Shown here piece after piece: positions 1-64,000 of a stretch of 64,000 nucleotides of DNA. Numbering within the stretch: the first letter of the stretch is position 1; the number at the start of each line of letters is the position of its first letter. The notes under the pieces are model-generated. The model did no database searches. It was not told where the DNA came from and saw nothing but the letters and a program-made list of their open reading frames with translations. This DNA comes from Desulforamulus hydrothermalis Lam5 = DSM 18033 (lineage in GTDB: Bacteria > Bacillota > Desulfotomaculia > Desulfotomaculales > Desulfotomaculaceae). Location of the stretch: assembly GCF_000315365.1 (NCBI RefSeq), contig NZ_CAOS01000003.1, positions 1 to 64,000 on the forward strand, given 5' to 3'. The position numbers and the translations under genes are program-made.

Positions 1-177
1 TGTCAGTTGTTCACAGGCAGCCTCTCGCAGTTTCCGTTGCCAATAGTAGTAGGTGTTTTCACGGAATCCCTCGCTTGCACAGAAGGCTTTAATACTAAGG
101 CCACTTTCATTTTTTCTGCGCACTATCTGTGCCCAGTGTGCCAGGCGGTATTCCGCAGCAATTTCTCTAGTATTCAT
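1..177 (-). CDS. tnpA: IS66 family accessory protein TnpA (partial, 5' part only)
   Basis: The minus strand codes 59 residues beginning MNTREIAAEYRLAHWAQ and containing SIKAFCASEGF and NTYYYWQRKL, the hallmark of the small IS66 OrfA helix-turn-helix accessory protein. Start is the ATG at 177, preceded by AGGAG about 10 bases upstream. The gene runs off the left edge. Family function: needed with TnpB and TnpC for IS66 transposition; its exact role is unclear. Open reading frames on the opposite strand here are shadows. Confidence 0.8.
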   Translation of the reverse strand, partial: MNTREIAAEYRLAHWAQIVRRKNESGLSIKAFCASEGFRENTYYYWQRKLREAACEQLT

Positions 178-292
178 ATTGCTGATACTCCTGTTCGTCT
201 TGATTTACCACTAGTGGTTTTTCAAGTTTTTCATAGCCCAGTGTATCAGTTTTGAATTTGTGATTCTAGGTGACGGCTGGTTTGTCGCTTAC
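1..292 (-). mobile_element. IS66-family insertion sequence, terminal part (continues off the left edge)
   Basis: The segment holds the start of an IS66 accessory gene reading leftwards and, upstream of it, an end sequence that reads GTAAGCGACAAACC on the minus strand and stops at about 292. IS66 elements typically begin with GTAAGCG-like terminal repeats. The 8 bases after it (293-300, tttttcgt) would be the target duplication, but the other end lies outside the window, so this is unproven. Confidence 0.75.
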
Positions 293-320
293 TTTTTCGT
301 TTCAAACTTGAGTTAGAGCC

Positions 321-357
321 AAAAAATATAAGGTCGCCGTTGGCGACCTTATATTTT
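321..357 (-). terminator. Rho-independent terminator of lexA
   Basis: A strong hairpin (AATATAAGGTCGCC / GGCGACCTTATATT) is followed on the minus strand by a T run. The lexA stop codon (349-351) lies inside the stem. The stem is A-T rich at its base, so it may also act on transcription arriving from the right on the other strand. Confidence 0.85.
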
Positions 358-996
358 TCTCATCAGTCCTACCACTTTGCCTAAGATTTTTATATCCCGC
401 ACATAAATAGGCTCCATCAAACGGTTTGCCGGCTGTAGTCTGATTTGATTTTTTTCTTTATAAAATATTTTAACAGTGGCTTCGTCCTCCAACAAAGCTA
501 CGGCTATTTCGCCGTTGTTAACCGATTCTTGCCTTCTCACCAGCAGCAAATCACCTGGTAAAATACCGGCCTCAATCATGCTTTCGCCACGCACGGTCAG
601 CATAAAAAACTCGCCGTATCCGGTAAAACTGCGGGGCAACATTACCCTGTCTTCATAATTTTGCACAGCCAACAGAGGGAGCCCGGCAGCTACTTCCCCC
701 ACCATGGGAACATATACCAGTTCATCTCCGGTTTGAGCTGGCTGGGGCTGCTCCTTGCCGCTGTCCGGGCCGATTACCTCAATAGCCCTGGGCTTGGTAG
801 GATCCCGGCGCAAATATCCCTTTTGTTCCAATCTTTTTAAATATGAATGAACAGTAGAGCTGGAGGAAAGACCTACTGCCTCGCCGATTTCTCTGACCGA
901 GGGCGGATAACCCTTTGCTTTGACATTTTCAATAATAACCTTAAGGACGGCTTCTTCCCGGGCATTTAACATAAAAGGGTTCACAACCTTTCTCAT
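349..996 (-). CDS. lexA: LexA repressor (SOS regulator, self-cleaving)
   Basis: 215 residues, the usual LexA length. The N-terminal winged helix carries the family pattern [21 protein letters not shown]. The C-terminal S24 peptidase half has the Ala-Gly cleavage site in [11 protein letters not shown], the catalytic Ser in [15 protein letters not shown] and the catalytic Lys in DEATVKIF. It represses SOS genes until RecA-ssDNA stimulates self-cleavage. Divergent to a PAS/sigma-54 activator; a LexA-box-like operator lies in the intergenic region, which suggests autoregulation. The start is uncertain: ATG 996 has no good ribosome site, and an internal ATG at 972 (MLNAREEAV) is the other option. 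Confidence 0.97.
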
Positions 997-1051
997 TTTA
1001 AGAGATAAAGGGGTATTTGGTATATTATAACATTGATTAAATAAAGTCGCA

Positions 1052-1064
1052 AAACATTTGTTCG
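1052..1064. promoter_or_regulatory. LexA operator (Gram-positive SOS box)
   Basis: The sequence AAACATTTGTTCG matches the Firmicute box GAACATATGTTCG at 11 of 13 bases. It lies 55 bases upstream of lexA and 66 bases upstream of the divergent activator, where it could repress lexA itself. An adjacent partial inverted repeat (TTTGTTCGAAACAAA) overlaps it. Confidence 0.65.
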
Positions 1065-1130
1065 AAACAAATATAGGTTTTTTGCAGGTTTTTGTAATTA
1101 ATGGGCGAATAATGGTAGGGGGTGATGGAT

Positions 1131-2498
1131 ATGCTGCCCATAGCTATGCTTTCCGCTATCTTGGATTCTGTACAGGAAGCTATAGAAGTAACGGACCGTG
1201 ACGGCAATATTATTTACGTTAATCCTGCATTTTGTCGGATTACCGGGCTGTCCTTTGAAGAACGCACCAAGCAGAACATCTTCCAAGCTTCTCCCAACGG
1301 CGCCCTGGCGCTGGCGTTAAAAACAGGCGTGCCGGTGAAAGGCTACCGTACCAGGGTGGGAGGGAGCAATGCAGAGGTTATTTCTAATGCTGTACCAATT
1401 ATTATTAACAATGAAATAGCAGGTGCGGTGGTAATTTTTCAACATATTACCGACATAATTAAGTTGGTTGAAGAATTAAAAAAAAGCAACAGTATGCTGC
1501 GAAGCCTTTCTGATAAATACGGACAGGTTACCCGAAGTAAATATAATTTTGAGCAAATTAAGGGTAGCAGCCAAGCTCTGCAGGAGTGCATAAGAATCAG
1601 CCGGCAGGCAGCCCGCAGCAGCAGCACGGTGTTGCTGCTGGGCGAAAGCGGCACCGGCAAGGAACTTTTTGCCCATGCCATCCACCAGGCCAGTTCACGC
1701 AAAGAAGGTCCTTTTATTGTCATTAATTGTGCGGCTATCCCGGAAACGCTGCTGGAAAGCGAATTATTCGGTCATGTGCGGGGAGCTTTTACCGGTGCTG
1801 TAAAAGATAAAATCGGTAAATTTGAATTGGCCCATGGTGGCACGCTGTTTCTGGATGAAATCGGTGACATGAACCTGCTGCTGCAGGCCAAGCTGCTGCG
1901 GGTGCTGCAGGAGAGGGAGTTTGAGCGTATCGGTGGCACCAGACCGGTTGCCGTAGATGTAAGGGTAATTGCCGCCACTAACAGAAACCTTAAACAGCTG
2001 GTTAGGCAGGGCTTGTTCAGAGAAGACTTGTATTACCGGTTAAATGTGGTAGAAATTAACCTACCACCCCTGCGAGAACGTATGGATGATTTAGAAGAAC
2101 TGGCCAATTGCATGGTAGTCAGATTAAACCGTAAATTAGGCAAAAAAATTATTGGTTTAACCCAAGAGGCCATGCTGGCACTGCGCAGCTATCACTGGCC
2201 GGGCAATATCAGAGAATTGGCCAACGTATTGGAAAGGGTAATGGTATCTTCGGACAGTAATTTAATTTCCTATCAGGAACTGGCTCCCTATTTGCAAGTT
2301 AAGCACCGGGAGACAAGTGAAGCCCCGGATGATATCATGCCACTGGACCTGTTAGAACGGCTGATGATAGAAAAAGCGTTACAAAAGTATGGTGCCGGTG
2401 TAGAGGGGAAAAGGGAAACAGCCAGGCAATTAAACATTTCTTTAGCCACCCTGTATAATAAGATAAAAAAGTACCGGATTAATATTTCTAAAAAATAG
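1131..2498 (+). CDS. PAS-domain sigma-54-dependent transcriptional activator
   Basis: About 455 residues. Order: N-terminal PAS domain (roughly 7-110), AAA+ sigma-54 interaction domain with Walker A GESGTGKE, the sigma-54 contact loop GAFTGA, Walker [12 protein letters not shown], and a C-terminal Fis-type helix-turn-helix ([21 protein letters not shown]). It has no receiver domain, so the PAS domain senses directly. I chose ATG 1131 because AGGGGGTGAT stands 8 bases before it; GTG 1122 and ATG 1125 would extend the protein by 2-3 residues and overlap that site. A sigma-54 promoter with tandem upstream sites follows at 2663-2783, so the likely target is the downstream fumarase block. Similar regulators head the TCA-type clusters of syntrophic Peptococcaceae (from memory). 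Confidence 0.92.
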
Positions 2499-2662
2499 AA
2501 TTATTTCTAATTATTATAAACAAATGCCGCAGCACGTTGGCTGTGTGGCTTGTTGACTTTAGTTGCACCAAAGGTGGTTTGGTCTCGGACAAGATTATGC
2601 AGAACGGAAATTTATAAAATTTAGAAATTATTTTAAAAATAAAGTGACACATTAATGGAAAA
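2499..2662. other. Noncoding stretch between activator and fumarase control region
   Basis: No gene seen. It holds a small weak inverted repeat (ACCAAAggtggTTTGGT, about 2569-2585) without a convincing T run and an A+T-rich tract at 2605-2645 that could aid bending between the upstream sites and the promoter. Confidence 0.4.
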
Positions 2663-2686
2663 GTATTACATAATGTATTACATAAT
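2663..2686 (+). promoter_or_regulatory. Tandem 12-bp repeat, candidate upstream activator site for the sigma-54 activator
   Basis: Two perfect head-to-tail copies of GTATTACATAAT (2663-2674 and 2675-2686), followed by GTATCAC. Each unit contains a nearly palindromic TACATAATGTA core. They lie about 85-105 bases upstream of the -24 element, the usual distance for bacterial enhancer-binding proteins. Assignment to the neighbouring activator is inferred from position. Confidence 0.55.
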
Positions 2687-2767
2687 GTATCACAAACACA
2701 GGTTAACAGTATGTTTTACGGCCACAAGGCAGCAGCACTTATGTTAGCAGCGCGGCTGGTTGACGGT

Positions 2768-2783
2768 TGGTACTAATTTTGCA
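2768..2783 (+). promoter_or_regulatory. Sigma-54 (-24/-12) promoter of the fumarase block
   Basis: TGGTACTAATTTTGCA fits TGGCAC-N5-TTGCA with one mismatch; the key GG (-24) and GC (-12) are exactly 10 bases apart. The start of transcription would be near 2793-2795. The PAS/sigma-54 activator gene is directly upstream. Confidence 0.8.
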
Positions 2784-2829
2784 TTACTGTGGGGTAGCTG
2801 CTGCCAATAACACAAAGGGGGTAGTTGAC

Positions 2830-3672
2830 ATTAGAACCATTGATTGCAGTGTTATTATTTCAGAAGTAGCAAGATTATGCCAGGAAGCCAACTTCCGGTT
2901 GGGGGAAGACGTGATAGAAGCTTTTAAAAAATCATGCCAGACGGAAGTTTCTCAGAGCGGCCAAGAAATATTAAATATTTTATTGGAAAATGCAGCCATT
3001 GCGGCTGCCGAATCCCTTCCTATGTGCCAGGATACCGGCGTGGCGGTGGTATTTTTAGAACTGGGGCAGGAAGTACATATTATTAACGGCCATCTTTATG
3101 AAGCGGTGAATCAGGGCGTCAGAGAAGGATATCAAAAAGGCTGCTTGCGCAAATCCTTGGTGGGTCACCCGTTGGCAAGGGTTAACACCGGTGACAATAC
3201 ACCGGCGGTCATTCATACAAAAATTGTGCCCGGCGATCGTTTAAAAATAACGGTAGCTCCTAAAGGGGGCGGCAGTGAAAATATGAGCGCCTTAAAAATG
3301 CTTAAACCGGCCGAAGGGATAGAAGGCGTGAAAAATTTTGTTTTGCATACTGTTAAAAACGCCGGCCCGAACCCCTGTCCACCCTTAATTATCGGGGTGG
3401 GTATCGGCGGTACGATGGAAAAATGTGCCCTCTTGGCCAAAGAAGCTTTATTAAGACCGCTGGGACAGCCGCACCCGCAGCGGGACATAGCTTTTTTAGA
3501 ACAGGAATTATTGGAAAAAATCAATAAACTGGGCATCGGTCCCGCCGGCCTGGGCGGACGTACAACCGCGCTGGCGGTTCACATTGAAATTTTTGGTTGT
3601 CATATTGCCAGCCTGCCGGTGGCGGTCAATATTAACTGTCATGCGGCCAGGCATAAGTCAGTAATTATTTAG
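2830..3672 (+). CDS. fumA: Fumarate hydratase class I, alpha subunit (tartrate dehydratase alpha type)
   Basis: Catalyses fumarate + water <-> malate with the beta subunit encoded next. The [4Fe-4S] ligands are visible in SLPMCQDTGVAVVF, in the segment before KGGGSENMSALKML, and in GGTMEKCALLAKEALL; the length of about 280 residues fits the alpha subunit. The reading frame is open back to a TTG at 2767, but that lies inside the sigma-54 promoter. The well placed ribosome site AAGGGGG (2815-2821) is followed 8 bases later by ATT (2830), and no ATG/GTG/TTG is available near it, so a non-standard ATT start is my best reading. The beta subunit follows after 24 bases. Confidence 0.9.
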   Translation: MRTIDCSVIISEVARLCQEANFRLGEDVIEAFKKSCQTEVSQSGQEILNILLENAAIAAAESLPMCQDTGVAVVFLELGQEVHIINGHLYEAVNQGVREGYQKGCLRKSLVGHPLARVNTGDNTPAVIHTKIVPGDRLKITVAPKGGGSENMSALKMLKPAEGIEGVKNFVLHTVKNAGPNPCPPLIIGVGIGGTMEKCALLAKEALLRPLGQPHPQRDIAFLEQELLEKINKLGIGPAGLGGRTTALAVHIEIFGCHIASLPVAVNINCHAARHKSVII

Positions 3673-3696
3673 GATCAAAAGGGAGGATTTTTTCGA

Positions 3697-4251
3697 GTGA
3701 CCCGTGTTTGTTTAACGACACCCCTTTCTGATGCAGCAGTGGCCAATTTGCGCATCGGCCAACAGGTTTTAATCAACGGTGTTATTTACACAGGCCGCGA
3801 TGCAGCCCATAAAAGATTGGTAGAGCTGTTAGAGCAGGGTAAAGACCTGCCGGTGGACCTGCGGGGGCAAATTATATATTATGTGGGGCCTTCGCCGGCG
3901 CCGCCGGGCAAAGTTATCGGCTCAGCGGGACCAACAACAGCCGGCCGTATGGATGCTTATACTCCCAGGTTAATTGAACTGGGGCTTAAAGGTATGATTG
4001 GTAAGGGGGCCCGTTCAGAAACTGTCAAAGAAGCCATGCAAAAATACCGGGCGGTTTACTTTGCCGCTGTGGGCGGTGCAGCAGCCTTAATTGCCAAGTG
4101 CATTAAGCAGGCTGAGGTGGTGGCCTATGCGGATCTGGGGCCGGAGGCAATTTATAAATTAACTGTGCAGGACTTTCCTGCCATCGTAGTAAATGATGCT
4201 TACGGTGGCGACTTGTATCAGGAAGGCAGAAAAATTTACGCCGAGGAGTAA
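3697..4251 (+). CDS. fumB: Fumarate hydratase class I, beta subunit
   Basis: 184 residues, matching the C-terminal (beta) domain of class I hydro-lyases: RDAAHKRLVELLEQG, YVGPSPAPPGKVIGSAGPTT, MIGKGARS and AVGGAAALIAKCI are family signatures. With the alpha subunit it forms the oxygen-sensitive fumarase of the C4 pathway. GTG start at 3697 follows GGGAGG. The stop codon sits inside a hairpin (about 4245-4269, GGAGTAAACC / GGTTTACTCC) without a T run, which may separate the fumarase transcript from pckA or stabilise its end. Confidence 0.93.
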   Translation: MTRVCLTTPLSDAAVANLRIGQQVLINGVIYTGRDAAHKRLVELLEQGKDLPVDLRGQIIYYVGPSPAPPGKVIGSAGPTTAGRMDAYTPRLIELGLKGMIGKGARSETVKEAMQKYRAVYFAAVGGAAALIAKCIKQAEVVAYADLGPEAIYKLTVQDFPAIVVNDAYGGDLYQEGRKIYAEE

Positions 4252-4409
4252 ACCTGTTTGGTTTACTCCCGGCCAGGGAATGCTTGATCAGGGCTGATTT
4301 TTGCTGTGATGCCAATTGGTTATTATGTGTTTTGATTTTTTAAAATACCAGGCAACTTATCTTTTGGCTGCGTATACAGTATACAAAAGAGCAGAAAGGA
4401 GCCGGAAAC

Positions 4410-5954
4410 ATGAATAAGCTAAAGCGTACGGTTGATGCCCGAACAATTATCGACAACCCTGGTTTAACAGAACTAAGAAAGATGGCTTCACCAAAAGAAC
4501 GAACTACCAAATACGGCAGTGCTGGTTTTATTTCCCGGATGCGCAACCGCAGTGCCAGGGCTACGTTTATTGTGGATTGCGAAGGGTTTACCCGGGGTGT
4601 GGATCAGCAGGGTATGCCGCCTGAAAAAGCGCTGGCCCTGGCTGAGCAGGTGCATGAGTTTTTGCAGGATAAAGAAGTAATTCGTATGGATCGTCAGTTA
4701 TGCCTGCATCCTTCATGCAGCTTTCATTGCCGTTTATATATTACCAAAGATTATGCCAGTATTCCCCTGCAATGGTTGAATATGACTTTTGCGGTAAAAG
4801 ACAAAGATGCCGAACCGGATTTTGTTACCATTTATGTGCCTGAGTGGCCCCAGTGCATTATTTTCTGCCATCCTCTGGAAAAAATAACTTATATCCTGGG
4901 GCCGGATTATTTTGGCGAGTGCAAAAAGTCTTTTTTGCGGAAGGCCATGTATGCCATGAAAGAAAAAGGTGGGCTGGGCTTCCATGCCGGCAGTAAAGTA
5001 TTGAGAGTTTTAGACGTGCAGGGTGAACTCAAAGAAGTAGGTTTTATTATGTTTGGTTTATCGGGCACCGGTAAAACCACCTTAACCATGCACGATCACG
5101 GCTTAACCGAACCGGAAAAAGTCATGATTCGCCAGGATGATGTGGTATTGATGGATGAGCGGGGTTACTGCTACGGAACAGAAAACGGTTTTTATATTAA
5201 AACGGAAGGTTTAGATGAAACCCAACGTGTGCTGTTTCAGGCTGCTGTCTCTCCCCAGGCTATTTTTGAAAATGTAATGGTTTTGGAGGACGGGACTATT
5301 GATTTTAACAACGTGGAACTTACGTCCAACGGTCGGGGGGTTATCTTAAGATCCGAAGTTATCGGCACAGATGATAAGATTGATTTAGAAAAAGCCCATA
5401 AGATTATTTTTATTACCAGGCGCAACGATATCCTGCCTCCGGTAGCAAAGCTAACGCCGGAACAGGCGGCTGCTTATTTTATGTTGGGCGAATCAATTGA
5501 AACATCAGCCGGCGATCCCAGCCGTGCCGGGCAGTCGAAACGGGAGGTAGGTACCAACCCCTTTATCATGGGACCGGAAGCAGATGAGGGCAATCGCTTG
5601 TTGGATATTTTAAAGGCAAACCCGGATATGGAATGTTATCTCTTAAATACCGGGGCGGTGGGCGCCCGGCCGGGACGACCGGGTCAAAAGATCACCATTG
5701 CCATGTCCACAACCATTATGAAGGAGATTGCCAGGGGCAACATTCAGTGGCAACAAGACCCCGACTGGGGCTATCAAGTACCTGCAGCCATACCGGGTAT
5801 TGAAATTGCAGCGTATCTGCCTCGGCATTATTATGATCACAACACATATCAAGAATTGGTAAATAATTTGCGCCAGGAAAGAAGAAACTGGCTTAATAAG
5901 TATCAAGGGCTGCGCAGCGAAATACTGCAGGCTGTGGAACCTCCCGGCAGTTAA
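4410..5954 (+). CDS. pckA: Phosphoenolpyruvate carboxykinase (ATP)
   Basis: 514 residues. The kinase-specific P-loop FGLSGTGKTTL is at about 215-225, followed by the metal-binding IRQDDVVLMDERG and the substrate region ETSAGDPSRAGQ; GTNPF and LNTGAVGARPG lie in the C-terminal half. It interconverts oxaloacetate + ATP and PEP + CO2 in the cytosol, linking the fumarase/malate dehydrogenase genes here to gluconeogenesis or to ATP-yielding PEP carboxylation. ATG 4410 follows AAAGGAG. It is 158 bases after fumB, so it may have its own promoter. The sequence is rather diverged at the N-terminus, but the P-loop pattern excludes the GTP-type enzyme. Confidence 0.93.
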   Translation: MNKLKRTVDARTIIDNPGLTELRKMASPKERTTKYGSAGFISRMRNRSARATFIVDCEGFTRGVDQQGMPPEKALALAEQVHEFLQDKEVIRMDRQLCLHPSCSFHCRLYITKDYASIPLQWLNMTFAVKDKDAEPDFVTIYVPEWPQCIIFCHPLEKITYILGPDYFGECKKSFLRKAMYAMKEKGGLGFHAGSKVLRVLDVQGELKEVGFIMFGLSGTGKTTLTMHDHGLTEPEKVMIRQDDVVLMDERGYCYGTENGFYIKTEGLDETQRVLFQAAVSPQAIFENVMVLEDGTIDFNNVELTSNGRGVILRSEVIGTDDKIDLEKAHKIIFITRRNDILPPVAKLTPEQAAAYFMLGESIETSAGDPSRAGQSKREVGTNPFIMGPEADEGNRLLDILKANPDMECYLLNTGAVGARPGRPGQKITIAMSTTIMKEIARGNIQWQQDPDWGYQVPAAIPGIEIAAYLPRHYYDHNTYQELVNNLRQERRNWLNKYQGLRSEILQAVEPPGS

Positions 5955-6014
5955 TCAGTTGACTTGTATACATGCATTTGTTCGGTTTTTCATGCGGGCC
6001 TAACTTCAAAAATA

Positions 6015-6023
6015 TGATATAAT
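6015..6023 (+). promoter_or_regulatory. Candidate sigma-A extended -10 element for sdhCAB
   Basis: TATAAT at 6018-6023 preceded by TG at 6015-6016 (extended -10), 40 bases upstream of sdhC. No clear -35 box stands 17 bases further up. Confidence 0.45.
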
Positions 6024-6063
6024 TTTCCATGTAAGCAGTTCAGGGAGGCGGGGAGGATTGTAA

Positions 6064-6705
6064 ATGAACGCAGTATCTGCACAAAATGAAGGATTGGCTA
6101 ATTATCATTTTTTTGTTCGGAAACTTCACTCTTTTCTAGGTTTTTTCCCTATCAGCTTCTTTCTGACAGAGCACTTAATAACAAATTCGCTTGCTGTAGT
6201 TAGCCCGGCTTTATATAACAGCGCTGTGAGCCGGCTGCAAAGCATCCCCTTTTTACCGGCAATAGAGTTTTTATTTATTGCCCTGCCTCTTGCCATTCAT
6301 GCTTTATACGGTCTTTATATTGTCTATGTGGCAAAAAACAATGTTTTAAGGTACAGCTATCTTAGGAATTGGGCTTTTTATTTGCAAAGGGTAACAGCTT
6401 TAGTCAGTTTAGCCTTTATACTGGTGCATGTTTGGCAGTTGCGCGTGGCCTATGCCTTAAGTGGATTGGCTATAACATTTGACACCATGTCACATCTGCT
6501 GGCCAACCCCTGGTGGCTTGCCTTTTATGTTATCGGTTTGTTGGCAGCAGCTTTTCATTTTGCCAACGGTTTATGGAACTTGACGGTTAGCTGGGGCATT
6601 GCAGTGGGAGAAAAGGCACAGGAATTTATTTGGAAACTGTGTATGGGATTGTTTATTATTGCTTCCTGTGCAGGGCTGGCTGCAATTGTTGCCTTTATCC
6701 AGTAA
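6064..6705 (+). CDS. sdhC: Succinate dehydrogenase cytochrome b558 subunit
   Basis: 213 residues with about five hydrophobic membrane spans, the fold of the Bacillus-type diheme SdhC. Candidate heme-ligand histidines are in FVRKLHSFLGFFP, FFLTEHLI, PLAIHALYG, ILVHVWQ and AAAFHFANGLW. It anchors SdhAB in the membrane and passes electrons to or from menaquinone. ATG 6064 follows GGGAGGCGGGGAGG. sdhA starts 16 bases downstream. In this type of enzyme succinate oxidation with menaquinone is uphill and needs membrane potential; whether it runs as fumarate reductase here cannot be read from sequence. Confidence 0.93.
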   Translation: MNAVSAQNEGLANYHFFVRKLHSFLGFFPISFFLTEHLITNSLAVVSPALYNSAVSRLQSIPFLPAIEFLFIALPLAIHALYGLYIVYVAKNNVLRYSYLRNWAFYLQRVTALVSLAFILVHVWQLRVAYALSGLAITFDTMSHLLANPWWLAFYVIGLLAAAFHFANGLWNLTVSWGIAVGEKAQEFIWKLCMGLFIIASCAGLAAIVAFIQ

Positions 6706-6721
6706 TGCGGGGGGTTTTGCT

Positions 6722-8479
6722 ATGCAAACAAGCAGCATAATTGTTGTGGGCGGCGGCCTGGCAGGTCTTATGGCAGCCCTGAAAGTGGCAGAAATGGGAG
6801 TGAAGGTTCAGCTGTTTTCCCTGGTGCCGGTAAAAAGATCCCATTCGGTTTGTGCCCAGGGAGGTATTAACGGGGCTGTTAATACCAAAGGTGAAGGAGA
6901 TTCCCCGCTCATCCACTTTGATGACACTATTTACGGAGGAGATTTTTTGGCTAACCAGCGTCAGGTGCTGGATATGTGCCAGGCCGCTCCGGCCATTATT
7001 AATTTGATGGATCGGATGGGGGTAATGTTTAACCGTACGCCGGAGGGGTTGCTGGATTTTCGGCGTTTTGGCGGCAGTAAACACCATCGCACCGCCTTTG
7101 CCGGAGCCACCACCGGGCAGCAACTATTGTATGCCCTGGATGAACAGGTTAGACGCTGGGAAGCGGCGGGCTTGGTAGAAAAATACGAAGGCTGGGATTT
7201 TTTGTCGGCAGTCTTGGACGACCGGCAAGTCTGCCGGGGTATTGTGGCGCAAAACTTGCAGACGATGGAAATCAGGGCCTTCGCTGCAGATGCCGTAATC
7301 CTGGCAACGGGGGGCTGTGGCGTTATTTTTGGCAAAAGCACTAATTCCATCATTAATACAGGTGCTGCAGCCAGCGCGGTTTACCAGCAGGGAGTTTATT
7401 ATGCCAACGGAGAAATGATCCAAATTCACCCCACCGCCATTCCCGGGGATGACAAGTTGCGCCTGATGAGTGAATCAGCCCGGGGTGAAGGGGGGCGTGT
7501 GTGGACCTATAAAGACGGCAAGCCATGGTATTTTTTGGAAGAATGGTACCCGGCATACGGTAATTTGGTACCTAGGGATATTGCTACCAGGGCCATTTAT
7601 AAAGTTTGCTATGAACTGAAACTGGGTATCGACGGTCAGAATATGGTATACCTGGATGTTTCGCATATTGACCGAACCATTCTGGATAAAAAGCTGGCGG
7701 GAATCCTGGAAATTTATGAACGGTTTGTGGGGGATGATCCACGTAAAGTACCTATGAGAATCTTCCCGGCGGTGCATTATTCCATGGGTGGATTATGGGT
7801 GGACTACCATCAAATGACCAACCTGCCGGGTTTGTTTGCCTGTGGTGAGTGTGACTACCAGTATCACGGGGCCAATCGGCTGGGGGCTAATTCATTGTTG
7901 TCCGCCCTTTACGGTGGCATGATAACCGGCCCTAACGCTGTTAAGTACAGCAGGGCATTAAATAAGCACGCCCAAGATGTGCCCCGGGCGGTCTTTGAAA
8001 GAGAAGTAAAACGCCAGCAATCTTTTATGCAGCAAATTTATCAAATGGACGGGCATGAGAATGTATATAAACTGCACCAGGAGCTTGGCAATTGGATGAC
8101 CGAAAACGTCACAGTGGTTCGATATAACCAGAGGCTGCAGGAAACAGATGATAAAATTCAAGAGCTGATCCAACGGTGGCACAAGATTAAACTGGTTGAC
8201 AAAGGAAGCTGGGCCAATCAGGAGGCAGCCTTTACCCGTCACTTATGGCATATGTTGCAGTTGGCCAGGGTAATCACACTGGGGGCGCTGGCCCGCAATG
8301 AGAGCAGGGGAGCCCATTACAAGCCCGAGTTTCCCGAGCGTGACGATGCCAACTGGCTAAAAACCACCAAGGCCCAATTTACGCCTGACGGTCCTGCCTT
8401 AAGCTATGAAGAGGTGGATACATCTTTAATTCCGCCGCGGCCCCGTCGTTATGATGTTGACAAGGAGGCGGTCGGTTAG
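6722..8479 (+). CDS. sdhA: Succinate dehydrogenase/fumarate reductase flavoprotein subunit
   Basis: 585 residues. The N-terminal FAD-binding motif is VVGGGLAGLMAALKVAEMG; HSVCAQGGINGAVN carries the histidine/alanine region around the covalent flavin site, and the catalytic region HPTAIPG, SARGEGGRVW and RAIYKV is present; ACGECDYQYHGANRLGANSL closes the FAD domain. I start at ATG 6722 (ribosome site GGGGGG, 7 bases before), since the frame upstream overlaps sdhC. The stop codon overlaps the GTG of sdhB by one base, so the two are translationally coupled. Confidence 0.96.
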   Translation: MQTSSIIVVGGGLAGLMAALKVAEMGVKVQLFSLVPVKRSHSVCAQGGINGAVNTKGEGDSPLIHFDDTIYGGDFLANQRQVLDMCQAAPAIINLMDRMGVMFNRTPEGLLDFRRFGGSKHHRTAFAGATTGQQLLYALDEQVRRWEAAGLVEKYEGWDFLSAVLDDRQVCRGIVAQNLQTMEIRAFAADAVILATGGCGVIFGKSTNSIINTGAAASAVYQQGVYYANGEMIQIHPTAIPGDDKLRLMSESARGEGGRVWTYKDGKPWYFLEEWYPAYGNLVPRDIATRAIYKVCYELKLGIDGQNMVYLDVSHIDRTILDKKLAGILEIYERFVGDDPRKVPMRIFPAVHYSMGGLWVDYHQMTNLPGLFACGECDYQYHGANRLGANSLLSALYGGMITGPNAVKYSRALNKHAQDVPRAVFEREVKRQQSFMQQIYQMDGHENVYKLHQELGNWMTENVTVVRYNQRLQETDDKIQELIQRWHKIKLVDKGSWANQEAAFTRHLWHMLQLARVITLGALARNESRGAHYKPEFPERDDANWLKTTKAQFTPDGPALSYEEVDTSLIPPRPRRYDVDKEAVG

Positions 8480-9228
8480 TGAGCGAGAACTATGTATTAT
8501 TAAAAATTAAACGTCAACCGGATCCCCACCGGTCCCCTTACTGGGAGGAATTTAAAATTCCTTATAAAGAAAAGATGAATGTCATTTCTCTTTTAATGGA
8601 AATCCAAAAAAATCCTGTCAATGCCAGGGGAGAATCCACCACGCCGGTGGTTTGGGAGTGTAACTGCCTGGAGGAGGTCTGCGGGGCCTGCACCATGGTG
8701 ATTAACGGTATTGCCAGACAAGCCTGTTCCACCCTGGTGGATCAACTGGCACAACCTATTGTTTTAGAACCGCTCAGTAAGTTTCCGGTAATCAGGGATT
8801 TAATGGTGGATCGGACGGTTATGTTTGAAAATCTGAAAAAAGTTAAAGCCTGGATTCCAATTGACGGTACCCATGATTTAGGACCCGGGCCGAGGATGGC
8901 TCAAAAAGTGCAGGAGGAGTGTTATCCTATTTCCCGCTGTATGACTTGCGGCTGCTGTATGGAAGCATGTCCCAACGTGAATAATAAAAGCAAGTTTATG
9001 GGACCGGCACCCCTGGCCCAAGTGAAGCTGTTCAATTCTCATCCCACCGGAGCTATGAACCAGGAGGAACGTTTGGATGCAATTATGGGAGTGGGCGGCA
9101 TAACCGATTGCGGTAATGCCCAAAACTGTGTTAAAGTATGTCCTAAGCAAATTCCGTTAACCAAAACTATTGCTCAATTAAACAGAGACACCACCCTGCG
9201 CGGAATAAAAAGATGGCTGGGGCGATAA
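8479..9228 (+). CDS. sdhB: Succinate dehydrogenase iron-sulfur subunit
   Basis: 249 residues. The [2Fe-2S] motif is CNCLEEVCGACTM (the Bacillus form), followed by C-terminal clusters in CMTCGCCMEACP and CGNAQNCVKVCP. It wires electrons between the flavin of SdhA and the quinone/heme site of SdhC. GTG start 8479 overlaps the sdhA stop (TTAGTGAGC). Together with sdhC and sdhA it forms one operon; mdh follows 61 bases later. Confidence 0.95.
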   Translation: MSENYVLLKIKRQPDPHRSPYWEEFKIPYKEKMNVISLLMEIQKNPVNARGESTTPVVWECNCLEEVCGACTMVINGIARQACSTLVDQLAQPIVLEPLSKFPVIRDLMVDRTVMFENLKKVKAWIPIDGTHDLGPGPRMAQKVQEECYPISRCMTCGCCMEACPNVNNKSKFMGPAPLAQVKLFNSHPTGAMNQEERLDAIMGVGGITDCGNAQNCVKVCPKQIPLTKTIAQLNRDTTLRGIKRWLGR

Positions 9229-9289
9229 AACCCTTCCTCTCTGGCGCCGGGATGTCGTTTAATGAATTGAAAAGGGGAGGAACTAATAA

Positions 9290-10216
9290 ATGAAAAGAAA
9301 CAAAATAACCATTGTGGGTGCCGGCCATGTGGGAGCCACCTGTGCCCACTGGGCGGCGGCCAAAGAGCTGGGAGACATTGTGCTGATTGATGTGGCTGAA
9401 GGTATTCCCCAAGGAAAAGCCCTGGATCTTATGCAGGCTGCCCCGGTGGAGGGTTATGACAGCATCATTGTTGGTACTAACAATTATGAGGATACTGCCG
9501 GGTCAGACATTGTGGTAATAACTGCCGGGATGGCACGCAAGCCCGGTATGAGCCGGGACGATCTTCTAAACATGAATGCCGGTATTGTCCGCAGTGTCAC
9601 CGAGCAAATTGTCAGATATTCTCCCGACGCTTACATACTGGTGGTTACCAACCCGGTAGATGTCAGTACATACATCGCTTATAAAACAAGCGGCTTGGCG
9701 CCAAACCGTGTTTTTGGTCTGTCCGGCGTACTGGATGCCGCCCGGTTCCGCACCTTTATCGCCCGGGAACTGAATGTGTCCTTTGAAGATGTCACCTCCT
9801 TTGTACTGGGCGGTCATGGCGACGATATGGTGCCAATGGTACGGTACACTTATGTGGGAGGTATTCCGGTAGAAAAGCTGATTTCTAAAGATCGTTTAGA
9901 TGCTATGGTGGAACGGGCCAGAAAGGGTGGCGCAGAAATTGTAAATTACCTGAAATCCGGCAGTGCCTATTACGCGCCCAGTGCGTCGGTTATGCAGATG
10001 GCGGAATGTATCTTGAAAGACAAAAAACGTATTTTACCTGTGTCTGCTTATCTGCAGGGCGAGTACGGCGAAACGGATATTTTTGCAGGCGTGCCTGCTG
10101 TTATCGGCGGCAATGGAGTGGAAAGGGTTATTGAGCTTGATTTGAATGAAGAAGAAATGAGTGCATTGAAAAAATCTATTCAGTCGGTGCGAAATAATAT
10201 TGCCAAACTGAGTTAA
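9290..10216 (+). CDS. mdh: Malate dehydrogenase (LDH-like, NAD-dependent)
   Basis: 308 residues. The NAD-binding start is [15 protein letters not shown] with the acidic residue in [33 protein letters not shown] holds the substrate-binding Arg of malate dehydrogenases, NPVD is present, and the catalytic His is in [11 protein letters not shown]. It oxidises malate to oxaloacetate, completing succinate to oxaloacetate with SdhCAB and fumarase; PckA then uses oxaloacetate. ATG 9290 follows AGGGGAGG. A terminator follows, which closes the block. Confidence 0.97.
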
Positions 10217-10222
10217 CCAAGG

Positions 10223-10267
10223 GGCCGGCGTACACGCAAAATGTGTGCCGGCCTGTTTTCCTTTTTT
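10223..10267 (+). terminator. Rho-independent terminator after mdh
   Basis: Stem GGCCGGC / GCCGGCC with an extended inner pairing (TACAC / GTGTG), followed by TGTTTTCCTTTTTT. It ends the fumarase-sdh-mdh block. Confidence 0.85.
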
Positions 10268-10287
10268 AATGAACAATTATCGAAGGT

Positions 10288-10341
10288 GTTTAACCTAATC
10301 TTAACTGATTGTTCAGTAAACTTTAACAAATCCCCTATATA
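10288..10341 (+). promoter_or_regulatory. Promoter region of the orphan response regulator, with TTAAC repeats
   Basis: TATAAT (about 10336-10341) lies some 37 bases before the TTG start. Upstream, TTAACC and TTAACT are spaced 11 bases apart (near 10289-10305) with a further TTTAACA near 10321. TT(A/T)ACA repeats at 11-base spacing resemble Firmicute PhoP boxes, which would suggest autoregulation; the match is weak. Confidence 0.35.
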
Positions 10342-10377
10342 ATTTAATTAAAAAAATAAGCAGAGTAGGGGATTGCT

Positions 10378-11085
10378 TTGGCAAAAATTGTTGTTGTGGA
10401 TGATGAAACCAATATTTTGGAGCTAATAAGGTTTAATTTAGAAAAAGACGGGCACCAGGTGCTGACCAGCACCGGCGGTGAAGAAGGGCTGCATTTAATT
10501 CGTTCCGAATTGCCGGACTTAGTTATATTAGATGTTATGCTGCCAGAGCCGGACGGTTTAGAAATATGCAGGCGGCTGCGCCATGATCCAGCCACTGCTT
10601 TGGTGCCCATCCTGATGGTTTCGGCCCGGGGAGAAACCCTGGACAGGGTGGTGGGTTTAGAAATGGGGGCAGACGACTATATTGCCAAACCCTTCAGCCC
10701 GAGAGAGTTGATGGCCAGGGTTAAGGCGGCCCTGCGGCGCGCCAAACAGAATCAGCAGACCTCGTCTGCCGGCCGGGAGTTAAGATGCGGTCCCATCATG
10801 CTGGATACTGAAAAGTTTCAAGTGGTAGTGGCAGGACAACCTGTTAGCTTTACTCCCAAAGAATTTAAGTTATTAAAGATATTAATGTCTCATCCCGGCA
10901 AGGTTTTTACCAGGGAACAGCTGTTGGACCGGGTGTGGGGTTTTGACTTTAATGTTGATACCCGCACAGTGGATGTACACATACGGTATGTCCGGCAAAA
11001 GATTGAGCCAAATCCTGCTAACCCCATTTACATTAAAACTGTGCGTGGCATTGGCTACAAGTTTTCAGGTGATAATACCGAGTGA
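10378..11085 (+). CDS. OmpR/PhoB-family response regulator (orphan)
   Basis: 235 residues. Receiver domain with acidic pair VVDDE, phosphoacceptor Asp in LVILDVMLP, and Lys in DYIAKPF; C-terminal winged helix (FTPKEFKLLKILMSHPGKVFTREQLL; RTVDVHIRYVRQKIEPNP; TVRGIGYKF). Closest in layout to PhoB/PhoP/ResD. The start is TTG 10378 after GGGG. No histidine kinase is adjacent: the next gene is a transporter behind a terminator, so its partner lies elsewhere. The exact regulon cannot be assigned. Confidence 0.93.
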   Translation: MAKIVVVDDETNILELIRFNLEKDGHQVLTSTGGEEGLHLIRSELPDLVILDVMLPEPDGLEICRRLRHDPATALVPILMVSARGETLDRVVGLEMGADDYIAKPFSPRELMARVKAALRRAKQNQQTSSAGRELRCGPIMLDTEKFQVVVAGQPVSFTPKEFKLLKILMSHPGKVFTREQLLDRVWGFDFNVDTRTVDVHIRYVRQKIEPNPANPIYIKTVRGIGYKFSGDNTE

Positions 11086-11086
11086 T

Positions 11087-11126
11087 CTAACAGGCTTACG
11101 GTTGTCCCGTAAGCCTGTTAATTTTT
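11087..11126 (+). terminator. Terminator after the response regulator
   Basis: Nearly perfect hairpin TAACAGGCTTACGG / CCGTAAGCCTGTTA followed by six T. It separates the regulator from the YeiH gene. Confidence 0.92.
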
Positions 11127-11197
11127 TCTCAAAATATGTCGATTAGGTTAAATTTATTGCTATAATATAAGAAGTTGAATTTGCTTACCCGGGAGAG

Positions 11198-12331
11198 ATG
11201 CCAGTGCAGCGGAATATAGCTTCTCATATATTTAATTTAATACCAGGTGTACTGTTAATGTTTGCCATAGCGGTTTTTACCATGGGCGGTGAAGACCTTG
11301 GCATTCCCTGGCCGGGTTTAGAAACATATTTACGTACCAACCCTGTTACGCAAAAGTTTCTGATTGAAATATTGCGATTAAATTACATTCTTTTGTCTAT
11401 TATAATTGGTATGTTAATCGGTAATTTATTTAGATTACCGTCCTGGCTAATGGCAGGAGTTGCCACCTCCCGCTTGTTTATTAAATTAGGCGTCATCCTG
11501 CTGGGGTCATTATACAGTTTTGTGGAAGTGGCGCAATTAGGTGCCACGGCTATTTTTCTGGTATTAACTTTTGTGGTTATTACGTTGGTTTTTACTCTCT
11601 GGTTGGGAAAAAAAACCGGCATGGAGCCTTCCTCAGCTGCTGTGCTGGCAGCCGGTACGGCGGTATGCGGTGTATCAGCCATTGTTGCTACAGCACCGGC
11701 CGTACGAGCTAAAACCACAGATGTGGTTTTTTCTATAGCCACCGTGCTGTCCTTTGGAGTGGTTTGTATTTTTCTGTTTCCCATGATCGGCCATATATTA
11801 AACCTGAGTCCTCACCAGTTCGGGGTATGGTCTGGGACAGGTATTCTAAGCTCCGGGCAAGTATTAGCGGTTTGTCTCATTTATGATCCCGGCACAGCCA
11901 ACCATGCTTCTGTCAGCTTAAAAACCGGTGAGATTTATAATTTAACCAGGGTGTTGTTTCTGCCCTTTGTGGTGCTGGCACTGGCCGCCCTTAGCAGCCG
12001 TTCCGCCAGGCTGCCGGATGATCACATCAATATTCACACCGGTTTATGGAGCAAGTTTCCTGTCTTTGTCTTAGGATTTTTAATTATGGTTTTTCTTACT
12101 TCACTGGGCTTGCTGGGACAGAACTCACCCCCGTCGCCGGAGTTGATAACTATCCGTAAGCTGTATAACTGGTTTTTTGCCATTGGTTTGACCGGCCTGG
12201 GTATGCAAATTTCTTTTTCTGAACTGCGAAAAGCGGGGGGCAAACCTTTGGTGGTAGGGTCAGCGGCTGCTTTTTTAAAAGCCCTTTTGGCCCTGCTGGT
12301 AGTGTTGCTGTTTATGCCGGAAAATCCTTAA
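11198..12331 (+). CDS. YeiH-family putative sulfate/sulfite exporter (copy 1)
   Basis: 377 residues with about 10 membrane spans. The family (PF03601, YeiH/'putative sulfate exporter') signatures are LNYILLSIIIGMLIGNL near the N-terminus, RLFIKLGVILLGSLYSF, and AAGTAVCGVSAIVATAPAVRAK in the middle, plus the C-terminal FAIGLTGLGMQISFSELRKAGGKPL. Members are thought to export sulfite or related anions; the substrate here is inferred only from the family. ATG 11198 or GTG 11204 are both possible starts. The next gene, 16 bases on, codes a 47-residue single-span protein. A second member is at 17182-18255; the two flank a signalling operon. Confidence 0.88.
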   Translation: MPVQRNIASHIFNLIPGVLLMFAIAVFTMGGEDLGIPWPGLETYLRTNPVTQKFLIEILRLNYILLSIIIGMLIGNLFRLPSWLMAGVATSRLFIKLGVILLGSLYSFVEVAQLGATAIFLVLTFVVITLVFTLWLGKKTGMEPSSAAVLAAGTAVCGVSAIVATAPAVRAKTTDVVFSIATVLSFGVVCIFLFPMIGHILNLSPHQFGVWSGTGILSSGQVLAVCLIYDPGTANHASVSLKTGEIYNLTRVLFLPFVVLALAALSSRSARLPDDHINIHTGLWSKFPVFVLGFLIMVFLTSLGLLGQNSPPSPELITIRKLYNWFFAIGLTGLGMQISFSELRKAGGKPLVVGSAAAFLKALLALLVVLLFMPENP

Positions 12332-12347
12332 GTCAGAGGGTGAAATT

Positions 12348-12491
12348 ATGACAAAGAATAAAAAAGAAATACAGCCTGAAAAATATGAAGCAAAAATATA
12401 TACTCTTTTTGCCACGGAAAGAATGGAAGATTATGCGGCTCTTTCGCTGGCGCTGCTTATTGTAATTATTGTATTAATGGTTCACCAATAA
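12348..12491 (+). CDS. Small single-span membrane protein following YeiH copy 1
   Basis: 47 residues: a charged N-terminal half (MTKNKKEIQPEKYEAK), then RMEDYAALSLALLIVIIVLM, a membrane span near the C-terminus. ATG 12348 is preceded by AGAGGGTGAA, a good ribosome site, 16 bases after the transporter stop. The 41-residue protein behind the second YeiH gene has the same layout and shares D-Y-x3-S-L-x-L, which supports a real gene and an accessory role for the transporter. I know no named family for it. It ends in a bidirectional terminator. Confidence 0.72.
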   Translation: MTKNKKEIQPEKYEAKIYTLFATERMEDYAALSLALLIVIIVLMVHQ

Positions 12492-12530
12492 AAAACCTCC
12501 TTGCCATTCATAAGGCAAGGAGGTTTTTTT
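12491..12530. terminator. Bidirectional terminator between convergent operons
   Basis: CCTCCTTGCC / GGCAAGGAGG hairpin with an A run on the left and seven T on the right. It serves both the YeiH copy 1 transcript and the PAS-sensor transcript. Confidence 0.92.
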
Positions 12531-13992
12531 AGGAACCAAAGGGCTGGCTGTTGTTTAGCAGCATAATCAGCGTTCCCGCGTAGATGCCGTCATCATCATA
12601 GACCGGGGTTACTTCACAGTTAAGGGAGTCTGAAAGGCTCAGTCTGTGGGTTGTGCGAGAATCAATTTGGTTATAAATGAAGGCAGCCAAATTACGATCA
12701 ACTACCTCAATACTGGTACCGGGAACTAAATTATTAAGATAACATTTAGCAATTAAATTAGCTAAGGCAATCTCGTGGTTTTTATTAACAAAAACTATTC
12801 CCTGGGGCAGGGCATCAATTAATTTATCTAATATTTGATAATAAAAAGCGCTGTCCTGGTTGCTTGTTCTGATAACTGTTAATGAGCCTAAAATTTTATT
12901 GTTCTTAATAATGGGCGAATGAATGGCCTTAAGCAATTTATCCCTGAATTTTAAGGTTAAGGTGGTGGATCCTTCATTTTCCTTGGGCAATTCGTCTGTA
13001 TTACCGAACAGTTCTTTTAATTTAATATTTCTTAATGTGTTTTTTCGATCCGCAAATATGTGATGCGCTGCTTCGTTGGCAAATAAGATGCGTCCGGAGT
13101 TATTGGCAATAATCACACCTTCATTAATTTGGTTAAAAATAGCAAAATCAATATTTTCAAAATAAGTTTTAGCTGTATTAACTCCCCAGAATTCAACCAG
13201 TAATTCATAAAGGCAAACATAAAGGGCAAATACCAACAGCAAAACCGTTATGGCCCGGTATAATTCAAAGTTATTTGCCTCAAAAAAGAAGTATAGTTTC
13301 CAAAATCCGTCTCCTGCTTCCGACATGACAATTCGATACTTTTTATTGTCATAGTAAAAAGTATCTTGTTGAAGATCAAAAGAAGCAGCTTTAACCTTTT
13401 CAAAGGGCCAGAGCACAGGCCGATTGGCAGCGTCAAAAACAGCTACCCGATAGTTTTGATTAATAAATCCTTGAATTAATTCATTTTGCAACCGGTCAAG
13501 GCGGAAACTTACTGCTAAAGTGGCATTTTTGTTTTTTAAAGGATACAAGGTAGTAATTGCTTCGTTTTTGGACGATGAATCCAGGTGTATACCGGCATAG
13601 TATATATCGGAAATCTTTTGCGGCTCAAACTGCTTGGCCAGGGAGATAACAAATTGATCCGGCGTTAAATTAGAAGCAGAGCTTAATATTTTGCCATCTT
13701 TTAACATATAGATATTAACCAGGTCGGGTACAAAATAAATGTTATCATAAAAAAACCGTTGCATGTCCGGTTGATGATCCAGCATACCGGCAATGCTTAT
13801 GGTTACTGTCTTTAAATGTTCATGGAAATTGTTAGTTTTATTGACAGCCATTTGCACAATACCTGATTCATAGCGGTTGATAACGTTGTTAGTGTGGCGA
13901 AATTCCATAATTCCAAATAAAATAAAAATGCTTAAAAAAAAGATCGTTACAAAAGTAGGAAAGATACTTTTAAATAAGGGGGATTGTCTCAT
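12529..13992 (-). CDS. Membrane PAS sensor protein without a kinase domain
   Basis: 487 residues. One membrane span at about 11-30, an extracytoplasmic region of about 215 residues (Cache-like size, not identified), a second span at about 250-270 (AITVLLLVFALYVCLYELL), then two PAS-like modules (INEGVIIANNSGRILFANEAAHHIF and DALPQGIVFVNKNHEIALANLI). It ends soon after the second PAS: no His box, HATPase, GGDEF or methyl-accepting domain is present. Start ATG 13992 follows GGAGG. It is the last gene of an operon with the NarL-type regulator and histidine kinase, so it probably feeds signals to that kinase; this is inference. Confidence 0.8.
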   Translation of the reverse strand: MRQSPLFKSIFPTFVTIFFLSIFILFGIMEFRHTNNVINRYESGIVQMAVNKTNNFHEHLKTVTISIAGMLDHQPDMQRFFYDNIYFVPDLVNIYMLKDGKILSSASNLTPDQFVISLAKQFEPQKISDIYYAGIHLDSSSKNEAITTLYPLKNKNATLAVSFRLDRLQNELIQGFINQNYRVAVFDAANRPVLWPFEKVKAASFDLQQDTFYYDNKKYRIVMSEAGDGFWKLYFFFEANNFELYRAITVLLLVFALYVCLYELLVEFWGVNTAKTYFENIDFAIFNQINEGVIIANNSGRILFANEAAHHIFADRKNTLRNIKLKELFGNTDELPKENEGSTTLTLKFRDKLLKAIHSPIIKNNKILGSLTVIRTSNQDSAFYYQILDKLIDALPQGIVFVNKNHEIALANLIAKCYLNNLVPGTSIEVVDRNLAAFIYNQIDSRTTHRLSLSDSLNCEVTPVYDDDGIYAGTLIMLLNNSQPFGS

Positions 13993-14016
13993 AAAATCCT
14001 CCGGTTAAACGACTGT

Positions 14017-14631
14017 TTATTTAATGATGCCTCTTTTTACGGCTACAGTGAGTGCTTCTTCCACAGAGTGAACATTTAATTTAGTAAATATATCTTTTAA
14101 ACGTCTTCTAAAAGTAGAAAGGCTGATATAAAGTTCCGCGGCAATTTCCTTTTGATTTTTACCTCGAGCAAGCAATTGTAAAATTTGTATTTCATTTTCT
14201 GTTAAACCTGTGTCTGCCAGATTCAACAAACTGTCGGTATTTAAGCCGGGATAAAGATAAGAGCCTCCCTTGTGGGTCATAAAAACTGCAGACTTAATCT
14301 CATCAAAAAAGGCGTACTTGGGAACAAAACCCTTAACCCCACATTCCATGGCTTTTTTAATAAATATGGGATCGTCATAGGTGGTAAGGGCGACATGCTT
14401 AATTTGTGGATAAATTTGTTTAATGCGGCCGGCCAGCTCTAAACCGTCGCCGTCAGGTAAGCCAATATCAAGCAAAATTACATCAATATCACTTGTCAAT
14501 TTGGCCAGGGCTTCTTGACAAGAGCCGGCTTCCGCCACCACTTGCAAGTTCTCTTCCAACTCCAATAGTTTTTTCAGGCCCTCTCGAAAAACATTATGAT
14601 CTTCAATTAACATAAGTTTAATTTTCTTCAT
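14017..14631 (-). CDS. NarL/LuxR-family response regulator
   Basis: 204 residues. Receiver: LMLIEDHNVFREGL (acidic pocket), phosphoacceptor Asp in VILLDIGLPDGDGLEL, TTYDDP and FVPKYAFFDE with the conserved Lys. C-terminal LuxR helix-turn-helix: LTENEIQILQLLARGKNQ KEIA and LYISLSTFRRRLKDIF. Its start overlaps the end of the kinase gene by 14 bases, so the pair is translationally coupled. The operon lies between two YeiH exporter loci, its likely targets by position. Confidence 0.93.
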   Translation of the reverse strand: MKKIKLMLIEDHNVFREGLKKLLELEENLQVVAEAGSCQEALAKLTSDIDVILLDIGLPDGDGLELAGRIKQIYPQIKHVALTTYDDPIFIKKAMECGVKGFVPKYAFFDEIKSAVFMTHKGGSYLYPGLNTDSLLNLADTGLTENEIQILQLLARGKNQKEIAAELYISLSTFRRRLKDIFTKLNVHSVEEALTVAVKRGIIK

Positions 14632-16246
14632 CCGCTTGTCCTCCTGATTGTATCGGGACAGTTAAAGTAACGCAAAATCCGCCTTCGCCATAACCAAACG
14701 TAATATCGCCGCCAATCAGTGCAGCTCGCTCCTTCATTCCCCAGAGACCCTTGCCTGCCAAAAAATCGCCTTCAGAGCCGCCGTTGTCCATTATTTCTAT
14801 TTTTAGGGTTTCTTGTTGTTTGGTAAAGTTAATATCCGCTTCGGTGGCTTTGGCATGTTTAACAATATTACTTAGGGCTTCTTGAATGATTCGATAAATA
14901 ATAATCTCATCCTTTTTTTTCACGCGTAATGCCCGATCTTGATAAAAAATATATACTTTTATTTTATTGAGCTTTTCATAAGTTTGAATGTACGATTCAA
15001 GGGCGGAAATTAGACCTACTTTATCTATTAAATAGGGGTGAATGTCATTCATAATCCCACGCATTTCGATAGCTGCATTTTGGCAATGATTACGCAGATC
15101 ACTTAAATTTTGCATCAATTCATTATCATTTAGTTGTCCCGCTTTATGCAACCGTAAATTATAATCCAAGGAATGGATTATAGTAGACATATATCTGGCA
15201 ATCCAATCGTGAATTTCAATAGAAATTCTTTTTCTTTCTTTTTCCAGGGTATCCAGTAACAATGGCTTGTCCTTTTGTTCATCGGTCAACCTGGCAATCA
15301 ACAATATTCCCATTAATTTATTAAACAATATAATCGGCAGATAATCTACAGTTAGATCAATGCTACGCCCGTCATTGTTAAAGCTAATTTTTTTTCTAAG
15401 TATTGGTTTTTGTGTTAACAATACGTGCAGAAGTGGTTGAGTAATATTTTGCAATGACGGGAAAAGGGCAGAAAATTGTTCAATATGTTTATTGTTTACC
15501 ATTTCCGGCAATAAACCAAATAGGTCACGCGCAGATTTATTGATGTATTTTACTTTACCGGAGTTGTCAGCAAATATTAATGCGCTGTCTGTGTGCTCAG
15601 CCAATTCATTTGCATAAAAACATTTATTAATATATGGTTTTAAAAAAAGGTAAAATACATATGGTAAAACAAACATTGAGATAAGCCATACTATCAATAA
15701 CAGTATGGTTTTTTTGTTGACATTATCTAATACAACCTGAAATGAATGCTCTAAATTTTTATTATATATTTTTCTAACATCATATAATTGTGCATTAATT
15801 TGCTCGCAAAATTTATGGTTCCGTAAATAATATTCATAAATCTTCTCTTGTGTGTATTGATTGTTTTGAATCGCAGGTATTACATCGACAGAAACAAAAT
15901 TTATGTAGCTTTTGTATAGGTCTATAAATTCAAAGACATTTTTATTGTTAGATAAATTTCCGTTGGTTAAAAATTCTGCTTGTTTTTTAGATAACAAAGC
16001 ACTGTATTTATAATAATCATTCAGATACTCAGGTTTTTTTAATAAAATATAATTTTGCATATTATCTGCCATTGTATTAAAGGCATCATGAATTTCATTA
16101 ATATTAGTTATTTGCTGCTGGTAATCTTTTATTTTATCAATTTGTTGAAAAGAAGTTAATATTGCTTGAAAGAGTAAAACAGAACATGCGCCAACGGTTA
16201 AAAGCAATATTAGTATTATTTTAATAATTTTATTATTAAAAAACAT
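14618..16246 (-). CDS. Membrane sensor histidine kinase (HisKA_3 type)
   Basis: 542 residues. Membrane span at about 8-28, an extracytoplasmic helical region of about 150 residues, second span at about 182-203, a PAS module (SALIFADNSGKVKYINKSARDLF), then the HisKA_3 box ERKRISIEIHDWIARYM with the phospho-His, and an HATPase domain (IIYRIIQEALSNIVKHAKA, IMDNGG, GKGLWGMKERA). This is the partner type of NarL-like regulators. ATG 16246 has only a weak ribosome site (GGTGG). The gene is A+T richer than its neighbours. Its promoter region contains a perfect 24-bp inverted repeat. Confidence 0.92.
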   Translation of the reverse strand: MFFNNKIIKIILILLLTVGACSVLLFQAILTSFQQIDKIKDYQQQITNINEIHDAFNTMADNMQNYILLKKPEYLNDYYKYSALLSKKQAEFLTNGNLSNNKNVFEFIDLYKSYINFVSVDVIPAIQNNQYTQEKIYEYYLRNHKFCEQINAQLYDVRKIYNKNLEHSFQVVLDNVNKKTILLLIVWLISMFVLPYVFYLFLKPYINKCFYANELAEHTDSALIFADNSGKVKYINKSARDLFGLLPEMVNNKHIEQFSALFPSLQNITQPLLHVLLTQKPILRKKISFNNDGRSIDLTVDYLPIILFNKLMGILLIARLTDEQKDKPLLLDTLEKERKRISIEIHDWIARYMSTIIHSLDYNLRLHKAGQLNDNELMQNLSDLRNHCQNAAIEMRGIMNDIHPYLIDKVGLISALESYIQTYEKLNKIKVYIFYQDRALRVKKKDEIIIYRIIQEALSNIVKHAKATEADINFTKQQETLKIEIMDNGGSEGDFLAGKGLWGMKERAALIGGDITFGYGEGGFCVTLTVPIQSGGQADEEN

Positions 16247-16605
16247 ATAGCCACCGCTCTACAATAAACTTAATTTAACCATAAACAGTTAATATATTAT
16301 TTTGACCATTTACACTAAAATCCTTTCCAATATAATTATTTTTTAACAAAGCAAGCCTGGCCAATAATAGCATGTCGTACACAAGACAGTTGACAAGCAA
16401 TTTGCAAGACAAAATAACAATCATGCAAATGACACAAAAGTGTCATTTGCATGATTGTTATTTGCCATATACGGCTTGTTTCATTGACCTGAAACACTAA
16501 AAACATTAAGATTTCATTAAGTTAACCAACTGGTTGCCATTTGTTAATGATAAAAGTAACAAATGTAACATAAGGTTAAAGGGATGACTTTTAGGAGGGA
16601 ATTTT
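16247..16605. other. Divergent intergenic region, A+T rich
   Basis: Contains no gene. Besides the inverted repeat at 16412-16463 it holds an A+T-rich stretch on the kinase side and, on the other side, GTTAACCAACTGGTTG (about 16520-16535), a second imperfect inverted repeat. I see no clean -35/-10 pair. Confidence 0.4.
16412..16463. promoter_or_regulatory. Perfect 24-bp inverted repeat with 4-base loop in a divergent promoter region
   Basis: Arms 16412-16435 and 16440-16463 are exactly complementary around AAAA; the arm core is ATCATGCAAATGACAC. No T run follows on either strand and both neighbouring genes point away, so it is not an ordinary terminator. It could be an operator for a dimer of dimers, a cruciform or a 5'-UTR hairpin for either transcript. 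Confidence 0.6.
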
Positions 16606-17073
16606 GTGAATAAGATTCACATTAACATCTCCCGTAAAAAAAAAGAAAAACTGGTAAAGTGGTATGGATGGATATTTATTTTGTTAATCTGCATGACGCC
16701 ATTGGTAATAATTGTACTTCCTAAATTAATGTTAAATGTAAACAGAATTAATACATTGCTAAGAGAATCCATTATCCCTGAAAAAGAAAGTGTGAACGGT
16801 AACGTAAATAAAGTAACTTGGAACAAAACTTATGACGGTGATTTGGGTTGTATAGAAGGAGAAATTGAAATAATCAACCATGAAAATAAAATTATAAAAT
16901 GCATTTTTAAAAAGTATGTAGGGCCAAAGTATAATGAAACTTTTGAATTGAATGTAAATGATAATATTTACCTAACCGGTTTGTTCAAAGAAAATGTCTT
17001 CTTGATTAGAAATATGCAAAACAACGGCAATAATCAAGTGTATACTACGGAACCAATGGTTTCGGTGTACTAA
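16606..17073 (+). CDS. Membrane-anchored hypothetical protein
   Basis: 155 residues, not recognised. A basic N-terminus (SRKKKEKLVKWYG) precedes one membrane span (WIFILLICMTPLVIIVLPKL), so the following about 115 residues probably lie outside. The outer part is rich in Asn, Lys and beta-forming residues and could be a small beta-barrel, which is a guess. GTG start at 16606 follows GGAGGG. It precedes the second YeiH gene by 109 bases and may share its transcript. A+T-rich composition matches the neighbouring kinase gene. Confidence 0.6.
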   Translation: MNKIHINISRKKKEKLVKWYGWIFILLICMTPLVIIVLPKLMLNVNRINTLLRESIIPEKESVNGNVNKVTWNKTYDGDLGCIEGEIEIINHENKIIKCIFKKYVGPKYNETFELNVNDNIYLTGLFKENVFLIRNMQNNGNNQVYTTEPMVSVY

Positions 17074-17181
17074 ATATAAAAACTTGAAGAAGGGGGGAGC
17101 TGCCACCGTAGGTGCGGTTAAATTTCCATTTTAAACAGGTAGCTTATTATTAACTTACTAATAGTTTGGAGGTGTATTTAC

Positions 17182-18255
17182 TTGGCACAAACACAAATCA
17201 GCCAAGCACAAAGTGAAAGCTTAAGTTCACAAATTGCTAAAGCAATACCGGGTCTTATTCTGGTTGTTCTGGTAGCCATTGCTGCCAGCTGGGCAGAAGG
17301 ATTTATTAAAACAAACTTTAAAAAGATTTATGAAATTGCCCACCTGAACTACGTTTTGTTGGCAATTATTTTTGGTATGTTGATTCGCAACACTGTAGGT
17401 GTTCCTTCGGTGTTAGAGCCGGGTCTTAAATATTCCACTATTTTAACCAAAACAGGTATTGTGGTCATGGGTACCAAATATACTTTGGCTTCGCTGGTTA
17501 AAGTAGGTACCACCAGTATGATTTTTATTGCTGTTACCTTGTTTGGTACTGTTGCTTTGATGTTCTGGCTGCGCAAACGTTATGAAATGACCGATTCCCT
17601 GGCGGGATGCTTGGCGGCCGGTTTCTCCATCTGCGGCGTTTCGGCTACTGTGGCTACCGGCCCGGCTGTTAAAGCCAAAGGGCAGGAAATGTGCTACAGC
17701 ATTGCAACCATTCTGATTTTTGGTCTCTTAGCACTGTTTACTTTCCCGGCTTTAGGTCACCTGTTCGGTTTGAATGAACATCAGTTTGGTGCCTGGGTCG
17801 GTGTCGGTATTGTTAACTCAGCGCAAGTTCTGGCAGCCGGTATGGCCTATGGTCAGGACGCCGGACTTATAGCCGGTATTTATAATATGGGTCGTGTAGT
17901 GCTGTTGCCCTTTGTTGTCTTGTATGTGGTAATGCTGGTACTGAAAAACGACAGCAAAGCTGCCGGTGAAATTAATAAAACTCAGTTTGTTGTGGACAAG
18001 TTCCCGGTCTTTATTATTGCTTTCTTAATTGCTGTGCTGGCCAATACAGCCGGTTTATTCAGCAAAGAGGAAGTGAAAATGGCCAACACTTTTATGACCT
18101 GGGCATTCACTTTAGGTTTTGCCAGCATTGGCTTAACCACCAAATTCTCCGATATGAAAGCTGCCGGTAAAGACGGTATCGTGCTGGGCTTCATTGTAGG
18201 ATTTATTAAGGCAGCCTTTGCCCTGGTGGTTGTAAAATTTGTGCTTCCTTTATAA
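17182..18255 (+). CDS. YeiH-family putative sulfate/sulfite exporter (copy 2)
   Basis: 357 residues, about 10 membrane spans. Same family signatures as copy 1: LNYVLLAIIFGMLIRNTVG, LTKTGIVVMGTKYTL, AAGFSICGVSATVATGPAVKAKG, and the C-terminal FASIGLTTKFSDMKAAGKDG. The two copies are clearly diverged paralogs, not a recent duplication. The start TTG 17182 follows GGAGGTG. Directly downstream (36 bases) is a 41-residue single-span protein and then a universal stress protein. Substrate is only inferred from the family. Confidence 0.88.
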   Translation: MAQTQISQAQSESLSSQIAKAIPGLILVVLVAIAASWAEGFIKTNFKKIYEIAHLNYVLLAIIFGMLIRNTVGVPSVLEPGLKYSTILTKTGIVVMGTKYTLASLVKVGTTSMIFIAVTLFGTVALMFWLRKRYEMTDSLAGCLAAGFSICGVSATVATGPAVKAKGQEMCYSIATILIFGLLALFTFPALGHLFGLNEHQFGAWVGVGIVNSAQVLAAGMAYGQDAGLIAGIYNMGRVVLLPFVVLYVVMLVLKNDSKAAGEINKTQFVVDKFPVFIIAFLIAVLANTAGLFSKEEVKMANTFMTWAFTLGFASIGLTTKFSDMKAAGKDGIVLGFIVGFIKAAFALVVVKFVLPL

Positions 18256-18290
18256 TAGTAAGTTAATTAATAAACAGGAGGTGCCTGTTG

Positions 18291-18416
18291 ATGTCTGATA
18301 AAACCAGTTGCGGGGTAGATGAACAAAGGGCTGCTGACCTGAAGGTCAGAAGACAAGACTATATGGTTATCTCTTTAGGATTATTCTTGCTGGTACTGGC
18401 CAAAGTTATGGCTTAA
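18291..18416 (+). CDS. Small single-span membrane protein following YeiH copy 2
   Basis: 41 residues: MSDKTSCGVDEQRAADLKV, then RRQDYMVISLGLFLLVLAK, a span that ends at the C-terminus. ATG 18291 lies 9 bases after an excellent ribosome site (AGGAGGTG). It mirrors the 47-residue protein after YeiH copy 1: charged N-terminal half, D-Y-x3-S-L-x-L at the membrane entry, no C-terminal domain. No known family recognised; I infer a transporter partner. Confidence 0.72.
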   Translation: MSDKTSCGVDEQRAADLKVRRQDYMVISLGLFLLVLAKVMA

Positions 18417-18434
18417 TCTAATCATGCTTTTATC

Positions 18435-18475
18435 TATGGCAGGGTGGGGACTGAGCAAGTCCTTGCCCTGCCATA
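18435..18475 (+). terminator. Intercistronic hairpin (weak terminator or processing site)
   Basis: TATGGCAGGG / CCCTGCCATA outer stem with an inner GGACT / AGTCC, between the small protein gene and the usp gene. There is no T run, so it may attenuate or protect rather than stop transcription. Confidence 0.5.
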
Positions 18476-18495
18476 CTATATCAGGGAGTGGGGTT

Positions 18496-18939
18496 ATGTT
18501 TAATAATATACTGGTGGCAGTCCACGGTGATGAAAAAGAAGCCTTTTGGGCCAAAATAGAGGCTTTAATTATGTTAACTAAACCGGAGGTTACAGTACTG
18601 CATGTATCCGAGACCGGTTTAACGCATTACGGTTATGTGGACCAACTGGCAAGCGGTATCGCAAAAGAACAGTTTATCGAATACATTTATCAGATGGCTG
18701 AAGAAAAACAACAGGTAATTTATCAGAAGATTAAGGAGCTTTCGCAACGGGCAGGTATTAATTTTATGTGGCAAGTACGCCGGGGATCCCCTGCGAAGGA
18801 AATAAGTTCAGAATTAAGCAAGGGAAGTTATGACTTATTAATATTAGGCACTAAGCCAAAGTCACTGGGCAATACTTCCAGTAAAGTAAAAGAAAATTTG
18901 CTAAAACACAATTGCGTTTCGCTGTTAATTTTACAATAA
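18496..18939 (+). CDS. Universal stress protein (UspA family)
   Basis: 147 residues. Starts FNNILVAVHGDEKEAFWA and ends with the family patterns GSYDLLILGTKP and HNCVSLLIL. The usual ATP-binding G-x2-G-x9-G-S/T is degenerate (LGTKPKSLGNTSSKVKEN), so nucleotide binding is doubtful. I start at ATG 18496 (ribosome site AGGGAG), not further upstream, because the upstream frame runs through a hairpin. As last gene of the YeiH copy 2 group it may respond to the same stress. Confidence 0.8.
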   Translation: MFNNILVAVHGDEKEAFWAKIEALIMLTKPEVTVLHVSETGLTHYGYVDQLASGIAKEQFIEYIYQMAEEKQQVIYQKIKELSQRAGINFMWQVRRGSPAKEISSELSKGSYDLLILGTKPKSLGNTSSKVKENLLKHNCVSLLILQ

Positions 18940-19045
18940 GAAATTACAAATATTTTGTCACTACATGTCAAACTCCTTGTTTTAAGGCCGGATTATGATA
19001 AAATATTCACAAAACTAATCCTGCCTGAGAAACGAGGGTGAGGGC

Positions 19046-19246
19046 ATGAAGAATTCTAACAGCCCCACAGGAAAAGAATTGTTAAATTATTGGGCAAAGA
19101 TTTTTCCCTGTCTTTTGCTTTCGGTATTATTTTTCTGTATTGTTCGTACTTACAGTTTTGAACATCCGCTGGTTTTAGTGCCGCTTGTGACAAGTATATT
19201 TGTGTTGTACTATTTTATTGTTCCCATAGCAAATGATGAAGAATAA
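19046..19246 (+). CDS. Small hypothetical membrane protein, two spans
   Basis: 66 residues, not recognised. After a short polar start there are two hydrophobic spans (IFPCLLLSVLFFCIVRTY and LVLVPLVTSIFVLYYFIV) and an acidic tail (ANDEE). ATG 19046 follows GAGGGTGAGGGC, a reasonable ribosome site. It stands alone, convergent with the DUF342 gene. Confidence 0.55.
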   Translation: MKNSNSPTGKELLNYWAKIFPCLLLSVLFFCIVRTYSFEHPLVLVPLVTSIFVLYYFIVPIANDEE

Positions 19247-19254
19247 TAGGAGCT

Positions 19255-19281
19255 TAAAAAAGCCACCCGTAAAGGTGGCTA
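19255..19281 (-). terminator. Terminator of the DUF342 gene
   Basis: On the minus strand AGCCACC / GGTGGCT is followed by six T; it abuts the stop codon of the gene read leftwards. Confidence 0.8.
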
Positions 19282-21096
19282 AAAATTTTTTATTTGCAAG
19301 TTTCCTTCATCGTCCAGATCAACAATAATATTAAACATTTCTTTATCTAAAGTTTTGCTCATTTTCCCAATCTGTACAGTAACACCTTCAAAGGCATGCT
19401 CAATTTTAACTTTTTTATCTGCGGCCACGGCCACCTGTGATTTGGTACCCATCTGCGAGCCAACCTCTTTAATATACACATCATCCGCCGCATTGATGAT
19501 GCCGCCCCGAAAAATTCCGTCTATTTTTACATTGCCTTCAGCTATAATATGGGTGTTAAAACAGCCCTGACTTACCAAAACATCGCCGGAACTTTTAATT
19601 ACAGAATTAAGCGCCACTTTAATACTGACCATACTTCGGTTTTTAACCAGGCTGTCCACATAATAAAAGAAATTATTTAAATCAGTCAGGGTTTTTTGAA
19701 AATCACCCGGTGTTTGATATTGCAGTATATTAATGCCGCTAAGACTGTTAATGGTTCTTTGTAAAACCTGCTCATAGCTGCCAAGTAGTTTCAAGTCCAT
19801 TTCTTTAAATTTTTTGTTTAGTCTGTCCAACAAACCGTTAAGATGTATAAATTTCTTTTCTATTAACAGAACCAGTATATTACCAAAAATCACCTTTGTT
19901 TTGGGAGGCAGTTTTTCAATCATTAAATTGGCTGAAATATACAAATCCTCTAAATTTCTAAGCAGGTCTTGCAGTAAAGGCTTCAAATTATTACATAACA
20001 CACTGAAACCGCCGCTTATTACCTCGGCATTTACTATATTCCCTTTAATATCAACATTGCCGCCGGCAGTGATTTTACATTTTGTAATAATATTTTGTAC
20101 AGTTATATTGCCGGTGGCACTGACGCTCATGTCGTTATCTACTGACCCCAAGATGCTTACATCGCCTTTAAATCGTACGTTGCCGGTTTTGACATTGACA
20201 TCACCGGGGATTGTCAGTACCGGTTCAACTGAAAAAAACCAGCCGTTGCCTGACTTCTGAACTTTTGGTTGCCCTTCTCTGGTGGCTACCGCCTTCAGTC
20301 CGTCCTCCACTATTTCAACGCCGGGACCGGCCAGCAAATTTATTCTTTTGGGTTCTCTGGCTTTACAAACCTGATTGGTCACGGTTAAGCCCGGACTGCC
20401 TTCCTGACCGAGCATCTTTCTGGCTAAGGTATCGCCCATGGATACTGATGGTATATTGCTCATTTCTTTAAAATCAATAGTACCCTTGATATTTTCATAA
20501 TGCGTGGCGTTATGTTCAAACAGCAGCTCAACTATATCATCTGTTGATTGGCCGGGGGGCAGACCCTGGGCAACCTGCTTCATGCCATCCCTTGGTTCTT
20601 TCAGTATACTGTCTATGGCATGAAGGTCAATGCCATAGCTTACTTTGTGATGAATTAAAAGGCTTATCAATGATTCACGGGTTTCTTTAAATATTATCTG
20701 TTTTTTAAGTGCTGCCTTTAATATCAAATGATGTGCAGGTGGACAATCGACCAGTTCATATATGTTGTGGCATCCGGTTTTAATTTCTAAAAAAGCTGAC
20801 ATTTTATCAGGCGTGATATGAACTTTTACTGAACCCGGTTCTTGGCGGCTGACGGGGATGGCTTCTATTTTATCACGTTGCGATACCTCTGTTTTGCCGG
20901 CAACCGGTTTGTCATTTACCAATATTTTAACTTCCGGGCAAGGCGTAATAGTAGCCTTTTTCCCTTCATCGGCAGGATCCTGCACATATATTTTACCACC
21001 CTTAACCCAAGCTGCCCCCTGATTTATTTTTCCGGGGGAAGAAAAAGCGTCTGTTCCAGGTTTTTTTTCGGCAGCAGTTTGTTCTTTTGCATCCAT
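19279..21096 (-). CDS. FapA-family (DUF342) protein
   Basis: 605 residues. N-terminal part with INQGAAWVKGGKIYV, a middle DUF342 region beginning IDLHAIDSIL and GDTLARKMLGQEGSPGLTV, followed by a right-handed beta-helix-like stretch (PGDVNVKTGNVRFKGDVSI, MSVSATGNITVQNIITKCKI, ITAGGNVDIKGNIV) interrupted by a helical insertion of about 110 residues (LIEKLPPKTKVIF to the VDSLVKNRS region), then more beta repeats. FapA/DUF342 proteins are cytosolic and linked to cell-envelope or flagellar-position control in other bacteria; role here unknown. ATG 21096 follows a run of G. Confidence 0.85.
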   Translation of the reverse strand: MDAKEQTAAEKKPGTDAFSSPGKINQGAAWVKGGKIYVQDPADEGKKATITPCPEVKILVNDKPVAGKTEVSQRDKIEAIPVSRQEPGSVKVHITPDKMSAFLEIKTGCHNIYELVDCPPAHHLILKAALKKQIIFKETRESLISLLIHHKVSYGIDLHAIDSILKEPRDGMKQVAQGLPPGQSTDDIVELLFEHNATHYENIKGTIDFKEMSNIPSVSMGDTLARKMLGQEGSPGLTVTNQVCKAREPKRINLLAGPGVEIVEDGLKAVATREGQPKVQKSGNGWFFSVEPVLTIPGDVNVKTGNVRFKGDVSILGSVDNDMSVSATGNITVQNIITKCKITAGGNVDIKGNIVNAEVISGGFSVLCNNLKPLLQDLLRNLEDLYISANLMIEKLPPKTKVIFGNILVLLIEKKFIHLNGLLDRLNKKFKEMDLKLLGSYEQVLQRTINSLSGINILQYQTPGDFQKTLTDLNNFFYYVDSLVKNRSMVSIKVALNSVIKSSGDVLVSQGCFNTHIIAEGNVKIDGIFRGGIINAADDVYIKEVGSQMGTKSQVAVAADKKVKIEHAFEGVTVQIGKMSKTLDKEMFNIIVDLDDEGNLQIKNF

Positions 21097-21267
21097 CCGG
21101 CAACCCCCCCCTGGTTTAGTTGATAATTAGTTAATCAAAATTATTTATAAGTATTTTCGGACATTTTAATATTAACTAAACAGAACAAACAGGATTTATA
21201 TATTATTTCGGATAAAAAATAAAAAACTTAACTTTCCAATTTACCTTTGACAACCAGGAGGGAAAAT
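21097..21267. other. Divergent intergenic region
   Basis: A+T-rich promoter region between the DUF342 gene and the CopZ-N-like gene. No clear sigma-A pair was found. Confidence 0.3.
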
Positions 21268-21666
21268 ATGACTATAGTTTGTGGTGTCCCAACGCAGGAG
21301 AAATCTGCTGCCTGCCCGGTTTGCGGCAGCGGTGGCAAACCGATGCAGCCTGCCACACTTCAAAGCCTTATTAAGGAAGACTACCTGCCGGAACAACTGA
21401 CAGGCTACAGTATGTGTCTTAACGCCAGTTGCCCGGTGGTGTATTTTGGTCAGGCAATTATTTATAAAGAATCGTTAAAAGTAAAAGTTTGGTTTAAAGA
21501 ATCAGACCCCGCAGTACCTGTTTGTTATTGCAGTAATGTTTCTACCCGGGATATATTTGAGCATATCAAAGTAAAACAATGCTGTCATAATCTCAAGGAT
21601 ATTCAGGAACACACCGGCGCTAATACAGGAAAACAGTGCTTGCTTAAAAATCCCGCCGGCACATGA
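21268..21666 (+). CDS. CopZ N-terminal-like (2Fe-2S)-binding protein
   Basis: 132 residues. CPVCG near the start, then TLQSLIKEDYLPEQLTGYSMC, CPVVYF, and VCYCSNVSTRDIFEHIK with QCCHNLKDI. This matches the zinc and [2Fe-2S] domain found at the N-terminus of Archaeoglobus CopZ and as stand-alone proteins near metal-efflux or BFD-like genes. No metal-chaperone (MXCXXC) domain is attached. Start ATG 21268 follows CAGGAGGG. It may deliver electrons or metal; the arsenic and copper genes in the window are not directly adjacent. Confidence 0.75.
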   Translation: MTIVCGVPTQEKSAACPVCGSGGKPMQPATLQSLIKEDYLPEQLTGYSMCLNASCPVVYFGQAIIYKESLKVKVWFKESDPAVPVCYCSNVSTRDIFEHIKVKQCCHNLKDIQEHTGANTGKQCLLKNPAGT

Positions 21667-21819
21667 TGTTACCCTGCAGTGCAATCGGTGATTGCCAAAG
21701 CATTAGAAGAACGATAACTTATCATAAAAAGCAGACAATAAATTATTAATATTTTTTAATATCTATTTTACAATTGCTTTTCATTTGTGTTGTAAACTAA
21801 GGCAAGAGGTGATGCAAAT

Positions 21820-22542
21820 TTGAAAATAGCTGTATTGTCAGACATTCACAGCAATTTAACAGGCTTACAAGCAGTACTTCGGGACATTGAAGCAAGGGGT
21901 ATTAACAGAGTTTATTGTGCCGGAGATTTGGTGGGTTATGGTTCAAGACCCAATGAAGTAATTGCATTGCTGCGCGACAGGCAAATTCCTACTGTGATGG
22001 GTAATTACGACGATGCTGTCGGATTTATGAGGTTTATTTGCGGCTGTGATTACAAAGATGAAGCTGCTATGAAGTTGGCTGAAAAATCTATGCTTTGGAC
22101 TAAGGAACATACATCGGAAGAAAATAAAGCTTGGCTCAGGGAATTGCCTCAACAGTTATCCTTTACTGAAGAAGGATTAAGGTTTCTCATTGTACACGGC
22201 AGCCCCAGGCAACTTAACGAATATCTTTTTGAAAACACGCCTGATGACTATTTAAATCAGCTGCTGGCCGAAAACACCTGCGATGTCTTAATCTGCGGCC
22301 ACACCCACTTGCCTTATTATAAAGAATTAAGTAACGGCCATGTGATTAACGTAGGCAGTGCCGGTAAGCCCAAACACGGTAATCCCAATTTAACTTATGG
22401 CATATTGGATATTCAAGAAGGGGGGCGGCTGCAGGTAGAATTTGTTCAGGTTGCTTATGATTTTGCCCGAGCAGCCAGGGATATTGAAGAAGCCGGCTTA
22501 CCCGCTGAATTTGCCCGGGCTATTAGAACAGGAACGGCATAA
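21820..22542 (+). CDS. Metallophosphoesterase (YfcE/MJ0936-like phosphodiesterase)
   Basis: 240 residues with the calcineurin-type metal ligands in order: LSDIHSN, AGDLVGYGSRP, VMGNYDD, IVHGSPR and ICGHTHLPYY, closing with INVGSAGKP. A dimetal phosphoesterase acting on cyclic nucleotides or other phosphodiesters; the substrate cannot be predicted. The start is TTG 21820 preceded by AGAGGTGAT at 7-8 bases. The gene ends in its own terminator. Confidence 0.88.
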   Translation: MKIAVLSDIHSNLTGLQAVLRDIEARGINRVYCAGDLVGYGSRPNEVIALLRDRQIPTVMGNYDDAVGFMRFICGCDYKDEAAMKLAEKSMLWTKEHTSEENKAWLRELPQQLSFTEEGLRFLIVHGSPRQLNEYLFENTPDDYLNQLLAENTCDVLICGHTHLPYYKELSNGHVINVGSAGKPKHGNPNLTYGILDIQEGGRLQVEFVQVAYDFARAARDIEEAGLPAEFARAIRTGTA

Positions 22543-22588
22543 AAAAAGCAAACGCATCCCGAAATAAGACGTTACAATGCCAAGCTCT

Positions 22589-22630
22589 AAAGCAACCATA
22601 TCGCTGAAAAGGGATACAGGTTGCTTTTTT
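22589..22630 (+). terminator. Terminator after the phosphoesterase
   Basis: AAGCAACC / GGTTGCTT with inner pairing (ATATC / GGATA-like), then TTTTTT. Confidence 0.75.
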
Positions 22631-22647
22631 AATTTAATATTGCAAAA

Positions 22648-22663
22648 ATCAAAAAAAGTTGAT
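22648..22663 (+). promoter_or_regulatory. ArsR operator, first copy
   Basis: ATCAA-N6-TTGAT inverted repeat (spacer AAAAAG), in the promoter region 53 bases before the arsR coding frame. An identical 5-6-5 arrangement occurs at 23071-23086 before the arsM remnant; both resemble Firmicute ArsR boxes (ATCAA...TTGAT). Confidence 0.7.
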
Positions 22664-22715
22664 ATGATTAAGTAAATATTAAAATTATTTAGTTCTGCCA
22701 TGCCTTGTCAAAAAC

Positions 22716-23051
22716 ATGGCAAATGCATATTATATATTTATGATTAACAAAGTGCAGATAGCCAAAGCATTAAGTGATCCTATCCGTTATCAAATCATGC
22801 TAATGCTGGCCAGGAGGGAGGAGGGGTGTTGTCAAGGGCCCGGTACTGGTTATATGCAACCGGGATTATGCAATTGTGAAATTATGGCGGAGCTAGGCAT
22901 GATTCAATCGAGGGTTTCTTATCACATGAAAGAACTGGCAGAAGCAGGTTTGGTCACAGAGGAACCCAGGGGAAAATGGAAAATGTATTATCTTAATACC
23001 GACACCGTAAGACAATATATCGAGCAGCTGAAAATAGATTTTTTAGAGTAA
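22716..23051 (+). CDS. arsR: ArsR-family arsenic-responsive repressor
   Basis: 111 residues. Winged helix with ALSDPIRYQIMLML at the start, recognition helix IQSRVSYHMKELAEAGLV and wing EPRGKWKMYYLN. Metalloid-binding cysteines are likely in GLCNCEI, with a further CC pair in the insert REEGCCQGPGTG, which is not usual. ATG 22716 or ATG 22740 (MINKVQIAKAL) are possible; neither has a clear ribosome site. Two identical operators flank the gene, one controlling arsR and one the arsM remnant behind it. Confidence 0.9.
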   Translation: MANAYYIFMINKVQIAKALSDPIRYQIMLMLARREEGCCQGPGTGYMQPGLCNCEIMAELGMIQSRVSYHMKELAEAGLVTEEPRGKWKMYYLNTDTVRQYIEQLKIDFLE

Positions 23052-23070
23052 AATTTTTTTAAGCATATAC

Positions 23071-23086
23071 ATCAAGAAAAATTGAT
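23071..23086 (+). promoter_or_regulatory. ArsR operator, second copy
   Basis: ATCAA-N6-TTGAT (spacer GAAAAA) 17 bases before the start codon of the arsM remnant, the same layout as at 22648-22663. Confidence 0.7.
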
Positions 23087-23102
23087 ATTAGGAGGGGCCA
23101 AA

Positions 23103-23404
23103 ATGAAAGAAAACTTGCGTGAATTGGTCAAGCAAAAATATGCACAGGCCATAACACAACAAGGGTGTTGTTGTGGCAGCAGCTGTTGCGAAGGAGTAAA
23201 CAGTGACAGCGCTGATATGATCAGCGGTAACCTTTATTTCGAAGTCAATTGACAGGTTTGCCCGAGGATTTGGTAGCCAGCTCTTTTGGCTGTGGCAATC
23301 CTACTGCTTTAATAGATTTGCAGCCCGGCGAAGTGGTTCTTGATCTGGGCAAACGGTTCAATAATAAGCGCCTTTATCAGGGCAAAAAAGTAAGTTATTT
23401 ATAA
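23103..23404 (+). pseudogene. arsM: Arsenite methyltransferase remnant (frameshifted and truncated)
   Basis: The first frame codes MKENLRELVKQKYAQAITQQ, then CCCGSSCCEG and SGNLYFEVN before a stop. A shift of one base opens the continuation SQLTGLPEDLVASSFGCGNP, then LIDLQPGEVVLDLG, the start of the SAM-binding domain. After LDLG the homology ends in unrelated KRFNNKRLYQGKKV and a stop, so about two thirds of the enzyme (catalytic SAM domain and later cysteines) is missing. ArsM methylates arsenite. The intact operator and ribosome site (GGAGGGG) in front show that it was an ArsR-controlled gene before decay. Confidence 0.8.
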
Positions 23405-23441
23405 AGTTGTTTATGAATTCATAAATTTAGAAACAAACAGT

Positions 23442-23491
23442 AAGACTCCTCAGGTTGCTGAACAAGGTTGCTGAACAGTCCGAGGAGTCTT
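23442..23491 (+). terminator. Hairpin with long loop after the arsM remnant
   Basis: AAGACTCCTC / GAGGAGTCTT perfect 10-bp arms; the loop holds a tandem GGTTGCTGAACA repeat. Only a short T-rich tail (TTAATTATTTAATT) follows. Confidence 0.6.
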
Positions 23492-23582
23492 AATTATTTA
23501 ATTAGGCGTCAAATTAACAGAATTAACCGGCATACAGAGAGATTTGTAGGGCTCATGAAATATAAAAGGTATAAAAAGGATA

Positions 23583-23723
23583 ATGTGGTTATTATTAATG
23601 GCCATATTGGTTCCGATAATGTATATTATGTTAACTTCTATAGCAAATTGTTTGGTTTTAGCTTGTTGCTCTTTAGCCTATTTTTTTGTCCCGTTGATAT
23701 TTTTGGCATCATGGACAAGCTAA
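23583..23723 (+). CDS. Possible small hydrophobic protein
   Basis: 46 residues, almost wholly hydrophobic (MWLLLMAILVPIMYIMLTSI, then LVLACCSLAYFFVPLIFLA). ATG 23583 follows AAAAGGATA. An overlapping longer frame (23468-23788) starts inside the preceding hairpin and looks less protein-like. It may be a genuine small membrane protein or the residue of a lost permease of the arsenic locus. Weak call. Confidence 0.25.
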   Translation: MWLLLMAILVPIMYIMLTSIANCLVLACCSLAYFFVPLIFLASWTS

Positions 23724-23828
23724 TAAGGCTTTTTATGGCTTTTGATTTTTATATCATTCATTGCTTTAGACATGGTTTAATCATGTAATATGGTTGACAT
23801 TGCAAGGATACTACGAGAGGGATAAATG

Positions 23829-23942
23829 AAGGAGAGAAATTATATTTTAAAGTATAAACCGCAGGAACCGTCCCTGCGGTTTAATACAAGGAGAGAAATA
23901 TATTTTAAAGTATAACCCGCAAGAACCGTCCCCGCGGTTTAA
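23829..23942 (+). repeat. Tandem duplication of a 55-56 bp unit carrying a hairpin
   Basis: Units 23829-23884 and 23888-23942 match except for a few changes. Each starts AAGGAGAGAAAT, continues with ATTTTAAAGTATAA and ends in a hairpin (AACCGC...GCGGTT) around GAACCGTCC. The second unit supplies the end of the DUF6544 gene read from the right: its stop codon (23939-23941) lies in the repeat. Confidence 0.75.
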
Positions 23943-24370
23943 CTAAATATAATGTTATTGATCTTGCCTCTGAAGTACTCATAATCTCCCCAGGAAGTAT
24001 GCCAGACTGCCTTAACTAAAGAAGGAAAACGGACACCCTGTCTTGTTATATAGTGATCAGCATACACTGACCACCTCATTTTTTTATATTCCCTGCCCTT
24101 TTCGGTATAGTATCTGTCATCAGATACAAAACGGACAAACTCACCTGCTTCATTGAAATAAAAAATACCGCTGACCTTTGTGTTATTATAGGCTATTTCC
24201 GCCTTTGCCGTTGTTTGATCAATGTCTGTCCACCTTAGGTAGCTTTGCAAAGCATAGGCAGGCACTAAAAAACATTCAGCAAGAACAGTAACCAGCGCCG
24301 AGGCATCTATCTCCCGACCTTTAGCATCCGCAATGCCAATGAATTTTAGCAGTTTAATGCGCATATTGCC

Positions 24371-24375
24371 ATGTC
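24371..24375 (+). repeat. IS21 target duplication, left copy
   Basis: ATGTC directly before the left end of the element; the same five bases follow the right end at 26547-26551. Confidence 0.85.
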
Positions 24376-24487
24376 TGTCACCGCCGGGATATAATTGACC
24401 CAGGTTCGCCGGAAAGAAAATGACCCACCCTTAGCGAATATATCCCCTTCGTAATTAACGGCCAAGTTAATCTTCGGAGGGAGACAC

Positions 24488-25711
24488 ATGCTAAGGAGTG
24501 GGATAGTGATATCGTTACATACCATGAGGGCAGAAGGCAAGAGTATTCGTGAAATTGCCCGTCTAACGGGGCATTCTCGAAATACAGTTCGCCGATATCT
24601 CCGGGGTGAATTCTCCCCCGAAAAGGGAACCCGTAAATCTCGTGGTTCCAAGCTTGATCCGTATAAACCGTTCCTGCAGGAACGTCTTCAAGAAGGTATC
24701 TATAACTGCGAGGTTTTATTCGATCTTCTACGAGAAAAGGGGTATACCGGGGGACGTACCATCTTGAAAGACTATGTGAAGGACTTCCGTCCTCCCAAAC
24801 AAGTTCCCGCTGTTCTTCGTTACGAGACGAAACCTGGTGAATATGCACAGGTCGACTGGGGACTGTGTGATTACGTAGATTTGGACGGTACAGTCCGAAA
24901 AGTGCCGGTATTTGTCATGGTATTGGGGTACTCTCGTTCCACCTATATAGAGTTCACTAAGCGTTGTGACATTCACAGCTTTCTTCGTTGCTTGATTCAT
25001 GCTTTTGAATATTTTGGGGGCATCCCAAAGGTAATGCTGACCGACCAGATGAAAACCGTCGTACTGGGCATGGGAGATGATCGAAAACCTCGCTGGCATC
25101 CGCTTTTTGCCGACTTTGCTGCAGCGATTGGGCTTGTTCCAAAAGTATGCAAAGTTCGACGCCCCGAAACAAAGGGAAAAGTGGAACGAGGCGTTCAATA
25201 CGTAAAAAACAACTTTCTTCCTGGCAAACGCTTCGTTGATTTACAGGATCTCAATCAACAAGCCCTACACTGGTGCGAGCGGATTAACCGCCGTATTCAT
25301 GGAACAACCGGCGAACGTCCCATCGACCGACTCCGTGAGGAAAATCTGTCGCCTATCCCTTCAGCTGAACGATGGGAAAAATACTTGCATGAACCAAGAC
25401 AGGTCAGCCGAGACGGATTTGTTAGCTACGATGGTGTACGATATGGGGTTCCATGGAGGTACAGTGGACGTGAGGGTACCGTGCGAGAAGTGAATGGGTG
25501 GGTGGAAATCTGGGCCGACGGCACATGTATTGCTCGACACCAAAAGGTCTATCGATCCCGTGCAACTGTTTTTTGTGAAAACCAGTATGCAGGTCTTACG
25601 ACTGCTCAAGGATATGCCTATCCACGTCCGCAAGCCCGACAGATTTCATCGCAGCAAGTGGAAGTGCGTTCGCTGGATGTCTATGAGCAGCTGACGGGGG
25701 TGGGAGCATGA
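24488..25711 (+). CDS. istA: IS21 transposase IstA
   Basis: 407 residues. N-terminal helix-turn-helix (SIREIARLTGHSRNTVRRYL), then the DDE integrase core: YAQVDWG with the first Asp, LTDQMKTVV with the second Asp, and KVERGVQYVKNNFL with the catalytic Glu. The C-terminal part (SYDGVRYGVPWRYSG) is the usual beta domain. ATG 24488 follows GGAGGGAG. Cuts and joins DNA with IstB as regulator. Confidence 0.96.
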   Translation: MLRSGIVISLHTMRAEGKSIREIARLTGHSRNTVRRYLRGEFSPEKGTRKSRGSKLDPYKPFLQERLQEGIYNCEVLFDLLREKGYTGGRTILKDYVKDFRPPKQVPAVLRYETKPGEYAQVDWGLCDYVDLDGTVRKVPVFVMVLGYSRSTYIEFTKRCDIHSFLRCLIHAFEYFGGIPKVMLTDQMKTVVLGMGDDRKPRWHPLFADFAAAIGLVPKVCKVRRPETKGKVERGVQYVKNNFLPGKRFVDLQDLNQQALHWCERINRRIHGTTGERPIDRLREENLSPIPSAERWEKYLHEPRQVSRDGFVSYDGVRYGVPWRYSGREGTVREVNGWVEIWADGTCIARHQKVYRSRATVFCENQYAGLTTAQGYAYPRPQARQISSQQVEVRSLDVYEQLTGVGA

Positions 25712-26475
25712 TTGAACTGGAACAAGCACGGCTACGTCTCGAGGAACTTGGGCTTCAGCAAGCGGCTCTACTCTTGGATGCCCATTTGGAAGCGGCAAGT
25801 CATGGACAGCCCACCTATCTGTCCTTTCTCAACATGCTTCTAGATGCAGAGATAGCGGAACGTCAAAAACGGAATATGGAGGTACGCACCAAACTCGCAC
25901 ACTTGCCTTACCGAAAAACGCTGGAGGAGTTCGATTTTGCTTTCCAACCCAGCATTGACGAACGGTTGATTCGAGAGCTGGCCACGATGACTTTTGTAAC
26001 CCGACACGAGAATGTCTTGTTCTTAGGGCCTCCCGGAGTAGGAAAAAGTCATCTGGCGGTGGCGTTGGCTGTAGAAGCCATCTCGCAAGGGATATCCGTT
26101 TACTTTGTCAGTCTCTCGCAACTCATCGAAGATCTGCGAAAAGCTTACACGGAAAACAGGCTGGATAAACGCCTACGCATCTATATTCGACCAAAGCTCC
26201 TGATTATTGACGAAATTGGTTACTTACCGTTTGACAGTTTGGCAGCTAACCTCTTTTTCCAGGTAGTAAGTGCAAGATACGAGAGAGGGAGTATTCTGTT
26301 GACCAGCAACAAGAGTTTCGGTGAATGGGGGGAACTGATGGGCGATCCGATACTTGCTACGGCTATCCTGGATCGGCTCTTACACCATTCCCACATCGTC
26401 AATATTAGGGGGAATAGTTACCGACTTCGTGAGAAGATGAGGACTGGAGCCTACGGCTCCCCCTCTACCACCTAA
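25708..26475 (+). CDS. istB: IS21 helper ATPase IstB
   Basis: 255 residues, AAA+ protein of the DnaC/IstB class: Walker A LGPPGVGKSHLAVAL, Walker B LLIIDEIGYLPF, and sensor region ILLTSNKSFGEWGE. It assembles on target DNA and stimulates IstA. Its ATG overlaps the last codon and stop of istA (ATGA), so the two are coupled. Confidence 0.96.
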   Translation: MIELEQARLRLEELGLQQAALLLDAHLEAASHGQPTYLSFLNMLLDAEIAERQKRNMEVRTKLAHLPYRKTLEEFDFAFQPSIDERLIRELATMTFVTRHENVLFLGPPGVGKSHLAVALAVEAISQGISVYFVSLSQLIEDLRKAYTENRLDKRLRIYIRPKLLIIDEIGYLPFDSLAANLFFQVVSARYERGSILLTSNKSFGEWGELMGDPILATAILDRLLHHSHIVNIRGNSYRLREKMRTGAYGSPSTT

Positions 26476-26546
26476 CCAACAAAAAATCGCCGGGTGGGTC
26501 AATTCTAAACCGGCGATGGTGGGTCAAAATAAAGTCGGCGTTGACA

Positions 26547-26551
26547 ATGTC
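26547..26551 (+). repeat. IS21 target duplication, right copy
   Basis: ATGTC directly after the right end of the element, matching 24371-24375. Confidence 0.85.
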
Positions 26552-26862
26552 CGTTTTGATATTTATCTCTGCCTTCAAATGGCAATGCCCCCAACAGCTT
26601 GCTTTTCATATAGACAATGCGAGCCGGTTCAATAACTGAATTAAATTGATAACACTTTAATTTTAACCATTTCTTACCAGGTGATATTTTTAAAAATGCA
26701 TCTCCCCACTCTATTGTTGCATGAGACATTATCTCTTTGCCCAGATAACCGCAAGCAACAAAGAAATACCGCACAGGTTCCGGCAAACCGGCTATAACAT
26801 GTTCGGAGAATAATTTTTTGGGCCCTTTAAGGTTTTTAACCAGTTCGGTATTCACTTCTTGA

Positions 26863-27132
26863 TCATAAAGTTTTTTCATTACCCCTGCTCCCGTGATCAT
26901 CAAGATTGGCCTCTTGATTATGTGAACTGATTAACCAGCCAATAATTATTACCGGCAGGGCAAATAATATTAACTGGTTCCAGTTTTGCTGCTGAAAAGC
27001 CACACCCAGCAAAACAGCCCCGGCTGTTCCCAGCAAAGCCAATGCGTGCCCAAAACGGCTTTCTCTGGCCAGTTCGATTAAACCAATAATGCATAAACAA
27101 AGGGCCAGTGTACAAAAACTTGTAATATTCAT
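26863..27132 (-). CDS. Small hypothetical membrane protein, three spans
   Basis: 89 residues with three hydrophobic segments (FCTLALCLCIIGLIEL, ALALLGTAGAVLLGVAF, LILFALPVIIIGWLI) and a polar C-terminus (NQEANLDDHGSRGN). It overlaps the start of the broken DUF6544 gene by 17 bases, so the two were co-translated. Not recognised; I infer a partner of the DUF6544 protein only from this coupling. Confidence 0.6.
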   Translation of the reverse strand: MNITSFCTLALCLCIIGLIELARESRFGHALALLGTAGAVLLGVAFQQQNWNQLILFALPVIIIGWLISSHNQEANLDDHGSRGNEKTL

Positions 27133-27212
27133 TGCATCACCATGTTTTTGAATATTTTAACTATATATTCTGTGCCATCAAATTTTTTCCTGCCGGTTGC
27201 GTTGTCAGACAT

Positions 27213-27241
27213 AAAAAAACCCCTGTTATATGAGGGGTTAA
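27213..27241 (-). terminator. Terminator of the ferredoxin-like pseudogene
   Basis: CCCCT / AGGGG hairpin with seven T on the minus strand, directly after the stop codon. Confidence 0.8.
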
Positions 27242-27875
27242 TTATGAATCGGCATATTTTTTTATACCCTTTAAAACGGCGTTTAAGAAAGCGGACCGGA
27301 TTGGTTTAACGGCCATGACCGCTTGTACCGGCGGCGATTTTTCCAGGAGATTGACAATCCGGCCAAGAGCACGGTGGCTAAGACGGCTGGGATCATCAAA
27401 CAGCAAGTTGGTAAATTTACCTCTTTCTATGGCCATAAGCACAATTTTGTCAAAGGAGGTTTCCGGGGTTAATACCCGTTGAGCACGAGGTTTCATGGTG
27501 ATGGCACCAAACTTACATGATTGGTAACATACACCGCAGCCCAGGCAAAGTGATTGCTCGCAGACAGCGGTTTACTACCGGTGCCAAAGCAACGTATCGT
27601 TGGCCTTTGTGTTCCACATCAAAAACCAACCCCCTGGCTGCCAGTTGGCTGATTTTATCACTTAATTCATCCTGGGGCAGACCCAGTTTTTTAGCCAGTT
27701 TGCCCAACAGGCTTGGCCGCAGTGGTATCTGCCTGGCCAAGTCAGCTTCGGCAGAAGAAAAAAGCATTTTTAGAATTTTAATAAAAACCGGTGAGTCCGG
27801 TGCCCCTTCGATACAATGATCCAGTCTTTTTTGCAGCAGCTGATATTCCCTGTCAGGATTATGAATATGGCCCAA
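27242..27875 (-). pseudogene. 4Fe-4S ferredoxin-domain protein with internal out-of-frame deletion
   Basis: The N-terminal part (start TTG about 27875, GHIHNPDREYQLLQKRLD, LARQIPLRPSLLGKLAKKLG, RYVALAPVV) is the winged-helix head of a large Peptococcaceae ferredoxin-type protein. The C-terminal part in another frame has CEQSLCLGCGVCYQSCKFGA, then TMKPRAQRVLTPETSFDKIV and SHRALGRIVNLLEKSP, the tail of the same family. About 200-250 middle residues, including the first Fe-S cluster and cysteine-rich region, are missing; the joint is at about 27570-27578 and leaves the halves out of frame. Family size is from memory. Confidence 0.75.
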
Positions 27876-27932
27876 TTTCTTCTTCCTTTCTTGCCCGGTG
27901 CCGGATTCTTTGCATGAACGCAAGCACTCTGA

Positions 27933-28211
27933 CTATGACATAAGCATAGACAATTCTTGCTTCAAGCCTTCGGCGGTGCCAATTATTTCAGTGGCCGTTC
28001 GCCGGCCGCCCTGAGCTGTGTAAAATACAACCTTCCCCTTTTTAATATCAGCAGAGTAACAAATCGGTTTTTGTTCCGGCAAGACCAGTTTAACTATGGT
28101 AAAACCTTGATTTCTGTAAGCAAGACGATATATTTGTTGCAAAAAAGCCCTTGGACAATAGGGCAACGGATCCTGGGCTTTAATTTGAAAAAACTTTTCA
28201 ATTAATGTCAT
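27933..28211 (-). CDS. Small hypothetical protein
   Basis: 92 residues, not recognised. It begins MTLIEKFFQIKAQDPLPYCP and has a beta-rich middle (FTIVKLVLPEQKPICYSADI, KVVFYTAQGG) ending in ATEIIGTAEGLKQELSML; it looks soluble. ATG 28211 is preferred over a TTG at 28226. It lies 57 bases upstream of the broken ferredoxin gene and may have been in its operon. Confidence 0.5.
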   Translation of the reverse strand: MTLIEKFFQIKAQDPLPYCPRAFLQQIYRLAYRNQGFTIVKLVLPEQKPICYSADIKKGKVVFYTAQGGRRTATEIIGTAEGLKQELSMLMS

Positions 28212-28278
28212 GCCACCACTTCCCAACCACCAGGTGGTCTTTTTAATATTATAAAACTAAATGGTATATATTTCTATA

Positions 28279-28320
28279 CAAAACAAACCCGTAACACTTT
28301 TTATGTGATCGGGTTTGTTA
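28279..28320 (-). terminator. Terminator of the CBS-domain gene
   Basis: ACAAACCCG / CGGGTTTGT stem followed on the minus strand by TTTTG. Confidence 0.75.
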
Positions 28321-28332
28321 GGGTATAAGCAG

Positions 28333-28779
28333 CTATTGAGTCAGGGTTTTAATAATATCTGATCTGCTGACAATGCCAAGTACCTTGCCATTTTCTACTA
28401 CAGGTATGCGTTTAATATTATGCTCTATCATTAAGGTGGCAATCGTGCGAATGTCAGTTTCTTTTGATACGGTAATGACTTCGCTTGTCATAATTTCTGA
28501 AGCTTTTAAGGCGGCAAGTTTTTTAAAATCTTCACGGTATTGATCAACACCGCCGAAATAGATCATGGCCCCCAGAATACCGAAAAATTTGGGTATTCTG
28601 GGATTTGCCTCTTTATGCAGCAGGTCGCCTTCGGTTACGATGCCAACCAGTTTTCCCTCCTGATTAACCACCGGGACGCCGGAAATCCCTTTGTCTGTCA
28701 AAATTTGAGCAATGTCTTTAATGTTGGTGTCTGCTGTTACTGTAATAACATCGGTTTTCATTATATCCTTTGCTTTCAT
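28333..28779 (-). CDS. CBS-domain pair protein
   Basis: 148 residues: two CBS modules, each beginning with the pattern AKDIMKTDVITVTADTNI and ASEIMTSEVITVSKETDI and ending in GISGVPVVNQEGKLVGIVTE and IKRIPVVENGKVLGIVSRSD. Such stand-alone pairs bind adenine nucleotides and regulate partners. ATG 28779 follows AGAGGTGAT; the open frame extends 7 codons further without support. Partner unknown. Confidence 0.88.
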   Translation of the reverse strand: MKAKDIMKTDVITVTADTNIKDIAQILTDKGISGVPVVNQEGKLVGIVTEGDLLHKEANPRIPKFFGILGAMIYFGGVDQYREDFKKLAALKASEIMTSEVITVSKETDIRTIATLMIEHNIKRIPVVENGKVLGIVSRSDIIKTLTQ

Positions 28780-28811
28780 ATATATTATCACCTCTTTCAT
28801 TTTATTTTCTT

Positions 28812-28848
28812 CAATTTTTAGACAGGCTATGAAAAATGCCTGTCTAAA
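28812..28848 (-). terminator. Terminator of the YgiT-type gene
   Basis: TTTAGACAGGC / GCCTGTCTAAA perfect stem, then AATTG on the minus strand. A second small hairpin (CCGGGCAAATGCCCGG, about 28873-28888) precedes it. Confidence 0.65.
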
Positions 28849-28886
28849 TATATCTAACCGGTCTGGTTATCCGGGCAAATGCCCGG

Positions 28887-29135
28887 TTAGTCAATCCTGT
28901 TAGAGTTTTTATATTTTTCAAAGTCAATAACCTGGGGCCTCTTCTCTTCGGCAAGACCGGACAACAAAACTGTTAAATTTAATAACAAATTGACTTCTTG
29001 CGAGTCATAGACAAGCTTATTGCAATGATCACAAACATATGCCTTAACACCGTTAATCTTTACTTGATATTCGCCCCAGCCGGCCTGGTAAACATCGGAG
29101 GTCTGCCGCATAGGCGCACCGCAAACACAGTTCAT
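28887..29135 (-). CDS. YgiT-type zinc finger protein
   Basis: 82 residues. Zinc ligands in MNCVCGAPM and YVCDHCNKLVYD with the linking beta hairpin (YQVKINGVKAY), the fold of the MqsA/YgiT N-terminal domain. No helix-turn-helix and no partner toxin is beside it, so an antitoxin role is not supported. ATG 29135 follows GGGGGGAAG. It is divergent to the second arsR. Confidence 0.72.
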   Translation of the reverse strand: MNCVCGAPMRQTSDVYQAGWGEYQVKINGVKAYVCDHCNKLVYDSQEVNLLLNLTVLLSGLAEEKRPQVIDFEKYKNSNRID

Positions 29136-29227
29136 TTTCTTCCCCCCTGCCAAGTCTTTTTCTGTATTATTTTAATGAATATTTTTAAATACCTGCTTGA
29201 ATTAAATAAATAAATTTTTCTAAGTAT

Positions 29228-29256
29228 TTGACTATATTTTCAAGTAGTAATATAAT
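29228..29256 (+). promoter_or_regulatory. Sigma-A promoter of arsR2-acr3
   Basis: TTGACT (29228-29233), 17-base spacer, TATAAT (29251-29256), 43 bases before the arsR2 start. Confidence 0.8.
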
Positions 29257-29298
29257 AAATAATCATATTTAAAAATTTGGATATGAAGGTGGTGAGCT

Positions 29299-29670
29299 AT
29301 GGAAACTCTGGTAAATCTCTATAGGGCTTTAGGTGATGCCAACCGATTAAGCATTCTGCAAATGCTGTCCGGGCAAGAATTAAGTGTATGCGAAATTATG
29401 CTGGGATTAAACCTTTCTCAACCGGCTGTTTCTCATCATTTAAAAATTTTACGCCAGGCCCAACTGGTGAAAAATGTAAAATATGGCAAGCTGGTATTAT
29501 ACACTCTTAATGCATGCGGTTTGCAAAAGATTCATCCGCTGGTTGATAAACATTTGGGGGATCTCCTGCATTTTGCCTTGTCCCGGGTTAAACCTTCTGC
29601 CCTGCGTGAAACACCCAATTACTGTGAACTGGTAGGTCTTAAAAAATCTATCTGCGAACAAGATATTTAA
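29299..29670 (+). CDS. ArsR-family repressor, second copy
   Basis: 123 residues. Helix-turn-helix [20 protein letters not shown] and wing [12 protein letters not shown]. The metal site differs from the first ArsR: one Cys in LSVCEIM, others in the C-terminal part (ACGL, NYCEL, SICEQ). It begins [22 protein letters not shown] 29299 follows GGTGGTGAG. The arsenite exporter gene follows after 16 bases, so it most likely represses this operon in response to arsenite. Confidence 0.9.
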
Positions 29671-29686
29671 GGAGGAACATTTTTAT

Positions 29687-30739
29687 ATGGCGAAAAAAAG
29701 ACTTTCCACCCTGGACCGGTTTTTAACGCTTTGGATTTTCCTGGCCATGGCCGCCGGCGTTGGTTTGGGTTATCTGTTTCCGGGTATTGCAAGTTGGCTG
29801 GACAGCATGTCTGTGGGAACCACCTCGATTCCTATTGCGGTTGGCTTGATTGTCATGATGTACCCGCCCCTGGCCAAAGTAAAGTATGAAGAAATGGGCA
29901 AAGCATTTAAGAATACAAAAGTAATGGGTCTTTCCTTAGTGCAAAACTGGATTATTGGTCCCACCTTGATGTTTATTCTGGCTATTGTCTTCCTGAGAGA
30001 TTATCCTGATTATATGGTTGGGCTTATTTTGATAGGGTTGGCCCGCTGCATTGCCATGGTCATAGTTTGGAATGACCTGGCCAAAGGTGACAATGAATAC
30101 GCGGCTGCCCTGGTGGCAGTAAACTCTGTCTTTCAGATGGTATTTTACTCTGTTTATGCGTACTTTTTTATTACCCTGGTACCAGGCTGGTTAGGAATGG
30201 AAGCCATTGAGGTGCATGTTTCGATGGCCGAAGTGGCTAAGAGTGTGCTCATTTATCTGGGTATTCCTTTTGCCGGTGGCGCACTGACCAGAGCACTGCT
30301 GCTGCCCAGGAAGGGTAAAGAATGGTATGAACAAGAGTTTGTCCCTCGCATCAGCCCCCTGGCGCTGATTGCATTGCTGTTCACTATTGTTATAATGTTT
30401 TCTTTAAAAGGCAAATATATTGTTGAGCTGCCCATGGATGTCGTGCGTATCTCTATCCCTCTCTTGATTTATTTTACCATTATGTTCTTCCTGTCTTTCT
30501 TTATGAGCAAACAAAGCTGCATTAATTATGGACAAAGCACCACCCTGGCCTTTACTGCCGCCAGCAACAACTTTGAACTGGCAATTGCGGTGGCGGTAGC
30601 TATATTTGGCATTAATTCCGGTGCAGCCTTTGCGGCAGTTATCGGACCTCTGATTGAGGTGCCGGTAATGATTGCTCTGGTTAATGTAGCACTAAAATTT
30701 CAGAAAAAATATTTTGCTGCCGGCGGAACGGTAAAATAA
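29687..30739 (+). CDS. acr3: Arsenite efflux transporter Acr3
   Basis: 350 residues, 10 membrane spans. Family signatures: [20 protein letters not shown] near the start, [20 protein letters not shown] with the conserved Cys in span 4, and [17 protein letters not shown]. It exports arsenite using the proton motive force. Ribosome site GGAGG at 7-8 bases. It forms an operon with the second arsR and ends in a good terminator. Confidence 0.96.
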
Positions 30740-30744
30740 ATAAA

Positions 30745-30779
30745 AAGTGGGTGCTGTAAAAAACGCACCCACTTTTTTT
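30745..30779 (+). terminator. Terminator after acr3
   Basis: AAGTGGGTGC / GCACCCACTT followed by a T run. Confidence 0.92.
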
Positions 30780-31069
30780 AGAATTTTAAGGATTGACAAA
30801 CATCATGATAATATTAGTATTATATTATAATTAATTAATATAAGATTTAACCATATTGTTTTAGCGGCAATAAGCCAGTCCGCTTGTGAAGCGGTCTTTT
30901 CCTCTGAGCAGCCCCTTTATAACCGATCATACATTGCTTGCATCCACCCTCTGCTAATTTACGATAATACTTGATATATATTTGAAAAAGAGTTAATATT
31001 AAAACGACACAATATAAATATATCCTAATATAATTTTTTATTTTAACTAACCGGTTAGGAGGGTATAAA
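30780..31069. other. A+T-rich intergenic region before the ArsP-like permease
   Basis: No convincing gene. A TTGACA at 30793-30798 has only loosely spaced A+T-rich -10 candidates. A minus-strand frame (30847-31083) contains a GC-normal tail (AEGGCKQCMIGYKGAAQRKR) that might be a gene remnant but matches nothing I know. Confidence 0.35.
31047..31058. promoter_or_regulatory. 12-bp perfect palindrome overlapping the ribosome site of the permease gene
   Basis: CTAACCGGTTAG, ending in the ribosome site TTAGGAGGG 12 bases before the ATG. Possible operator or translation-control hairpin. Confidence 0.4.
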
Positions 31070-32242
31070 ATGAAGGAACGCAATATTTTTGTATTAATGG
31101 TGGGGCTTTTTTTGCTTGCTTATTTTATCCCGCTGGATAATCCCCGCATAACCGGGGCTATTTTAGAATCTTTTTATATGGTACAGGATTATGCGCAAAA
31201 ACATGTACTTACCTGTTTAATTCCGGCCTTTTTTATTGCCGGGGCAATAGCTGTTTTTGTTTCTCAGGCTTCTGTTTTAAAATATTTTGGTGCCGGTGCC
31301 AATAAAGTATTGTCTTATGGAGTTGCTTCGGTTTCCGGTACAGTGCTGGCGGTTTGTTCTTGCACTGTACTCCCCCTGTTTGCCGGCATCTATACCAGGG
31401 GAGCCGGCATTGGCCCTGCCACTGCATTTCTTTACTCCGGCCCGGCCATTAATATCCTGGCCATTATTTTAAGTGCCCGGGTGCTGGGCACAGATATCGG
31501 CCTTGCCAGGGCTTTGGGAGCGGTGGTCTTTTCTGTTATTATCGGACTTATCATGCACATCATTTTTATTAAAGAAGAGCAGGCTAAAGCTGACGCTGCC
31601 TTGACTCTGCCACCGCCGCCGGAAGACAACCGCTCTTTAGGCCAGTATGCCCTTTACTTTTTATCTATGATATTGGTTTTAATCTTTGCTGCCTGGGGCA
31701 AACCGCTCAGTCCGGTTGGTTTTTTTAATGCTGTTTACGAAATACACTGGTATTTGGCCGGTATCTTCTTCGTTTTATTATTAATCATGCTAAAACTGTG
31801 GTTTTACCGCAGCGAAATAGATAACTGGTTGGCTGCCACCTGGGACTTTGCCAAAAAGATTTTTCCCCTTTTGTTGGGCGGTGTTATGGTGGCCGGCTTC
31901 CTAATGGGTCGACCAGGAATGGATTCCGGGATCATCCCCGAAAAATATGTAGCCCATTTGGTAGGAGGCAACTCCCTGGCGGCCAACCTGTTGGCGTCAG
32001 TTTTTGGGGCCTTTATGTACTTTGCCACACTTACGGAAGTTCCCATCCTACAGGGATTGCTTGGCAGCGGCATGGGAAAAGGTCCTGCCCTGGCTTTATT
32101 GCTGGCAGGTCCTGCCCTTAGTTTACCTAACATGATTGTAATACGACAGATTATGGGTACTAAAAAAACAGTGGTTTATGTATCACTGGTAATAATTATG
32201 TCTACTATAGCCGGCATGATTTTTGGAGCTGTCCGGGGCTAA
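31070..32242 (+). CDS. arsP: ArsP-like permease (DUF318/PF03773)
   Basis: 390 residues, about 8-10 spans. The family core is VCSCTVLPLFAGIYTRGAGI followed by ATAFLYSGPAINILAII, repeated in the second half as VFGAFMYFATLTEVPILQGL and GKGPALALLLAGPALSLPN. ArsP members export trivalent organoarsenicals, the products of ArsM, which fits its place in an arsenic region, but arsM here is broken. ATG 31070 follows GGAGGG. The gene symbol is inferred from context; other PF03773 permeases have unknown substrates. Confidence 0.75.
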   Translation: MKERNIFVLMVGLFLLAYFIPLDNPRITGAILESFYMVQDYAQKHVLTCLIPAFFIAGAIAVFVSQASVLKYFGAGANKVLSYGVASVSGTVLAVCSCTVLPLFAGIYTRGAGIGPATAFLYSGPAINILAIILSARVLGTDIGLARALGAVVFSVIIGLIMHIIFIKEEQAKADAALTLPPPPEDNRSLGQYALYFLSMILVLIFAAWGKPLSPVGFFNAVYEIHWYLAGIFFVLLLIMLKLWFYRSEIDNWLAATWDFAKKIFPLLLGGVMVAGFLMGRPGMDSGIIPEKYVAHLVGGNSLAANLLASVFGAFMYFATLTEVPILQGLLGSGMGKGPALALLLAGPALSLPNMIVIRQIMGTKKTVVYVSLVIIMSTIAGMIFGAVRG

Positions 32243-32253
32243 AGAAAATTATT

Positions 32254-32281
32254 AAGGAACATCTGCCAGATGTTCCTTTTT
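32254..32281 (+). terminator. Terminator after the permease gene
   Basis: AAGGAACATCT / AGATGTTCCTT with a T run. Confidence 0.9.
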
Positions 32282-32318
32282 GAATCATTTTGGAATAAAT
32301 AACGTTCCAAATTGTCTT

Positions 32319-32756
32319 ATGGATGATACACAGTTAAACCACGGCAAAGATACTATATTAGTTAATGTGCTGGCCAAGATGCCCTATATGAAAATACGAA
32401 CAGATCGTCAGTGTAAGTTTGTGGAAGATAATGCTGCTGCAGTTACTTACCGGGGCGAGGTAGCACCCTGTTATGCCTTAATGCATGCTTATCATTGTTA
32501 TATTTACGGCCGCAAAAAAGAGATCTTGCCCTTTTATCTTGGCAACGTAAACGAAAGCTCCCTGGGAGAAATCTTGACAGACCCGGCTTATGTTAACTTC
32601 CGCAGCAAACTAAAAGATTTTAAATTTCCATCCTGTACTGACTGCAAATATGTAGACGGTTGTTCTTATACCGATACCAATGAGTCTGATTGCTGGGGCA
32701 ACAATCCTTCCTGTGCCGAATGTTTATGGTCCAGACGACTAATTGCTTGTCCTTAG
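32319..32756 (+). pseudogene. Tungsten-cofactor oxidoreductase radical SAM maturase, C-terminal remnant
   Basis: About 145 residues: CKFVEDNAAAVTYRGEVAPC, CYALMHAYHCYIYGRKKEIL, then a SPASM-like Fe-S domain SCTDCKYVDGCSYTDTNESD and NPSCAECLWSRRLIACP. This is the C-terminal third of the radical SAM enzymes that mature tungsten aldehyde oxidoreductases. The N-terminal radical SAM domain with CxxxCxxC is absent; upstream is only the terminator of the permease gene, so the head has been lost. ATG 32319 has no ribosome site. No tungsten oxidoreductase gene is in the window. Confidence 0.75.
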
Positions 32757-32861
32757 CGAATGCCGGAGCGGCAAGTATACAATATAACCAGGTTGGTGCC
32801 ATTGACTGGTGACAATATAAATAACATAATTAATTAAATGTAATATAGATGGGTGAAATTA

Positions 32862-33656
32862 ATGTTGATTGATGTGCATACACACATTTACCCTGAAAAA
32901 ATATCTCATAAAGTGGTTAATTTTTTACAACATCATTACGGGTTACCGGTGCCTTATCAAGGTATCCCGGCAGAATTGCGTCAGATTAAAAAACGTTACC
33001 AGGTCAATGCCGCTGTTTTTTTTACTGCTGCTACCCACCCCTCCCAGGTGCGAAATGCCAATTTATGGGCAAAGTTAAACTATAGCCATGGTATGATCGG
33101 CTTTGGTACTTTACATCCGGATGATCCTCAAATTGATAGTGAAATTAAATGGCTGAAAACAATGGGGATTAAAGGTATCAAGTTTCATCCGGATTTTCAG
33201 CGTTTTTTTATTGATGATGTTAAAGCGTTGTATATGTATGAAAAGATTGCCAAAGATTTTATTGTAATTTTTCACGTGGGAGATGATAATGCCCCGCGAA
33301 AAATTCGCTATTCCACACCCCGCAGGCTAAGTAAGGTTTTAGAATTGTTCCCCGGTATGAAAGTTATTGCTGCCCATATGGGCGGGTATCAAATGTGGCA
33401 GGACTCTATCAGGTATCTTTGTGGCAAAAATTTATATTTTGATACTTCCAGTACAGCAGGTATTTTGCCGGATGATACATTCAAATTTATTATACGGGAA
33501 CACGGCTATGACAGGATCTTATTAGGCAGTGATTATCCTTTCAGCGATCCTTATGGGGAATATCAAAAGCTGGCTCAAATGGGTTTAACAGGTCAAGAAC
33601 TTTCTGCCATTGCCGGCAGCAATGCAGCCAAGCTGTTTAAAGACATTGGTTTGTAA
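32862..33656 (+). CDS. Amidohydrolase (metal-dependent, TIM barrel)
   Basis: 264 residues. Metal ligands in IDVHTHIYP, GIKFHPDFQ, IFHVGDD, IAAHMGGYQ and LGSDYPFSDP, the amidohydrolase_2 (PF04909) order; the enzyme hydrolyses or decarboxylates a small substrate that cannot be named. Start ATG 32862 after GGGTGA; a GTG at 32853 would add three residues. It ends 62 bases before the next gene. Confidence 0.85.
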   Translation: MLIDVHTHIYPEKISHKVVNFLQHHYGLPVPYQGIPAELRQIKKRYQVNAAVFFTAATHPSQVRNANLWAKLNYSHGMIGFGTLHPDDPQIDSEIKWLKTMGIKGIKFHPDFQRFFIDDVKALYMYEKIAKDFIVIFHVGDDNAPRKIRYSTPRRLSKVLELFPGMKVIAAHMGGYQMWQDSIRYLCGKNLYFDTSSTAGILPDDTFKFIIREHGYDRILLGSDYPFSDPYGEYQKLAQMGLTGQELSAIAGSNAAKLFKDIGL

Positions 33657-33718
33657 CAAAGGTAATACATTTTACAAGTTAAACAGGATTTTGTGAAGTC
33701 ACAGCAGGAGGTGTTACG

Positions 33719-34042
33719 ATGGACGAAAAAGAACAATTATATGTAGATTTAATGATGGCAACCCCAGGTGATCCGGCAACCATGGCTTTAATCAGCCAGG
33801 GTTATTTAACCGAGGATTGGCAGTTTACTGACAAGGCCAAGCAGTTTATTGACGCTTTTTTGGATGAAAAAAAAGAAGCAGTCTTTCAGGCCTTCCGGGA
33901 ACTGGGTCCAAACGCCAGAAAAAGCGATATCCTAAAAACTACAGGTATTGTCCAACTTGGTGTGCTGGTAGATGTAGCCAACCGGTTGGTCAAGGAAGGT
34001 CGGTTAAAAAAAGAAAATGGCAAAGTGTTTGCCATTGGTTAG
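33719..34042 (+). CDS. Hypothetical protein with winged-helix-like C-terminus
   Basis: 107 residues, not recognised. The C-terminal half (ARKSDILKTTGIVQLGVLVD, VANRLVKEGRLKKENGK) looks like a winged-helix fold; the N-terminal half is helical (MDEKEQLYVDLMMATPGDPA). ATG 33719 follows GCAGGAGGTG. It has its own terminator. It may be a small regulator or a protein-interaction module. Confidence 0.6.
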   Translation: MDEKEQLYVDLMMATPGDPATMALISQGYLTEDWQFTDKAKQFIDAFLDEKKEAVFQAFRELGPNARKSDILKTTGIVQLGVLVDVANRLVKEGRLKKENGKVFAIG

Positions 34043-34067
34043 ACCGGGGGCCTTTAGCTCCCGGTTT
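34043..34067 (+). terminator. Terminator-like hairpin
   Basis: ACCGGGGG / CTCCCGGTTT after the stop codon; a weak T content follows. Confidence 0.55.
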
Positions 34068-34077
34068 GCTGTTTGCA

Positions 34078-34117
34078 AAGAGCGGTTTTATCCATCCCCT
34101 GCGCTTGTCGAAGCAAC
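34078..34117 (-). repeat. Relic of the nested-hairpin element (right end, inverted)
   Basis: On the minus strand GCTTCGACAAG, CGCAGGGGAT and ATAAAACC occur in the same order as the right end of the full copies (GCTTCGACAAGTCGCC, GACAGGGGATCATAAAACC) with small gaps. It lies next to a terminator-like hairpin. Confidence 0.6.
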
Positions 34118-34205
34118 TTGGCTAATCTGAAATTATATGTATTGAATATAGGTTCATGTATGGTACAATTACTCTTGTGCGTAAAATATTATACTCTGCG
34201 GGGGA

Positions 34206-35378
34206 ATGACGGTGCAACAAACCTTTAAGTTATCCTGGGATGCCGTAGAGAGCCTGGCTTCCCGTTATGCCACGCCTCTCCTGGTATTGTCCCTGGAACA
34301 AGTGGAATATAATTATAATTTTTTGCAACAACACCTGCCGGGTGTAAAGGTTTATTATGCCGTAAAATCAAATCCCGAGCCTTCATTAGTAAAAAAGCTG
34401 GCGCAATTGGGCTCGTCTTTTGATGTAGCATCTGATGGAGAAATTTTAGCTTTGCGGGAGCTGGGCATCCCGCCCGAACGAATGGTGTATGCTAATCCGG
34501 TAAAAACCGCCCGGGGGCTGGCTGTGGCCCAACAAACCGGTGTACGGCAGTTTACTTTTGACAGTGCCACTGAAATAGATAAAATTGCTGCCTACCTTCC
34601 AGGCGCAACAGTACTGCTGCGGGTTAGGATCGATAATGACGCTTCTCTGGTTAATTTAAACAAAAAATTTGGCGCTGATGCCCGGGAAGCCCTTGATTTG
34701 CTGCTGCTGGCCCGGCAGAAAGGGCTGGATGTTGCCGGACTGTGCTTTCACGTGGGAAGCCAGAATAACAGTGCAGCGGCTTACCTGGATGCTTTACTGG
34801 CAGCACATGAAATATTTCAGGCGGCCGCTTTGGCAGGTCTTAAGCTTCGCATATTAGATATCGGCGGTGGCTTCCCTATCCCCACCGGGAAAACCAATAT
34901 TGATACGATGGCCATGCTGAAAAAAATACATCAACAACTGGTTGCCCTGTTCCCTAATACTGAAATCTGGAGTGAACCGGGACGTTTTATCAGCGGCACA
35001 GCGATGAATTTAATTACCAGCGTGATTGGTGCTCAAATCAGAAACGGCCGGCAATGGTATTATCTGGATGAAGGTTTGTATGGCACTTTTTCAGGTATTC
35101 TTTTTGACCACTGGGAATATGAAATGGAAACTGCCAGGGGCAAACAGGGACCGGAAATTGAAGCCACCTTCGCAGGACCCAGTTGTGATTCCCTGGATAT
35201 TGTGTTTCCAAACCGGCGGACTGTTCGCCTGGAATTGGGCGATTTGATTCTTGTTCCCAATTGCGGTGCCTATTCATCAGCATCCGCCACCACCTTTAAT
35301 GGTTTTGCCAAAGCCGCGGTGGTAGTTTGGGAGGAGGTAAAAGAAAAACTGCAGCCAAGCATGGCGGCAGTCAGCTAA
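34206..35378 (+). CDS. Ornithine/lysine/diaminopimelate-type PLP decarboxylase (fold III)
   Basis: 390 residues. PLP-binding Lys in VKVYYAVKSNPEP, substrate region FDVASDGEI, phosphate-binding LDIGGGFP, EPGRF, active-site Cys in FAGPSCDSLDIV and tail NCGAYSSASATTFNGF. This is the eukaryotic-like ODC/LysA superfamily; the WSEPGRF plus CDSxD pattern fits ornithine or lysine decarboxylase more than DAP decarboxylase. It makes putrescine or cadaverine from basic amino acids. ATG 34206 (or GTG 34212) follows GGGGG. Confidence 0.85.
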   Translation: MTVQQTFKLSWDAVESLASRYATPLLVLSLEQVEYNYNFLQQHLPGVKVYYAVKSNPEPSLVKKLAQLGSSFDVASDGEILALRELGIPPERMVYANPVKTARGLAVAQQTGVRQFTFDSATEIDKIAAYLPGATVLLRVRIDNDASLVNLNKKFGADAREALDLLLLARQKGLDVAGLCFHVGSQNNSAAAYLDALLAAHEIFQAAALAGLKLRILDIGGGFPIPTGKTNIDTMAMLKKIHQQLVALFPNTEIWSEPGRFISGTAMNLITSVIGAQIRNGRQWYYLDEGLYGTFSGILFDHWEYEMETARGKQGPEIEATFAGPSCDSLDIVFPNRRTVRLELGDLILVPNCGAYSSASATTFNGFAKAAVVVWEEVKEKLQPSMAAVS

Positions 35379-35387
35379 CAAACACCC

Positions 35388-35437
35388 GGCGCCGGTGGCG
35401 CTGCCCTGGCTGCAACCCAGGGCTGCTGCCGGTGCCT
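35388..35437 (+). terminator. Long G+C-rich hairpin after the decarboxylase gene
   Basis: GGCGCCGGTGGCGCTGCCCT / AGGGCTGCTGCCGGTGCC pairs with few mismatches around CTGCAA. No T run on either strand, so it may act as a weak terminator or transcript stabiliser. Confidence 0.5.
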
Positions 35438-35443
35438 GACTAT

Positions 35444-35557
35444 TTAGAGGGCAATTTGAATAATAAAAACTATCCCTACTAAAGCGGCAAAAACCATCAG
35501 TTCAATCACCGGGCTGACAGAAAAAACAGATAACAGGCTGCAAATTGCTCTCAGCAT
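35444..35557 (-). CDS. Small membrane peptide (37 residues)
   Basis: Starts MLRAICSLLSVFSVSPVIEL and continues as a hydrophobic span (MVFAALVGIVFIIQIAL) to the stop. ATG at 35557 is preceded by GGGAGGTG 9 bases upstream, a strong ribosome site. No homology recognised; the size and the excellent ribosome site make it a plausible small membrane protein. Confidence 0.5.
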   Translation of the reverse strand: MLRAICSLLSVFSVSPVIELMVFAALVGIVFIIQIAL

Positions 35558-35654
35558 ACATAAGACACCTCCCAGACATTGGTTAGCCAATTACTTATAT
35601 ATTCAGGCAACAGACGTTTTTTCCTGTCTGAAGTTTTAAAATATTTGGTAATAA

Positions 35655-35942
35655 TTAATCCGATAATATATGTTCTTCAATCCAGGTTCGAAGCTCTTGA
35701 TTTATCTTGTATATACGTTCACGGTTTGCCTCTTGTCCCCGTATGGCGGCTTCTAACATTTCGGCGGGAGGCTGCAAGTCGGTGTGATCGCATTTGATGC
35801 CAAAGGGAGTAAATTTATAAAGGGCCAGTTTAGGACTTTCCCAGGCATCAATAACAAATGTATAGCCCTTTTCCCTGTTTTGAAATTCTTGTGAAAAATC
35901 ATAGTCCCAGTCAATTAATGCCTTAATAATTGGCAGTGTCAT
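35655..35942 (-). CDS. Hypothetical protein
   Basis: 95 residues, not recognised: IIKALIDWDYDFSQEFQNRE, then FVIDAWESPKLALYKFTPFG and a helical C-terminus (ANRERIYKINQELRTWIEEH). Soluble in appearance. ATG 35942 has AGGAGATGC just before it. Divergent to the following hypothetical gene; no operon partner. Confidence 0.6.
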   Translation of the reverse strand: MTLPIIKALIDWDYDFSQEFQNREKGYTFVIDAWESPKLALYKFTPFGIKCDHTDLQPPAEMLEAAIRGQEANRERIYKINQELRTWIEEHILSD

Positions 35943-36081
35943 TTTGCATCTCCTCTCTCTCTTATCCTTTACCTTTTTATTTTATATCATAATTCCGCCT
36001 TCCTGCAAACCGGCGGCAAACTGTCATGGTTACTTTGTTCCTGGGAATACTAGTGTAAAAACATTATCAGGAGGAGAAGCG

Positions 36082-36711
36082 GTGGCAGAGGGAACCAGGG
36101 AACCACAACATGACCAAAGTTTAAATAATCATAGTAAAGATCAAAACGATAAAAATACAGAAATATTTTGCCAGATTATTTCTGTTTTGGGTGGCTTAAT
36201 GAAGCAGGGTAGGGCTAATTTTTGTTTCAATTACAAAGAAACTGCCTTCTCACTTGACGATTCACAGCAAGTAAAGGAAGCACTGGCGGCATACTCAGTT
36301 TCCCGGGTACAAAAAGTAATTGAAGAAATGCTGGATATCACGGTGAAACTGCTGGATAACCAGGAACAGCAACTGCTCAATGAGGCCCAGAAGGAAGGCA
36401 AAAAACAGTATACGATGTTGCAGCAAAAAATAACAGCAATTAAAGAGCACCTGTTATCTCCTGACCTAAAAAATGCTTACCTTTTTTATCGCACTTGTAT
36501 AAACAATGTTTTAGAACAGTTTACTGCGCAACGGCTGGTAAAGCCGGCCAGTCCCCAATATCCCGGCGTGGAAACTGTTTTGGCGAAAATTACCATTAAA
36601 GACAATATGCACGATAACAGCAGACAATCATTTTTCTTCGAGTTATATGAGAACCAGCTGGATGAGTTAATTATGATTCTCAGCCAGCTAAAAAGGGATC
36701 ATTCTTCGTGA
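36082..36711 (+). CDS. Hypothetical helical protein
   Basis: 209 residues, not recognised. Mostly helical (VKEALAAYSVSRVQKVIEEM, LDNQEQQLLNEAQKEGKKQY); no membrane span. I choose GTG 36082 because CAGGAGGAGAAGC precedes it; the frame stays open to 35944 but that part overlaps the divergent promoter. It ends 6 bases before the converging glycosyltransferase gene, and I see no terminator between them. Confidence 0.55.
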   Translation: MAEGTREPQHDQSLNNHSKDQNDKNTEIFCQIISVLGGLMKQGRANFCFNYKETAFSLDDSQQVKEALAAYSVSRVQKVIEEMLDITVKLLDNQEQQLLNEAQKEGKKQYTMLQQKITAIKEHLLSPDLKNAYLFYRTCINNVLEQFTAQRLVKPASPQYPGVETVLAKITIKDNMHDNSRQSFFFELYENQLDELIMILSQLKRDHSS

Positions 36712-36717
36712 CATTTG

Positions 36718-37881
36718 CTATGCCTTATGCTTTAGCAGCGTGGAGTTTGCCGTACCTAACAAAGATTCATAGTAAGCAACTAATTTTTCTGCACACTTTC
36801 GGGATGAAAGGGCCTGCGCATTTAGCAGTGCCTGATTGCCCATTTTTTTACGCAGTGCTTTATTTTCTATCAGGAAATTGACTTTGTTAACAAAGGACTC
36901 AATTGCCGGACGGACTAAATAACCGTCTTCTCCATCCACCACCATATCTGAAACCCCGTAGGCATTAACAGCTACCACCGGCAGTCCGGCTGCCTTGGCC
37001 TCAGCAATGACTATACCCTGGGTTTCAGTCATGGATGCAAAGACAAACAAGTCAGCCCCGCCATAGACTTTGACCAGCTTCTCCCTGGCTAACTTGCCGG
37101 TAAAAATAACTTTATCGGTTAAACCAAGATTTTGCGCATAGCTTTTTAGGTTTTCCAGCTCCGGTCCATCCCCTACCAAGATTAATGTTACATTTGAATG
37201 GCGTCGGCAAATTTGGGCAAAACAATCCAGCAAGAAGGAAATATTTTTTTCTTTGCCGGCTCTCCCCACAGAAAGCAAAATTGTTTGCTCCTCTAAGGCA
37301 AAGGTTTGTCTTAGCCAATTTTTGTCCAAATCAGCAAACTCGGACAGTTGAATACCGGTAGGAAGACATTTAATGGGCGAAGTCACCCCCATGCTACGGA
37401 TATGCCTGCTTATATTTTCGGTGGGGGTAATTACCAAATCACAGCGATTGCAAAAATCCACACATATTTTACGGGTAATGCCTTTGCTTAGTTCCCGGGC
37501 AAAGGGGACATAATGGGTATACTGATCATACAGGGTGTGGAATGTAAAAATTAACGGAACCCCCAGTTTTCTGGCTATTTTAGCCCCCAACCGGCCTAAC
37601 AAAAAAGGCGAATGAACATGAATCACATCCGGCCGATTAACAGACAAAAAGCGTTCCAGGCCGCCGGCAAAAGGAACAGCCAGGTAAAAGCCTTTATAAG
37701 TAGGTGTCGGGATAGCCGGAAAACGAAAAATATCCTTTTCTTTTGCTACCCCCGGGTAACTGGGAGCATAAATATTAACCTCATGACCAAGACGGCGCAA
37801 TTCCTCGGTGAAAATTTCAATGGAGCGAACCACGCCGCCAATATATGGCAGATAACTGTCTGTAAAGATGCCGATGCGCAT
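36718..37881 (-). CDS. Glycosyltransferase, family GT4
   Basis: 387 residues. N-terminal MRIGIFTDSYLPYIGGVVRS (the GGV of GT-B enzymes), donor-site patterns LILVGDGPELENL, VIFTGKLA, FASMTETQGIVIAEAKAAGL and PVVAVNAYGVSD with the EX7E Glu pair. Likely transfers a sugar to diacylglycerol or a glycan; similar to UgtP/alpha-monoglucosyl-diacylglycerol synthase-type enzymes. Start ATG 37881 follows AAAGGAGTG; the open frame extends 24 codons further without support. Confidence 0.88.
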   Translation of the reverse strand: MRIGIFTDSYLPYIGGVVRSIEIFTEELRRLGHEVNIYAPSYPGVAKEKDIFRFPAIPTPTYKGFYLAVPFAGGLERFLSVNRPDVIHVHSPFLLGRLGAKIARKLGVPLIFTFHTLYDQYTHYVPFARELSKGITRKICVDFCNRCDLVITPTENISRHIRSMGVTSPIKCLPTGIQLSEFADLDKNWLRQTFALEEQTILLSVGRAGKEKNISFLLDCFAQICRRHSNVTLILVGDGPELENLKSYAQNLGLTDKVIFTGKLAREKLVKVYGGADLFVFASMTETQGIVIAEAKAAGLPVVAVNAYGVSDMVVDGEDGYLVRPAIESFVNKVNFLIENKALRKKMGNQALLNAQALSSRKCAEKLVAYYESLLGTANSTLLKHKA

Positions 37882-37968
37882 GAAAAACACTCCTTTATAA
37901 TAGCAACTAAGAGAAGTATTAACAAAGGAGCATATTAATAAACATTCAAGCAAAAATACAGCCGGATG

Positions 37969-38241
37969 TCAGTGGCGTGGATTGTTCTTAACAATTTGAA
38001 TAGCGTTTAATATAGCGGCAATAATTTCAGCCCTACCCCCCACTTGCTCCATGGCCACCTTCGTATAAATGCCCCCTTCATCAGTTACAACATAACGGGT
38101 TGGCAGGTTATTCAGTGCAATAGCCATGACATCCAAGCGGCATCTTGGACAGGTACAGGTATCAGGGTTTTTTTCGGCATATTTTTTTAATACATCATCC
38201 AGCATCTGCTCCACTGCCAGTTCAATATAGTTGCGGATCAA
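37969..38241 (-). CDS. ComFB-family protein
   Basis: 90 residues. N-terminal ELAVEQMLDDVLKKYAEKNP and the cysteine cluster CTCPRCRLDVMAIALNNLPT followed by RYVV are the late-competence ComFB pattern; four conserved residues bind zinc. Its exact function is not settled. Start ATG 38241 follows AGGGGTT. It is 27 bases downstream of pfk and probably in one transcript. Confidence 0.85.
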   Translation of the reverse strand: MIRNYIELAVEQMLDDVLKKYAEKNPDTCTCPRCRLDVMAIALNNLPTRYVVTDEGGIYTKVAMEQVGGRAEIIAAILNAIQIVKNNPRH

Positions 38242-38268
38242 CGTATAACCCCTCCTTTTTGGCTTAGC

Positions 38269-39345
38269 TTAATCTCCCAAACAGATGCCAATTTTTCTGG
38301 CTGCATTTATCAAATCGCCTGCCACATCCACTTGCCGGATGCCTTTGGCCACCTCAGACAGAGGAATAGGTTTGATAGCTTCCCCGTCCAATGAAACAAC
38401 ATAGCCAAACTGTCCCCTGGCCGCCAGATCCATCGCAGCTACCCCATACCTGGTTGCCAGGATGCGATCATAGGGTGTCGGGCTGCCGCCGCGCTGCAAG
38501 TGGCCAAGCACAGTAACCCGGGATTCAATGCCGGTTCTTTTTTCCAGTTCCCTGGCTACCACTTCACCTATGCCACCCAAACGGATAGGTTCACTGCTTT
38601 GTGCAATAATTTTTTGCACCACCATTTCACCGCCGACAGGTTTAGCCCCTTCGGCCGCCACTACCAGGCTGAACCGTTTATTTTGGCTCAAGCGCTCATT
38701 AATTTTACTGATAATACTTTCATATGTGAACGGGATTTCAGGCAACAGTATAACATCCGCCCCACCCGCCAAACCGGCATGCAAAGCAATATGACCGGCG
38801 TAGCGTCCCATTACTTCCAAGACAATTATTCTATGGTGTGATTCGGCGGTGGCATGCAGTCTGTCCAGAGCTTCGGTGGCAAAAGCGTAGGCCGTGTCAA
38901 ACCCAAAGGTTTTAGCCTGCCCGACGGCCAGGTCGTTATCAATGGTTTTGGGGCAACCGACAACCGGCAGGCCCTTTTGTGCTAACTCATAGCCAATGGC
39001 AAGCGACCCATCTCCCCCAATAACAATTAAGGCATCAGCATACTGTTTAATAATACTGATACACTGGTCCGACCTGTCTTCAAATTTGCCTTCTGCCACC
39101 TGGTAACGAAAAGGATTATCACGGTTGGTGGTGCCTAAAATTGTCCCGCCCCGGGGCAAAATGCCAGACACAGCCGACTCGGTTAGCATAGTAACACGAT
39201 TTTCCATAACCCCTTTAAAGCCGTCCCGAAAACCGATTACCTCAATGTTATATTGCCTCACTGCAGTTTTAACAACCGCTCTGATTACAGCATTCAGACC
39301 GGGAGCATCCCCACCGCCCGTTAATATGGCAACCCGTTTAATCAT
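38269..39345 (-). CDS. pfkA: 6-phosphofructokinase (PfkA superfamily, Gly-Lys type)
   Basis: 358 residues. GGGDAPGLNAVIRAVV at the N-terminus, GGDGSLAIGYEL (Gly at the phosphoryl-donor position 104), PKTIDNDLAV (Lys at position 124), GRYAGHIAL and RVTVLGHLQRGGSPTPYDR. Gly104 with Lys124 is the intermediate type found in 'group III' enzymes; Lys124 with Asp104 is diagnostic for pyrophosphate use, Gly104 for ATP, so ATP is more likely. Start ATG 39345. Glycolytic enzyme converting fructose 6-phosphate to the 1,6-bisphosphate. Confidence 0.92.
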   Translation of the reverse strand: MIKRVAILTGGGDAPGLNAVIRAVVKTAVRQYNIEVIGFRDGFKGVMENRVTMLTESAVSGILPRGGTILGTTNRDNPFRYQVAEGKFEDRSDQCISIIKQYADALIVIGGDGSLAIGYELAQKGLPVVGCPKTIDNDLAVGQAKTFGFDTAYAFATEALDRLHATAESHHRIIVLEVMGRYAGHIALHAGLAGGADVILLPEIPFTYESIISKINERLSQNKRFSLVVAAEGAKPVGGEMVVQKIIAQSSEPIRLGGIGEVVARELEKRTGIESRVTVLGHLQRGGSPTPYDRILATRYGVAAMDLAARGQFGYVVSLDGEAIKPIPLSEVAKGIRQVDVAGDLINAARKIGICLGD

Positions 39346-39438
39346 CCCATCACCCCGCGTTTGTCCTTTTAATTATTTTATCATAAGATAATATTAATGA
39401 ATACCAAACTTAACCAACCAACTCAGTAAAACAAGAGT

Positions 39439-39472
39439 AAATGACGGGCCTCCACAGACCCGTCATTTAATA
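39439..39472 (-). terminator. Terminator of the LivJ-like gene
   Basis: AAATGACGGG / CCCGTCATTT hairpin after the stop; the minus-strand tail is A+T-rich but the T run is short. Confidence 0.7.
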
Positions 39473-39478
39473 ATTACT

Positions 39479-40663
39479 TTAAGGATTAATTTGTTCTTTA
39501 AATACCTGCTTACCGTCTTTTAATTCAAGGATAGCTGCACCCTTAACAGGGTTGTGGTTAGCATCAAAAGTATATTTGCCGGTAACAGCCTGAACATCCT
39601 TTAAGCTGGCCAGCGCATCTTTAATCTTTTCGGGCTCTGCGGAACCTGCTTGTTCAATGGCCTTAACAATCAGGAGAGCTGCATCATAGGCCAGGGCAGC
39701 CAGTGCATCGGGAGTTTCATTGTTGTATTTGGCTTTGTACTTTTGGACAAATTCCTGTACCGCCGGATCCTGAGCATCGGGAGAATAGTGGTTGCTGAAA
39801 TAGCAGCCGTTTAAGGCATTGGGCCCGGCAATCTCGATAAGCTTGGGAGAATCCCAACCGTCGCCGCCCATAAAAGGTACGGTAATGCCCAGGTCACGCC
39901 CCTGTTTAACAATCTTGCCTACTTGCTCATAATATGCGGGAACATAAACAACATCCGGTTTTAAGGACTTGATTTTAGTTAAGGTAGCGCTAAAATCCTG
40001 ATCTTCAGATAAGAAAGCCTCTTTGGCTACAATTTTACCGCCCTGCTCCTCAAAAGCTTTAATAAAGAAATCAGCCAGCCCTTTACTATAGGGGGAGTTA
40101 TTCTCCACAAAAACCGCTGCGGTTTTTGCACCTAATGTTTTGGCAGCAAATGAGGCCATAACTGTCCCCTGGAAGGGATCAATAAATACGGAACGGAAAA
40201 CATATTCACGTACTTTGCCGGTGGAGGGATCCACTGTTACATCAGGGTTTGTCCCCCCGGTGGTGATAACCGGAATTTTGTTATCCATGCAAATTTGGGA
40301 AAAGCCCATGGTGTTGCCGGAAGTAATGGCACCCAGTATGGCCACCACTTTTTCCTGGTTAATCAACCTGGTGGCAACGTTAGCCGCTTCAGTGGCTTCA
40401 CTCTTATTATCTAAGCAAATAAATTCAATTTTCTTGCCTAACACGCCGCCCTTGGCGTTTACTTCTTCAAAATACAAGTTAATGCCATTTTTGGCGGAAT
40501 TGCCAAAGGTAGCAACCTGGCCGCTTAATTCATAGTTGCCGCCAATTTTAATGACATCAGCCTCCTGGGCCTGGGGCTTGCTTTCCTGGCTGCCGCAACC
40601 GGCCAGCAAACTGACTATCAGCAGCAATGCCGTCAACCAAATACCTTTACTTACTCTGCTCAT
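39479..40663 (-). CDS. Branched-chain amino-acid ABC transporter binding lipoprotein (LivJ-like)
   Basis: 394 residues. Lipoprotein signal: SRVSKGIWLTALLLIVSLLA then GCGS with the lipidated Cys. The mature part has the Peripla_BP_6 fold: IKIGGNYELSGQVATFGNSA, GGTNPDVT, FVENNSPYSKGLADFF and GYYF-like central segments. It captures an amino acid or amide outside the cell. No permease or ATPase genes (livHMGF) are adjacent, so the partners are elsewhere. The start ATG 40663 follows a weak site (GGGGG). Confidence 0.88.
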   Translation of the reverse strand: MSRVSKGIWLTALLLIVSLLAGCGSQESKPQAQEADVIKIGGNYELSGQVATFGNSAKNGINLYFEEVNAKGGVLGKKIEFICLDNKSEATEAANVATRLINQEKVVAILGAITSGNTMGFSQICMDNKIPVITTGGTNPDVTVDPSTGKVREYVFRSVFIDPFQGTVMASFAAKTLGAKTAAVFVENNSPYSKGLADFFIKAFEEQGGKIVAKEAFLSEDQDFSATLTKIKSLKPDVVYVPAYYEQVGKIVKQGRDLGITVPFMGGDGWDSPKLIEIAGPNALNGCYFSNHYSPDAQDPAVQEFVQKYKAKYNNETPDALAALAYDAALLIVKAIEQAGSAEPEKIKDALASLKDVQAVTGKYTFDANHNPVKGAAILELKDGKQVFKEQINP

Positions 40664-40873
40664 CTTTATACCCCCATATTAATTAGTTGTTAAAAATATT
40701 CAGAAATAATTCTTAAATAAAGCCACCTCCGTATCGTCATATATTGGACAACTTAAAACAATTGTAGCCGAGGGGTTACCGGCCTGTCAATAGATATGTC
40801 ATACAATTCCGTTTAATAATCAGCTTGTCTTGTGTTTAAAACCTTAGACACAAGAATTATCTTTAGATACGAC

Positions 40874-40909
40874 TGCGGTTGTTTGTATTCCCCTTTGGCT
40901 CCGGTTTCA
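40874..40909 (+). repeat. Relic of the nested-hairpin element (left end)
   Basis: Contains TGTATTCCCCTTTGGCTCCG, matching TATGATCCCCTTTGGCTCCG of the full copies with a 16-base exact core (CCCCTTTGGCTCCGGT), preceded by CGGTTGTTTG against CGGTGGTTTA. The rest of the element is absent. Confidence 0.6.
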
Positions 40910-40964
40910 GGCTGCCCATTAAAACTTACCCCGGGTGACTGTTTAATTAATTTTTATCTTTCCT

Positions 40965-41005
40965 AAAAAAAGAAACCCGTATCGCTTTCAGTGCGATACG
41001 AGTTT
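40965..41005 (-). terminator. Terminator of the UPF0182 gene
   Basis: AAACTCGTATCGCAC / GTGCGATACGAGTTT-like stem followed on the minus strand by a run of T (seen as A at 40965-40971). Confidence 0.85.
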
Positions 41006-41025
41006 ACCGCCAGACACAGTTTTAT

Positions 41026-43818
41026 CTAGGGATTAGTTTGATCTTGCAGCTTATTCAATACTTCTTTTAGCGCGTTTAACGATTGACCGTAGCCAGCCCA
41101 ATCGCCGTTTTTAAGCTTGGTTTGGGCTTCTTCGTACAGTCGGTTTGCTTCCACAGCCAGTTCTTTTATGGTAGCCTGCGGCGCCGGCTGCTCCTGGCCG
41201 GTTTGTCCGGTTTGCGGCGGAGCGCCCTGCTTGATCGGAGTCGGTAAAGCAGCACCCTCGCCAAAAATCCTTTGCAAGGCTAATTCCAGGGTTGGTTCCA
41301 TAACAATTTTTTCACCATGAGCCACAATAACCCGGCGCAGTTCCGGCATTTTACTTTGTTCTGACTGCAGGTACAGCGGCTCCACATAAAGCAGTGAGTC
41401 CTTGATAGGAATTATCAGCAGGTTGCCCCGGAGAACGGATGAGCCCCGCTGATCCCAAAGGGTCAGCTGCTGGGAAATGGTGGTATCCTGGTCAATCCTG
41501 GCCTCAATTTGCATGGGGCCGTAAACCAGTTCTTGTTTGGGAAATTCGTAAACAACCATTTTCCCGTAGTTTTCACCGTCTGAACGGGCTGCCAGCCAGG
41601 CAATCATATTTTTCTTGTTTTGCGGGTTAAAAGGCATTATTAATATATATTCCGGCTTTTGTTCGCCCGGCAAGACAGTAATGGTGTAATAAGGTTCCAT
41701 GGGTTTTTCTTCTGTGCCGACCTTTTCGGTAGGCAGTGTCCACTTGTCCTCACGGTTATAGAAAACCTGCGGGTCGGTCATATGGTACAGTGTGTACATT
41801 CGGCATTGCACTAAAAATAAATCTTCCGGGTATCTTATGTGGTCACGCAAATCGGCTGGCATTTGCGCCAGTGATTTAAACATGCTTGGGAAAATTTTAC
41901 TATAGGTTTGCAAGATAGGATCCCTGGTATCGGCAATGTAAAAGTTAACTTCGCCATTGTAGGCATTGACAGTTACTTTGACCGAGTTGCGAATGTAGTT
42001 ATTGCCTCTGTTATCAAAGGGTTCGGAGTATGGATAACGGTCACTGACGGTATAGGCATCCCATAACCAGATGATTTCGCCCTTTTGATTGATCACCGGG
42101 TAGGGATCACTGTCGTAGCTTAAGAACGGGGCAATTTTCGGTACCCGCTCTTTAATATTGCGATAAAACAACACCTGGCTGTCGTTGGTAATATCCCCGG
42201 TCAGCAGCAACTTGTAATCGGCAAAGTTAATGGCAAATAATAATTTGCGCAGGAAAGAATTGACTCTTACCCCGCCGCTGCCTTCATACTTGCTGTAAGC
42301 ATTGCCATCACCTTTGGGGTAGTCAAATTCTTCTGTTTTTGTATTGACAATTACATAACCGTCATCAGATTCACCATAATATATTTCCGGCCTGGTAACT
42401 TTAATATCGGTGGCAGGTACCGGCGGAATATCTTTTAAGAAAAACTGCGGCAAACCTTCACCGGACACTTCGTTTACCGGGCTCATGGCTATGCCGTAGC
42501 CGTGGGTATATTTTAATCGCTGGTTAATCCAGGTTTTTGCCTGCTGGGGCAATTGCTCCTGGTTCATTTCCCGCACAGCCAGCATCACCTGGCGGTACCG
42601 GCCGCCTATCTCGTAGCGGTCAATATCTATGCTTTTGAATTCATAATACAAGCGCATTTCCTGCAATTGACTGTAGGTTTGCTGCAGGGGTTGCCAGTCC
42701 CACAGGCGGATATTCTCAACGGTGTTGCGATTCTCCTGGATGTCTTTGGGTTGTAAGGTGCGCCCGGCGGGAAAATCCCTTTGCTCAATGGTGTCTAACT
42801 GATATGCCTGTTGGGTTAACTTAATATTGTTTGCTATATAGGGGGCTTCCCGGTTAAACTCATTGGGCAGGACAACAAACTTTTGGATTACAGCCGGATA
42901 GAGACCGCCCAGAACAACCGAGGCCAGCAACAACCCCCCAATGGCATAGGCAGTTAAACGAAATTTGTTTAAAAAAATATTGGCAATAATAACCAGGGCA
43001 GTAATTAAAGAAATAACAGACAGTACTTGATAGGCCAGTAAAGTTGCATGAATATCTGTATAGCCGGCACCGTGCACCACACCGCCAGTAGAATATAAAA
43101 GCCCGAATCGATTGAGCCAATAGCCCCAGCTCTTCAAAATGAAGAATAATGCTGCCAGGGCAGACAGATGGTACCTGGCGGCAGGAAAACGGAATATTTT
43201 GGTCAGCCCTCCCCTGGCTGTATCTGTAACCAGGTAAACCAGAGCCACCAATAAAATGTTAATAAAGATGGCAGAGGCCAGTAATCGGTAAATGAGTTCA
43301 TAAAACGGCAGTGAGAAGATATAAAAACCAATGTCTTTATTAAATATAGGATCCGCCACACCAAAGGCGGTTTGCTGAACAAATTTAAGTACGGTAGTCC
43401 ACTGGCCTGTCACTGTGGCACTGTAAAGGAAGCCCAGCACCAAGCTGATTACAGCAAAAATTGCCGTCAACCGCCCGGGTGTAATTTGTTCACGCCAGCT
43501 GTCATAACTTGGTTGGTTTATGGTAATTACATCATCATCAGGGAAAACCGGGCGAAACGGTTTAGCGGATTTTATTGCTTGCAGTACCGACTTTCTGGTA
43601 AGCAACAGGTTGACCATTAAAAATAAAAACATAAAAAAGCCTATAGCTGCCCGTAAGCCAATTTCAGATAGGAGTTTGGTGATAAACACCTGCGGGTAAT
43701 GCAAAGCACTAAACCACAACCAATCAACATACAATCCGGTACCCCAGTTTACCAGGGAAAAAACAAACACTGTCAGCAGTATAAACAGGCCAAGCGAAAA
43801 CCTTGATCCCCGCTGCAC
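41026..43818 (-). CDS. UPF0182 family membrane protein
   Basis: 930 residues. Seven hydrophobic segments in the first third (e.g. FSLGLFILLTVFVFSLVNWG; IGFFMFLFLMVNLLLT; LTAIFAVISLVLGFLYSATV), then a large extracytoplasmic region with the family patterns RYTHGYG-like LKYTHGYGIAMSPVNEV, PEIYYGE, YPYSE and PPPTP-like tail. C-terminal helix with EANRLYEEAQTKLKNGDWAG. Function of UPF0182 is unknown. ATG? GTG start at 43818 follows GGAGGTGTTG. No strong partner beside it. Confidence 0.9.
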   Translation of the reverse strand: MQRGSRFSLGLFILLTVFVFSLVNWGTGLYVDWLWFSALHYPQVFITKLLSEIGLRAAIGFFMFLFLMVNLLLTRKSVLQAIKSAKPFRPVFPDDDVITINQPSYDSWREQITPGRLTAIFAVISLVLGFLYSATVTGQWTTVLKFVQQTAFGVADPIFNKDIGFYIFSLPFYELIYRLLASAIFINILLVALVYLVTDTARGGLTKIFRFPAARYHLSALAALFFILKSWGYWLNRFGLLYSTGGVVHGAGYTDIHATLLAYQVLSVISLITALVIIANIFLNKFRLTAYAIGGLLLASVVLGGLYPAVIQKFVVLPNEFNREAPYIANNIKLTQQAYQLDTIEQRDFPAGRTLQPKDIQENRNTVENIRLWDWQPLQQTYSQLQEMRLYYEFKSIDIDRYEIGGRYRQVMLAVREMNQEQLPQQAKTWINQRLKYTHGYGIAMSPVNEVSGEGLPQFFLKDIPPVPATDIKVTRPEIYYGESDDGYVIVNTKTEEFDYPKGDGNAYSKYEGSGGVRVNSFLRKLLFAINFADYKLLLTGDITNDSQVLFYRNIKERVPKIAPFLSYDSDPYPVINQKGEIIWLWDAYTVSDRYPYSEPFDNRGNNYIRNSVKVTVNAYNGEVNFYIADTRDPILQTYSKIFPSMFKSLAQMPADLRDHIRYPEDLFLVQCRMYTLYHMTDPQVFYNREDKWTLPTEKVGTEEKPMEPYYTITVLPGEQKPEYILIMPFNPQNKKNMIAWLAARSDGENYGKMVVYEFPKQELVYGPMQIEARIDQDTTISQQLTLWDQRGSSVLRGNLLIIPIKDSLLYVEPLYLQSEQSKMPELRRVIVAHGEKIVMEPTLELALQRIFGEGAALPTPIKQGAPPQTGQTGQEQPAPQATIKELAVEANRLYEEAQTKLKNGDWAGYGQSLNALKEVLNKLQDQTNP

Positions 43819-43847
43819 GACAACACCTCCGGTTAATTATTTAATAT

Positions 43848-44042
43848 TTATATGGGTTTGGTACCCTTCATTTGATCATCTGATTCTTTGCGCAACTTAG
43901 CTTCGCAAAGCTGGCAAAAGGATACTGTTTTTTTAGGTTTGGGAATAAAATCATCCTCATCCTCCCATGGGTCAAAGGATTTTTCTTGTACAATGACCCG
44001 GCCGCACATAATGCATCGTACTTCTTTTTCTTTACTTGTCAT
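43848..44042 (-). CDS. Small zinc-ribbon protein
   Basis: 64 residues. Two CxxC knuckles (RCIMCGRVIV and FCQLCEAKL) bracket an acidic linker (FDPWEDEDDFIPKPKK), likely binding one zinc. ATG 44042 lies after GGGGGTGG; the open frame extends further up without a ribosome site. It precedes the UPF0182 gene by 29 bases on the same strand and may be translated with it. Family unknown. Confidence 0.65.
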   Translation of the reverse strand: MTSKEKEVRCIMCGRVIVQEKSFDPWEDEDDFIPKPKKTVSFCQLCEAKLRKESDDQMKGTKPI

Positions 44043-44181
44043 TCTGCCACCCCCATGTATGCCCTTAAATGGGCTGATTAGTAAGACAATTCTGCCTGCC
44101 AAGACAAAAATCCTGCCTGAAACGGCGCAAAGTAAAATAAATCACAAACCTTTGCATTGGACATACTGAGCCATTGGCAAC

Positions 44182-44206
44182 AAAAAAGACGGACGGCGCC
44201 GCCTTT
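44182..44206 (-). terminator. Terminator of ddl
   Basis: AGGCGGCGCCGTCCGTCT hairpin with a run of T on the minus strand. Confidence 0.6.
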
Positions 44207-44227
44207 TCTGTAATTACCGGTCACTTT

Positions 44228-45166
44228 CTATGATTGCCGGGCCAATTCAACGATACGGCGAACAAGTTCAGGAAACTCGATGCCGGCATGTTTGGCGGCA
44301 TCCGGAAACAGGCTGGTGGCAGTCATGCCAGGTAAGGTGTTTATTTCCAGTGCAAAAGCATCCCTCTGCCGCACGATAAAATCAACCCTGGCCAACCCCC
44401 GGCAACCAATGGCCCGATAGGCTTTTACCGCCAATTCCTTAATGTAGCCCTGGGTTGCTTCGGGCAGCCTGGGCGGAATAATATGATCGCTCAGACCGGG
44501 AGTATACTTTGCTTCATAATCATAAACTCCTTTTGCTGAAGTTATTTCGATAAGCGGCAGCGCCACAGCTTCCTCATTGCCAAGCACCGATGCGGTAACT
44601 TCCATGCCGGCGATGAATTCTTCAATTAATACATCATGGTCATACTCTAACGCATTTTGGATGGCAGAGCTCATTTTATCTTGTTGATGAACAAAGGAAA
44701 TGCCTATGGTTGACCCCTGGGTATTGGCTTTGACAACTGCCGGTATGCCCACTTCCTTAAAGACCCGCACAGCCGCCTGATCTAAGCCGTTTGTATATAC
44801 CTCCCGGCGGTTTACCACTGTGAACCGCGGCGTCGGAATACCTTCCATCATAAATATTTTCTTGGTGGCAATTTTGTTAATGGCCAGTGCGCTGGCCAAA
44901 ACCCCACTGCCGGTATAAGGAATATCTAACATTTCCAGTAAGCCTTGGATGGTCCCATCTTCTCCGTATTTTCCGTGCAGTGCCAAAAAAGCCAGTTCTA
45001 TTTTATTTTTTTTAAGCTGTTCTACCAGGTCAATACCTACATCAATTTTGGTTACACAGGTATAACCGGCTGCCAGCAGAGCCCGGTAAACAGCTTCGCC
45101 GCTGCGCAAAGATACTTCTCGTTCGGCCGACCTTCCACCGCACAAAACGCCGATATGCAATGTCAC
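44228..45166 (-). CDS. ddl: D-alanine--D-alanine ligase
   Basis: 312 residues. GVLCGGRSAEREVSLRSG at the N-terminus, LHGKYGEDGTIQG with ATP-binding residues, VVKANTQGSTIGIS, EEFIAGMEVTASVLG, DYEAKYT, and the ATP-grasp metal site RVDFIVR with LEINTLPGMT. It makes D-Ala-D-Ala for peptidoglycan. GTG 45166 is the longest start; TTG 45160 stands at a better distance from AAAGGGG. Isolated gene. Confidence 0.97.
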   Translation of the reverse strand: MTLHIGVLCGGRSAEREVSLRSGEAVYRALLAAGYTCVTKIDVGIDLVEQLKKNKIELAFLALHGKYGEDGTIQGLLEMLDIPYTGSGVLASALAINKIATKKIFMMEGIPTPRFTVVNRREVYTNGLDQAAVRVFKEVGIPAVVKANTQGSTIGISFVHQQDKMSSAIQNALEYDHDVLIEEFIAGMEVTASVLGNEEAVALPLIEITSAKGVYDYEAKYTPGLSDHIIPPRLPEATQGYIKELAVKAYRAIGCRGLARVDFIVRQRDAFALEINTLPGMTATSLFPDAAKHAGIEFPELVRRIVELARQS

Positions 45167-45610
45167 ATCCCCTTTCTTCCCAGCCGGTGCATGCCGGCAT
45201 TTCTACAATTTTATTATATTCTGAAGACATACACAAAATCCTTGCTGGTTAATATTCCTTTTTTAAAATACAGGCAGTTAATTACAATACTGTATAAACT
45301 TTAGTTTAAAAAATATTTTACATTTCAAAGTATAACGTAGTAAACTATGTAATGTGCTTTTGACATCTATCTATACTTACTTAATCTACAACAAACAACA
45401 TAATGAATTACTAAAAAATATAACATTAATATTAATTGGCAATTGGTTAAATTTTTTTACAATCAAAAATAATATTGAACAAATATACTATTAAAGTATT
45501 TTCTAAATCAAAAGACATTTTCATATATTACAACATATTGTCCTTAAATTGACTTTGATAATATAAACATGAGATAATTTGCACAAGCAAATAACCAGGG
45601 AGGAGATTTT
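45167..45610. other. A+T-rich region upstream of the hydrogenase gene
   Basis: No gene. A likely sigma-A promoter is TTGACT (45549-45554), 18 bases, GATAAT (45573-45578), 33 bases before the start codon. Around 45330-45350 there is a TAGTaaACTA half-site palindrome with an unassigned function. Confidence 0.5.
45549..45578 (+). promoter_or_regulatory. Candidate sigma-A promoter of the hydrogenase gene
   Basis: TTGACT and GATAAT with 18-base spacing, upstream of GGGAGGAG. Confidence 0.5.
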
Positions 45611-46999
45611 ATGAACCCCGTATCGGAAATAACTAAACTCCGCCGAGATCTCTTTACCAAAATTGCCCGCTGGGCACTTCATCATCCTTTGGATGCTCCC
45701 TTTGAGATGGATATATCAGCTATGGTTAAAGAAATGATTCCTGACGGACCCGCTCGTTACCGGTGCTGTATTCATAAAGAAAGAGCCATTGTTGAAGAAC
45801 GGATAAAAATCGCCGTGGGTTTAACTCCGGTTAATCACCCGGTTACAGTAATCTCAGAGGCATGCAACGGCTGCTCATTAAATAAATATGTGGTAACTGA
45901 CGCCTGTCAAAATTGTGTGGCTCACCCCTGCCGCAACAGTTGCCCCAAAAAAGCAATTTCTGTGATCCAAAACCGTGCCTTTATTGATCAGGTTTCTTGT
46001 GTCGAGTGCGGTAAGTGTGCCAAAGCCTGTCCCTATAATGCCATTATAGAAATTAACCGTCCTTGTGAACGGGCTTGTGCTATTGGTGCCATTAAGGTTG
46101 ACGATTCCCGCAAAGCAATTATTGATAATGAATTATGCGTTTCCTGCGGTTTATGTGTAACTGTTTGTCCCTTTGGCGCCATTACCGACCTGTCACAAAT
46201 GCTGGATGTTATTGTTTCCCTGCGGGTTAAAGAACAGCCCCATGTGGCAGTTATTGCACCGGCCATTGCAGGCCAATTCGGCCCAAAGGTTTCACCGGAG
46301 CAAATCAAAACCGCTTTGCAACAACTGGGCTTTGACGATGTGGTTGAAGCAGCCCTGGGAGCGGACATTGTATCTAAGCTGGAAGCTCAGGAAATTATGG
46401 AACATGCCGCTCAAACCAATGTTATGACCAACTCCTGCTGCCCGGCCTTTGCACAAGCTGTACGCAAAAAACTGCCGGAACTGCAGGACAAAATTTCCAC
46501 CACCTTATCTCCCATGCGGGTTGCCGGTCAGTTAGTTAAGAATAAGTATGACGGAAAAGTAACAACGGTTTTTATAGGACCTTGCATAGCTAAAAAAGCA
46601 GAAGCCAACCAAGGAGATGAAATAGACCTGGTGTTAACCTTTGAGGAACTGTCAGCTATTTTATCTGCAAAGGAAATTGATCTAGCCGGCCTTCCTCCCA
46701 CCGCAATGACCGGTGTAACTCCCAACGGCAGGCTATTTGCAAGGGCCGGCGGCGTGAGCACCGCTGTTCGTAAGCATTTAGGCGATATTTCGTTAAACGT
46801 GATGCAGGTTCAGGGTCTGGGACAATGCCTTGCTGCTTTAAAAACTGCCGCTAAGCAAACCAATGACAGCTTTACCTTTATTGAGTGCATGGCCTGCGAA
46901 GGCGGCTGCGTGGGCGGCCCCGGAACCATGGTTACACCCGCTGTAGGTACCAGAGCAGTGGAAAAGCATGCCGGCGAAGGCATTATCTTACCTAAATAA
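45611..46999 (+). CDS. Monomeric [FeFe] hydrogenase (group B type)
   Basis: 462 residues. N-terminal domain, then cysteine clusters for Fe-S centres (ACNGCSL, CQNCVAHPCRNSCP, CVECGKCAKACPYNAI, CVSCGLCVTVCPFGAI) leading to the H-cluster domain: TNSCCPAF, GPCIAKKAEA and CMACEGGCVGGPG supply the cluster cysteines. The short chain and TNSCCPAF/GPCIAKK variants fit group B hydrogenases, whose role (ferredoxin-linked proton reduction or sensing) is little studied. ATG 45611 follows GGGAGGAG. Single gene; maturation genes (hydEFG) are not in the window. A hairpin follows its stop. Confidence 0.9.
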   Translation: MNPVSEITKLRRDLFTKIARWALHHPLDAPFEMDISAMVKEMIPDGPARYRCCIHKERAIVEERIKIAVGLTPVNHPVTVISEACNGCSLNKYVVTDACQNCVAHPCRNSCPKKAISVIQNRAFIDQVSCVECGKCAKACPYNAIIEINRPCERACAIGAIKVDDSRKAIIDNELCVSCGLCVTVCPFGAITDLSQMLDVIVSLRVKEQPHVAVIAPAIAGQFGPKVSPEQIKTALQQLGFDDVVEAALGADIVSKLEAQEIMEHAAQTNVMTNSCCPAFAQAVRKKLPELQDKISTTLSPMRVAGQLVKNKYDGKVTTVFIGPCIAKKAEANQGDEIDLVLTFEELSAILSAKEIDLAGLPPTAMTGVTPNGRLFARAGGVSTAVRKHLGDISLNVMQVQGLGQCLAALKTAAKQTNDSFTFIECMACEGGCVGGPGTMVTPAVGTRAVEKHAGEGIILPK

Positions 47000-47000
47000 C

Positions 47001-47020
47001 AAACCGGCCCCAGGCCGGTT
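47001..47020 (+). terminator. Terminator-like hairpin, left of the nested-hairpin element
   Basis: AAACCGGCC / GGCCGGTTT directly after the hydrogenase stop. An almost identical hairpin lies on the other side of the element at 47289-47307. Confidence 0.7.
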
Positions 47021-47021
47021 T

Positions 47022-47283
47022 CAGAGTGTCAACAAACATTATCGGTGGTTTATGATCCCCTTTGGCTCCGGTCTACGCACCGACAGCACTATGATTCGCT
47101 ACGGTCGCCATTGGGGTCGCCTCAACCGGGCCATCCTGGCCCGGTTCGGCTGGCGCCCACGTCCTGTGGGCGCCACCCCAATGGCTCCTTTCGCTCATCA
47201 AGTGCTGTTGCCGGTGCTTCGACAAGTCGCCGACAGGGGATCATAAAACCACCTCACTTTGTTTTACAACCTTTGTCTACAGT
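47022..47283 (+). repeat. Nested-hairpin element, full copy 1
   Basis: About 262 bases, matching 62322-62580 with roughly a dozen substitutions and three single-base gaps. Structure seen by pairing: an outer stem (GGTGGTTTATGATCCCC at 47044-47060 with GGGGATCATAAAACCACC at 47236-47253, one bulge); a middle pairing of GCACCGACAGCACT with the right arm; a 10-bp stem CCATTGGGGT (47108-47117) / ACCCCAATGG (47175-47184); inside it two perfect hairpins, AACCGGGCCA/TGGCCCGGTT (47124-47146) and TGGCGCCCAC/GTGGGCGCCA (47151-47175). Spurious reading frames cross it. Confidence 0.85.
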
Positions 47284-47288
47284 TTGAG

Positions 47289-47307
47289 ACCGGCCCCAGG
47301 CCGGTTT
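47289..47307 (+). terminator. Terminator-like hairpin, right of the nested-hairpin element
   Basis: ACCGGCC / GGCCGGT, the same sequence as at 47001-47020, followed by TTAACTG. Confidence 0.6.
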
Positions 47308-47460
47308 AACTGTTACCGTTTTTTTTGAATTTCTTTGGTACGGGTGAGACAGTAAAAAATGCAGCATTTGCAGAAAATAATAATTTATTTTAAAAATCGT
47401 TGGTTTAATTTTGTCAAGTTTTATAAAAAAACGGCAACCATTAAAGGTTGCCGTTTTCAC

Positions 47461-47536
47461 TGGCGGGGGCACTAGGACTCGAACCCAGAACCAACGGTTT
47501 TGGAGACCGCTACTCTACCAATTGAGCTATACCCCC
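47461..47536 (-). tRNA. trnW: tRNA-Trp (anticodon CCA)
   Basis: 76 bases including the coded CCA tail. Acceptor stem GGGGGTA / TGCCCCC, D-arm AGCTCAATTGG, anticodon stem-loop CGGTCTCCAAAACCG with CCA as anticodon, T-arm GGTTCGAGTCC (with U54-equivalent TTCGA). A stretch of hairpin-like sequence (47437-47458, GGCAACC/GGTTGCC) follows on the minus strand as terminator. Confidence 0.95.
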
Positions 47537-47727
47537 GTATGTACTTCCCTAACGCAAGAATTAGTATAGCAAAAACTTAACGATTAGTCAACATAAAATT
47601 TTTATCCTGCACAGTAACCATTTCCATGATAGGATAATGAAGCTTGGTATATTTTTATTTTATCAATTTAAACTACCTTTAAACAATGGTAAATATATAA
47701 AAAATTTATGAGGCAGGTGAATAATCA

Positions 47728-47892
47728 ATGGGGCATTTCTTTTATTTTGACCCCAAGGAAAATAACCTTGCGGCATCCGCAGGGCAGGCAAAGGGCAATC
47801 AGCCTAAAATTAACCTGACAGCACCGGCAGAATGGACTTACTGTGAAAAAGAACAAGAGCTTACAGAATTTGCCGCTCGCAATAAAAAATAA
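47728..47892 (+). CDS. Small hypothetical protein (54 residues)
   Basis: MGHFFYFDPKENNLAASAGQ with an acidic C-terminal half (EWTYCEKEQELTEFAARNKK). ATG 47728 is preceded by AGGCAGGTGA, a usable ribosome site. The sequence is soluble and not recognised. It ends at the start of a structured segment (47898-47977) and a strong terminator (47999-48030). Confidence 0.55.
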   Translation: MGHFFYFDPKENNLAASAGQAKGNQPKINLTAPAEWTYCEKEQELTEFAARNKK

Positions 47893-47897
47893 AAAAC

Positions 47898-47977
47898 GCC
47901 GACAACCCCGGGGTGACGGAAGCGAATCATCGCTGTGGCTGTCAGACCGGAGTTAAGGTGAATTACCACCCGTCGGC
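47898..47977. other. Structured segment closed by a 6-bp stem, possible RNA
   Basis: GCCGAC (47898-47903) pairs with GTCGGC (47972-47977); inside are GAAGCGAATCATCGC, GACCGGAG and GGTGAATTACC, each able to form small hairpins. On the plus strand the segment runs into a terminator hairpin; on the minus strand the outer stem is followed by TTTTTT, so it could also be a terminated RNA read leftwards. It does not match a riboswitch class I could identify. Confidence 0.4.
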
Positions 47978-47998
47978 AAGGCCTTGTCAGCATTTAAA

Positions 47999-48030
47999 AT
48001 CCCAGGGGTAAAACACCCCTGGGATTTTTT
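47999..48030. terminator. Bidirectional terminator between the small gene and the EF-G-like gene
   Basis: AATCCCAGGGGT / ACCCCTGGGATT with T run on the right (plus strand) and TTTT on the minus strand. Confidence 0.9.
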
Positions 48031-48031
48031 A

Positions 48032-50038
48032 CTATTTATTAGCTTCTTTTTCTTCCCGGGCCTTTTTAATTACCAATTCAGCTTCGCGGCCGGAAAATTC
48101 TTCATAGCTGTAGAATTCCATGGTAAAAGAACCACGGCCTTGGGTCATGGATTTTAAATCAATGGCATACCGGTACATTTCGGACAGAGGTACCTGGGCG
48201 CGGACTTTTACCAGCTTGCCCATGGGTTCGGTACCCAGTACACGCCCCCGTTTGGTATTAAAGTCACTGATTATGTCACCCATAAATTGTTCAGGCACAG
48301 TGACTTCCACGTTTTGAATGGGTTCCAGCAAAACCGGGCTGGCCTGTTCACAACCTTTTTTGAAGGCTAAATGGGCGGCAATCTTAAAGGCCATTTCGGA
48401 AGAATCCACCGGGTGATAGGAACCGTCATACAGGGTGGCTTTCAAACCGGTAACCGGGAATCCGGCCAGCACCCCTTCTTCCATGGCTTCCCGCAGGCCC
48501 TTTTCTACGGCCGGGAAATAGTTCTTCGGTACCGCACCGCCGAAAACTTCTTCGGCAAAAACAAAGTGCTCTTGCGAGGGCTCAAAACGAATCCAAACGT
48601 GACCGTATTGGCCCCGGCCACCCGATTGCTTTTTGTGTTTGCCTTCCACTTCAACTTTCTTACGAATGGTTTCGCGGTAAGGAACCTTGGGTTCTTCCAG
48701 CACCACGTCAACGCCAAATTTTTTCTTCAGGCGCTCAACCATAATTTGGGTTTGGGCTTCGCCCATGGTAATCAGCAAAGTTTGTTTGGTTTCCGTATTC
48801 TTTTGTACTTTTATAGTAGGATCTTCTTCGGTTAACTTTAACAGAGCATCCCCCAGCTTGTCTTCGTCGTTTTTACTTTTGGGAGCTACCGCTGTGGTTA
48901 AGGTGGGAACCGGGAAATCGATACCGGCCAATTCCATAGGCTTGTCTTTGTCAGCCAGGGTATCACCGGTATTGGTATCCTGCAGTTTTACCAGTACAGC
49001 CAAGTCGCCGCAGGGAACAACTTCGGTGGGACCGGTGGTTTTGCCCCTTACATATAAAATTTGACCTATTTTTTCCGGTTTATCTTTGGTTACATTAACA
49101 ATGGCCGAGTCATTTCTTAATTGTCCCCGGAACACCCGGATAAAGTTCATTTTGCCAACATATGGGTCAGCGATAGTTTTAAATACCAAGGCGGCCACAG
49201 GACCTTCTTCAACCTTGGGAGCCGGGAAATATGCGGCCAAAAAGTCCAAAATTTGAGCTACCCCGATATTTTTCGTTGCGCTGCAGGCCAGTACGGGCAC
49301 CACTTTGCCCAGCGCCAAGCATTTACGGAAGCCGTCTTTAATTTCGTCCGGAGTCAGTTCTTCTCCTTCCAGGTATTTCATGGTTAATTCATCGTCGCCC
49401 TCAGCGGCAGCTTCCACCAGCGCTTCACGGTACACTGCCGTTTGGTCAACCAACTCACCCGGGATAGGTGTTTCTTTGCCCTTGCCATCACCGGTCAATG
49501 CTTTCTGATCAATTATGTTGACAACACCGGTAAAGTCTGTAAAGGCGCCTATGGGCAGCTGGATGGGGACAAAATTGGCGCCAAATTTGCTTTTCAAATC
49601 CTCAAGCACTTTGTCAAAGTTCGCGTTTTCACGATCCATCTTATTAATAACTACAATTTTAGGCAATTCCTCACACATATCCCAGATCACTTCATGCTGA
49701 ACCTGAACGCCGTCTACAGCTGACACTACCATTAAAGCACCGTCAGCCACCCGCAAGGAACCTTTTACTTCACCTATAAAATCAGAGAAGCCTGGTGTAT
49801 CCAGTAGATTAATTTTGCTATTGTTCCACTCCACAGGTACCAAACTGGTATGAATCGTCATTTTACGGGCAGTTTCTTCAGGATGGTAATCCGCAACAGT
49901 GGTACCGTCTTCTACCCTTCCTAGACGGGACAACGTGCCGGTGTTAAACACCATGGCCTCTACCAAAGAAGTTTTACCAGAACCGCCGTGTGCAACTACT
50001 GCCACATTGCGTAGTTGAGATGTTTGGTAATTTTTCAA
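48032..50038 (-). CDS. Elongation factor G-like GTPase (paralog)
   Basis: 668 residues, shorter than EF-G (about 690). The G1 motif is AHGGSGKTSLVEAM, not AHIDAGKTT as in the canonical factor; G3 LLDTPGFSDF, G4 VINKMDRENANF. Domains III-V follow (TVPEQFMGDIISDFNTKRGR; GRGSFTMEFYSYEEF). This matches the EF-G-like subfamily of Firmicutes and Deltaproteobacteria, with uncertain role (possibly ribosome recycling or a stress role). ATG 50038 follows AGGAGGC. It stands alone, unlike EF-G in the str operon. Confidence 0.9.
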   Translation of the reverse strand: MKNYQTSQLRNVAVVAHGGSGKTSLVEAMVFNTGTLSRLGRVEDGTTVADYHPEETARKMTIHTSLVPVEWNNSKINLLDTPGFSDFIGEVKGSLRVADGALMVVSAVDGVQVQHEVIWDMCEELPKIVVINKMDRENANFDKVLEDLKSKFGANFVPIQLPIGAFTDFTGVVNIIDQKALTGDGKGKETPIPGELVDQTAVYREALVEAAAEGDDELTMKYLEGEELTPDEIKDGFRKCLALGKVVPVLACSATKNIGVAQILDFLAAYFPAPKVEEGPVAALVFKTIADPYVGKMNFIRVFRGQLRNDSAIVNVTKDKPEKIGQILYVRGKTTGPTEVVPCGDLAVLVKLQDTNTGDTLADKDKPMELAGIDFPVPTLTTAVAPKSKNDEDKLGDALLKLTEEDPTIKVQKNTETKQTLLITMGEAQTQIMVERLKKKFGVDVVLEEPKVPYRETIRKKVEVEGKHKKQSGGRGQYGHVWIRFEPSQEHFVFAEEVFGGAVPKNYFPAVEKGLREAMEEGVLAGFPVTGLKATLYDGSYHPVDSSEMAFKIAAHLAFKKGCEQASPVLLEPIQNVEVTVPEQFMGDIISDFNTKRGRVLGTEPMGKLVKVRAQVPLSEMYRYAIDLKSMTQGRGSFTMEFYSYEEFSGREAELVIKKAREEKEANK

Positions 50039-50335
50039 AGTTCAGGCCTCCTTTTGTTTTATAATGGTATCCTTTGTTGGGAAAATATATACATTTTTTC
50101 TATATCTTAGAAAGTCTTAAAATAGCTGCTTGTTTTATCCTCCAGGATCAAGGTTGGCTGATTAAATTTATGTTAACATTTCTACATGTTTTACCTAAAT
50201 CCTCTTAATATATCGAAAATTGAATTTTATTTTTTGCCTTGCCTCAGATTTACTTTGCATACTTTTCATACCGCCACGGACAAGATCATAAATATACATA
50301 GATAATAAACAGGCCTGCTGATTGGCGAAAGGAAA
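50039..50335. other. Divergent intergenic region
   Basis: A+T-rich; holds no gene. No clear promoter was found apart from scattered A+T-rich -10 candidates. Confidence 0.35.
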
Positions 50336-51883
50336 ATGGACATGTCAGGACAATCCTTTATCTTAGGCGCATTAATACTGCTTGGCGCCAGCTTTGTCAA
50401 CCGTATCATCGGCTTTGTTTATCAAATCATGATGATTCGCTTAATTAAGCCGGAAGGGATCGGCTTATTTAATATGGTTTTCCCTGTTTATATTCTGGTG
50501 CTGGTTTTAGCCACCATGGGCATTCCGGTGGCGGTAGCCAAACTGGTGGCGGAGGAAGCAGCCAAACATAACATGCGGGGCGCCAATCGAATTTTTAAAA
50601 TAAGCCTTTTGATTTTGCTTTGTTCCAGTATCTTTTTTACTGTACTGTTGGTCCTGGCTTCGCCCTGGTTAACCAAATATGTTTTCCCTAATCCTAAGGT
50701 GTATTATATTTTTTTGTGCCTGCTGCCCGGCATTATTGTAGTGTCTGTTTGTTCTGTTTTTCGCGGTTACTTCCAGGGCCTCCAACAGATGGCCCCCACA
50801 GCCATCACCCAAACCTTGGAACAAATTGTGCGGGTTACTGCCGGTCTGTCCATTGCTTATCTGATGCTGCCGAGGGGCGTGGAGTATGCCGCGGCAGGTG
50901 CTTCCCTGGGTGTTGTCATTGGCGAGTTTACAGGTTGTTTAGCCATGCTTTACCTTTTTATTAAGAAAAAGCAGCCCGTACCGGCAGGCTACCGGCCGGT
51001 GCATGAACCTCTGCCACAAACTTTGGGGCGAATATTTACCCTGGGGATTCCGGTTACTATGACAAGATTTGCCAGCACCCTGCTGATTTCCGCTGAAGCG
51101 TTTTTTATCCCGCAGCGTCTGCAGGCGTCAGGCATGTCTGTTCAGCAGGCCACCTCCGTCTATGGCCAGTTGGTGGGAATTGCCGAAACCTTATTGTATA
51201 CCCCGTCCATGGTTACCATAGCCCTGGCTACCGCTCTGGTGCCGGCTATTTCGGATGCCCTGGCGCTGGAAAATTACCGGCTGGTGCAAACCAGAACTGC
51301 CCAGGCTTTACGCATTACCATCGGTGTTGGTTTACCCTGTGCAGCTGCTTTTTGCTTGTTAGCTCAAGAATTGTGCGGCATCTTGTTTGGCTACGAGGAT
51401 GCCGGGAGGCTTCTGGCAGCCCTGGCTCTGGGTGGTCCTTTTTTGTACTTTCAGCAAACCAGCACCGGTATTTTACAGGGCATGGGCCAGGCTGTTAAAC
51501 CTTTTAAAAATTTAGTTATTGCATCTGCCTTTAAATTATGGGGTCTCTATTTCCTGACTCCTCTCATGGGAATTCTGGGTTCTGTTCTTTCCCTTAACCT
51601 GTTTTATGTGCTGATGGCTTTATTAAACTATTTTGATTTACGCAAGTTAATCGGTTATCGTGTGCAGTTTACCGCCGACATTGCCAAACCGTTGCTGTCT
51701 GCCGGCGGCATGGCTGTGGTAATTTGGCAAATTAAAATAATTTGCTCTGCTTCTCCGGTATTAACATTAATCGGCGCGTTGTCGGCCGGCGGACTGGCCT
51801 ATATATTGCTTCTCTTTTTGTTGGGCGGCATTCAACGTCAAGATTTTTGGCATATTGTAAAACTGGTAGTCAAGCGATTTTAA
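50336..51883 (+). CDS. spoVB: SpoVB-like polysaccharide/lipid II flippase (MOP superfamily)
   Basis: 515 residues, about 14 membrane spans. The N-terminal SFILGALILLGASFVNRIIG and MMIRLIKPEGIGLFNMVFPV, later GRIFTLGIPVTMTRFASTLL and GMSVQQATSVYGQLVGIAET follow stage V sporulation protein B. SpoVB is needed for spore cortex synthesis. ATG 50336 follows GAAAGGAAA. The gene ends with a terminator. Confidence 0.88.
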   Translation: MDMSGQSFILGALILLGASFVNRIIGFVYQIMMIRLIKPEGIGLFNMVFPVYILVLVLATMGIPVAVAKLVAEEAAKHNMRGANRIFKISLLILLCSSIFFTVLLVLASPWLTKYVFPNPKVYYIFLCLLPGIIVVSVCSVFRGYFQGLQQMAPTAITQTLEQIVRVTAGLSIAYLMLPRGVEYAAAGASLGVVIGEFTGCLAMLYLFIKKKQPVPAGYRPVHEPLPQTLGRIFTLGIPVTMTRFASTLLISAEAFFIPQRLQASGMSVQQATSVYGQLVGIAETLLYTPSMVTIALATALVPAISDALALENYRLVQTRTAQALRITIGVGLPCAAAFCLLAQELCGILFGYEDAGRLLAALALGGPFLYFQQTSTGILQGMGQAVKPFKNLVIASAFKLWGLYFLTPLMGILGSVLSLNLFYVLMALLNYFDLRKLIGYRVQFTADIAKPLLSAGGMAVVIWQIKIICSASPVLTLIGALSAGGLAYILLLFLLGGIQRQDFWHIVKLVVKRF

Positions 51884-51894
51884 TAAAATCATGC

Positions 51895-51915
51895 TGGTTG
51901 AAAAACCATTTTTTT
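51895..51915 (+). terminator. Terminator after spoVB
   Basis: TGGTT / AACCA short hairpin and seven T. Confidence 0.7.
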
Positions 51916-52020
51916 AGCCAAATATTTTTTCGGGCAGCGTCACATACTAGACATATCATAAGGATAAAATAATTTTTTAAGTCAACAAAAATATTGGAAA
52001 AGAACCATTGATTTATGGGT

Positions 52021-52090
52021 GCCGCAGACAAGCCGTTCAGGTAAGGCAGATAAAATTAACGTGTTCTGACTGAACGGCAAGTAGTGCGGC
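52021..52090 (+). other. Nested-stem structure upstream of the spore-protein-like gene
   Basis: Outer stem GCCGCA (52021-52026) / TGCGGC (52085-52090) and inner stem GCCGTTCAG (52032-52040) / CTGAACGGC (52070-52078) are perfect and in register. It lies 60 bases before the ribosome site of the small gene, so it may be a leader RNA or small RNA. Confidence 0.4.
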
Positions 52091-52152
52091 CAAGGGTAAA
52101 TTGTTAATAACTGTTAATAACTTTTAAGAATTTTATTAAGGAGGGAATTATT

Positions 52153-52320
52153 ATGGCTAGGAACAAAGTGATGGATTATAAAATGAAGCATTATGCTGCC
52201 CGGGTACAGGGTGTGGAAAACTTAATCTTAGGAGAAAAAAGCGATTACGGCAATCTCACCTCACGGCAGTGCGGCAATTTTGTACGCATTGCTTTAGAAA
52301 AGGCCAATGAATTAGTATAA
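52153..52320 (+). CDS. Small acid-soluble spore protein-like protein
   Basis: 55 residues ending YGNLTSRQCGNFVRIALEKA then NELV, which resembles the C-terminal DNA-binding motif G-x-L/V-T/S-x-R-x-C-G-N-L/F-V-K/R of clostridial/Peptococcaceae alpha/beta-type spore proteins (from memory). The N-terminal half is basic (MARNKVMDYKMKHYAARVQG). ATG 52153 follows AAGGAGGG. Its place downstream of spoVB agrees with sporulation expression but is not proof. Confidence 0.6.
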   Translation: MARNKVMDYKMKHYAARVQGVENLILGEKSDYGNLTSRQCGNFVRIALEKANELV

Positions 52321-52346
52321 AAAAGCTCTCCATTGACAAGAGAGCC
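52320..52346 (-). terminator. Terminator of the surE operon
   Basis: GGGCTCTC / GAGAGCTTTTTT on the minus strand with loop TTGTCAATG. Confidence 0.8.
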
Positions 52347-52353
52347 CAAAAAA

Positions 52354-53115
52354 TTACTTGGTCGGCAGCCAGCCGGCCAATTTTTTGCGGTAGGTATAAT
52401 CGGTGAGGTCCAAGTGCAACGGCGTAATAGAAATAAAACCTTCGTTAATGGCGGCGGCATCTGTTTCCGGGTCATCCTCATCCATGTTGTAGGGTTCGCC
52501 CGCCATCCAGAAATAAACTTTTCCGCGGGGATCGATTCGCTTATCAAAGCACTTGATGTAACGGCGGCGGGCCAGCCGGGTAATCCTGACACCCCGCCCG
52601 TCGTAGTGATTGGGAATGTTTATATTAAGCAATACACCGGGGTCCAAAGAATTAGCCACCACCAGGGGTACAAATTCCTTCATGAATTGTGCGGCCGGTC
52701 GGTAGTCAAGGTTTTCCCAGGCAGCCAGAGATACAGCAACGGCCGGCACGTGATTAATTACCCCTTCAAAGGCGGCAGATACCGTACCTGAGTATAAAAC
52801 ATCAGTGCCCAGGTTGGGACCCAAATTGATACCGGAAACCACCAAATCCGGCGGGCCTTCTAAGATTGATTCCAGACCCAGTTTAACACAATCGGCAGGC
52901 GTACCGTCCACCACCCAGCCCTTTGCTTTGCCGGATTTGAATTTGTGAATTTTTGCCCTGAGAGGACGGGTTACAGTAATACCGTGGCCGCAGGCACTAC
53001 GTTCACGGTCCGGTGCTACCACATAAACTTCATCAGCAATTTCTTCCATAGCCTTACGAAGTTCACCTATGCCATCGGCGTAAATACCGTCATCATTAGA
53101 AATTAGTATGCGCAT
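52354..53115 (-). CDS. surE: 5'/3'-nucleotidase SurE
   Basis: 253 residues. ILISNDDGIYADGI with the metal-binding Asp pair, APDRERSACGHGITV, VVSGINLGPNLGTDVLYSGT and SALYSGT-like loop with metal-ligand Asn. It hydrolyses nucleoside monophosphates and possibly polyphosphate. ATG 53115 follows AGGAGG. It is the last gene of a cluster with YpmA-like and FolE genes, reading leftwards. Confidence 0.95.
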   Translation of the reverse strand: MRILISNDDGIYADGIGELRKAMEEIADEVYVVAPDRERSACGHGITVTRPLRAKIHKFKSGKAKGWVVDGTPADCVKLGLESILEGPPDLVVSGINLGPNLGTDVLYSGTVSAAFEGVINHVPAVAVSLAAWENLDYRPAAQFMKEFVPLVVANSLDPGVLLNINIPNHYDGRGVRITRLARRRYIKCFDKRIDPRGKVYFWMAGEPYNMDEDDPETDAAAINEGFISITPLHLDLTDYTYRKKLAGWLPTK

Positions 53116-53124
53116 AGTTGCCTC

Positions 53125-53307
53125 CTAGGTTTCATAAATCGATATGGTCATTTTACCGTCTTTTGTTTTGGTTAAGCCGAAAATTATTTGTTTTTCTTTT
53201 AAGGTCCGGTTTAAAAAATCGACAATCTTGTACATTTCCGGATAAGCCGTAAAACTTTGTTGAGCAATCATTTCCAGTTTATCGGAACCTTTATTTTCGG
53301 TATTCAC
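53125..53307 (-). CDS. YpmA-family (DUF4264) protein
   Basis: 60 residues: IAQQSFTAYPEMYKIVDFLN, KEKQIIFGLTKTKDGKMTIS, the short YpmA pattern. ATG 53307 follows GGGAGGG. It sits between folE (15 bases upstream) and surE (9 bases), in one operon. Function unknown; widespread in spore-formers. Confidence 0.75.
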   Translation of the reverse strand: MNTENKGSDKLEMIAQQSFTAYPEMYKIVDFLNRTLKEKQIIFGLTKTKDGKMTISIYET

Positions 53308-53322
53308 AAAATTCCCTCCCGG

Positions 53323-53889
53323 TTATTGGCTTTTCATGATGAGGCTTAAAGCTTCCGCCCGGCAAGCATCATTTTTCTTAAAGATACCCCGGACAGCCGA
53401 AGTTACTGTTTTGGCCCCCGGCGCTTTGACCCCCCGCATGGACATGCAGAGGTGCTCTGCTTCCACCACCACCAGCACGCCATAGGGGTTTAGGCGGGTC
53501 ATAATGGCATCAGCAATTTGTTTGGTTAATCTTTCCTGCAACTGTGGGCGGCGGGCGTATCCGTTAACCAATCTGGCCAGTTTGGATAAGCCGGTTACGT
53601 TGCCGTTTCTGGGAATATAGCAAACATGTGCCTTACCGATAAAGGGGATTAAATGATGCTCGCACATACTGAACAAACGAATATCTTTTACCAGCACCAT
53701 TTCCTCGTGTTCTTCTGAAAAGGTTTTATCCAGATGAATCATAGGGTCTTCTGTTAAGCCGGCAAATATTTCCTGATACATTTTGGCTACTCTGGCAGGT
53801 GTTTCCACCAACCCTTCCCTTGCCGGATCTTCACCGATAGCTTCTAAAATCATTCTCACAGCTTGTTCTATTTTTGGCAGATCAAACAT
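53323..53889 (-). CDS. folE: GTP cyclohydrolase I
   Basis: 188 residues. Zinc ligands in [10 protein letters not shown] (Cys, His) and [10 protein letters not shown] (Cys); [20 protein letters not shown] and [15 protein letters not shown] are family signatures. It converts GTP to dihydroneopterin triphosphate, the first common step for folate and for the queuosine precursor made by QueD. Immediately downstream of queE, in line with the queuosine operon. Confidence 0.97.
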
Positions 53890-53901
53890 TATGTCACTCC
53901 T

Positions 53902-54648
53902 CTATAACTGCCCCATCATCAGGTGCGTCTGCGGAATCACCCTTACGCCGGGTAAAATTTTCAGGGCACATTCCTGAAGGCGCAGCACCTTGTCAACCGC
54001 CGGCGCAACAACACCGCCACCGGCAGAGACAGGCTGCAAAATCAACTCAATTTGGGGGTTTATACTTTCAATCAGCCGGCCGGTCTGCTCAATCTCACTT
54101 TCGGTTGTATGCTCAGAAATAACAACTTTTACATAAACTTGTTTTTGGGCTGCCACTGCCAAAAATTTTTTATGAACAGCCCAGGGGGTGGGCTGGCCGG
54201 TTGCACTGGCCAGTTTAATATCCATGCTGATAATATCAAGGCTGTCAAGCAGGCTGGCAAGTTGATCGGGCAGTGTGCCGTTGGTTTCTAATAAAATGCC
54301 TGCCCTGGTACCGCCAATAAGGGGCAACAGCTGCTTTAAAAAAGGGGTATGCAGCAAAGGTTCCCCACCGGTAAGGCTGACCGCATGATGCAGGTTTAGT
54401 TGGTAATGGTCGGACAGCACGGCCGCCAAGGAAGCCGCTTCCACCGGATTGTTCAAAGTTATAAAATCCCGGCGGCCCGGGTTTTTTTCCAGACGCCAGA
54501 GAGGGGGAAACGGTTCAACAGGTGTGTCACAATAAACACATTTGAGGTTGCAGCCAGCTAACCTGATAAAAATGTGCCGACAGCCAACCAAAGGCCCTTC
54601 CCCCTGGACAGATGAAAAAACCTCTTGTAAATGCACACCGCCGGACAC
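53902..54648 (-). CDS. queE: 7-carboxy-7-deazaguanine synthase (radical SAM)
   Basis: 248 residues. HLQEVFSSVQGEGPLVGC and the radical SAM cluster CNLKCVYCDTP, with SLTGGEPLL and LETNGTLP. It converts 6-carboxytetrahydropterin to CDG. The frame starts with GTG 54648, overlapping the stop of the DUF366 gene. It forms an operon with queD and the broken queC. Confidence 0.95.
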   Translation of the reverse strand: MSGGVHLQEVFSSVQGEGPLVGCRHIFIRLAGCNLKCVYCDTPVEPFPPLWRLEKNPGRRDFITLNNPVEAASLAAVLSDHYQLNLHHAVSLTGGEPLLHTPFLKQLLPLIGGTRAGILLETNGTLPDQLASLLDSLDIISMDIKLASATGQPTPWAVHKKFLAVAAQKQVYVKVVISEHTTESEIEQTGRLIESINPQIELILQPVSAGGGVVAPAVDKVLRLQECALKILPGVRVIPQTHLMMGQL

Positions 54649-55211
54649 TAGCTTACCCCCCTGACCTTGCAGCGGGCAAGCCGAATGCCGGTCATTTCTG
54701 CCCCGTAAGCCCTGGCTATAATTTCTCCCAGGGACAAACTATCAGCCGGCGGGATGCCCAGATCAGCCAAACCGACAGTTTGTACCGGGGTGTTGCGTGA
54801 GGAAATGTTGAGTCCGGTATGAATCATGGTTGATACCGGGCTGGCGGTGGCAATAGATACCGAAAGTTTGCCTTCCCCCCGGTAAAGATCATCTCCTTTT
54901 CTTCGCAGGCTGATGCCGGTTCTGCTTTCAATAATTTCTTTTATAACAGCCATTAATAACCGCTGGCGAACAACAGTTTTTTCTAAATCCATATCAAAGT
55001 GTTCAATGATAAAATGCAGCATGTCTTCGCTGTAGATAGGAGCATTTTGACGAACATCAGCTAAATCCACCATTTCAGTCAGGGCTACCTGACAGGAACC
55101 ACGAAAACAAATGACACTGTCACCCTGCAGCCCGAAATTACGGAAGCCAAACAGGGAAGATAATTGACGGCCGTCATAATGTATCGGTTGTTGTGCTACA
55201 TGGATCAGCAC
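54648..55211 (-). CDS. DUF366 family protein
   Basis: About 187 residues: QPIHYDGRQLSSLFGFRNFG, IYSEDMLHFIIEHFDMDLEK, RRKGDDLYRGEGKLSVSIAT and GIRLARCKVRG match DUF366. The start is probably the GTG at 55211 after GGGGGGTGG. Upstream the open frame continues into queC sequence (MCGKCESCLRMIRAF), so a longer fused product would exist if translation read through. DUF366 has no known role; its place in a queuosine operon is common in this group (from memory). Confidence 0.75.
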   Translation of the reverse strand: MLIHVAQQPIHYDGRQLSSLFGFRNFGLQGDSVICFRGSCQVALTEMVDLADVRQNAPIYSEDMLHFIIEHFDMDLEKTVVRQRLLMAVIKEIIESRTGISLRRKGDDLYRGEGKLSVSIATASPVSTMIHTGLNISSRNTPVQTVGLADLGIPPADSLSLGEIIARAYGAEMTGIRLARCKVRGVS

Positions 55212-55214
55212 CTT

Positions 55215-55908
55215 ACTCCACCCCCCGGACCTGTTTTGCAGGGATACCGGCAAATTCATCCCGAGGGATGAAAAAGCCCGTATCATACGCAGGCAACTTT
55301 CGCATTTGCCGCACATGGCCTGTTCGCCCCGGTAACAACTCCAATGAGCTGCCAGGGCACCGTTAAACGGTTGCCCAAGGCAACATTTCTTGTTATACTA
55401 ACGGTTGGTATAACTGACTAACTCTAACTTGATTAGCGGTAGCGTAGGCCAGGGCTTTACCGGCAGCCGCCGCAAATTCCGGCGTATTGTCCGGAAAGGT
55501 AGCCGCTTCTTCCCGATTAAAACCTGCCACCACCTGACCGCAATTTAAACTTTCCGCAAAACAGGCGGCTATATTAATAAACAAGCCATTGCGGTTAGGC
55601 ACCCAAACGGCGGCTGCGGTTTTTTGCGTAACGTCCGGATTATCCAGTTCCTCGGCGGCCGGCTCCGGCAAGCTCCCTTCCTCCTTGACCAGAGAGGTTG
55701 CGGTAATTTGGGCCAGCCATGGCAGCTCAACAACTTGATGGCGGATGTTGTAATACCCGGCCAGTGCTGCCGCAGCTTTTATTTCCCGGCGGGCGGCCCT
55801 TTGGCCGTAATCCATGGTTAAGGCCAGTTTTACACTTCCCTCGGTTAAGGCATAGGCCAGGTTAACGGTTGAATCCAGACCGCCTGATAATAACACCACA
55901 CTGTCCAA
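55215..55908 (-). pseudogene. queC: 7-cyano-7-deazaguanine synthase, broken by frameshifts
   Basis: From TTG 55908 (ribosome site GGAGG) the frame gives VVLLSGGLDSTVNLAYAL with the PP-loop, RNGLFINIAACFAES and QVRVSQLYQPLV, then a stop. The next segment (NVALGNRLTVPWQL) is in a second frame and the zinc knuckle HWSCYRGEQAMCGKCESCLR in a third. Two shifts of the same sense explain this. The enzyme turns CDG into preQ0; without a second copy elsewhere queuosine would not be made from CDG. The neighbours queD and queE look intact, so the loss may be recent, or a sequencing error. Confidence 0.85.
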
Positions 55909-56295
55909 TTACCTTTCCTCCCAATAGGTAGCATAGGCATCAGGCGATTCCCAGACGGAAATCTCTTTTAACCGGATACCTTGCTGCAAATCTGTTACAG
56001 GTTGCTTCAGCGTTTGGTAAATATAATAAGCCAGGTTTTCTGCTGTGGGATTAATGCCTTGCTCCCTAAAGCCCGGCAATTCGTTAAGCAAACGATGATC
56101 CAATTGATCGATGATCAAAGAAAGTTGTTTCTTTAATTCTTTAAAATCCACCAGCATACCCAGGGAATCTAATTTTTCCCCTTCCACCTTAATTTGAACT
56201 GTCCAGGTATGCCCGTGTAGTCTCGCACAATCGCCGGGGTAACCACAGAGACTGTGGGCAGCGGAGAACCTGCTTCGGACTGTCAATTCGTACAT
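55909..56295 (-). CDS. queD: 6-carboxy-5,6,7,8-tetrahydropterin synthase
   Basis: 128 residues. FSAAHSLCGYPGDCARLHGH with zinc-ligand His, catalytic Cys and TWTVQIKVEG, QLDHRLLNELPGF, ISVWESPDAYATY. It converts dihydroneopterin triphosphate (from FolE) to CPH4. I start at ATG 56295 with AAGGAGGAAAG before it; the longer frame lacks support. Its stop is directly followed by the TTG of queC, the first gene of the operon being queD. Confidence 0.96.
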   Translation of the reverse strand: MYELTVRSRFSAAHSLCGYPGDCARLHGHTWTVQIKVEGEKLDSLGMLVDFKELKKQLSLIIDQLDHRLLNELPGFREQGINPTAENLAYYIYQTLKQPVTDLQQGIRLKEISVWESPDAYATYWEER

Positions 56296-56404
56296 GTATC
56301 TTTCCTCCTTAAAATCTAGTATTTCTCCGGGGCCCAAACTTTACTATATTTCTCCCTCTAAGGCCAACTCCCTGCCGAAAAGATGACATTTTTCGGTAAT
56401 AAAA

Positions 56405-56433
56405 AATAAAAAACTTGGTAACAGACCAAGTTT
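56405..56433 (-). terminator. Terminator of the TPR gene
   Basis: AAACTTGGT / ACCAAGTTT with TTTATTTTTT on the minus strand, 7 bases after the stop. Confidence 0.85.
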
Positions 56434-56439
56434 CTCAAA

Positions 56440-57519
56440 TTAACCGGCTAACCCCAGAGCCCGACCGTAGCATTCAGCAGCTTCTCGCATTTTACCCTGT
56501 TTGGCCAGTACTTCCCCCCGCAGGCCCCAGGCTTGATGGTGATGGGGTTCTTGTTGAAGGATTTTTTCTACAATTTCCTGGGCTTCCTCCAAATGATTCA
56601 AATTTGCCAGGCAATGACCGTAGTTTAATAAAAATGTGATATTTTGTGGTGATAAGTCCACCGCTTGACGATAACTGATAAGGGCTTCTGCCATTTTATC
56701 CGCCTTTTCCAGACAGATGCCCAGGTTGTTATGAAGGGTGGCATCATCCGGACAGGACTTAACAGCGCTGCGATAACAAGCTACCGCCTCGTCTGCCCGC
56801 CCCAACACATGATAACAGGAAGCCAAATTACTTAACAGCCCCAAATCATGGGGCATAAACTGCCTGGCCACTTCGTAACAAGACAGGGCTTCTTCATAGT
56901 ATCCCAAATGGAAAAGACTATAGCCTTTATTATTTAACAATTCCACATTACAAAAGCCCAGGGCTTGTGCTTCTTCATAGAATTCCAATGCTTCACGGTG
57001 GCGGGTTAGTTTGCTTAAAGCAAGGCCTGTATTAAACAGAACGGCAGGGTCATCCCCGCCCAATGCACGAGCCTGCTGAAAACAAGCCAGAGCCTCATAA
57101 TATCTGCCCTTTTCCAACAATAAAAGACCGCTGTTATTTATCTGGGTTATGGCATCACCGGCAGGGTCTTCAGGTACGGTGTCAGCCGGCCCGACTTCGC
57201 AAGATGCCGGCTGCTCCCAGCGATTACCTTTAAGTCCGCCGTGGCAGGCCCGGTTGAGCCAGTAGATAAAACTGCCGGGGCCTAAACCGGAAGCGGCTTT
57301 TTTACAATGCAGGGCAGCCTGGTCGATTTGCCCCAGTTTTAAATAAAGCCGGCTGGCCTGCAAATGCAAATCAATTTTATGAGGGTTCATTTCGATAGCT
57401 TTTTGCAGGGAACGCAAGGCCGGCTTTCCTGCTCCGGCAGCTTCCAACAGGCTGGCTGCCAGCTGAAATAAGCTCACCCTATTGATGGCCCTGGCAAGCA
57501 TTTCTTTGGGGTTCCACAT
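56440..57519 (-). CDS. Tetratricopeptide repeat protein
   Basis: 359 residues with about nine 34-residue TPR units (for example AALHCKKAASGLG, ALACFQQARALGGDDPAVLF, VACYRSAVKSCPDDATLHNN, ALISYRQAVDLSPQNITFLL). A scaffold for protein contacts; no enzyme domain or membrane span. Start ATG 57519 (MWNPKEMLARAINRV) follows GGAGGG. Stands alone before the queuosine operon on the same strand. Confidence 0.85.
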   Translation of the reverse strand: MWNPKEMLARAINRVSLFQLAASLLEAAGAGKPALRSLQKAIEMNPHKIDLHLQASRLYLKLGQIDQAALHCKKAASGLGPGSFIYWLNRACHGGLKGNRWEQPASCEVGPADTVPEDPAGDAITQINNSGLLLLEKGRYYEALACFQQARALGGDDPAVLFNTGLALSKLTRHREALEFYEEAQALGFCNVELLNNKGYSLFHLGYYEEALSCYEVARQFMPHDLGLLSNLASCYHVLGRADEAVACYRSAVKSCPDDATLHNNLGICLEKADKMAEALISYRQAVDLSPQNITFLLNYGHCLANLNHLEEAQEIVEKILQQEPHHHQAWGLRGEVLAKQGKMREAAECYGRALGLAG

Positions 57520-57719
57520 CCAAGCATCCCTCCTTTTATAATTTGTAAAGAATACTTCTCCGAGTAAATTGCCTATTCCTTCCATTTATTCCATGTTTCG
57601 TATGTCAAATCCCCCGTTGTTTTGACAATATGTTAATGCTTTTTTTCTAAAAAATAACATTTATTCACGGTGCAGACAGTGATATAGTATAATTAGAGAA
57701 TGATAGGGCGGTGATGTTG

Positions 57720-58172
57720 ATGCAGGTATTGCCTGCTCCCAACAGCGATCTGATTGGCTTGCAAAAAAATTTGGAACAAATGTTGGGGCATCCCCTTTGT
57801 TTTATAAAGCATGTGCTTTTCCCAGGCTGTATTTATCTTACTTCCTATCAACATAATGATGAAATTGAAGAAGAAAATTTTTATTTAATTTATGAAATGC
57901 AAAAAGACCGGGGGGGGCTTCCCCAGGCCAAAATTCATTTCCTGCAGATACCCCTGGGTTTGAGAAAAAAACAGTTGGGCAGCAGGGTTTATCGTTTATT
58001 GGAGGCTCTTTTGGTTAAACAAGGATGCGCCTCCGTTGTGCTGGAGGCTAGGGTTAATTCTCTAAACCCCAGTGATAATTCCGTAGGTTTTTGGGGGCGG
58101 CAGGGCTTTGTACCGGGTGTGCATTATGCCTTTGATGATGAAAATTTTCCGATGATTAAAAGGCTGGGATAA
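57720..58172 (+). CDS. GNAT-family N-acetyltransferase-like protein
   Basis: 150 residues. Central IHFLQIPLGLRKKQLGSRVY gives the acetyl-CoA loop in a degenerate form (K-K-Q-L-G-S-R), followed by VYRLLEALLVKQGCASVVLE and SVGFWGRQGFVPGVHYAFD, typical GNAT beta5/alpha4. ATG 57720 stands 8 bases after AGGGCGG; GTG 57711 is another option. Substrate unknown. A relic of the nested-hairpin element follows. Confidence 0.75.
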   Translation: MQVLPAPNSDLIGLQKNLEQMLGHPLCFIKHVLFPGCIYLTSYQHNDEIEEENFYLIYEMQKDRGGLPQAKIHFLQIPLGLRKKQLGSRVYRLLEALLVKQGCASVVLEARVNSLNPSDNSVGFWGRQGFVPGVHYAFDDENFPMIKRLG

Positions 58173-58186
58173 TCTTATTAAAACGG

Positions 58187-58257
58187 CGGCGCTTCGACAA
58201 GTCGCCGACAGGGGAGTTCAAAACCACCTCACTTTTTTTACAACCTTTGTCTACAGT
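58187..58257 (+). repeat. Truncated copy of the nested-hairpin element (right end)
   Basis: CGGCGCTTCGACAAGTCGCC, then GACAGGGGAGTTC and AAAACCACCTCAC up to CTTTGTCTACAGT match the last 70 bases of full copy 1. The left 190 bases are missing. As in the full copies, it is immediately followed by a terminator-like hairpin (58258-58283). Confidence 0.8.
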
Positions 58258-58283
58258 CAAAGAAGGCCCGCCGGCCTTCTTTA
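58258..58283 (-). terminator. Terminator-like hairpin of the thioredoxin-reductase-like gene
   Basis: AAAGAAGGCC / GGCCTTCTTT with a short T run on either strand. Confidence 0.6.
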
Positions 58284-58288
58284 GTAAT

Positions 58289-59185
58289 TTATGCTTTGTG
58301 TTTTAAATCATCAAGATATTTTACCGCACTCAGGGCAGCCACCTGTCCTTCCCCGACGGCTTTGCTCAACTGGTAAGGCGCACCGGTGCAATCGCCGGCC
58401 GCAAATACCCCAGGCAGGTTGGTGGCACAGTGGCGATCCACAATAATGCCTGTGTTGCTGACCTGCAGGCCCGGCACCAGCTGATCCGGCAAGACGGCGT
58501 CCCTGATGATAAAAATCCCGTCAGCGGTAATACTTTGGTCTTCCAGTGCCACACCGGTTGCCCACATATCGCCGATAATACCCATCGGTTTGCCTTGTAC
58601 TGTTTTGATATTAGGATGCAGCTTAATACCTTGGGCCTGATCTTTTTTTACCCGGTCAACCAGTATTACTTGCGAGGCAATTTCTGCCAGGAAGTTGGCT
58701 TCTTCCAATCCTTCCCGGTTATAAGCCAGCACTATAACCTTTTTCCCTTGATAAAGGGGACCGTCACAGGTAGCACAGTAGCTGACCCCCCGTCCCAGGT
58801 AGTCCGCTTCCCCTTCAATGGGCTGCACTGCGCTGACACCGGTGGCTAAAATAACAGTTTGGGCTTGATAAAATACGTCCCGCGCCTGCAGGGTAAAACC
58901 TGCGGTTTCAGGGTATACGCCCGACACTTTAAGCTCCAGTATTTGCAAACCCAAGGACTTAACGTGATGCAAAAATCTCTGCCGCAGTTCTTCGCCGGTA
59001 ATACTATGTAATCCTAAATAATTATCTATATGCGGTGCGTGGTGCAGTTTGGGACTACAAAAGTCGGTACCAAAAATACCCACCTTTTTTTTGCGAATGG
59101 CAGCATTAACCGCTGCTGATAAGCCGGCCGGACCACAGCCGACGATGGCAAGGTCAAACCGGTCTTTTATTTTTATTCCTTCCAC
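58289..59185 (-). CDS. Thioredoxin-reductase-like flavoprotein, probable ferredoxin-dependent type
   Basis: 298 residues. FAD motif AIVGCGPAGLSAAVNA, redox CxxC in SYCATCDGPLYQG, and TNLPGVFAAGDCTG with the second FAD motif. The NADPH motif GxGxxA and following H-R-R are missing: this region reads VIVLAYNREGLEEANFLAE and DRVKKDQ. Ferredoxin-dependent flavin thioredoxin reductases of clostridia lack the same motif, so electron delivery by ferredoxin is more likely than by NADPH. GTG start at 59185. No thioredoxin gene is adjacent; copZ/copA lie upstream on the same strand. Confidence 0.82.
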   Translation of the reverse strand: MEGIKIKDRFDLAIVGCGPAGLSAAVNAAIRKKKVGIFGTDFCSPKLHHAPHIDNYLGLHSITGEELRQRFLHHVKSLGLQILELKVSGVYPETAGFTLQARDVFYQAQTVILATGVSAVQPIEGEADYLGRGVSYCATCDGPLYQGKKVIVLAYNREGLEEANFLAEIASQVILVDRVKKDQAQGIKLHPNIKTVQGKPMGIIGDMWATGVALEDQSITADGIFIIRDAVLPDQLVPGLQVSNTGIIVDRHCATNLPGVFAAGDCTGAPYQLSKAVGEGQVAALSAVKYLDDLKHKA

Positions 59186-59245
59186 AATATCACCCCGTTT
59201 AGTATTATTGTTGCCGGGGGCTTTTAGACTTATGCGGGCGCAGCG

Positions 59246-59455
59246 TTAGTCCACCACTTGATAGCCTTCTTCGGTAATGGCTTCTTTAACAGCTGCCGGC
59301 AGGCTGCTGCCATCGTGAGTTATCTTTACCGTTTTTTCTTCCGGCACGGCTTCCACTGCCAGTATGCCGGGAATTTTTCGCACAGCGTTTTCGACAGCCC
59401 TTTTGCAATGCTGGCAGCTCATGCCCTCTACTTTTAAAATTACTGTTTCAGCCAC
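59246..59455 (-). CDS. copZ: Copper chaperone CopZ (HMA domain)
   Basis: 69 residues, one heavy-metal-associated domain: VEGMSCQHCKRAVENAVRKI with the MxCxxC site and a beta-alpha-beta-beta-alpha-beta length. It passes Cu(I) to CopA. GTG 59455 follows AGGAGGG. Together with copA (34 bases upstream) it forms a copper-export operon. Confidence 0.95.
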   Translation of the reverse strand: MAETVILKVEGMSCQHCKRAVENAVRKIPGILAVEAVPEEKTVKITHDGSSLPAAVKEAITEEGYQVVD

Positions 59456-59488
59456 TACAAATCCCTCCTGATCTTGTTTTAATATACA

Positions 59489-61915
59489 TTAGCATACCCG
59501 GTGAGGTGGGGTGAATTTCTTTAACCGCAGTGCATTGGTAACCACCGACACCGAACTGAAAGCCATGGCCGCCCCGGCCAAAACGGGGTTCAGTAATCCC
59601 AAGGCTGCCACCGGAATGCCAATGGTATTATAAATTAAGGCCCAGAACAGGTTTTGTCGGATGTTTTTCATGGTAGCCCGGGAGAGTGCAATGCTGTCCA
59701 CCACTCCCCACAGGCTGCCGCCAATTAAGGTTATGTCTGCCGCTTCGATGGCCACATCCGTGCCGGTGCCAATGGCAAAACCAACATCTGCCGTAACCAG
59801 GGCCGGCGCATCGTTAATGCCGTCCCCCACCATTCCTACACATTTATTTTGTGCCTGCAGTTCCTTTATTTTGTCTGCCTTTTCTTCCGGCAACACTTCA
59901 GCCAAAATATTTGTAATACCAACCTGAGATGCGACGGAGCGAGCCGTTCTCTGGTTATCGCCGGTAAGCATCCAAACTTCCAGACCCATGTCCAGCAGCA
60001 TTTTCACAGCAGCAGCGGATTCCTCCTTAACTGTATCTGCCACTGCCAGCAGTCCGGCAGGCTGACCGGCCACAGCCATCAGCATAACAGTATTGCCTTG
60101 CTGCTCCAACTCTGCTTTGTCAGCTTCCCAGGAGGAAAAATCAATGCGGTACTGAGTCATTAATTTGTCAGTACCTATGAGAATTTCGTTGCCGTCTGTC
60201 TCAGCTTTAACCCCAAAACCAGGCATTGCTGTGAAGGCAGTTGTCGTATAGGGATTAGTCCCCTGCCCCTCAGCAGCCTCCACAATCGCCTTGGCCAGCG
60301 GGTGTTCCGAATTTCGCTCTACAGCGGCCGCCAGTTGCAACACTTTGGTTGGTTGCCCGTGATATGCGCCTACAGGTATGACCTTGGTAAGTTTGGGCCG
60401 GCCATGGGTGATGGTACCGGTTTTATCTAAAACAATGGCATTCAGACGATGAGCTTTCTCCAAATGTTCGCCGCCTTTGATCAAAATCCCCAATTCTGCA
60501 CCTTTGCCGGTACCCACCATGACTGAGGTTGGTGTGGCCAGGCCAAGGGCGCAGGGACAAGCAATAACCAGCACCGCAGTGGCAGCTAAAAGAGCCTGGG
60601 TTAGCTGACCGGGCTGCCACCACAAGTACCAGAGGGCAAAAGTAACAAAGGCCACAGCCACCACTGCCGGCACAAAATATGCCGCGATAACGTCCGCCAG
60701 CCGTTGGATCGGCGCCTTGCTGCCTTGGGCTGCTTCAACTATGCGAATAATTTGGGCCAGGGCAGTATCTTGCCCTACCCGGGTGGCTTGCAGCTTAAAA
60801 GTTCCCAATTTATTGACAGTGGCGCCTATTACAGTGTCGCCTGGCTGTTTATCGGAGGGTATGCTTTCACCGGTCAGCATACTCTCATCCACTGTGGACG
60901 ATCCTTCAATGACGATACCGTCCACGGGTATCTTTTCACCGGGCCGTACCAGCAGGATATCTCCTACCCGGACATCTTCCACCGGTATTTCCTGTTCGCG
61001 GCCGTCCTGAATAATGACGGCGGTTCTCGCCTGTAATCCCATTAAGCGGCGGATAGCTTCCGAAGTCCTGCCCCGGGCCTGTGCTTCCAGCAGTTTACCC
61101 AGTAAGACCAGGGTAATAATTATCGCACCGGTTTCATAATATATCTCTGTTTGTCCGATCTGTTCCCCCCGGAAAGTGGCCGCCAGGCTGTAAAAGTAAG
61201 CAGCGCTTGTCCCCAGAGCCACCAGGACGGACATGTTGGCACCGCCCCCGCGCAGCGTGCGCCAGGCGTCTTTATAAAAATAGATGCCGGGGCCAAACTG
61301 AACCACCGAAGCAAGGACAAGCTGGGTATAAGGGTGAAAGATCCACAGATCCATGGCCTGATGCCAGCCTGCCAGCATTACTGCCATATAGGCCAGCAGT
61401 GGCAGGGACAGCAGGGCTGAGATACTGAACAGTTTTTTTTGGCGGCTAATTTCCTGCTCCCTCATCTGACGCTCCCGGTCAGGGGTAGCGGACATTTCAG
61501 AAACAGGTGCGTAGCCGGCCTCCCTGACGGCCCGCCGAAGGTCGGCAGGCGTAATTGCCAGCGGATTATACTTGACTACGGCTTTTTCCGTAGCCAGGTT
61601 TACTGTTGCCTGGAAAACACCGGGCAAGCGGTTTAAAACCTTCTCCACCCTGGCCGAGCAGGCTGCGCAAGTCATACCTTGAATTCTTATCTCTGCTTCT
61701 TCCATGGCAACCCCAAAACCGACGGTCTCAATTTTACTGATAATTTCTGCCTGCTTTATTTCCGCAGGGTTATAAACAATGGCAGCAAATTCGCCCGCCA
61801 GATTCACCCGGACCTCGGTCACGCCCGGCAGTTTTCCGAGCGCGCGTTCTAATCTGGCGGAGCAAGCGGCACAGCTCATGCCGGTAACTTTTAAACGGGT
61901 TTCTTCGGTATGCAC
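59489..61915 (-). CDS. copA: Copper-exporting P1B-type ATPase CopA
   Basis: 808 residues. Two N-terminal HMA domains ([17 protein letters not shown] and [17 protein letters not shown]), the transmembrane CPC motif in [12 protein letters not shown], phosphorylation site [11 protein letters not shown] motif in [13 protein letters not shown], and [10 protein letters not shown] near the end. Pumps Cu(I) out of the cell. The start is GTG 61915. It is the first gene of the copA-copZ operon read leftwards. There is no CsoR/CueR regulator beside it. Confidence 0.97.
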
Positions 61916-62075
61916 AATTCCACCGTCCCTTGTTAATGGTTAACAAAATATTATAACCGGCCACAGATAAGGTCAATGACAATCCCCTGACTTTTCGATA
62001 GCTGAAGCCAAGCATTGGAGTATAACCGCATCCGATCGGGCCAAAATAATAAAAACCTGGAAAGGGGGTTAAATA

Positions 62076-62243
62076 ATGAAACGACAGAAACCAAAAGAAA
62101 ATTTCGCTGCCGGTAAAAAATTTGTTCAGGAACCCACTGGGTCAGCCACAAAAATTAAGGTTGACGGCCAAGGTGATTATGATTTTTATCAGCCTGCCAA
62201 TACAGGCAATTCGGGCAGCGGCGACAATCCTTTGGCAGAATAA
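62076..62243 (+). CDS. Small hypothetical polar protein
   Basis: 55 residues, low in hydrophobic residues (MKRQKPKENFAAGKKFVQEP, QPANTGNSGSGDNPLAE). ATG 62076 follows AAAGGGGG, a strong ribosome site. Divergent to copA. Not recognised; its composition resembles small coat- or spore-linked peptides in Firmicutes but this is a guess. Confidence 0.5.
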   Translation: MKRQKPKENFAAGKKFVQEPTGSATKIKVDGQGDYDFYQPANTGNSGSGDNPLAE

Positions 62244-62299
62244 ACAAATCCCCGGGACTGTCGGCAAAATTATTACATGACCGTGTTACTAAACCTTTG

Positions 62300-62320
62300 C
62301 CTGGTCAGGTGATGACCAGG
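62300..62320 (+). terminator. Terminator-like hairpin, left of nested-hairpin element copy 2
   Basis: CCTGGTCA / TGACCAGG perfect 8-bp arms, loop GGTGA, no T run. The same arms return on the right side at 62585-62602. Confidence 0.6.
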
Positions 62321-62321
62321 A

Positions 62322-62580
62322 CAGAGTGTCGACAAACATTAGCGGTGGTTTATGATCCCCTTTGGCTCCGGTCTACGCACCGACAGCACTATGATTCGCT
62401 CCGGTCGCCCTTGGGGTCGCCTCAAACGGGCCATCCTGGCCCGGTTCGGCTGGCGCCCACGTCCTGTGGCGCCCCCCAATGGCTCCTTTCGCTCATCAAG
62501 TGCTGTGACCGGTGCTTCGACAAGTCGCCGGCAGGGGACCATAAAACCACCTTACTTTGTTTTAACCCTTTGTCTTCAGT
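62322..62580 (+). repeat. Nested-hairpin element, full copy 2
   Basis: About 259 bases, near-identical to copy 1 and in the same orientation. It keeps the outer inverted repeat (GGTGGTTTATGATCCCC / GGGGACCATAAAACCACC) and both inner hairpins, with one pairing lost in each (AAACGGGCCA and GTGGCGCC) and one change in the 10-bp stem, so the copies have diverged mainly in the stems. Spurious reading frames span it. Confidence 0.85.
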
Positions 62581-62584
62581 CTGG

Positions 62585-62610
62585 CCTGGTCAGGTGACCA
62601 GGAATTTTTC
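62585..62610 (+). terminator. Terminator-like hairpin, right of element copy 2
   Basis: CCTGGTCA / TGACCAGG with only GG as loop, followed by AATTTTTC. It differs from the left copy only by three bases of loop. Confidence 0.65.
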
Positions 62611-62614
62611 TTTT

Positions 62615-63211
62615 TTAGTGAGTCGGCTGTCTGAGACGGAATTCCGCCCCCAATTTCTTGGCCAAAGAGCGGCAGGCCTCAAGATCAACTCCCGGCCATG
62701 CCACCACAGACAAAATTACCCGGGGAATCACACCCACACATTTTTTAACAAAATCCAGCATAGAATAATAGGCCTGCTCACCTTGTACGGGCTGACAAAG
62801 TTTTACATAGGTAGCGGCATCCTGGGCGTTTAACGATATGGAAATAACGTCCACCAATCCGGCCAGCTCCGGCACGATATTGCGCCCGTAAATAAGGTTG
62901 GCCTGCCCGTTAGTGTTTACTCTAATTATTCTTGCCCCTCTCTTTTTTAATTCAGCCGCTGCGCTCCGCACCAGTTCCAACCGGCACAGAGGTTCTCCGT
63001 AACCACAAAAAACAATCTCTTGATAATCTTGCGGATTCGGTACGGCAGCCAATACTTCCTGAACAGACGGTTCTTTGCTAAGCCATAAGTTATAACCAAC
63101 ACCTGTTTTCGTCTGCCGTATGCAAAAGATGCATTTATTATAACACCGGTTGGTAATGTTTAAATACAAGCTGTTACCTATGCAATAACTTACCACAAAT
63201 TCTTTTTCCAT
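62615..63211 (-). CDS. Radical SAM protein (TatD-linked type)
   Basis: 198 residues. LYLNITNRCYNKCIFCIRQT with the CxxxCxxC cluster, FCGYGEPLCRLELVRS and VNTNGQANLIYGRNIVPEL. This short family is often fused to or linked with a TatD nuclease. Its reaction is unknown. ATG 63211 follows AGGGGCAGG. It is divergent to the TIGR04086 protein. No TatD gene is in the window. Confidence 0.85.
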   Translation of the reverse strand: MEKEFVVSYCIGNSLYLNITNRCYNKCIFCIRQTKTGVGYNLWLSKEPSVQEVLAAVPNPQDYQEIVFCGYGEPLCRLELVRSAAAELKKRGARIIRVNTNGQANLIYGRNIVPELAGLVDVISISLNAQDAATYVKLCQPVQGEQAYYSMLDFVKKCVGVIPRVILSVVAWPGVDLEACRSLAKKLGAEFRLRQPTH

Positions 63212-63290
63212 TTAACCTGCCCCTTATCATGTCATAAAATAAACCCTGAAACCATAAAAATATGTTAAAAAGTGTAAGGAGGTAAAAAAT

Positions 63291-63692
63291 ATGGCACTCC
63301 TGAAACAGGAAACACCCGGCACGCCGGTGATCCATTTCTCCTCCGTCTGGCGCGGCACCCTGGTAGCTCTGGTTTTTTCCCTATGCTTAAGTATTTTGGC
63401 CGGACTGGCCTATTATTTTACCGGTTTGTCCGAAAACACCATGCCCTGGGTGGCCGGCGGCATACTTTTTGTCAGTGTGGTTACGGGCAGTGGTTATGCC
63501 GCTAAAAGAGCCCGCAGCAAAGGCTTGTTTAACGGGCTGGGGGTCGGCATCTTCACCTTTATTATTATCTGGCTGCTGGTAGGTTTATTTTTGCCCGGAC
63601 AGGTGTTGCTGCCGGGGGCGTTGAGTAAGTTTGTTTTAACGCTGTTAGCCGGCTCTCTGGGTGGCATGCTTGGTATCGGCCTGGCCTCTTAG
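63291..63692 (+). CDS. TIGR04086 family membrane protein
   Basis: 133 residues, four hydrophobic spans (GTLVALVFSLCLSILAGLAY, WVAGGILFVSVVTGSGYAA, GLGVGIFTFIIIWLLVGLF, LTLLAGSLGGMLGIGLA). The layout matches the small TIGR04086 proteins usual in spore-forming Firmicutes. Function unknown. ATG 63291 follows AAGGAGG. Confidence 0.75.
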   Translation: MALLKQETPGTPVIHFSSVWRGTLVALVFSLCLSILAGLAYYFTGLSENTMPWVAGGILFVSVVTGSGYAAKRARSKGLFNGLGVGIFTFIIIWLLVGLFLPGQVLLPGALSKFVLTLLAGSLGGMLGIGLAS

Positions 63693-63698
63693 CTTTAG

Positions 63699-64000
63699 CT
63701 AAGGGGTCTTTGCTTTCTCGTAATTGACCAGGGGGAGTTTGACGGTAAACGTACTTCCTTTGCCGGGTAGCGACTTGACAGATATTCTGCCGCCGTGGTT
63801 ATCAATGATTTGATAACTTACCGGCAAGCCCAAACCTGTGGCTTCCGGCCGGGTCGTGAAAAAGGGATAAAAAATCTGAGTCATTTTTTCCCTGGGGATA
63901 CCCGTTCCGGTATCTGTAAAGGTAATTTCCATAATATCTTCCGCAGTGAGATAACGGGCCGCTACTGTTAAGGTGCCGCCGTAAGGCATGGCGTGAATGG
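63699..64000 (-). CDS. Sensor histidine kinase, C-terminal ATPase domain (partial)
   Basis: The frame continues off the right edge. It shows N-box remnants IHAMPYGGTL, G1 box FTDTGTGIPREKM, the F box IFYPFFTTRP, G2 box GLGLPVSYQIIDNHGG and tail KGSTFTVKLPLV, the HATPase_c fold. It belongs to an NtrB/AtoS-like kinase by the FFTT-R-x-GTGLGL pattern; sensor domains lie outside the window. Confidence 0.9.
   Translation of the reverse strand, partial: IHAMPYGGTLTVAARYLTAEDIMEITFTDTGTGIPREKMTQIFYPFFTTRPEATGLGLPVSYQIIDNHGGRISVKSLPGKGSTFTVKLPLVNYEKAKTP

Follow-up and report, generated by a model that had tools for sequence, protein, structure and literature searches.

In the window, that is, the whole stretch of 64,000 nucleotides that was analysed (it lies in a 2.69-Mb genome), two genes for YeiH-type transporters, here Y1 and Y2, are each followed by a very small gene, S1 and S2, respectively. 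This arrangement raises the question of whether the small genes encode true subunits of the transporters and, if so, what such subunits are. Proteins of the YeiH type are widespread and have been little characterised, and the answer proposed here is that the Y1 and Y2 exporters are probably two-part machines with an overlooked small part. The original prediction had suggested a conserved accessory subunit. Beyond that, it was observed that a third YeiH is also paired, that the small protein resembles the N-terminal helix of the long forms of the family, and that classic YeiH genes are unpaired.

Y1 (11198..12331, + strand, 377 aa) and Y2 (17182..18255, + strand, 357 aa, TTG start) are short-form PF03601 (YeiH/PSE) transporters. 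In a Pfam profile search, they reached 195.7 bits (E 1.1e-57) and 214.9 bits (E 1.6e-63), respectively, and so exceeded the PF03601 gathering cut-off of 24.5 bits. But with the TIGR00698 YeiH subfamily model of NCBIfam they scored 115.8 and 139.6 bits, below its cut-off of 232.6 bits, so that the label of “YeiH exporter” initially given to both proteins holds at the Pfam level and has to be dropped at the subfamily level. In general terms, PF03601 proteins occur in 9-span and 11-span forms that differ by two N-terminal helices, as described in the consulted part of PMC8396727. In Salmonella, sulfite resistance is due mainly to YeiH (PMC12880088), and the evidence in print for sulfite/sulfate export by PF03601 is genetic only and comes from that protein (PMC12880088). 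The closest named relative found was Desulforamulus putei, with a Y2 identity of 94%. A plasmid search gave 85 records, of which the 40 listed all had <60% identity, and a scan of contigs from named genomes beyond close kin gave two loci.

The small genes have the features that had been pointed out for them: after each YeiH gene comes a short ORF that has a ribosome site of its own and encodes a single membrane span. S1 (12348..12491, + strand), identified as an ORF and by its conservation, starts with ATG 16 nt past the Y1 stop and encodes a protein of 47 aa, the proposed small subunit of Y1; its putative ribosome-binding site, as read from the sequence, is AGAGGG (12335..12340, + strand). 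S2 (18288..18416, + strand), identified in the same way as the proposed small subunit of Y2, has two possible starts: (i) ATG at 18291, which gives 41 aa and lies 35 nt past the Y2 stop; or (ii) TTG at 18288, which gives 42 aa and lies 32 nt past it. Its putative ribosome-binding site reads AGGAGGTG (18276..18283, + strand). After S1, a probable intrinsic terminator (12496..12530, + strand), with a 10-bp stem, an 8-nt loop and a T run, was read by eye; it is absent from the pattern-scan list and overlaps the stop of an opposite-strand gene. Since it follows S1 directly, S1 would close the Y1 transcription unit.

The shared motif D-Y-x3-S-L-x-L was confirmed in S1 (DYAALSLAL) and S2 (DYMVISLGL), but cross-species conservation extends over a longer stretch and does not coincide with the motif at every position. 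In the alignment of 23 S1 proteins (partial frames and near copies excluded), the consensus was [TS]ERxEDYxALSLAxxIxIxVL and only E27 and D28 were invariant; the S2 family consensus was KVRKQDYxVIxLGxxLLxLAKIxA, with an invariant K38 inside the span. The median dN/dS, calculated from unsaturated pairs only, was 0.35 for S1 (65 of 253 pairs), 0.22 for S2 (28 of 78) and 0.32 for S3 (33 of 153), the partner of the third YeiH gene described below. Judged by these ratios, the small genes are under purifying selection.

The pairing was then followed in 60 related genomes and one MAG, all genomes sampled belonging to one phylum. PF03601 was present in 43 of the 60 relatives, and 101 PF03601 proteins were classified, the S1, S2, Y3 and Y3up classes being set by similarity score and the UPs class by locus. 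Similar frames beside the YeiH genes of relatives, which the original prediction called for, were found: a class-specific small gene lies beside 28/28 Y1-type genes (27 directly downstream and one across an insertion) and beside 14/14 Y2-type genes. In genome G046, Y1 and S1 are found on separate contigs, and 535 nt at the end of the S1 contig match exactly the sequence that begins 12 nt past the Y1 stop; with a transposase-like ORF in between, this pair is read as one split by an IS110-type element. The third PF03601 gene of the same genome (Y3) is followed by S3, a 58-aa one-span ORF, and all 22 Y3-type genes had such a neighbour. In other classes the small gene is upstream, namely in 2/2 UPs cases and in 4/5 Y3up cases by HMM, the fifth being recognised by eye.

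Nineteen proteins of the longNT class had none of these small genes. Classic YeiH genes had none either, neither in the relatives (0/9; the 11 rows called “classic” include L057 and L061, both in the long clade and lacking the N-terminal part of the frame) nor among the classic-type rows of the wider phylum sample (0/31, two of which come from one broken gene in L173). One S3-profile match beside the classic gene of L008 is part of an adjoining Y3-S3 pair. As a control, the genes of the window and the retrieved loci that encode 150 aa or more and lack PF03601 (n = 344) were checked for an SD-preceded one-span ORF of 28–80 aa at most 80 nt downstream: 1/344 had a comparable small ORF, and among membrane genes 0/45. 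This sole control match is a conserved small protein after a Usp gene.

Searches were also run from the side of the small proteins. Among 398 genomes of the phylum, S1 was present in 10, in all of them (10/10) beside Y1. The S3 search was positive in 28 of the same 398 genomes, with 24 strong matches and four weak ones; 23 of the strong ones come right after a gene of the Y3 type and one lies at a contig edge, while the weak ones comprise three unrelated proteins and one of the upstream type. In the 60 relatives, the S1 profile gave 28 strong matches among the 45 listed and the S2 profile 16 among the 41 listed, the latter 16 being located beside an intact Y2 (13), a broken Y2 (one) or an edge-cut Y2 (one), plus one S2-like orphan, L133.

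As to what the small proteins are, the first N-terminal helix of long, 11-span PF03601 proteins carries the motif [KR]xEDWWAVWLGL, and the core of S1 and S2 resembles this helix. The motif [KRT]xEDWWAVWLG, or a close variant, precedes the first span in 27/27 Y3 and Y3up proteins; this type of start was found in 0/44 of the short proteins with small partners (S1, S2 and UPs classes). Its presence in 19/19 longNT proteins is circular, because that class was defined by the motif. With about 20 residues compared, hhalign gave a score of 25.3 for S1 against the profile of the fused helix (NT), with shuffle maxima of 15.8 and 16.4, and of 22.6 for S2, with shuffle maxima of 14.2 and 17.2; shuffle means were 7.5–9.8, and each of the two scores was reached by 0/200 full and 0/200 segment shuffles. 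By this comparison, S1 and S2 resemble the fused helix more closely than composition alone would explain. The S1-S2 score was reached by 0/200 full and 1/200 segment shuffles. Among 17 sub-threshold matches of the S1 profile in the 60 relatives, four were linked to PF03601, i.e., one upstream small protein (EDIWAL) and three long-protein N-termini, and the long N-termini were reached at E 0.01–0.8 only. Searching its own genome, the NT profile found neither S1 nor S2 at E ≤ 10, which places the homology at the edge of detection, where the resemblance could be convergent.

When the fused-helix profile was run against the 398 genomes, this helix also turned up in stand-alone frames. In three genomes, four stand-alone EDW frames of 31–87 aa, which contain helices like KLHEDWWAVILGL, immediately precede short PF03601 genes; the remaining frames are edge-cut long genes. 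Another stand-alone EDW frame, in L198, was considered as a fifth case, has no YeiH nearby and was counted as chance. In the tree (73 rows, with a limited number per class, and with L164 labelled phyclassic but actually a long form missed by the motif filter), the four short transporters form a single clade nested in the long clade with a support of 100. Among these relatives, the helix thus occurs both within the transporter chain and as a separate frame. At the Y2-S2 slot, a long fused protein was found in five related loci (L036, L043, L051, L052 and L053); in L056 the slot is occupied by a short protein whose small gene lies upstream. Taken as a whole, S1 and S2 are most likely the stand-alone counterpart, and homologue, of the first N-terminal helix.

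Not every small partner, in any case, is simply the missing helix, since Y3 bears a fused EDWW helix and yet has S3; the S1-S3 profile similarity is weak, being equalled by 3/200 shuffles. Besides, some long PF03601 forms have another small partner with GAGDIWW. Given both cases, helix replacement cannot explain every small partner. Neither S1, S2 and S3 nor the upstream and GAGDIWW types belong to a Pfam or NCBIfam family above cut-off. Known families tried as an identity gave sub-cut-off matches only and were discarded: PcxA (0.023) and LnuG (0.086) for S1, Scm1 (0.0024) and CDF (0.077) for the L030 protein, daptide (9e-4) for the L069 upstream protein, and C-JID (0.11) for the L196 upstream protein. 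The literature searched contained no report of a small YeiH partner.

A sequence search of solved structures with Y2 gave no matches, and models were used for the fold. The read-through AlphaFold model of D. putei Y1-S1 has a well-folded transporter (mean 84, pTM 0.83), for which a CPA/AT elevator-type fold is predicted: it aligned with NapA (Z 15.5, rmsd 4.5, 270 aligned) and CitS (Z 14.8, rmsd 5.3, 279 aligned). In the same model, the S1 helix had a pLDDT of 60–69 and no confident docking, S1 being present in 7 of 40 alignment rows. Of the 42 rows in alignment A5, 40 were carried over into alignment A6, after removal of the window's lone S1 row, which was misaligned, and of the Y2 row of L038. 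The model of the long protein L044 has a pLDDT of about 95 over its EDYW helix (17–37). With Foldseek and VIA-align, both the L044 and Y1-S1 models matched elevator transporters; these matches gave no placement of the helix, the chains listed for the long model covering only residues from about 88 onwards.

Three other explanations of the small genes have to be weighed. One is that they are leader-like or chance frames which yield no functional protein. Their adjacency to the transporter genes is kept despite changes in gene order, they have their own ribosome sites, and their amino acids are conserved with dN/dS well below 1; with the base rate of 1/344 in the control, this explanation was rejected and is given almost no probability. 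Another one arises from the locus itself. Genes for fumarase, PEPCK, succinate dehydrogenase and malate dehydrogenase are found in the region before Y1-S1, and the two pairs flank (i) a PAS-domain membrane protein (12529..13992, − strand), assigned from PAS matches; (ii) a NarL-type response regulator (14017..14631, − strand) with Response_reg and GerE domains; and (iii) a histidine kinase (14618..16246, − strand) with PAS, HisKA_3 and HATPase domains, all three conserved in related loci, the first also in its position. A 155-aa protein of no assigned family is encoded between the kinase gene and Y2-S2, and a conserved universal-stress-protein-like gene, with a Usp match, follows S2 (18424..18939, + strand). 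The small proteins might thus be signalling adaptors that tie the transporters, as co-sensors, to the two-component system between the pairs, a set that S1 and S2 flank in many related loci. But S3 follows Y3 genes and, in its own genome, is located elsewhere beside other genes, and both the stand-alone EDW helices and the upstream classes occur in other loci, which makes an adaptor role quite improbable.

The third alternative accepts the small proteins as true partners and regards them as accessory proteins of the AcrZ, KdpF or CydX sort, independently evolved to tune activity or stability, their acidic-aromatic start being a common membrane-interface motif. Actually, pairing and conservation need no homology, S1 and S3 are only weakly similar, Y3 has the fused helix and S3 together, and the NT profile misses S1 and S2 genome-wide. 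Nevertheless, S1 and S2 match the fused helix in a way that preserves residue order, each with a score above all 400 of its shuffles, bare EDWWAV genes adjoin short PF03601 genes within the long clade, and long forms interchange with short-plus-small forms at one locus. An independent origin is, therefore, considered unlikely, albeit somewhat less so than an adaptor role. With regard to the detached-helix reading, it also has to be noted that long forms carry two extra N-terminal helices and the small proteins supply one, and that classic YeiH, with neither fused helix nor small partner, functions in Salmonella (PMC12880088); both facts speak against it.

A conserved accessory subunit, as originally predicted, remains the best reading of the small genes, which are class-specific, lie next to the transporter gene or almost so, evolve under purifying selection and are outside any Pfam or NCBIfam family above cut-off. 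In its fuller form, which we consider reasonably likely, Y1 and Y2 would be short-form elevator transporters working as two-subunit complexes whose small subunit is a detached N-terminal scaffold helix. Each short transporter would need its own single-span subunit, encoded immediately downstream, which would be translated and would cross the membrane as a single helix, the charged N-terminal half probably facing the cytoplasm. This helix might pack on the transporter's scaffold (dimerisation) half, thereby steadying the scaffold or dimer during the elevator motion of the core domain, by which sulfite, sulfate or a similar oxyanion would be exported.

A broader proposal, on which our judgement is evenly divided, is that the scaffold helix is a movable module, either fused N-terminally or encoded separately upstream (SU and UPs) or downstream (S1 and S2), and has been exchanged between cis and trans several times. 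Non-classic YeiH/PSE proteins would then commonly be two-subunit, with S3, the upstream type related to it and the GAGDIWW type as further additions, and the small subunits would form a so far unrecognised superfamily of 30–60 residues. If short non-classic members do depend on such a small partner, they will fail when expressed by themselves, and this may be why they have remained uncharacterised. Furthermore, the natural series of fused, upstream and downstream helices offers ready experiments on an extra scaffold helix in an elevator transporter, and small unannotated genes could be predicted from the missing helix of a domain.

Among known systems, OAD gamma is a small subunit that binds the CPA/AT-fold beta subunit and, according to the part of the source consulted, the OadB-OadG pair is alike in combining a CPA/AT-fold membrane subunit with a single-span partner that touches scaffold and core helices (PMC7274780). 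An OAD gamma identity for S1 and S2 was rejected, with no Pfam match at E ≤ 1. OadG, on the other hand, belongs to its own Pfam family (PF04277), whereas S1 and S2 match none, and it also recruits the soluble alpha subunit. The 11-span PSE_2 has the same transporter fold, and its N-terminal EDWWAV helix resembles S1, S2 and the bare upstream helices; small partner genes are not mentioned in the accessible portion of its description (PMC8396727). But the helix of Y1 and Y2 is a separate downstream gene, and the second extra helix of PSE_2 has no counterpart. The YeiH of Salmonella and E. coli is likewise a PF03601 member; it is a classic 9-span protein, and classic forms in the genomes examined had no small partner, whereas Y1 and Y2 fall below the TIGR00698 cut-off. 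Lastly, KdpF, CydX and AcrZ are tiny hydrophobic one-span proteins that work with a large membrane complex or have their genes next to those of one. No sequence relation to them was found and, unlike them, S1 and S2 look like a helix detached from the very transporter family that they accompany.

S3, the small protein partnering this genome's third PF03601 (YeiH-family exporter) gene, comprises 58 aa and is encoded on the reverse strand at locus L003 (C3:283381-283554). Its membrane span is preceded by EWFELQPIEKKLI, and the S3 family is spread over several families of the phylum. A further type of small one-span protein, with a GAGDIWWVD-like tail, was observed downstream of some long PF03601 genes, namely those of loci L162, L169, and L171; longer forms similar to it occur at L061, L062, L063, and L065.

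Two other frames recall the second short transporter of the window (Y2) or its small partner (S2). Locus L133 contains an S2-like frame (3088-3259, forward strand) with no YeiH gene within 3 kb. At L062, the long PF03601 gene is preceded by a 43-aa ORF (378-510) that resembles the N-terminus of Y2 (KALPGLILVAALGGFAFWADGY) and is perhaps a gene remnant.

Near Y2, the window encodes a 155-aa protein with one N-terminal span (16606-17073, forward strand), which had no match in Pfam or NCBIfam; in related loci it is conserved and placed either near Y2 or after the universal-stress-protein-like (Usp) gene. Between this gene and the histidine-kinase gene lies a 20-bp inverted repeat with a loop of 4 (16414-16461), which may be a regulatory site or a two-way terminator. 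After the Usp gene, there is a hydrophobic ORF of 66 aa (19046-19246, forward strand), for which the Pfam search returned no family above the cut-off. Across several related loci, this ORF is kept next to Usp, and the sole match in the control set of 344 non-PF03601 genes was a relative of it.

Follow-up and report, generated by a model that had tools for sequence, protein, structure and literature searches.

Introduction

The insertion sequences IS1272 and TnSha1, both members of the IS1182 family, insert at stem-loops, which are often terminators and share no sequence consensus (PMC5678879, PMC4923244). Upon insertion, the hairpin is deleted or replaced (in PMC4923244, part of it is deleted), and no target duplication is formed (PMC5678879, PMC4923244). 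A passage of PMC4923244 also describes some IS1182 members as targeting palindromes. The model of Wan et al. (PMC5678879) includes a pathway b, drawn as a hypothetical alternative to the hairpin replacement observed for IS1272. A review of bacterial miniature inverted-repeat transposable elements (MITEs) does not mention IS1182 (PMC10969869). Our literature search, with ISfinder and the main IS review outside its scope, returned only the IS1272 papers and no description of terminator-hairpin duplication by IS1182 elements or MITEs.

The RNA family TwoAYGGAY (RF01731) was described by Weinberg et al. in 2010, and the table in that report rates it as a probable biological RNA that is unlikely to be cis-regulatory (PMC2864571). 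Its type in Rfam is Cis-reg. CsrA binding has been proposed for RF01731, which is the basis of the CsrA-sponge idea (PMC4333381). Here we analyse a 64,000-nucleotide stretch of the Desulforamulus hydrothermalis Lam5 genome (the window) together with the whole host genome and its relatives, and assign a mobile-element context to this RNA family catalogued in 2010.

Results

Two copies of a dispersed element in the window

The window contains two copies of the element in the same orientation, copy 1 (265 bp) and copy 2 (262 bp), which are 94% identical. This observation agrees with a preliminary description made from the letters of the window, which had reported two near-identical copies; the starts given there (47022 and 62322) are retained, and both ends lie 3 bp further right (47286 and 62583). 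The element is dispersed in the host genome (2.69 Mb in 16 contigs, 99.94% complete) in about 65 near-identical copies: a 22-nt core pattern gives 66 matches, versus 0 for the reversed-pattern control, and BLAST gives 68 distinct hits, some of them incomplete. The ends were defined across 59 two-ended host copies. The features of the two sites are as follows.

45611-46999, plus strand: iron hydrogenase-type gene, with copy 1 inserted on its 3' side
47001-47021, no strand: left target hairpin copy at the copy 1 site (AAACCGGCCCCAGGCCGGTTT), the terminator-like stem-loop of gene 45611-46999, flush with the element
47022-47286, plus strand: element copy 1 (MITE, 265 bp)
47022-47036, plus strand: left terminal inverted repeat of copy 1, CAGAGTGTCAACAAA
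47070-47224, minus strand: RF01731 TwoAYGGAY core of copy 1 with two GGA-loop hairpins (cmscan 58.8 bits, gathering threshold 43)
47272-47286, minus strand: right terminal inverted repeat of copy 1, CAAACTGTAGACAAA as read on the minus strand
47287-47307, no strand: right target hairpin copy at the copy 1 site (AGACCGGCCCCAGGCCGGTTT), followed by a T-rich stretch
62299-62321, no strand: left target hairpin copy at the copy 2 site (GCCTGGTCAGGTGATGACCAGGA); congeners have a single hairpin and no element
62322-62583, plus strand: element copy 2 (262 bp)
62322-62336, plus strand: left terminal inverted repeat of copy 2, CAGAGTGTCGACAAA
62370-62522, minus strand: RF01731 TwoAYGGAY core of copy 2 (cmscan 51.8 bits, gathering threshold 43)
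62569-62583, minus strand: right terminal inverted repeat of copy 2, CAGACTGAAGACAAA on the minus strand
62584-62603, no strand: right target hairpin copy at the copy 2 site (GCCTGGTCAGGTGACCAGGA), followed by ATTTTTCTTTTTT

The element itself extends from CAGAGTGTCGACAAA to TTTGTCTACAGTCTG over about 265 bp and is bounded by imperfect 15-bp terminal inverted repeats (CAGASTGTNGACAAA). It is non-coding, the open reading frames that overlap it being merely mechanical. The nested stems of the preliminary description are real, as copy 1 folds at -191 kcal/mol versus -111 ± 5 in shuffled sequences (z -15), and copy 2 reaches a z of -8.7. In copy 1, perfect 13-nt arms pair 47049-47061 with 47235-47247, and a 16-nt hairpin is also present. 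The outermost pair of copy 1 spans 36 nt with 78% complementarity, and belongs in part to the flanking hairpin outside the element.

Whole hairpins are duplicated on both sides of the element

At 54 of the 59 two-ended host copies, the flank duplication exceeds the 99th percentile of mismatched-flank controls; at 52 of the 59 it is flush with the element ends. Each duplication comprises an entire palindrome, a terminator-like stem-loop, whose sequence differs from site to site and agrees between the two sides of a site. For example, AAACGCCACCAGCCGAAGCGGTGGCGTTT stands on the left and on the right of copy L017, and the left hairpin of copy 1 is a 19-nt exact direct repeat of 47289-47307. Nearly all host copies (55/59) are found 3' of a gene, in many cases 20-50 bp past the stop codon, and the other four lie between divergent genes. 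An A-rich or T-rich tract adjoins the outside of the hairpin at 50 of 52 copies. Most of the target hairpins thus look like intrinsic terminators. The 8 nt after the right hairpin contain on average 4.4 T, versus 2 at the element start.

The host genome also contains shorter derivatives of 42-146 bp with the same ends (L087:8242-8295, L093, L100, L104, L105, L090, L085, L092, L095 and L035), most of which are flanked by duplicated hairpins. Several of them have a common junction at CGACAG direct repeats, which suggests that slippage collapsed the palindrome, or that the derivatives form a second size class that is itself mobile. We do not take the core-less derivatives as proof that the core is dispensable for transposition, because the common junction, 114-116 bp at the CGACAG direct repeats, could result from slippage in place. 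A segmental duplication at L094:2296-3200 (contig C10) comprises one hairpin-flanked derivative together with its terminator, with 35-nt exact stretches about 0.7 kb apart.

Single hairpins and shared sites in relatives

At the site orthologous to copy 2 of the window, several congeners carry one terminator-like hairpin and no element, for example CCCCTTGGTTTTATAACCGAGGGG in G008. Similarly, the L017 site of D. putei (G001) has no element and a single hairpin whose stem is nearly identical. Since a single hairpin without element is found in congeners at both orthologous loci, the insertion is the derived state.

In two species one and the same terminator holds an insertion: in the host a 57-bp derivative (L100:1600-1656), in D. 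putei a full element in opposite orientation (L122). This reflects either a hotspot with independent insertions or an inversion. In the metagenome-assembled genome (MAG) G007, many copies have a left hairpin that differs from the right one. Among its loci L223-L242 the hairpins recur between copies (the left one of L230 equals the right one of L234, and the right one of L232 equals the left one of L239). This recurrence suggests recombination between copies or misassembly of the MAG at repeats.

IS1182-family insertion sequences share the ends of the element

A search of the relatives for DUF772 transposases yields insertion sequences of 1.5-1.6 kb within the same genus. Their ends are identical to those of the element in G008 (CAGACTGAAGACAAA / CAGAGTGTCGACAAA) and in G001 (CAGACTGT[AC]GACAAA), and related to them in G004 and G005. 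The insertion sequences are located between duplicated hairpins in G004, in G008 and, on split contigs, in G005, and a hairpin adjoins their ends in G001 and G019. The partner transposases contain DUF772 and DDE_Tnp_1_6 domains and score 446, 456 and 384 bits against NF033551 (IS1182; cutoff 270), which by sequence places them in the IS1182 family. A comparison by sequence found no relative of the transposase among solved structures. An IS1182-family copy at L139 in G004 is bordered on either side by one and the same hairpin arm in nested or repeated copies, which points to a terminator that was inserted into repeatedly or was duplicated.

A protein search of the host genome and searches of its contig ends and small contigs found no transposase with matching ends; the contig ends and small contigs gave only weak similarity of 20-25%, from L115/L116. 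These two PF05598 transposases of the host were considered as partners and rejected, as the ends of their elements do not match. The solo terminal inverted repeats at L099 and L114 were likewise rejected as IS ends, because unrelated genes border them. One of the two rejected elements, L115:434-2050 (contig C6), is an insertion sequence that encodes a DUF772 transposase, has terminal repeats of 24 bp and lies inside a CRISPR array of the host (at least 19 repeats matched). As no host transposase has these ends, mobilisation in trans is deduced from the congeners; the host copies may be orphaned or fossil, or the transposase gene may lie in an assembly gap.

Taken together, the repeated element is a non-autonomous transposon of the MITE type: it is short and non-coding, has terminal inverted repeats, target duplications and empty sites, and is matched by an autonomous partner family.

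The RF01731 core and a possible RNA function

Both cores align over the full RF01731 model (positions 1-168) and present two AYGGAY-type apical loops on the minus strand, ACAGGACGU and CCAGGAUGG. Across nine genomes, double compensatory changes are found in 29 of 37 predicted pairs, and loop 1 keeps ACAGGA/GU unchanged in all 23 sequences compared from these 9 genomes. Among 51 host copies, CAGGA of loop 1 is invariant, whereas just 3 of 63 pairs show double changes, as a recent burst would predict. Conservation of the structure is thus seen across evolution rather than in each single copy. We also considered whether the GGA loops are under purifying selection within the host; singletons are just a little less frequent in the core than in the ends, which is not decisive.

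RF01731 elements in G003, G005, G009 and G019 have other ends and lack flanking hairpins, indicating that the RNA family is wider, or the core older, than the MITE. Those of G019 (L252-L262) have the ends CGGGTGTGC..GCACACCCG, and their terminal arms change jointly between copies (CGGGCGCGC/GCGCGCCCG, GCGAATGCGC/GCGCATTCGC).

RF01731 could primarily be a regulatory RNA gene or cis-regulatory family, for instance a CsrA sponge with two GGA loops, which is dispersed because many of its copies are of use, with mobility being secondary. The filing of RF01731 in the Rfam clan of CsrA-binding sRNAs (CL00106), the strong covariation between genomes, the retained GGA of loop 1 and the csrA gene of the host are in line with this reading. 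Moreover, RF01731 is present in 9 of 16 csrA-positive and 1 of 5 csrA-negative genomes, the lone exception being an incomplete MAG, although this association is not significant at such a sample size. However, the copies are transposon insertions without significant orientation bias (22 versus 14 in tandem; 32 versus 23 for the nearest facing gene), so that close to half of them would be read on the strand without GGA, which speaks against a systematic role in neighbouring mRNAs. In addition, the second GGA loop is lost in G007. We consider a primarily regulatory family unlikely. The CsrA-sponge idea as such is compatible with the GGA loops and with the presence of csrA in nearly all RF01731-bearing genomes. 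The core fold, conserved by compensatory change between species, may have an RNA role such as CsrA binding, or act only as a DNA structure.

Among the options that the preliminary description had offered, the non-autonomous mobile element is borne out by the terminal repeats, the target duplications, the empty sites and the autonomous partner family. Its structured RNA family is partly right as well, since the core is RF01731 and covaries across genomes. The statement that no described family has this layout has to be withdrawn, as TwoAYGGAY was already named. The preliminary description had also listed findings that would speak against it, and in the host genome double changes are limited to the 3/63 pairs given above, the family has a name and an IS1182-family element has matching ends. 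It is the duplicated hairpins in the flanks, absent from that description, that identify the element as a transposon.

Duplications outside the genus and their register

A scan with the transposase alignment, using one genome per species, gave 80 loci, mostly in Bacillota. The whole hairpin is duplicated at all nine copies on the complete chromosome of Neobacillus drentensis and at all four copies of Romboutsia timonensis. In N. drentensis, the automatic palindrome score fails where the terminal inverted repeat and the flank share a boundary base, which was resolved in the 80-locus comparison. Overall, at least 37 of the 80 loci have a duplicated hairpin, with many of the remaining loci cut by contig ends. 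The loci with a duplicated hairpin come from Lachnospiraceae, Oscillospiraceae, Selenomonadales, Peribacillus, Metabacillus, Saccharibacillus and others. No duplication is seen at the Thermoanaerobacter wiegelii copies.

An ordinary transposase with a long fixed stagger and a preference for AT-flanked or terminator-like sites could also leave palindromic duplications, which would then reflect site preference rather than structure-guided cutting. Other IS families make long duplications of about 20-27 bp, and the host duplications cluster around 21-25 nt. Nevertheless, lengths span 12-31 nt in the host (mean 22.8, sd 3.5) and 20-32 nt in 33 exact duplications elsewhere, while the duplication edges remain symmetric about the hairpin axis, at all lengths in the host. 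Complementarity of the outer 6 nt in the host is 0.75 in the end-to-end register, drops to 0.41 one base off and is 0.23-0.30 at two or more bases off. In the exact duplications elsewhere, the outer 7 nt reach 0.91 in register versus 0.27-0.34 when shifted (0.34 one base off). Duplication length also correlates with palindrome arm length (r 0.67), a relation partly built in by the way the arm is measured. With variable lengths and edges fixed to the palindrome axis, a constant stagger does not fit, and we regard this explanation as improbable. That the hairpins, present at nearly every copy, are terminal parts of a composite element rather than target is scarcely credible, since the hairpin differs at every site yet is equal on both sides of one site, and element-free congeners have one hairpin at the two tested sites.

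Proposed mechanism of insertion

With terminal repeats shared between MITE and insertion sequence, whole-hairpin duplications and empty sites observed, the element is very probably a MITE on which an IS1182-family DDE transposase acts in trans, choosing its targets by structure. From the sequences we infer cruciform recognition, the joining chemistry and the trans action on the MITE. The transposase would recognise a cruciform extruded at an intrinsic terminator, and both hairpins of the cruciform would have their 5' foot joined to a 3' end of the transposon. Repair of the gaps would then copy the full hairpin onto both sides. The proposed route is pathway b of PMC5678879. Against this reading stand the missing host transposase, the T. 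wiegelii copies without duplication, the unequal left and right hairpins in G007 and the RF01731 elements with other ends.

As a consequence, the far hairpin would retain its own T-tract and the near hairpin would lose it, from either direction, so that the terminator survives. The near hairpin now precedes CAGAGTGT in place of its T-tract. With the near T-tract lost and the second terminator complete, transcripts should enter the element and stop at the far hairpin. Insertion is therefore predicted to be near-neutral, with the element read as a 3' untranslated extension.

Discussion

Our analysis provides abundant natural evidence for whole-hairpin target duplication, which previously was only a drawn hypothetical pathway. 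If the proposed mechanism is true, shape-based targeting together with terminator preservation would explain how a genome of 2.7 Mb came to hold about 65 copies at little cost. Whether IS1182 transposases recognise cruciforms becomes directly testable with defined hairpin targets. The results also hold a warning that Rfam matches and covariation may stem from transposons, and copy number and flanks should be checked before a regulator is named.

A more far-reaching proposal combines both parts of the element. A clade of IS1182-family transposases would read extruded terminator cruciforms and join at their 5' feet, each insertion leaving a complete second terminator, and a functional TwoAYGGAY RNA would ride on the MITE, be made as part of the 3' untranslated RNA, with one weakened terminator copy before it and one intact copy after it, and titrate CsrA from tens of loci at once. 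This combination as a whole appears doubtful to us.

Palindrome targeting by the IS1182 family and RF01731 itself were already known; added here are the reinterpretation of RF01731 as the interior of an IS1182-type MITE and a well-supported, unusual target-duplication signature. The core resembles the published TwoAYGGAY family (PMC2864571) in its match to all 168 model positions and in its two GGA-loop hairpins on a long stem. In contrast to the accounts of this motif in PMC2864571 and in the Rfam entry, in which mobility is not noted, the core here lies inside a MITE whose ends are of IS1182 type, and the whole unit exceeds the model by about 100 nt.

Compared with other mobile elements, the transposase family and the stem-loop targets are common to the present system and IS1272/TnSha1, whereas here the hairpin is kept twice (52/59 copies in the host, 9/9 in N. 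drentensis and 4/4 in R. timonensis). Like the bacterial MITEs reviewed in PMC10969869, the element is short and non-coding, folds into hairpins, reaches high copy number and has terminal inverted repeats, target duplications and ends shared with an insertion sequence; it differs from them in targeting a whole terminator hairpin, in a variable duplication of 12-31 bp and in having a named RNA family as its interior. In Haloquadratum, the PATEs and SMRs (PMC3119063) are also high-copy and transposase-free, and SMR-A elements insert in palindromes. However, PATEs lack terminal inverted repeats and neither group has target duplications, whereas the element described here has both.
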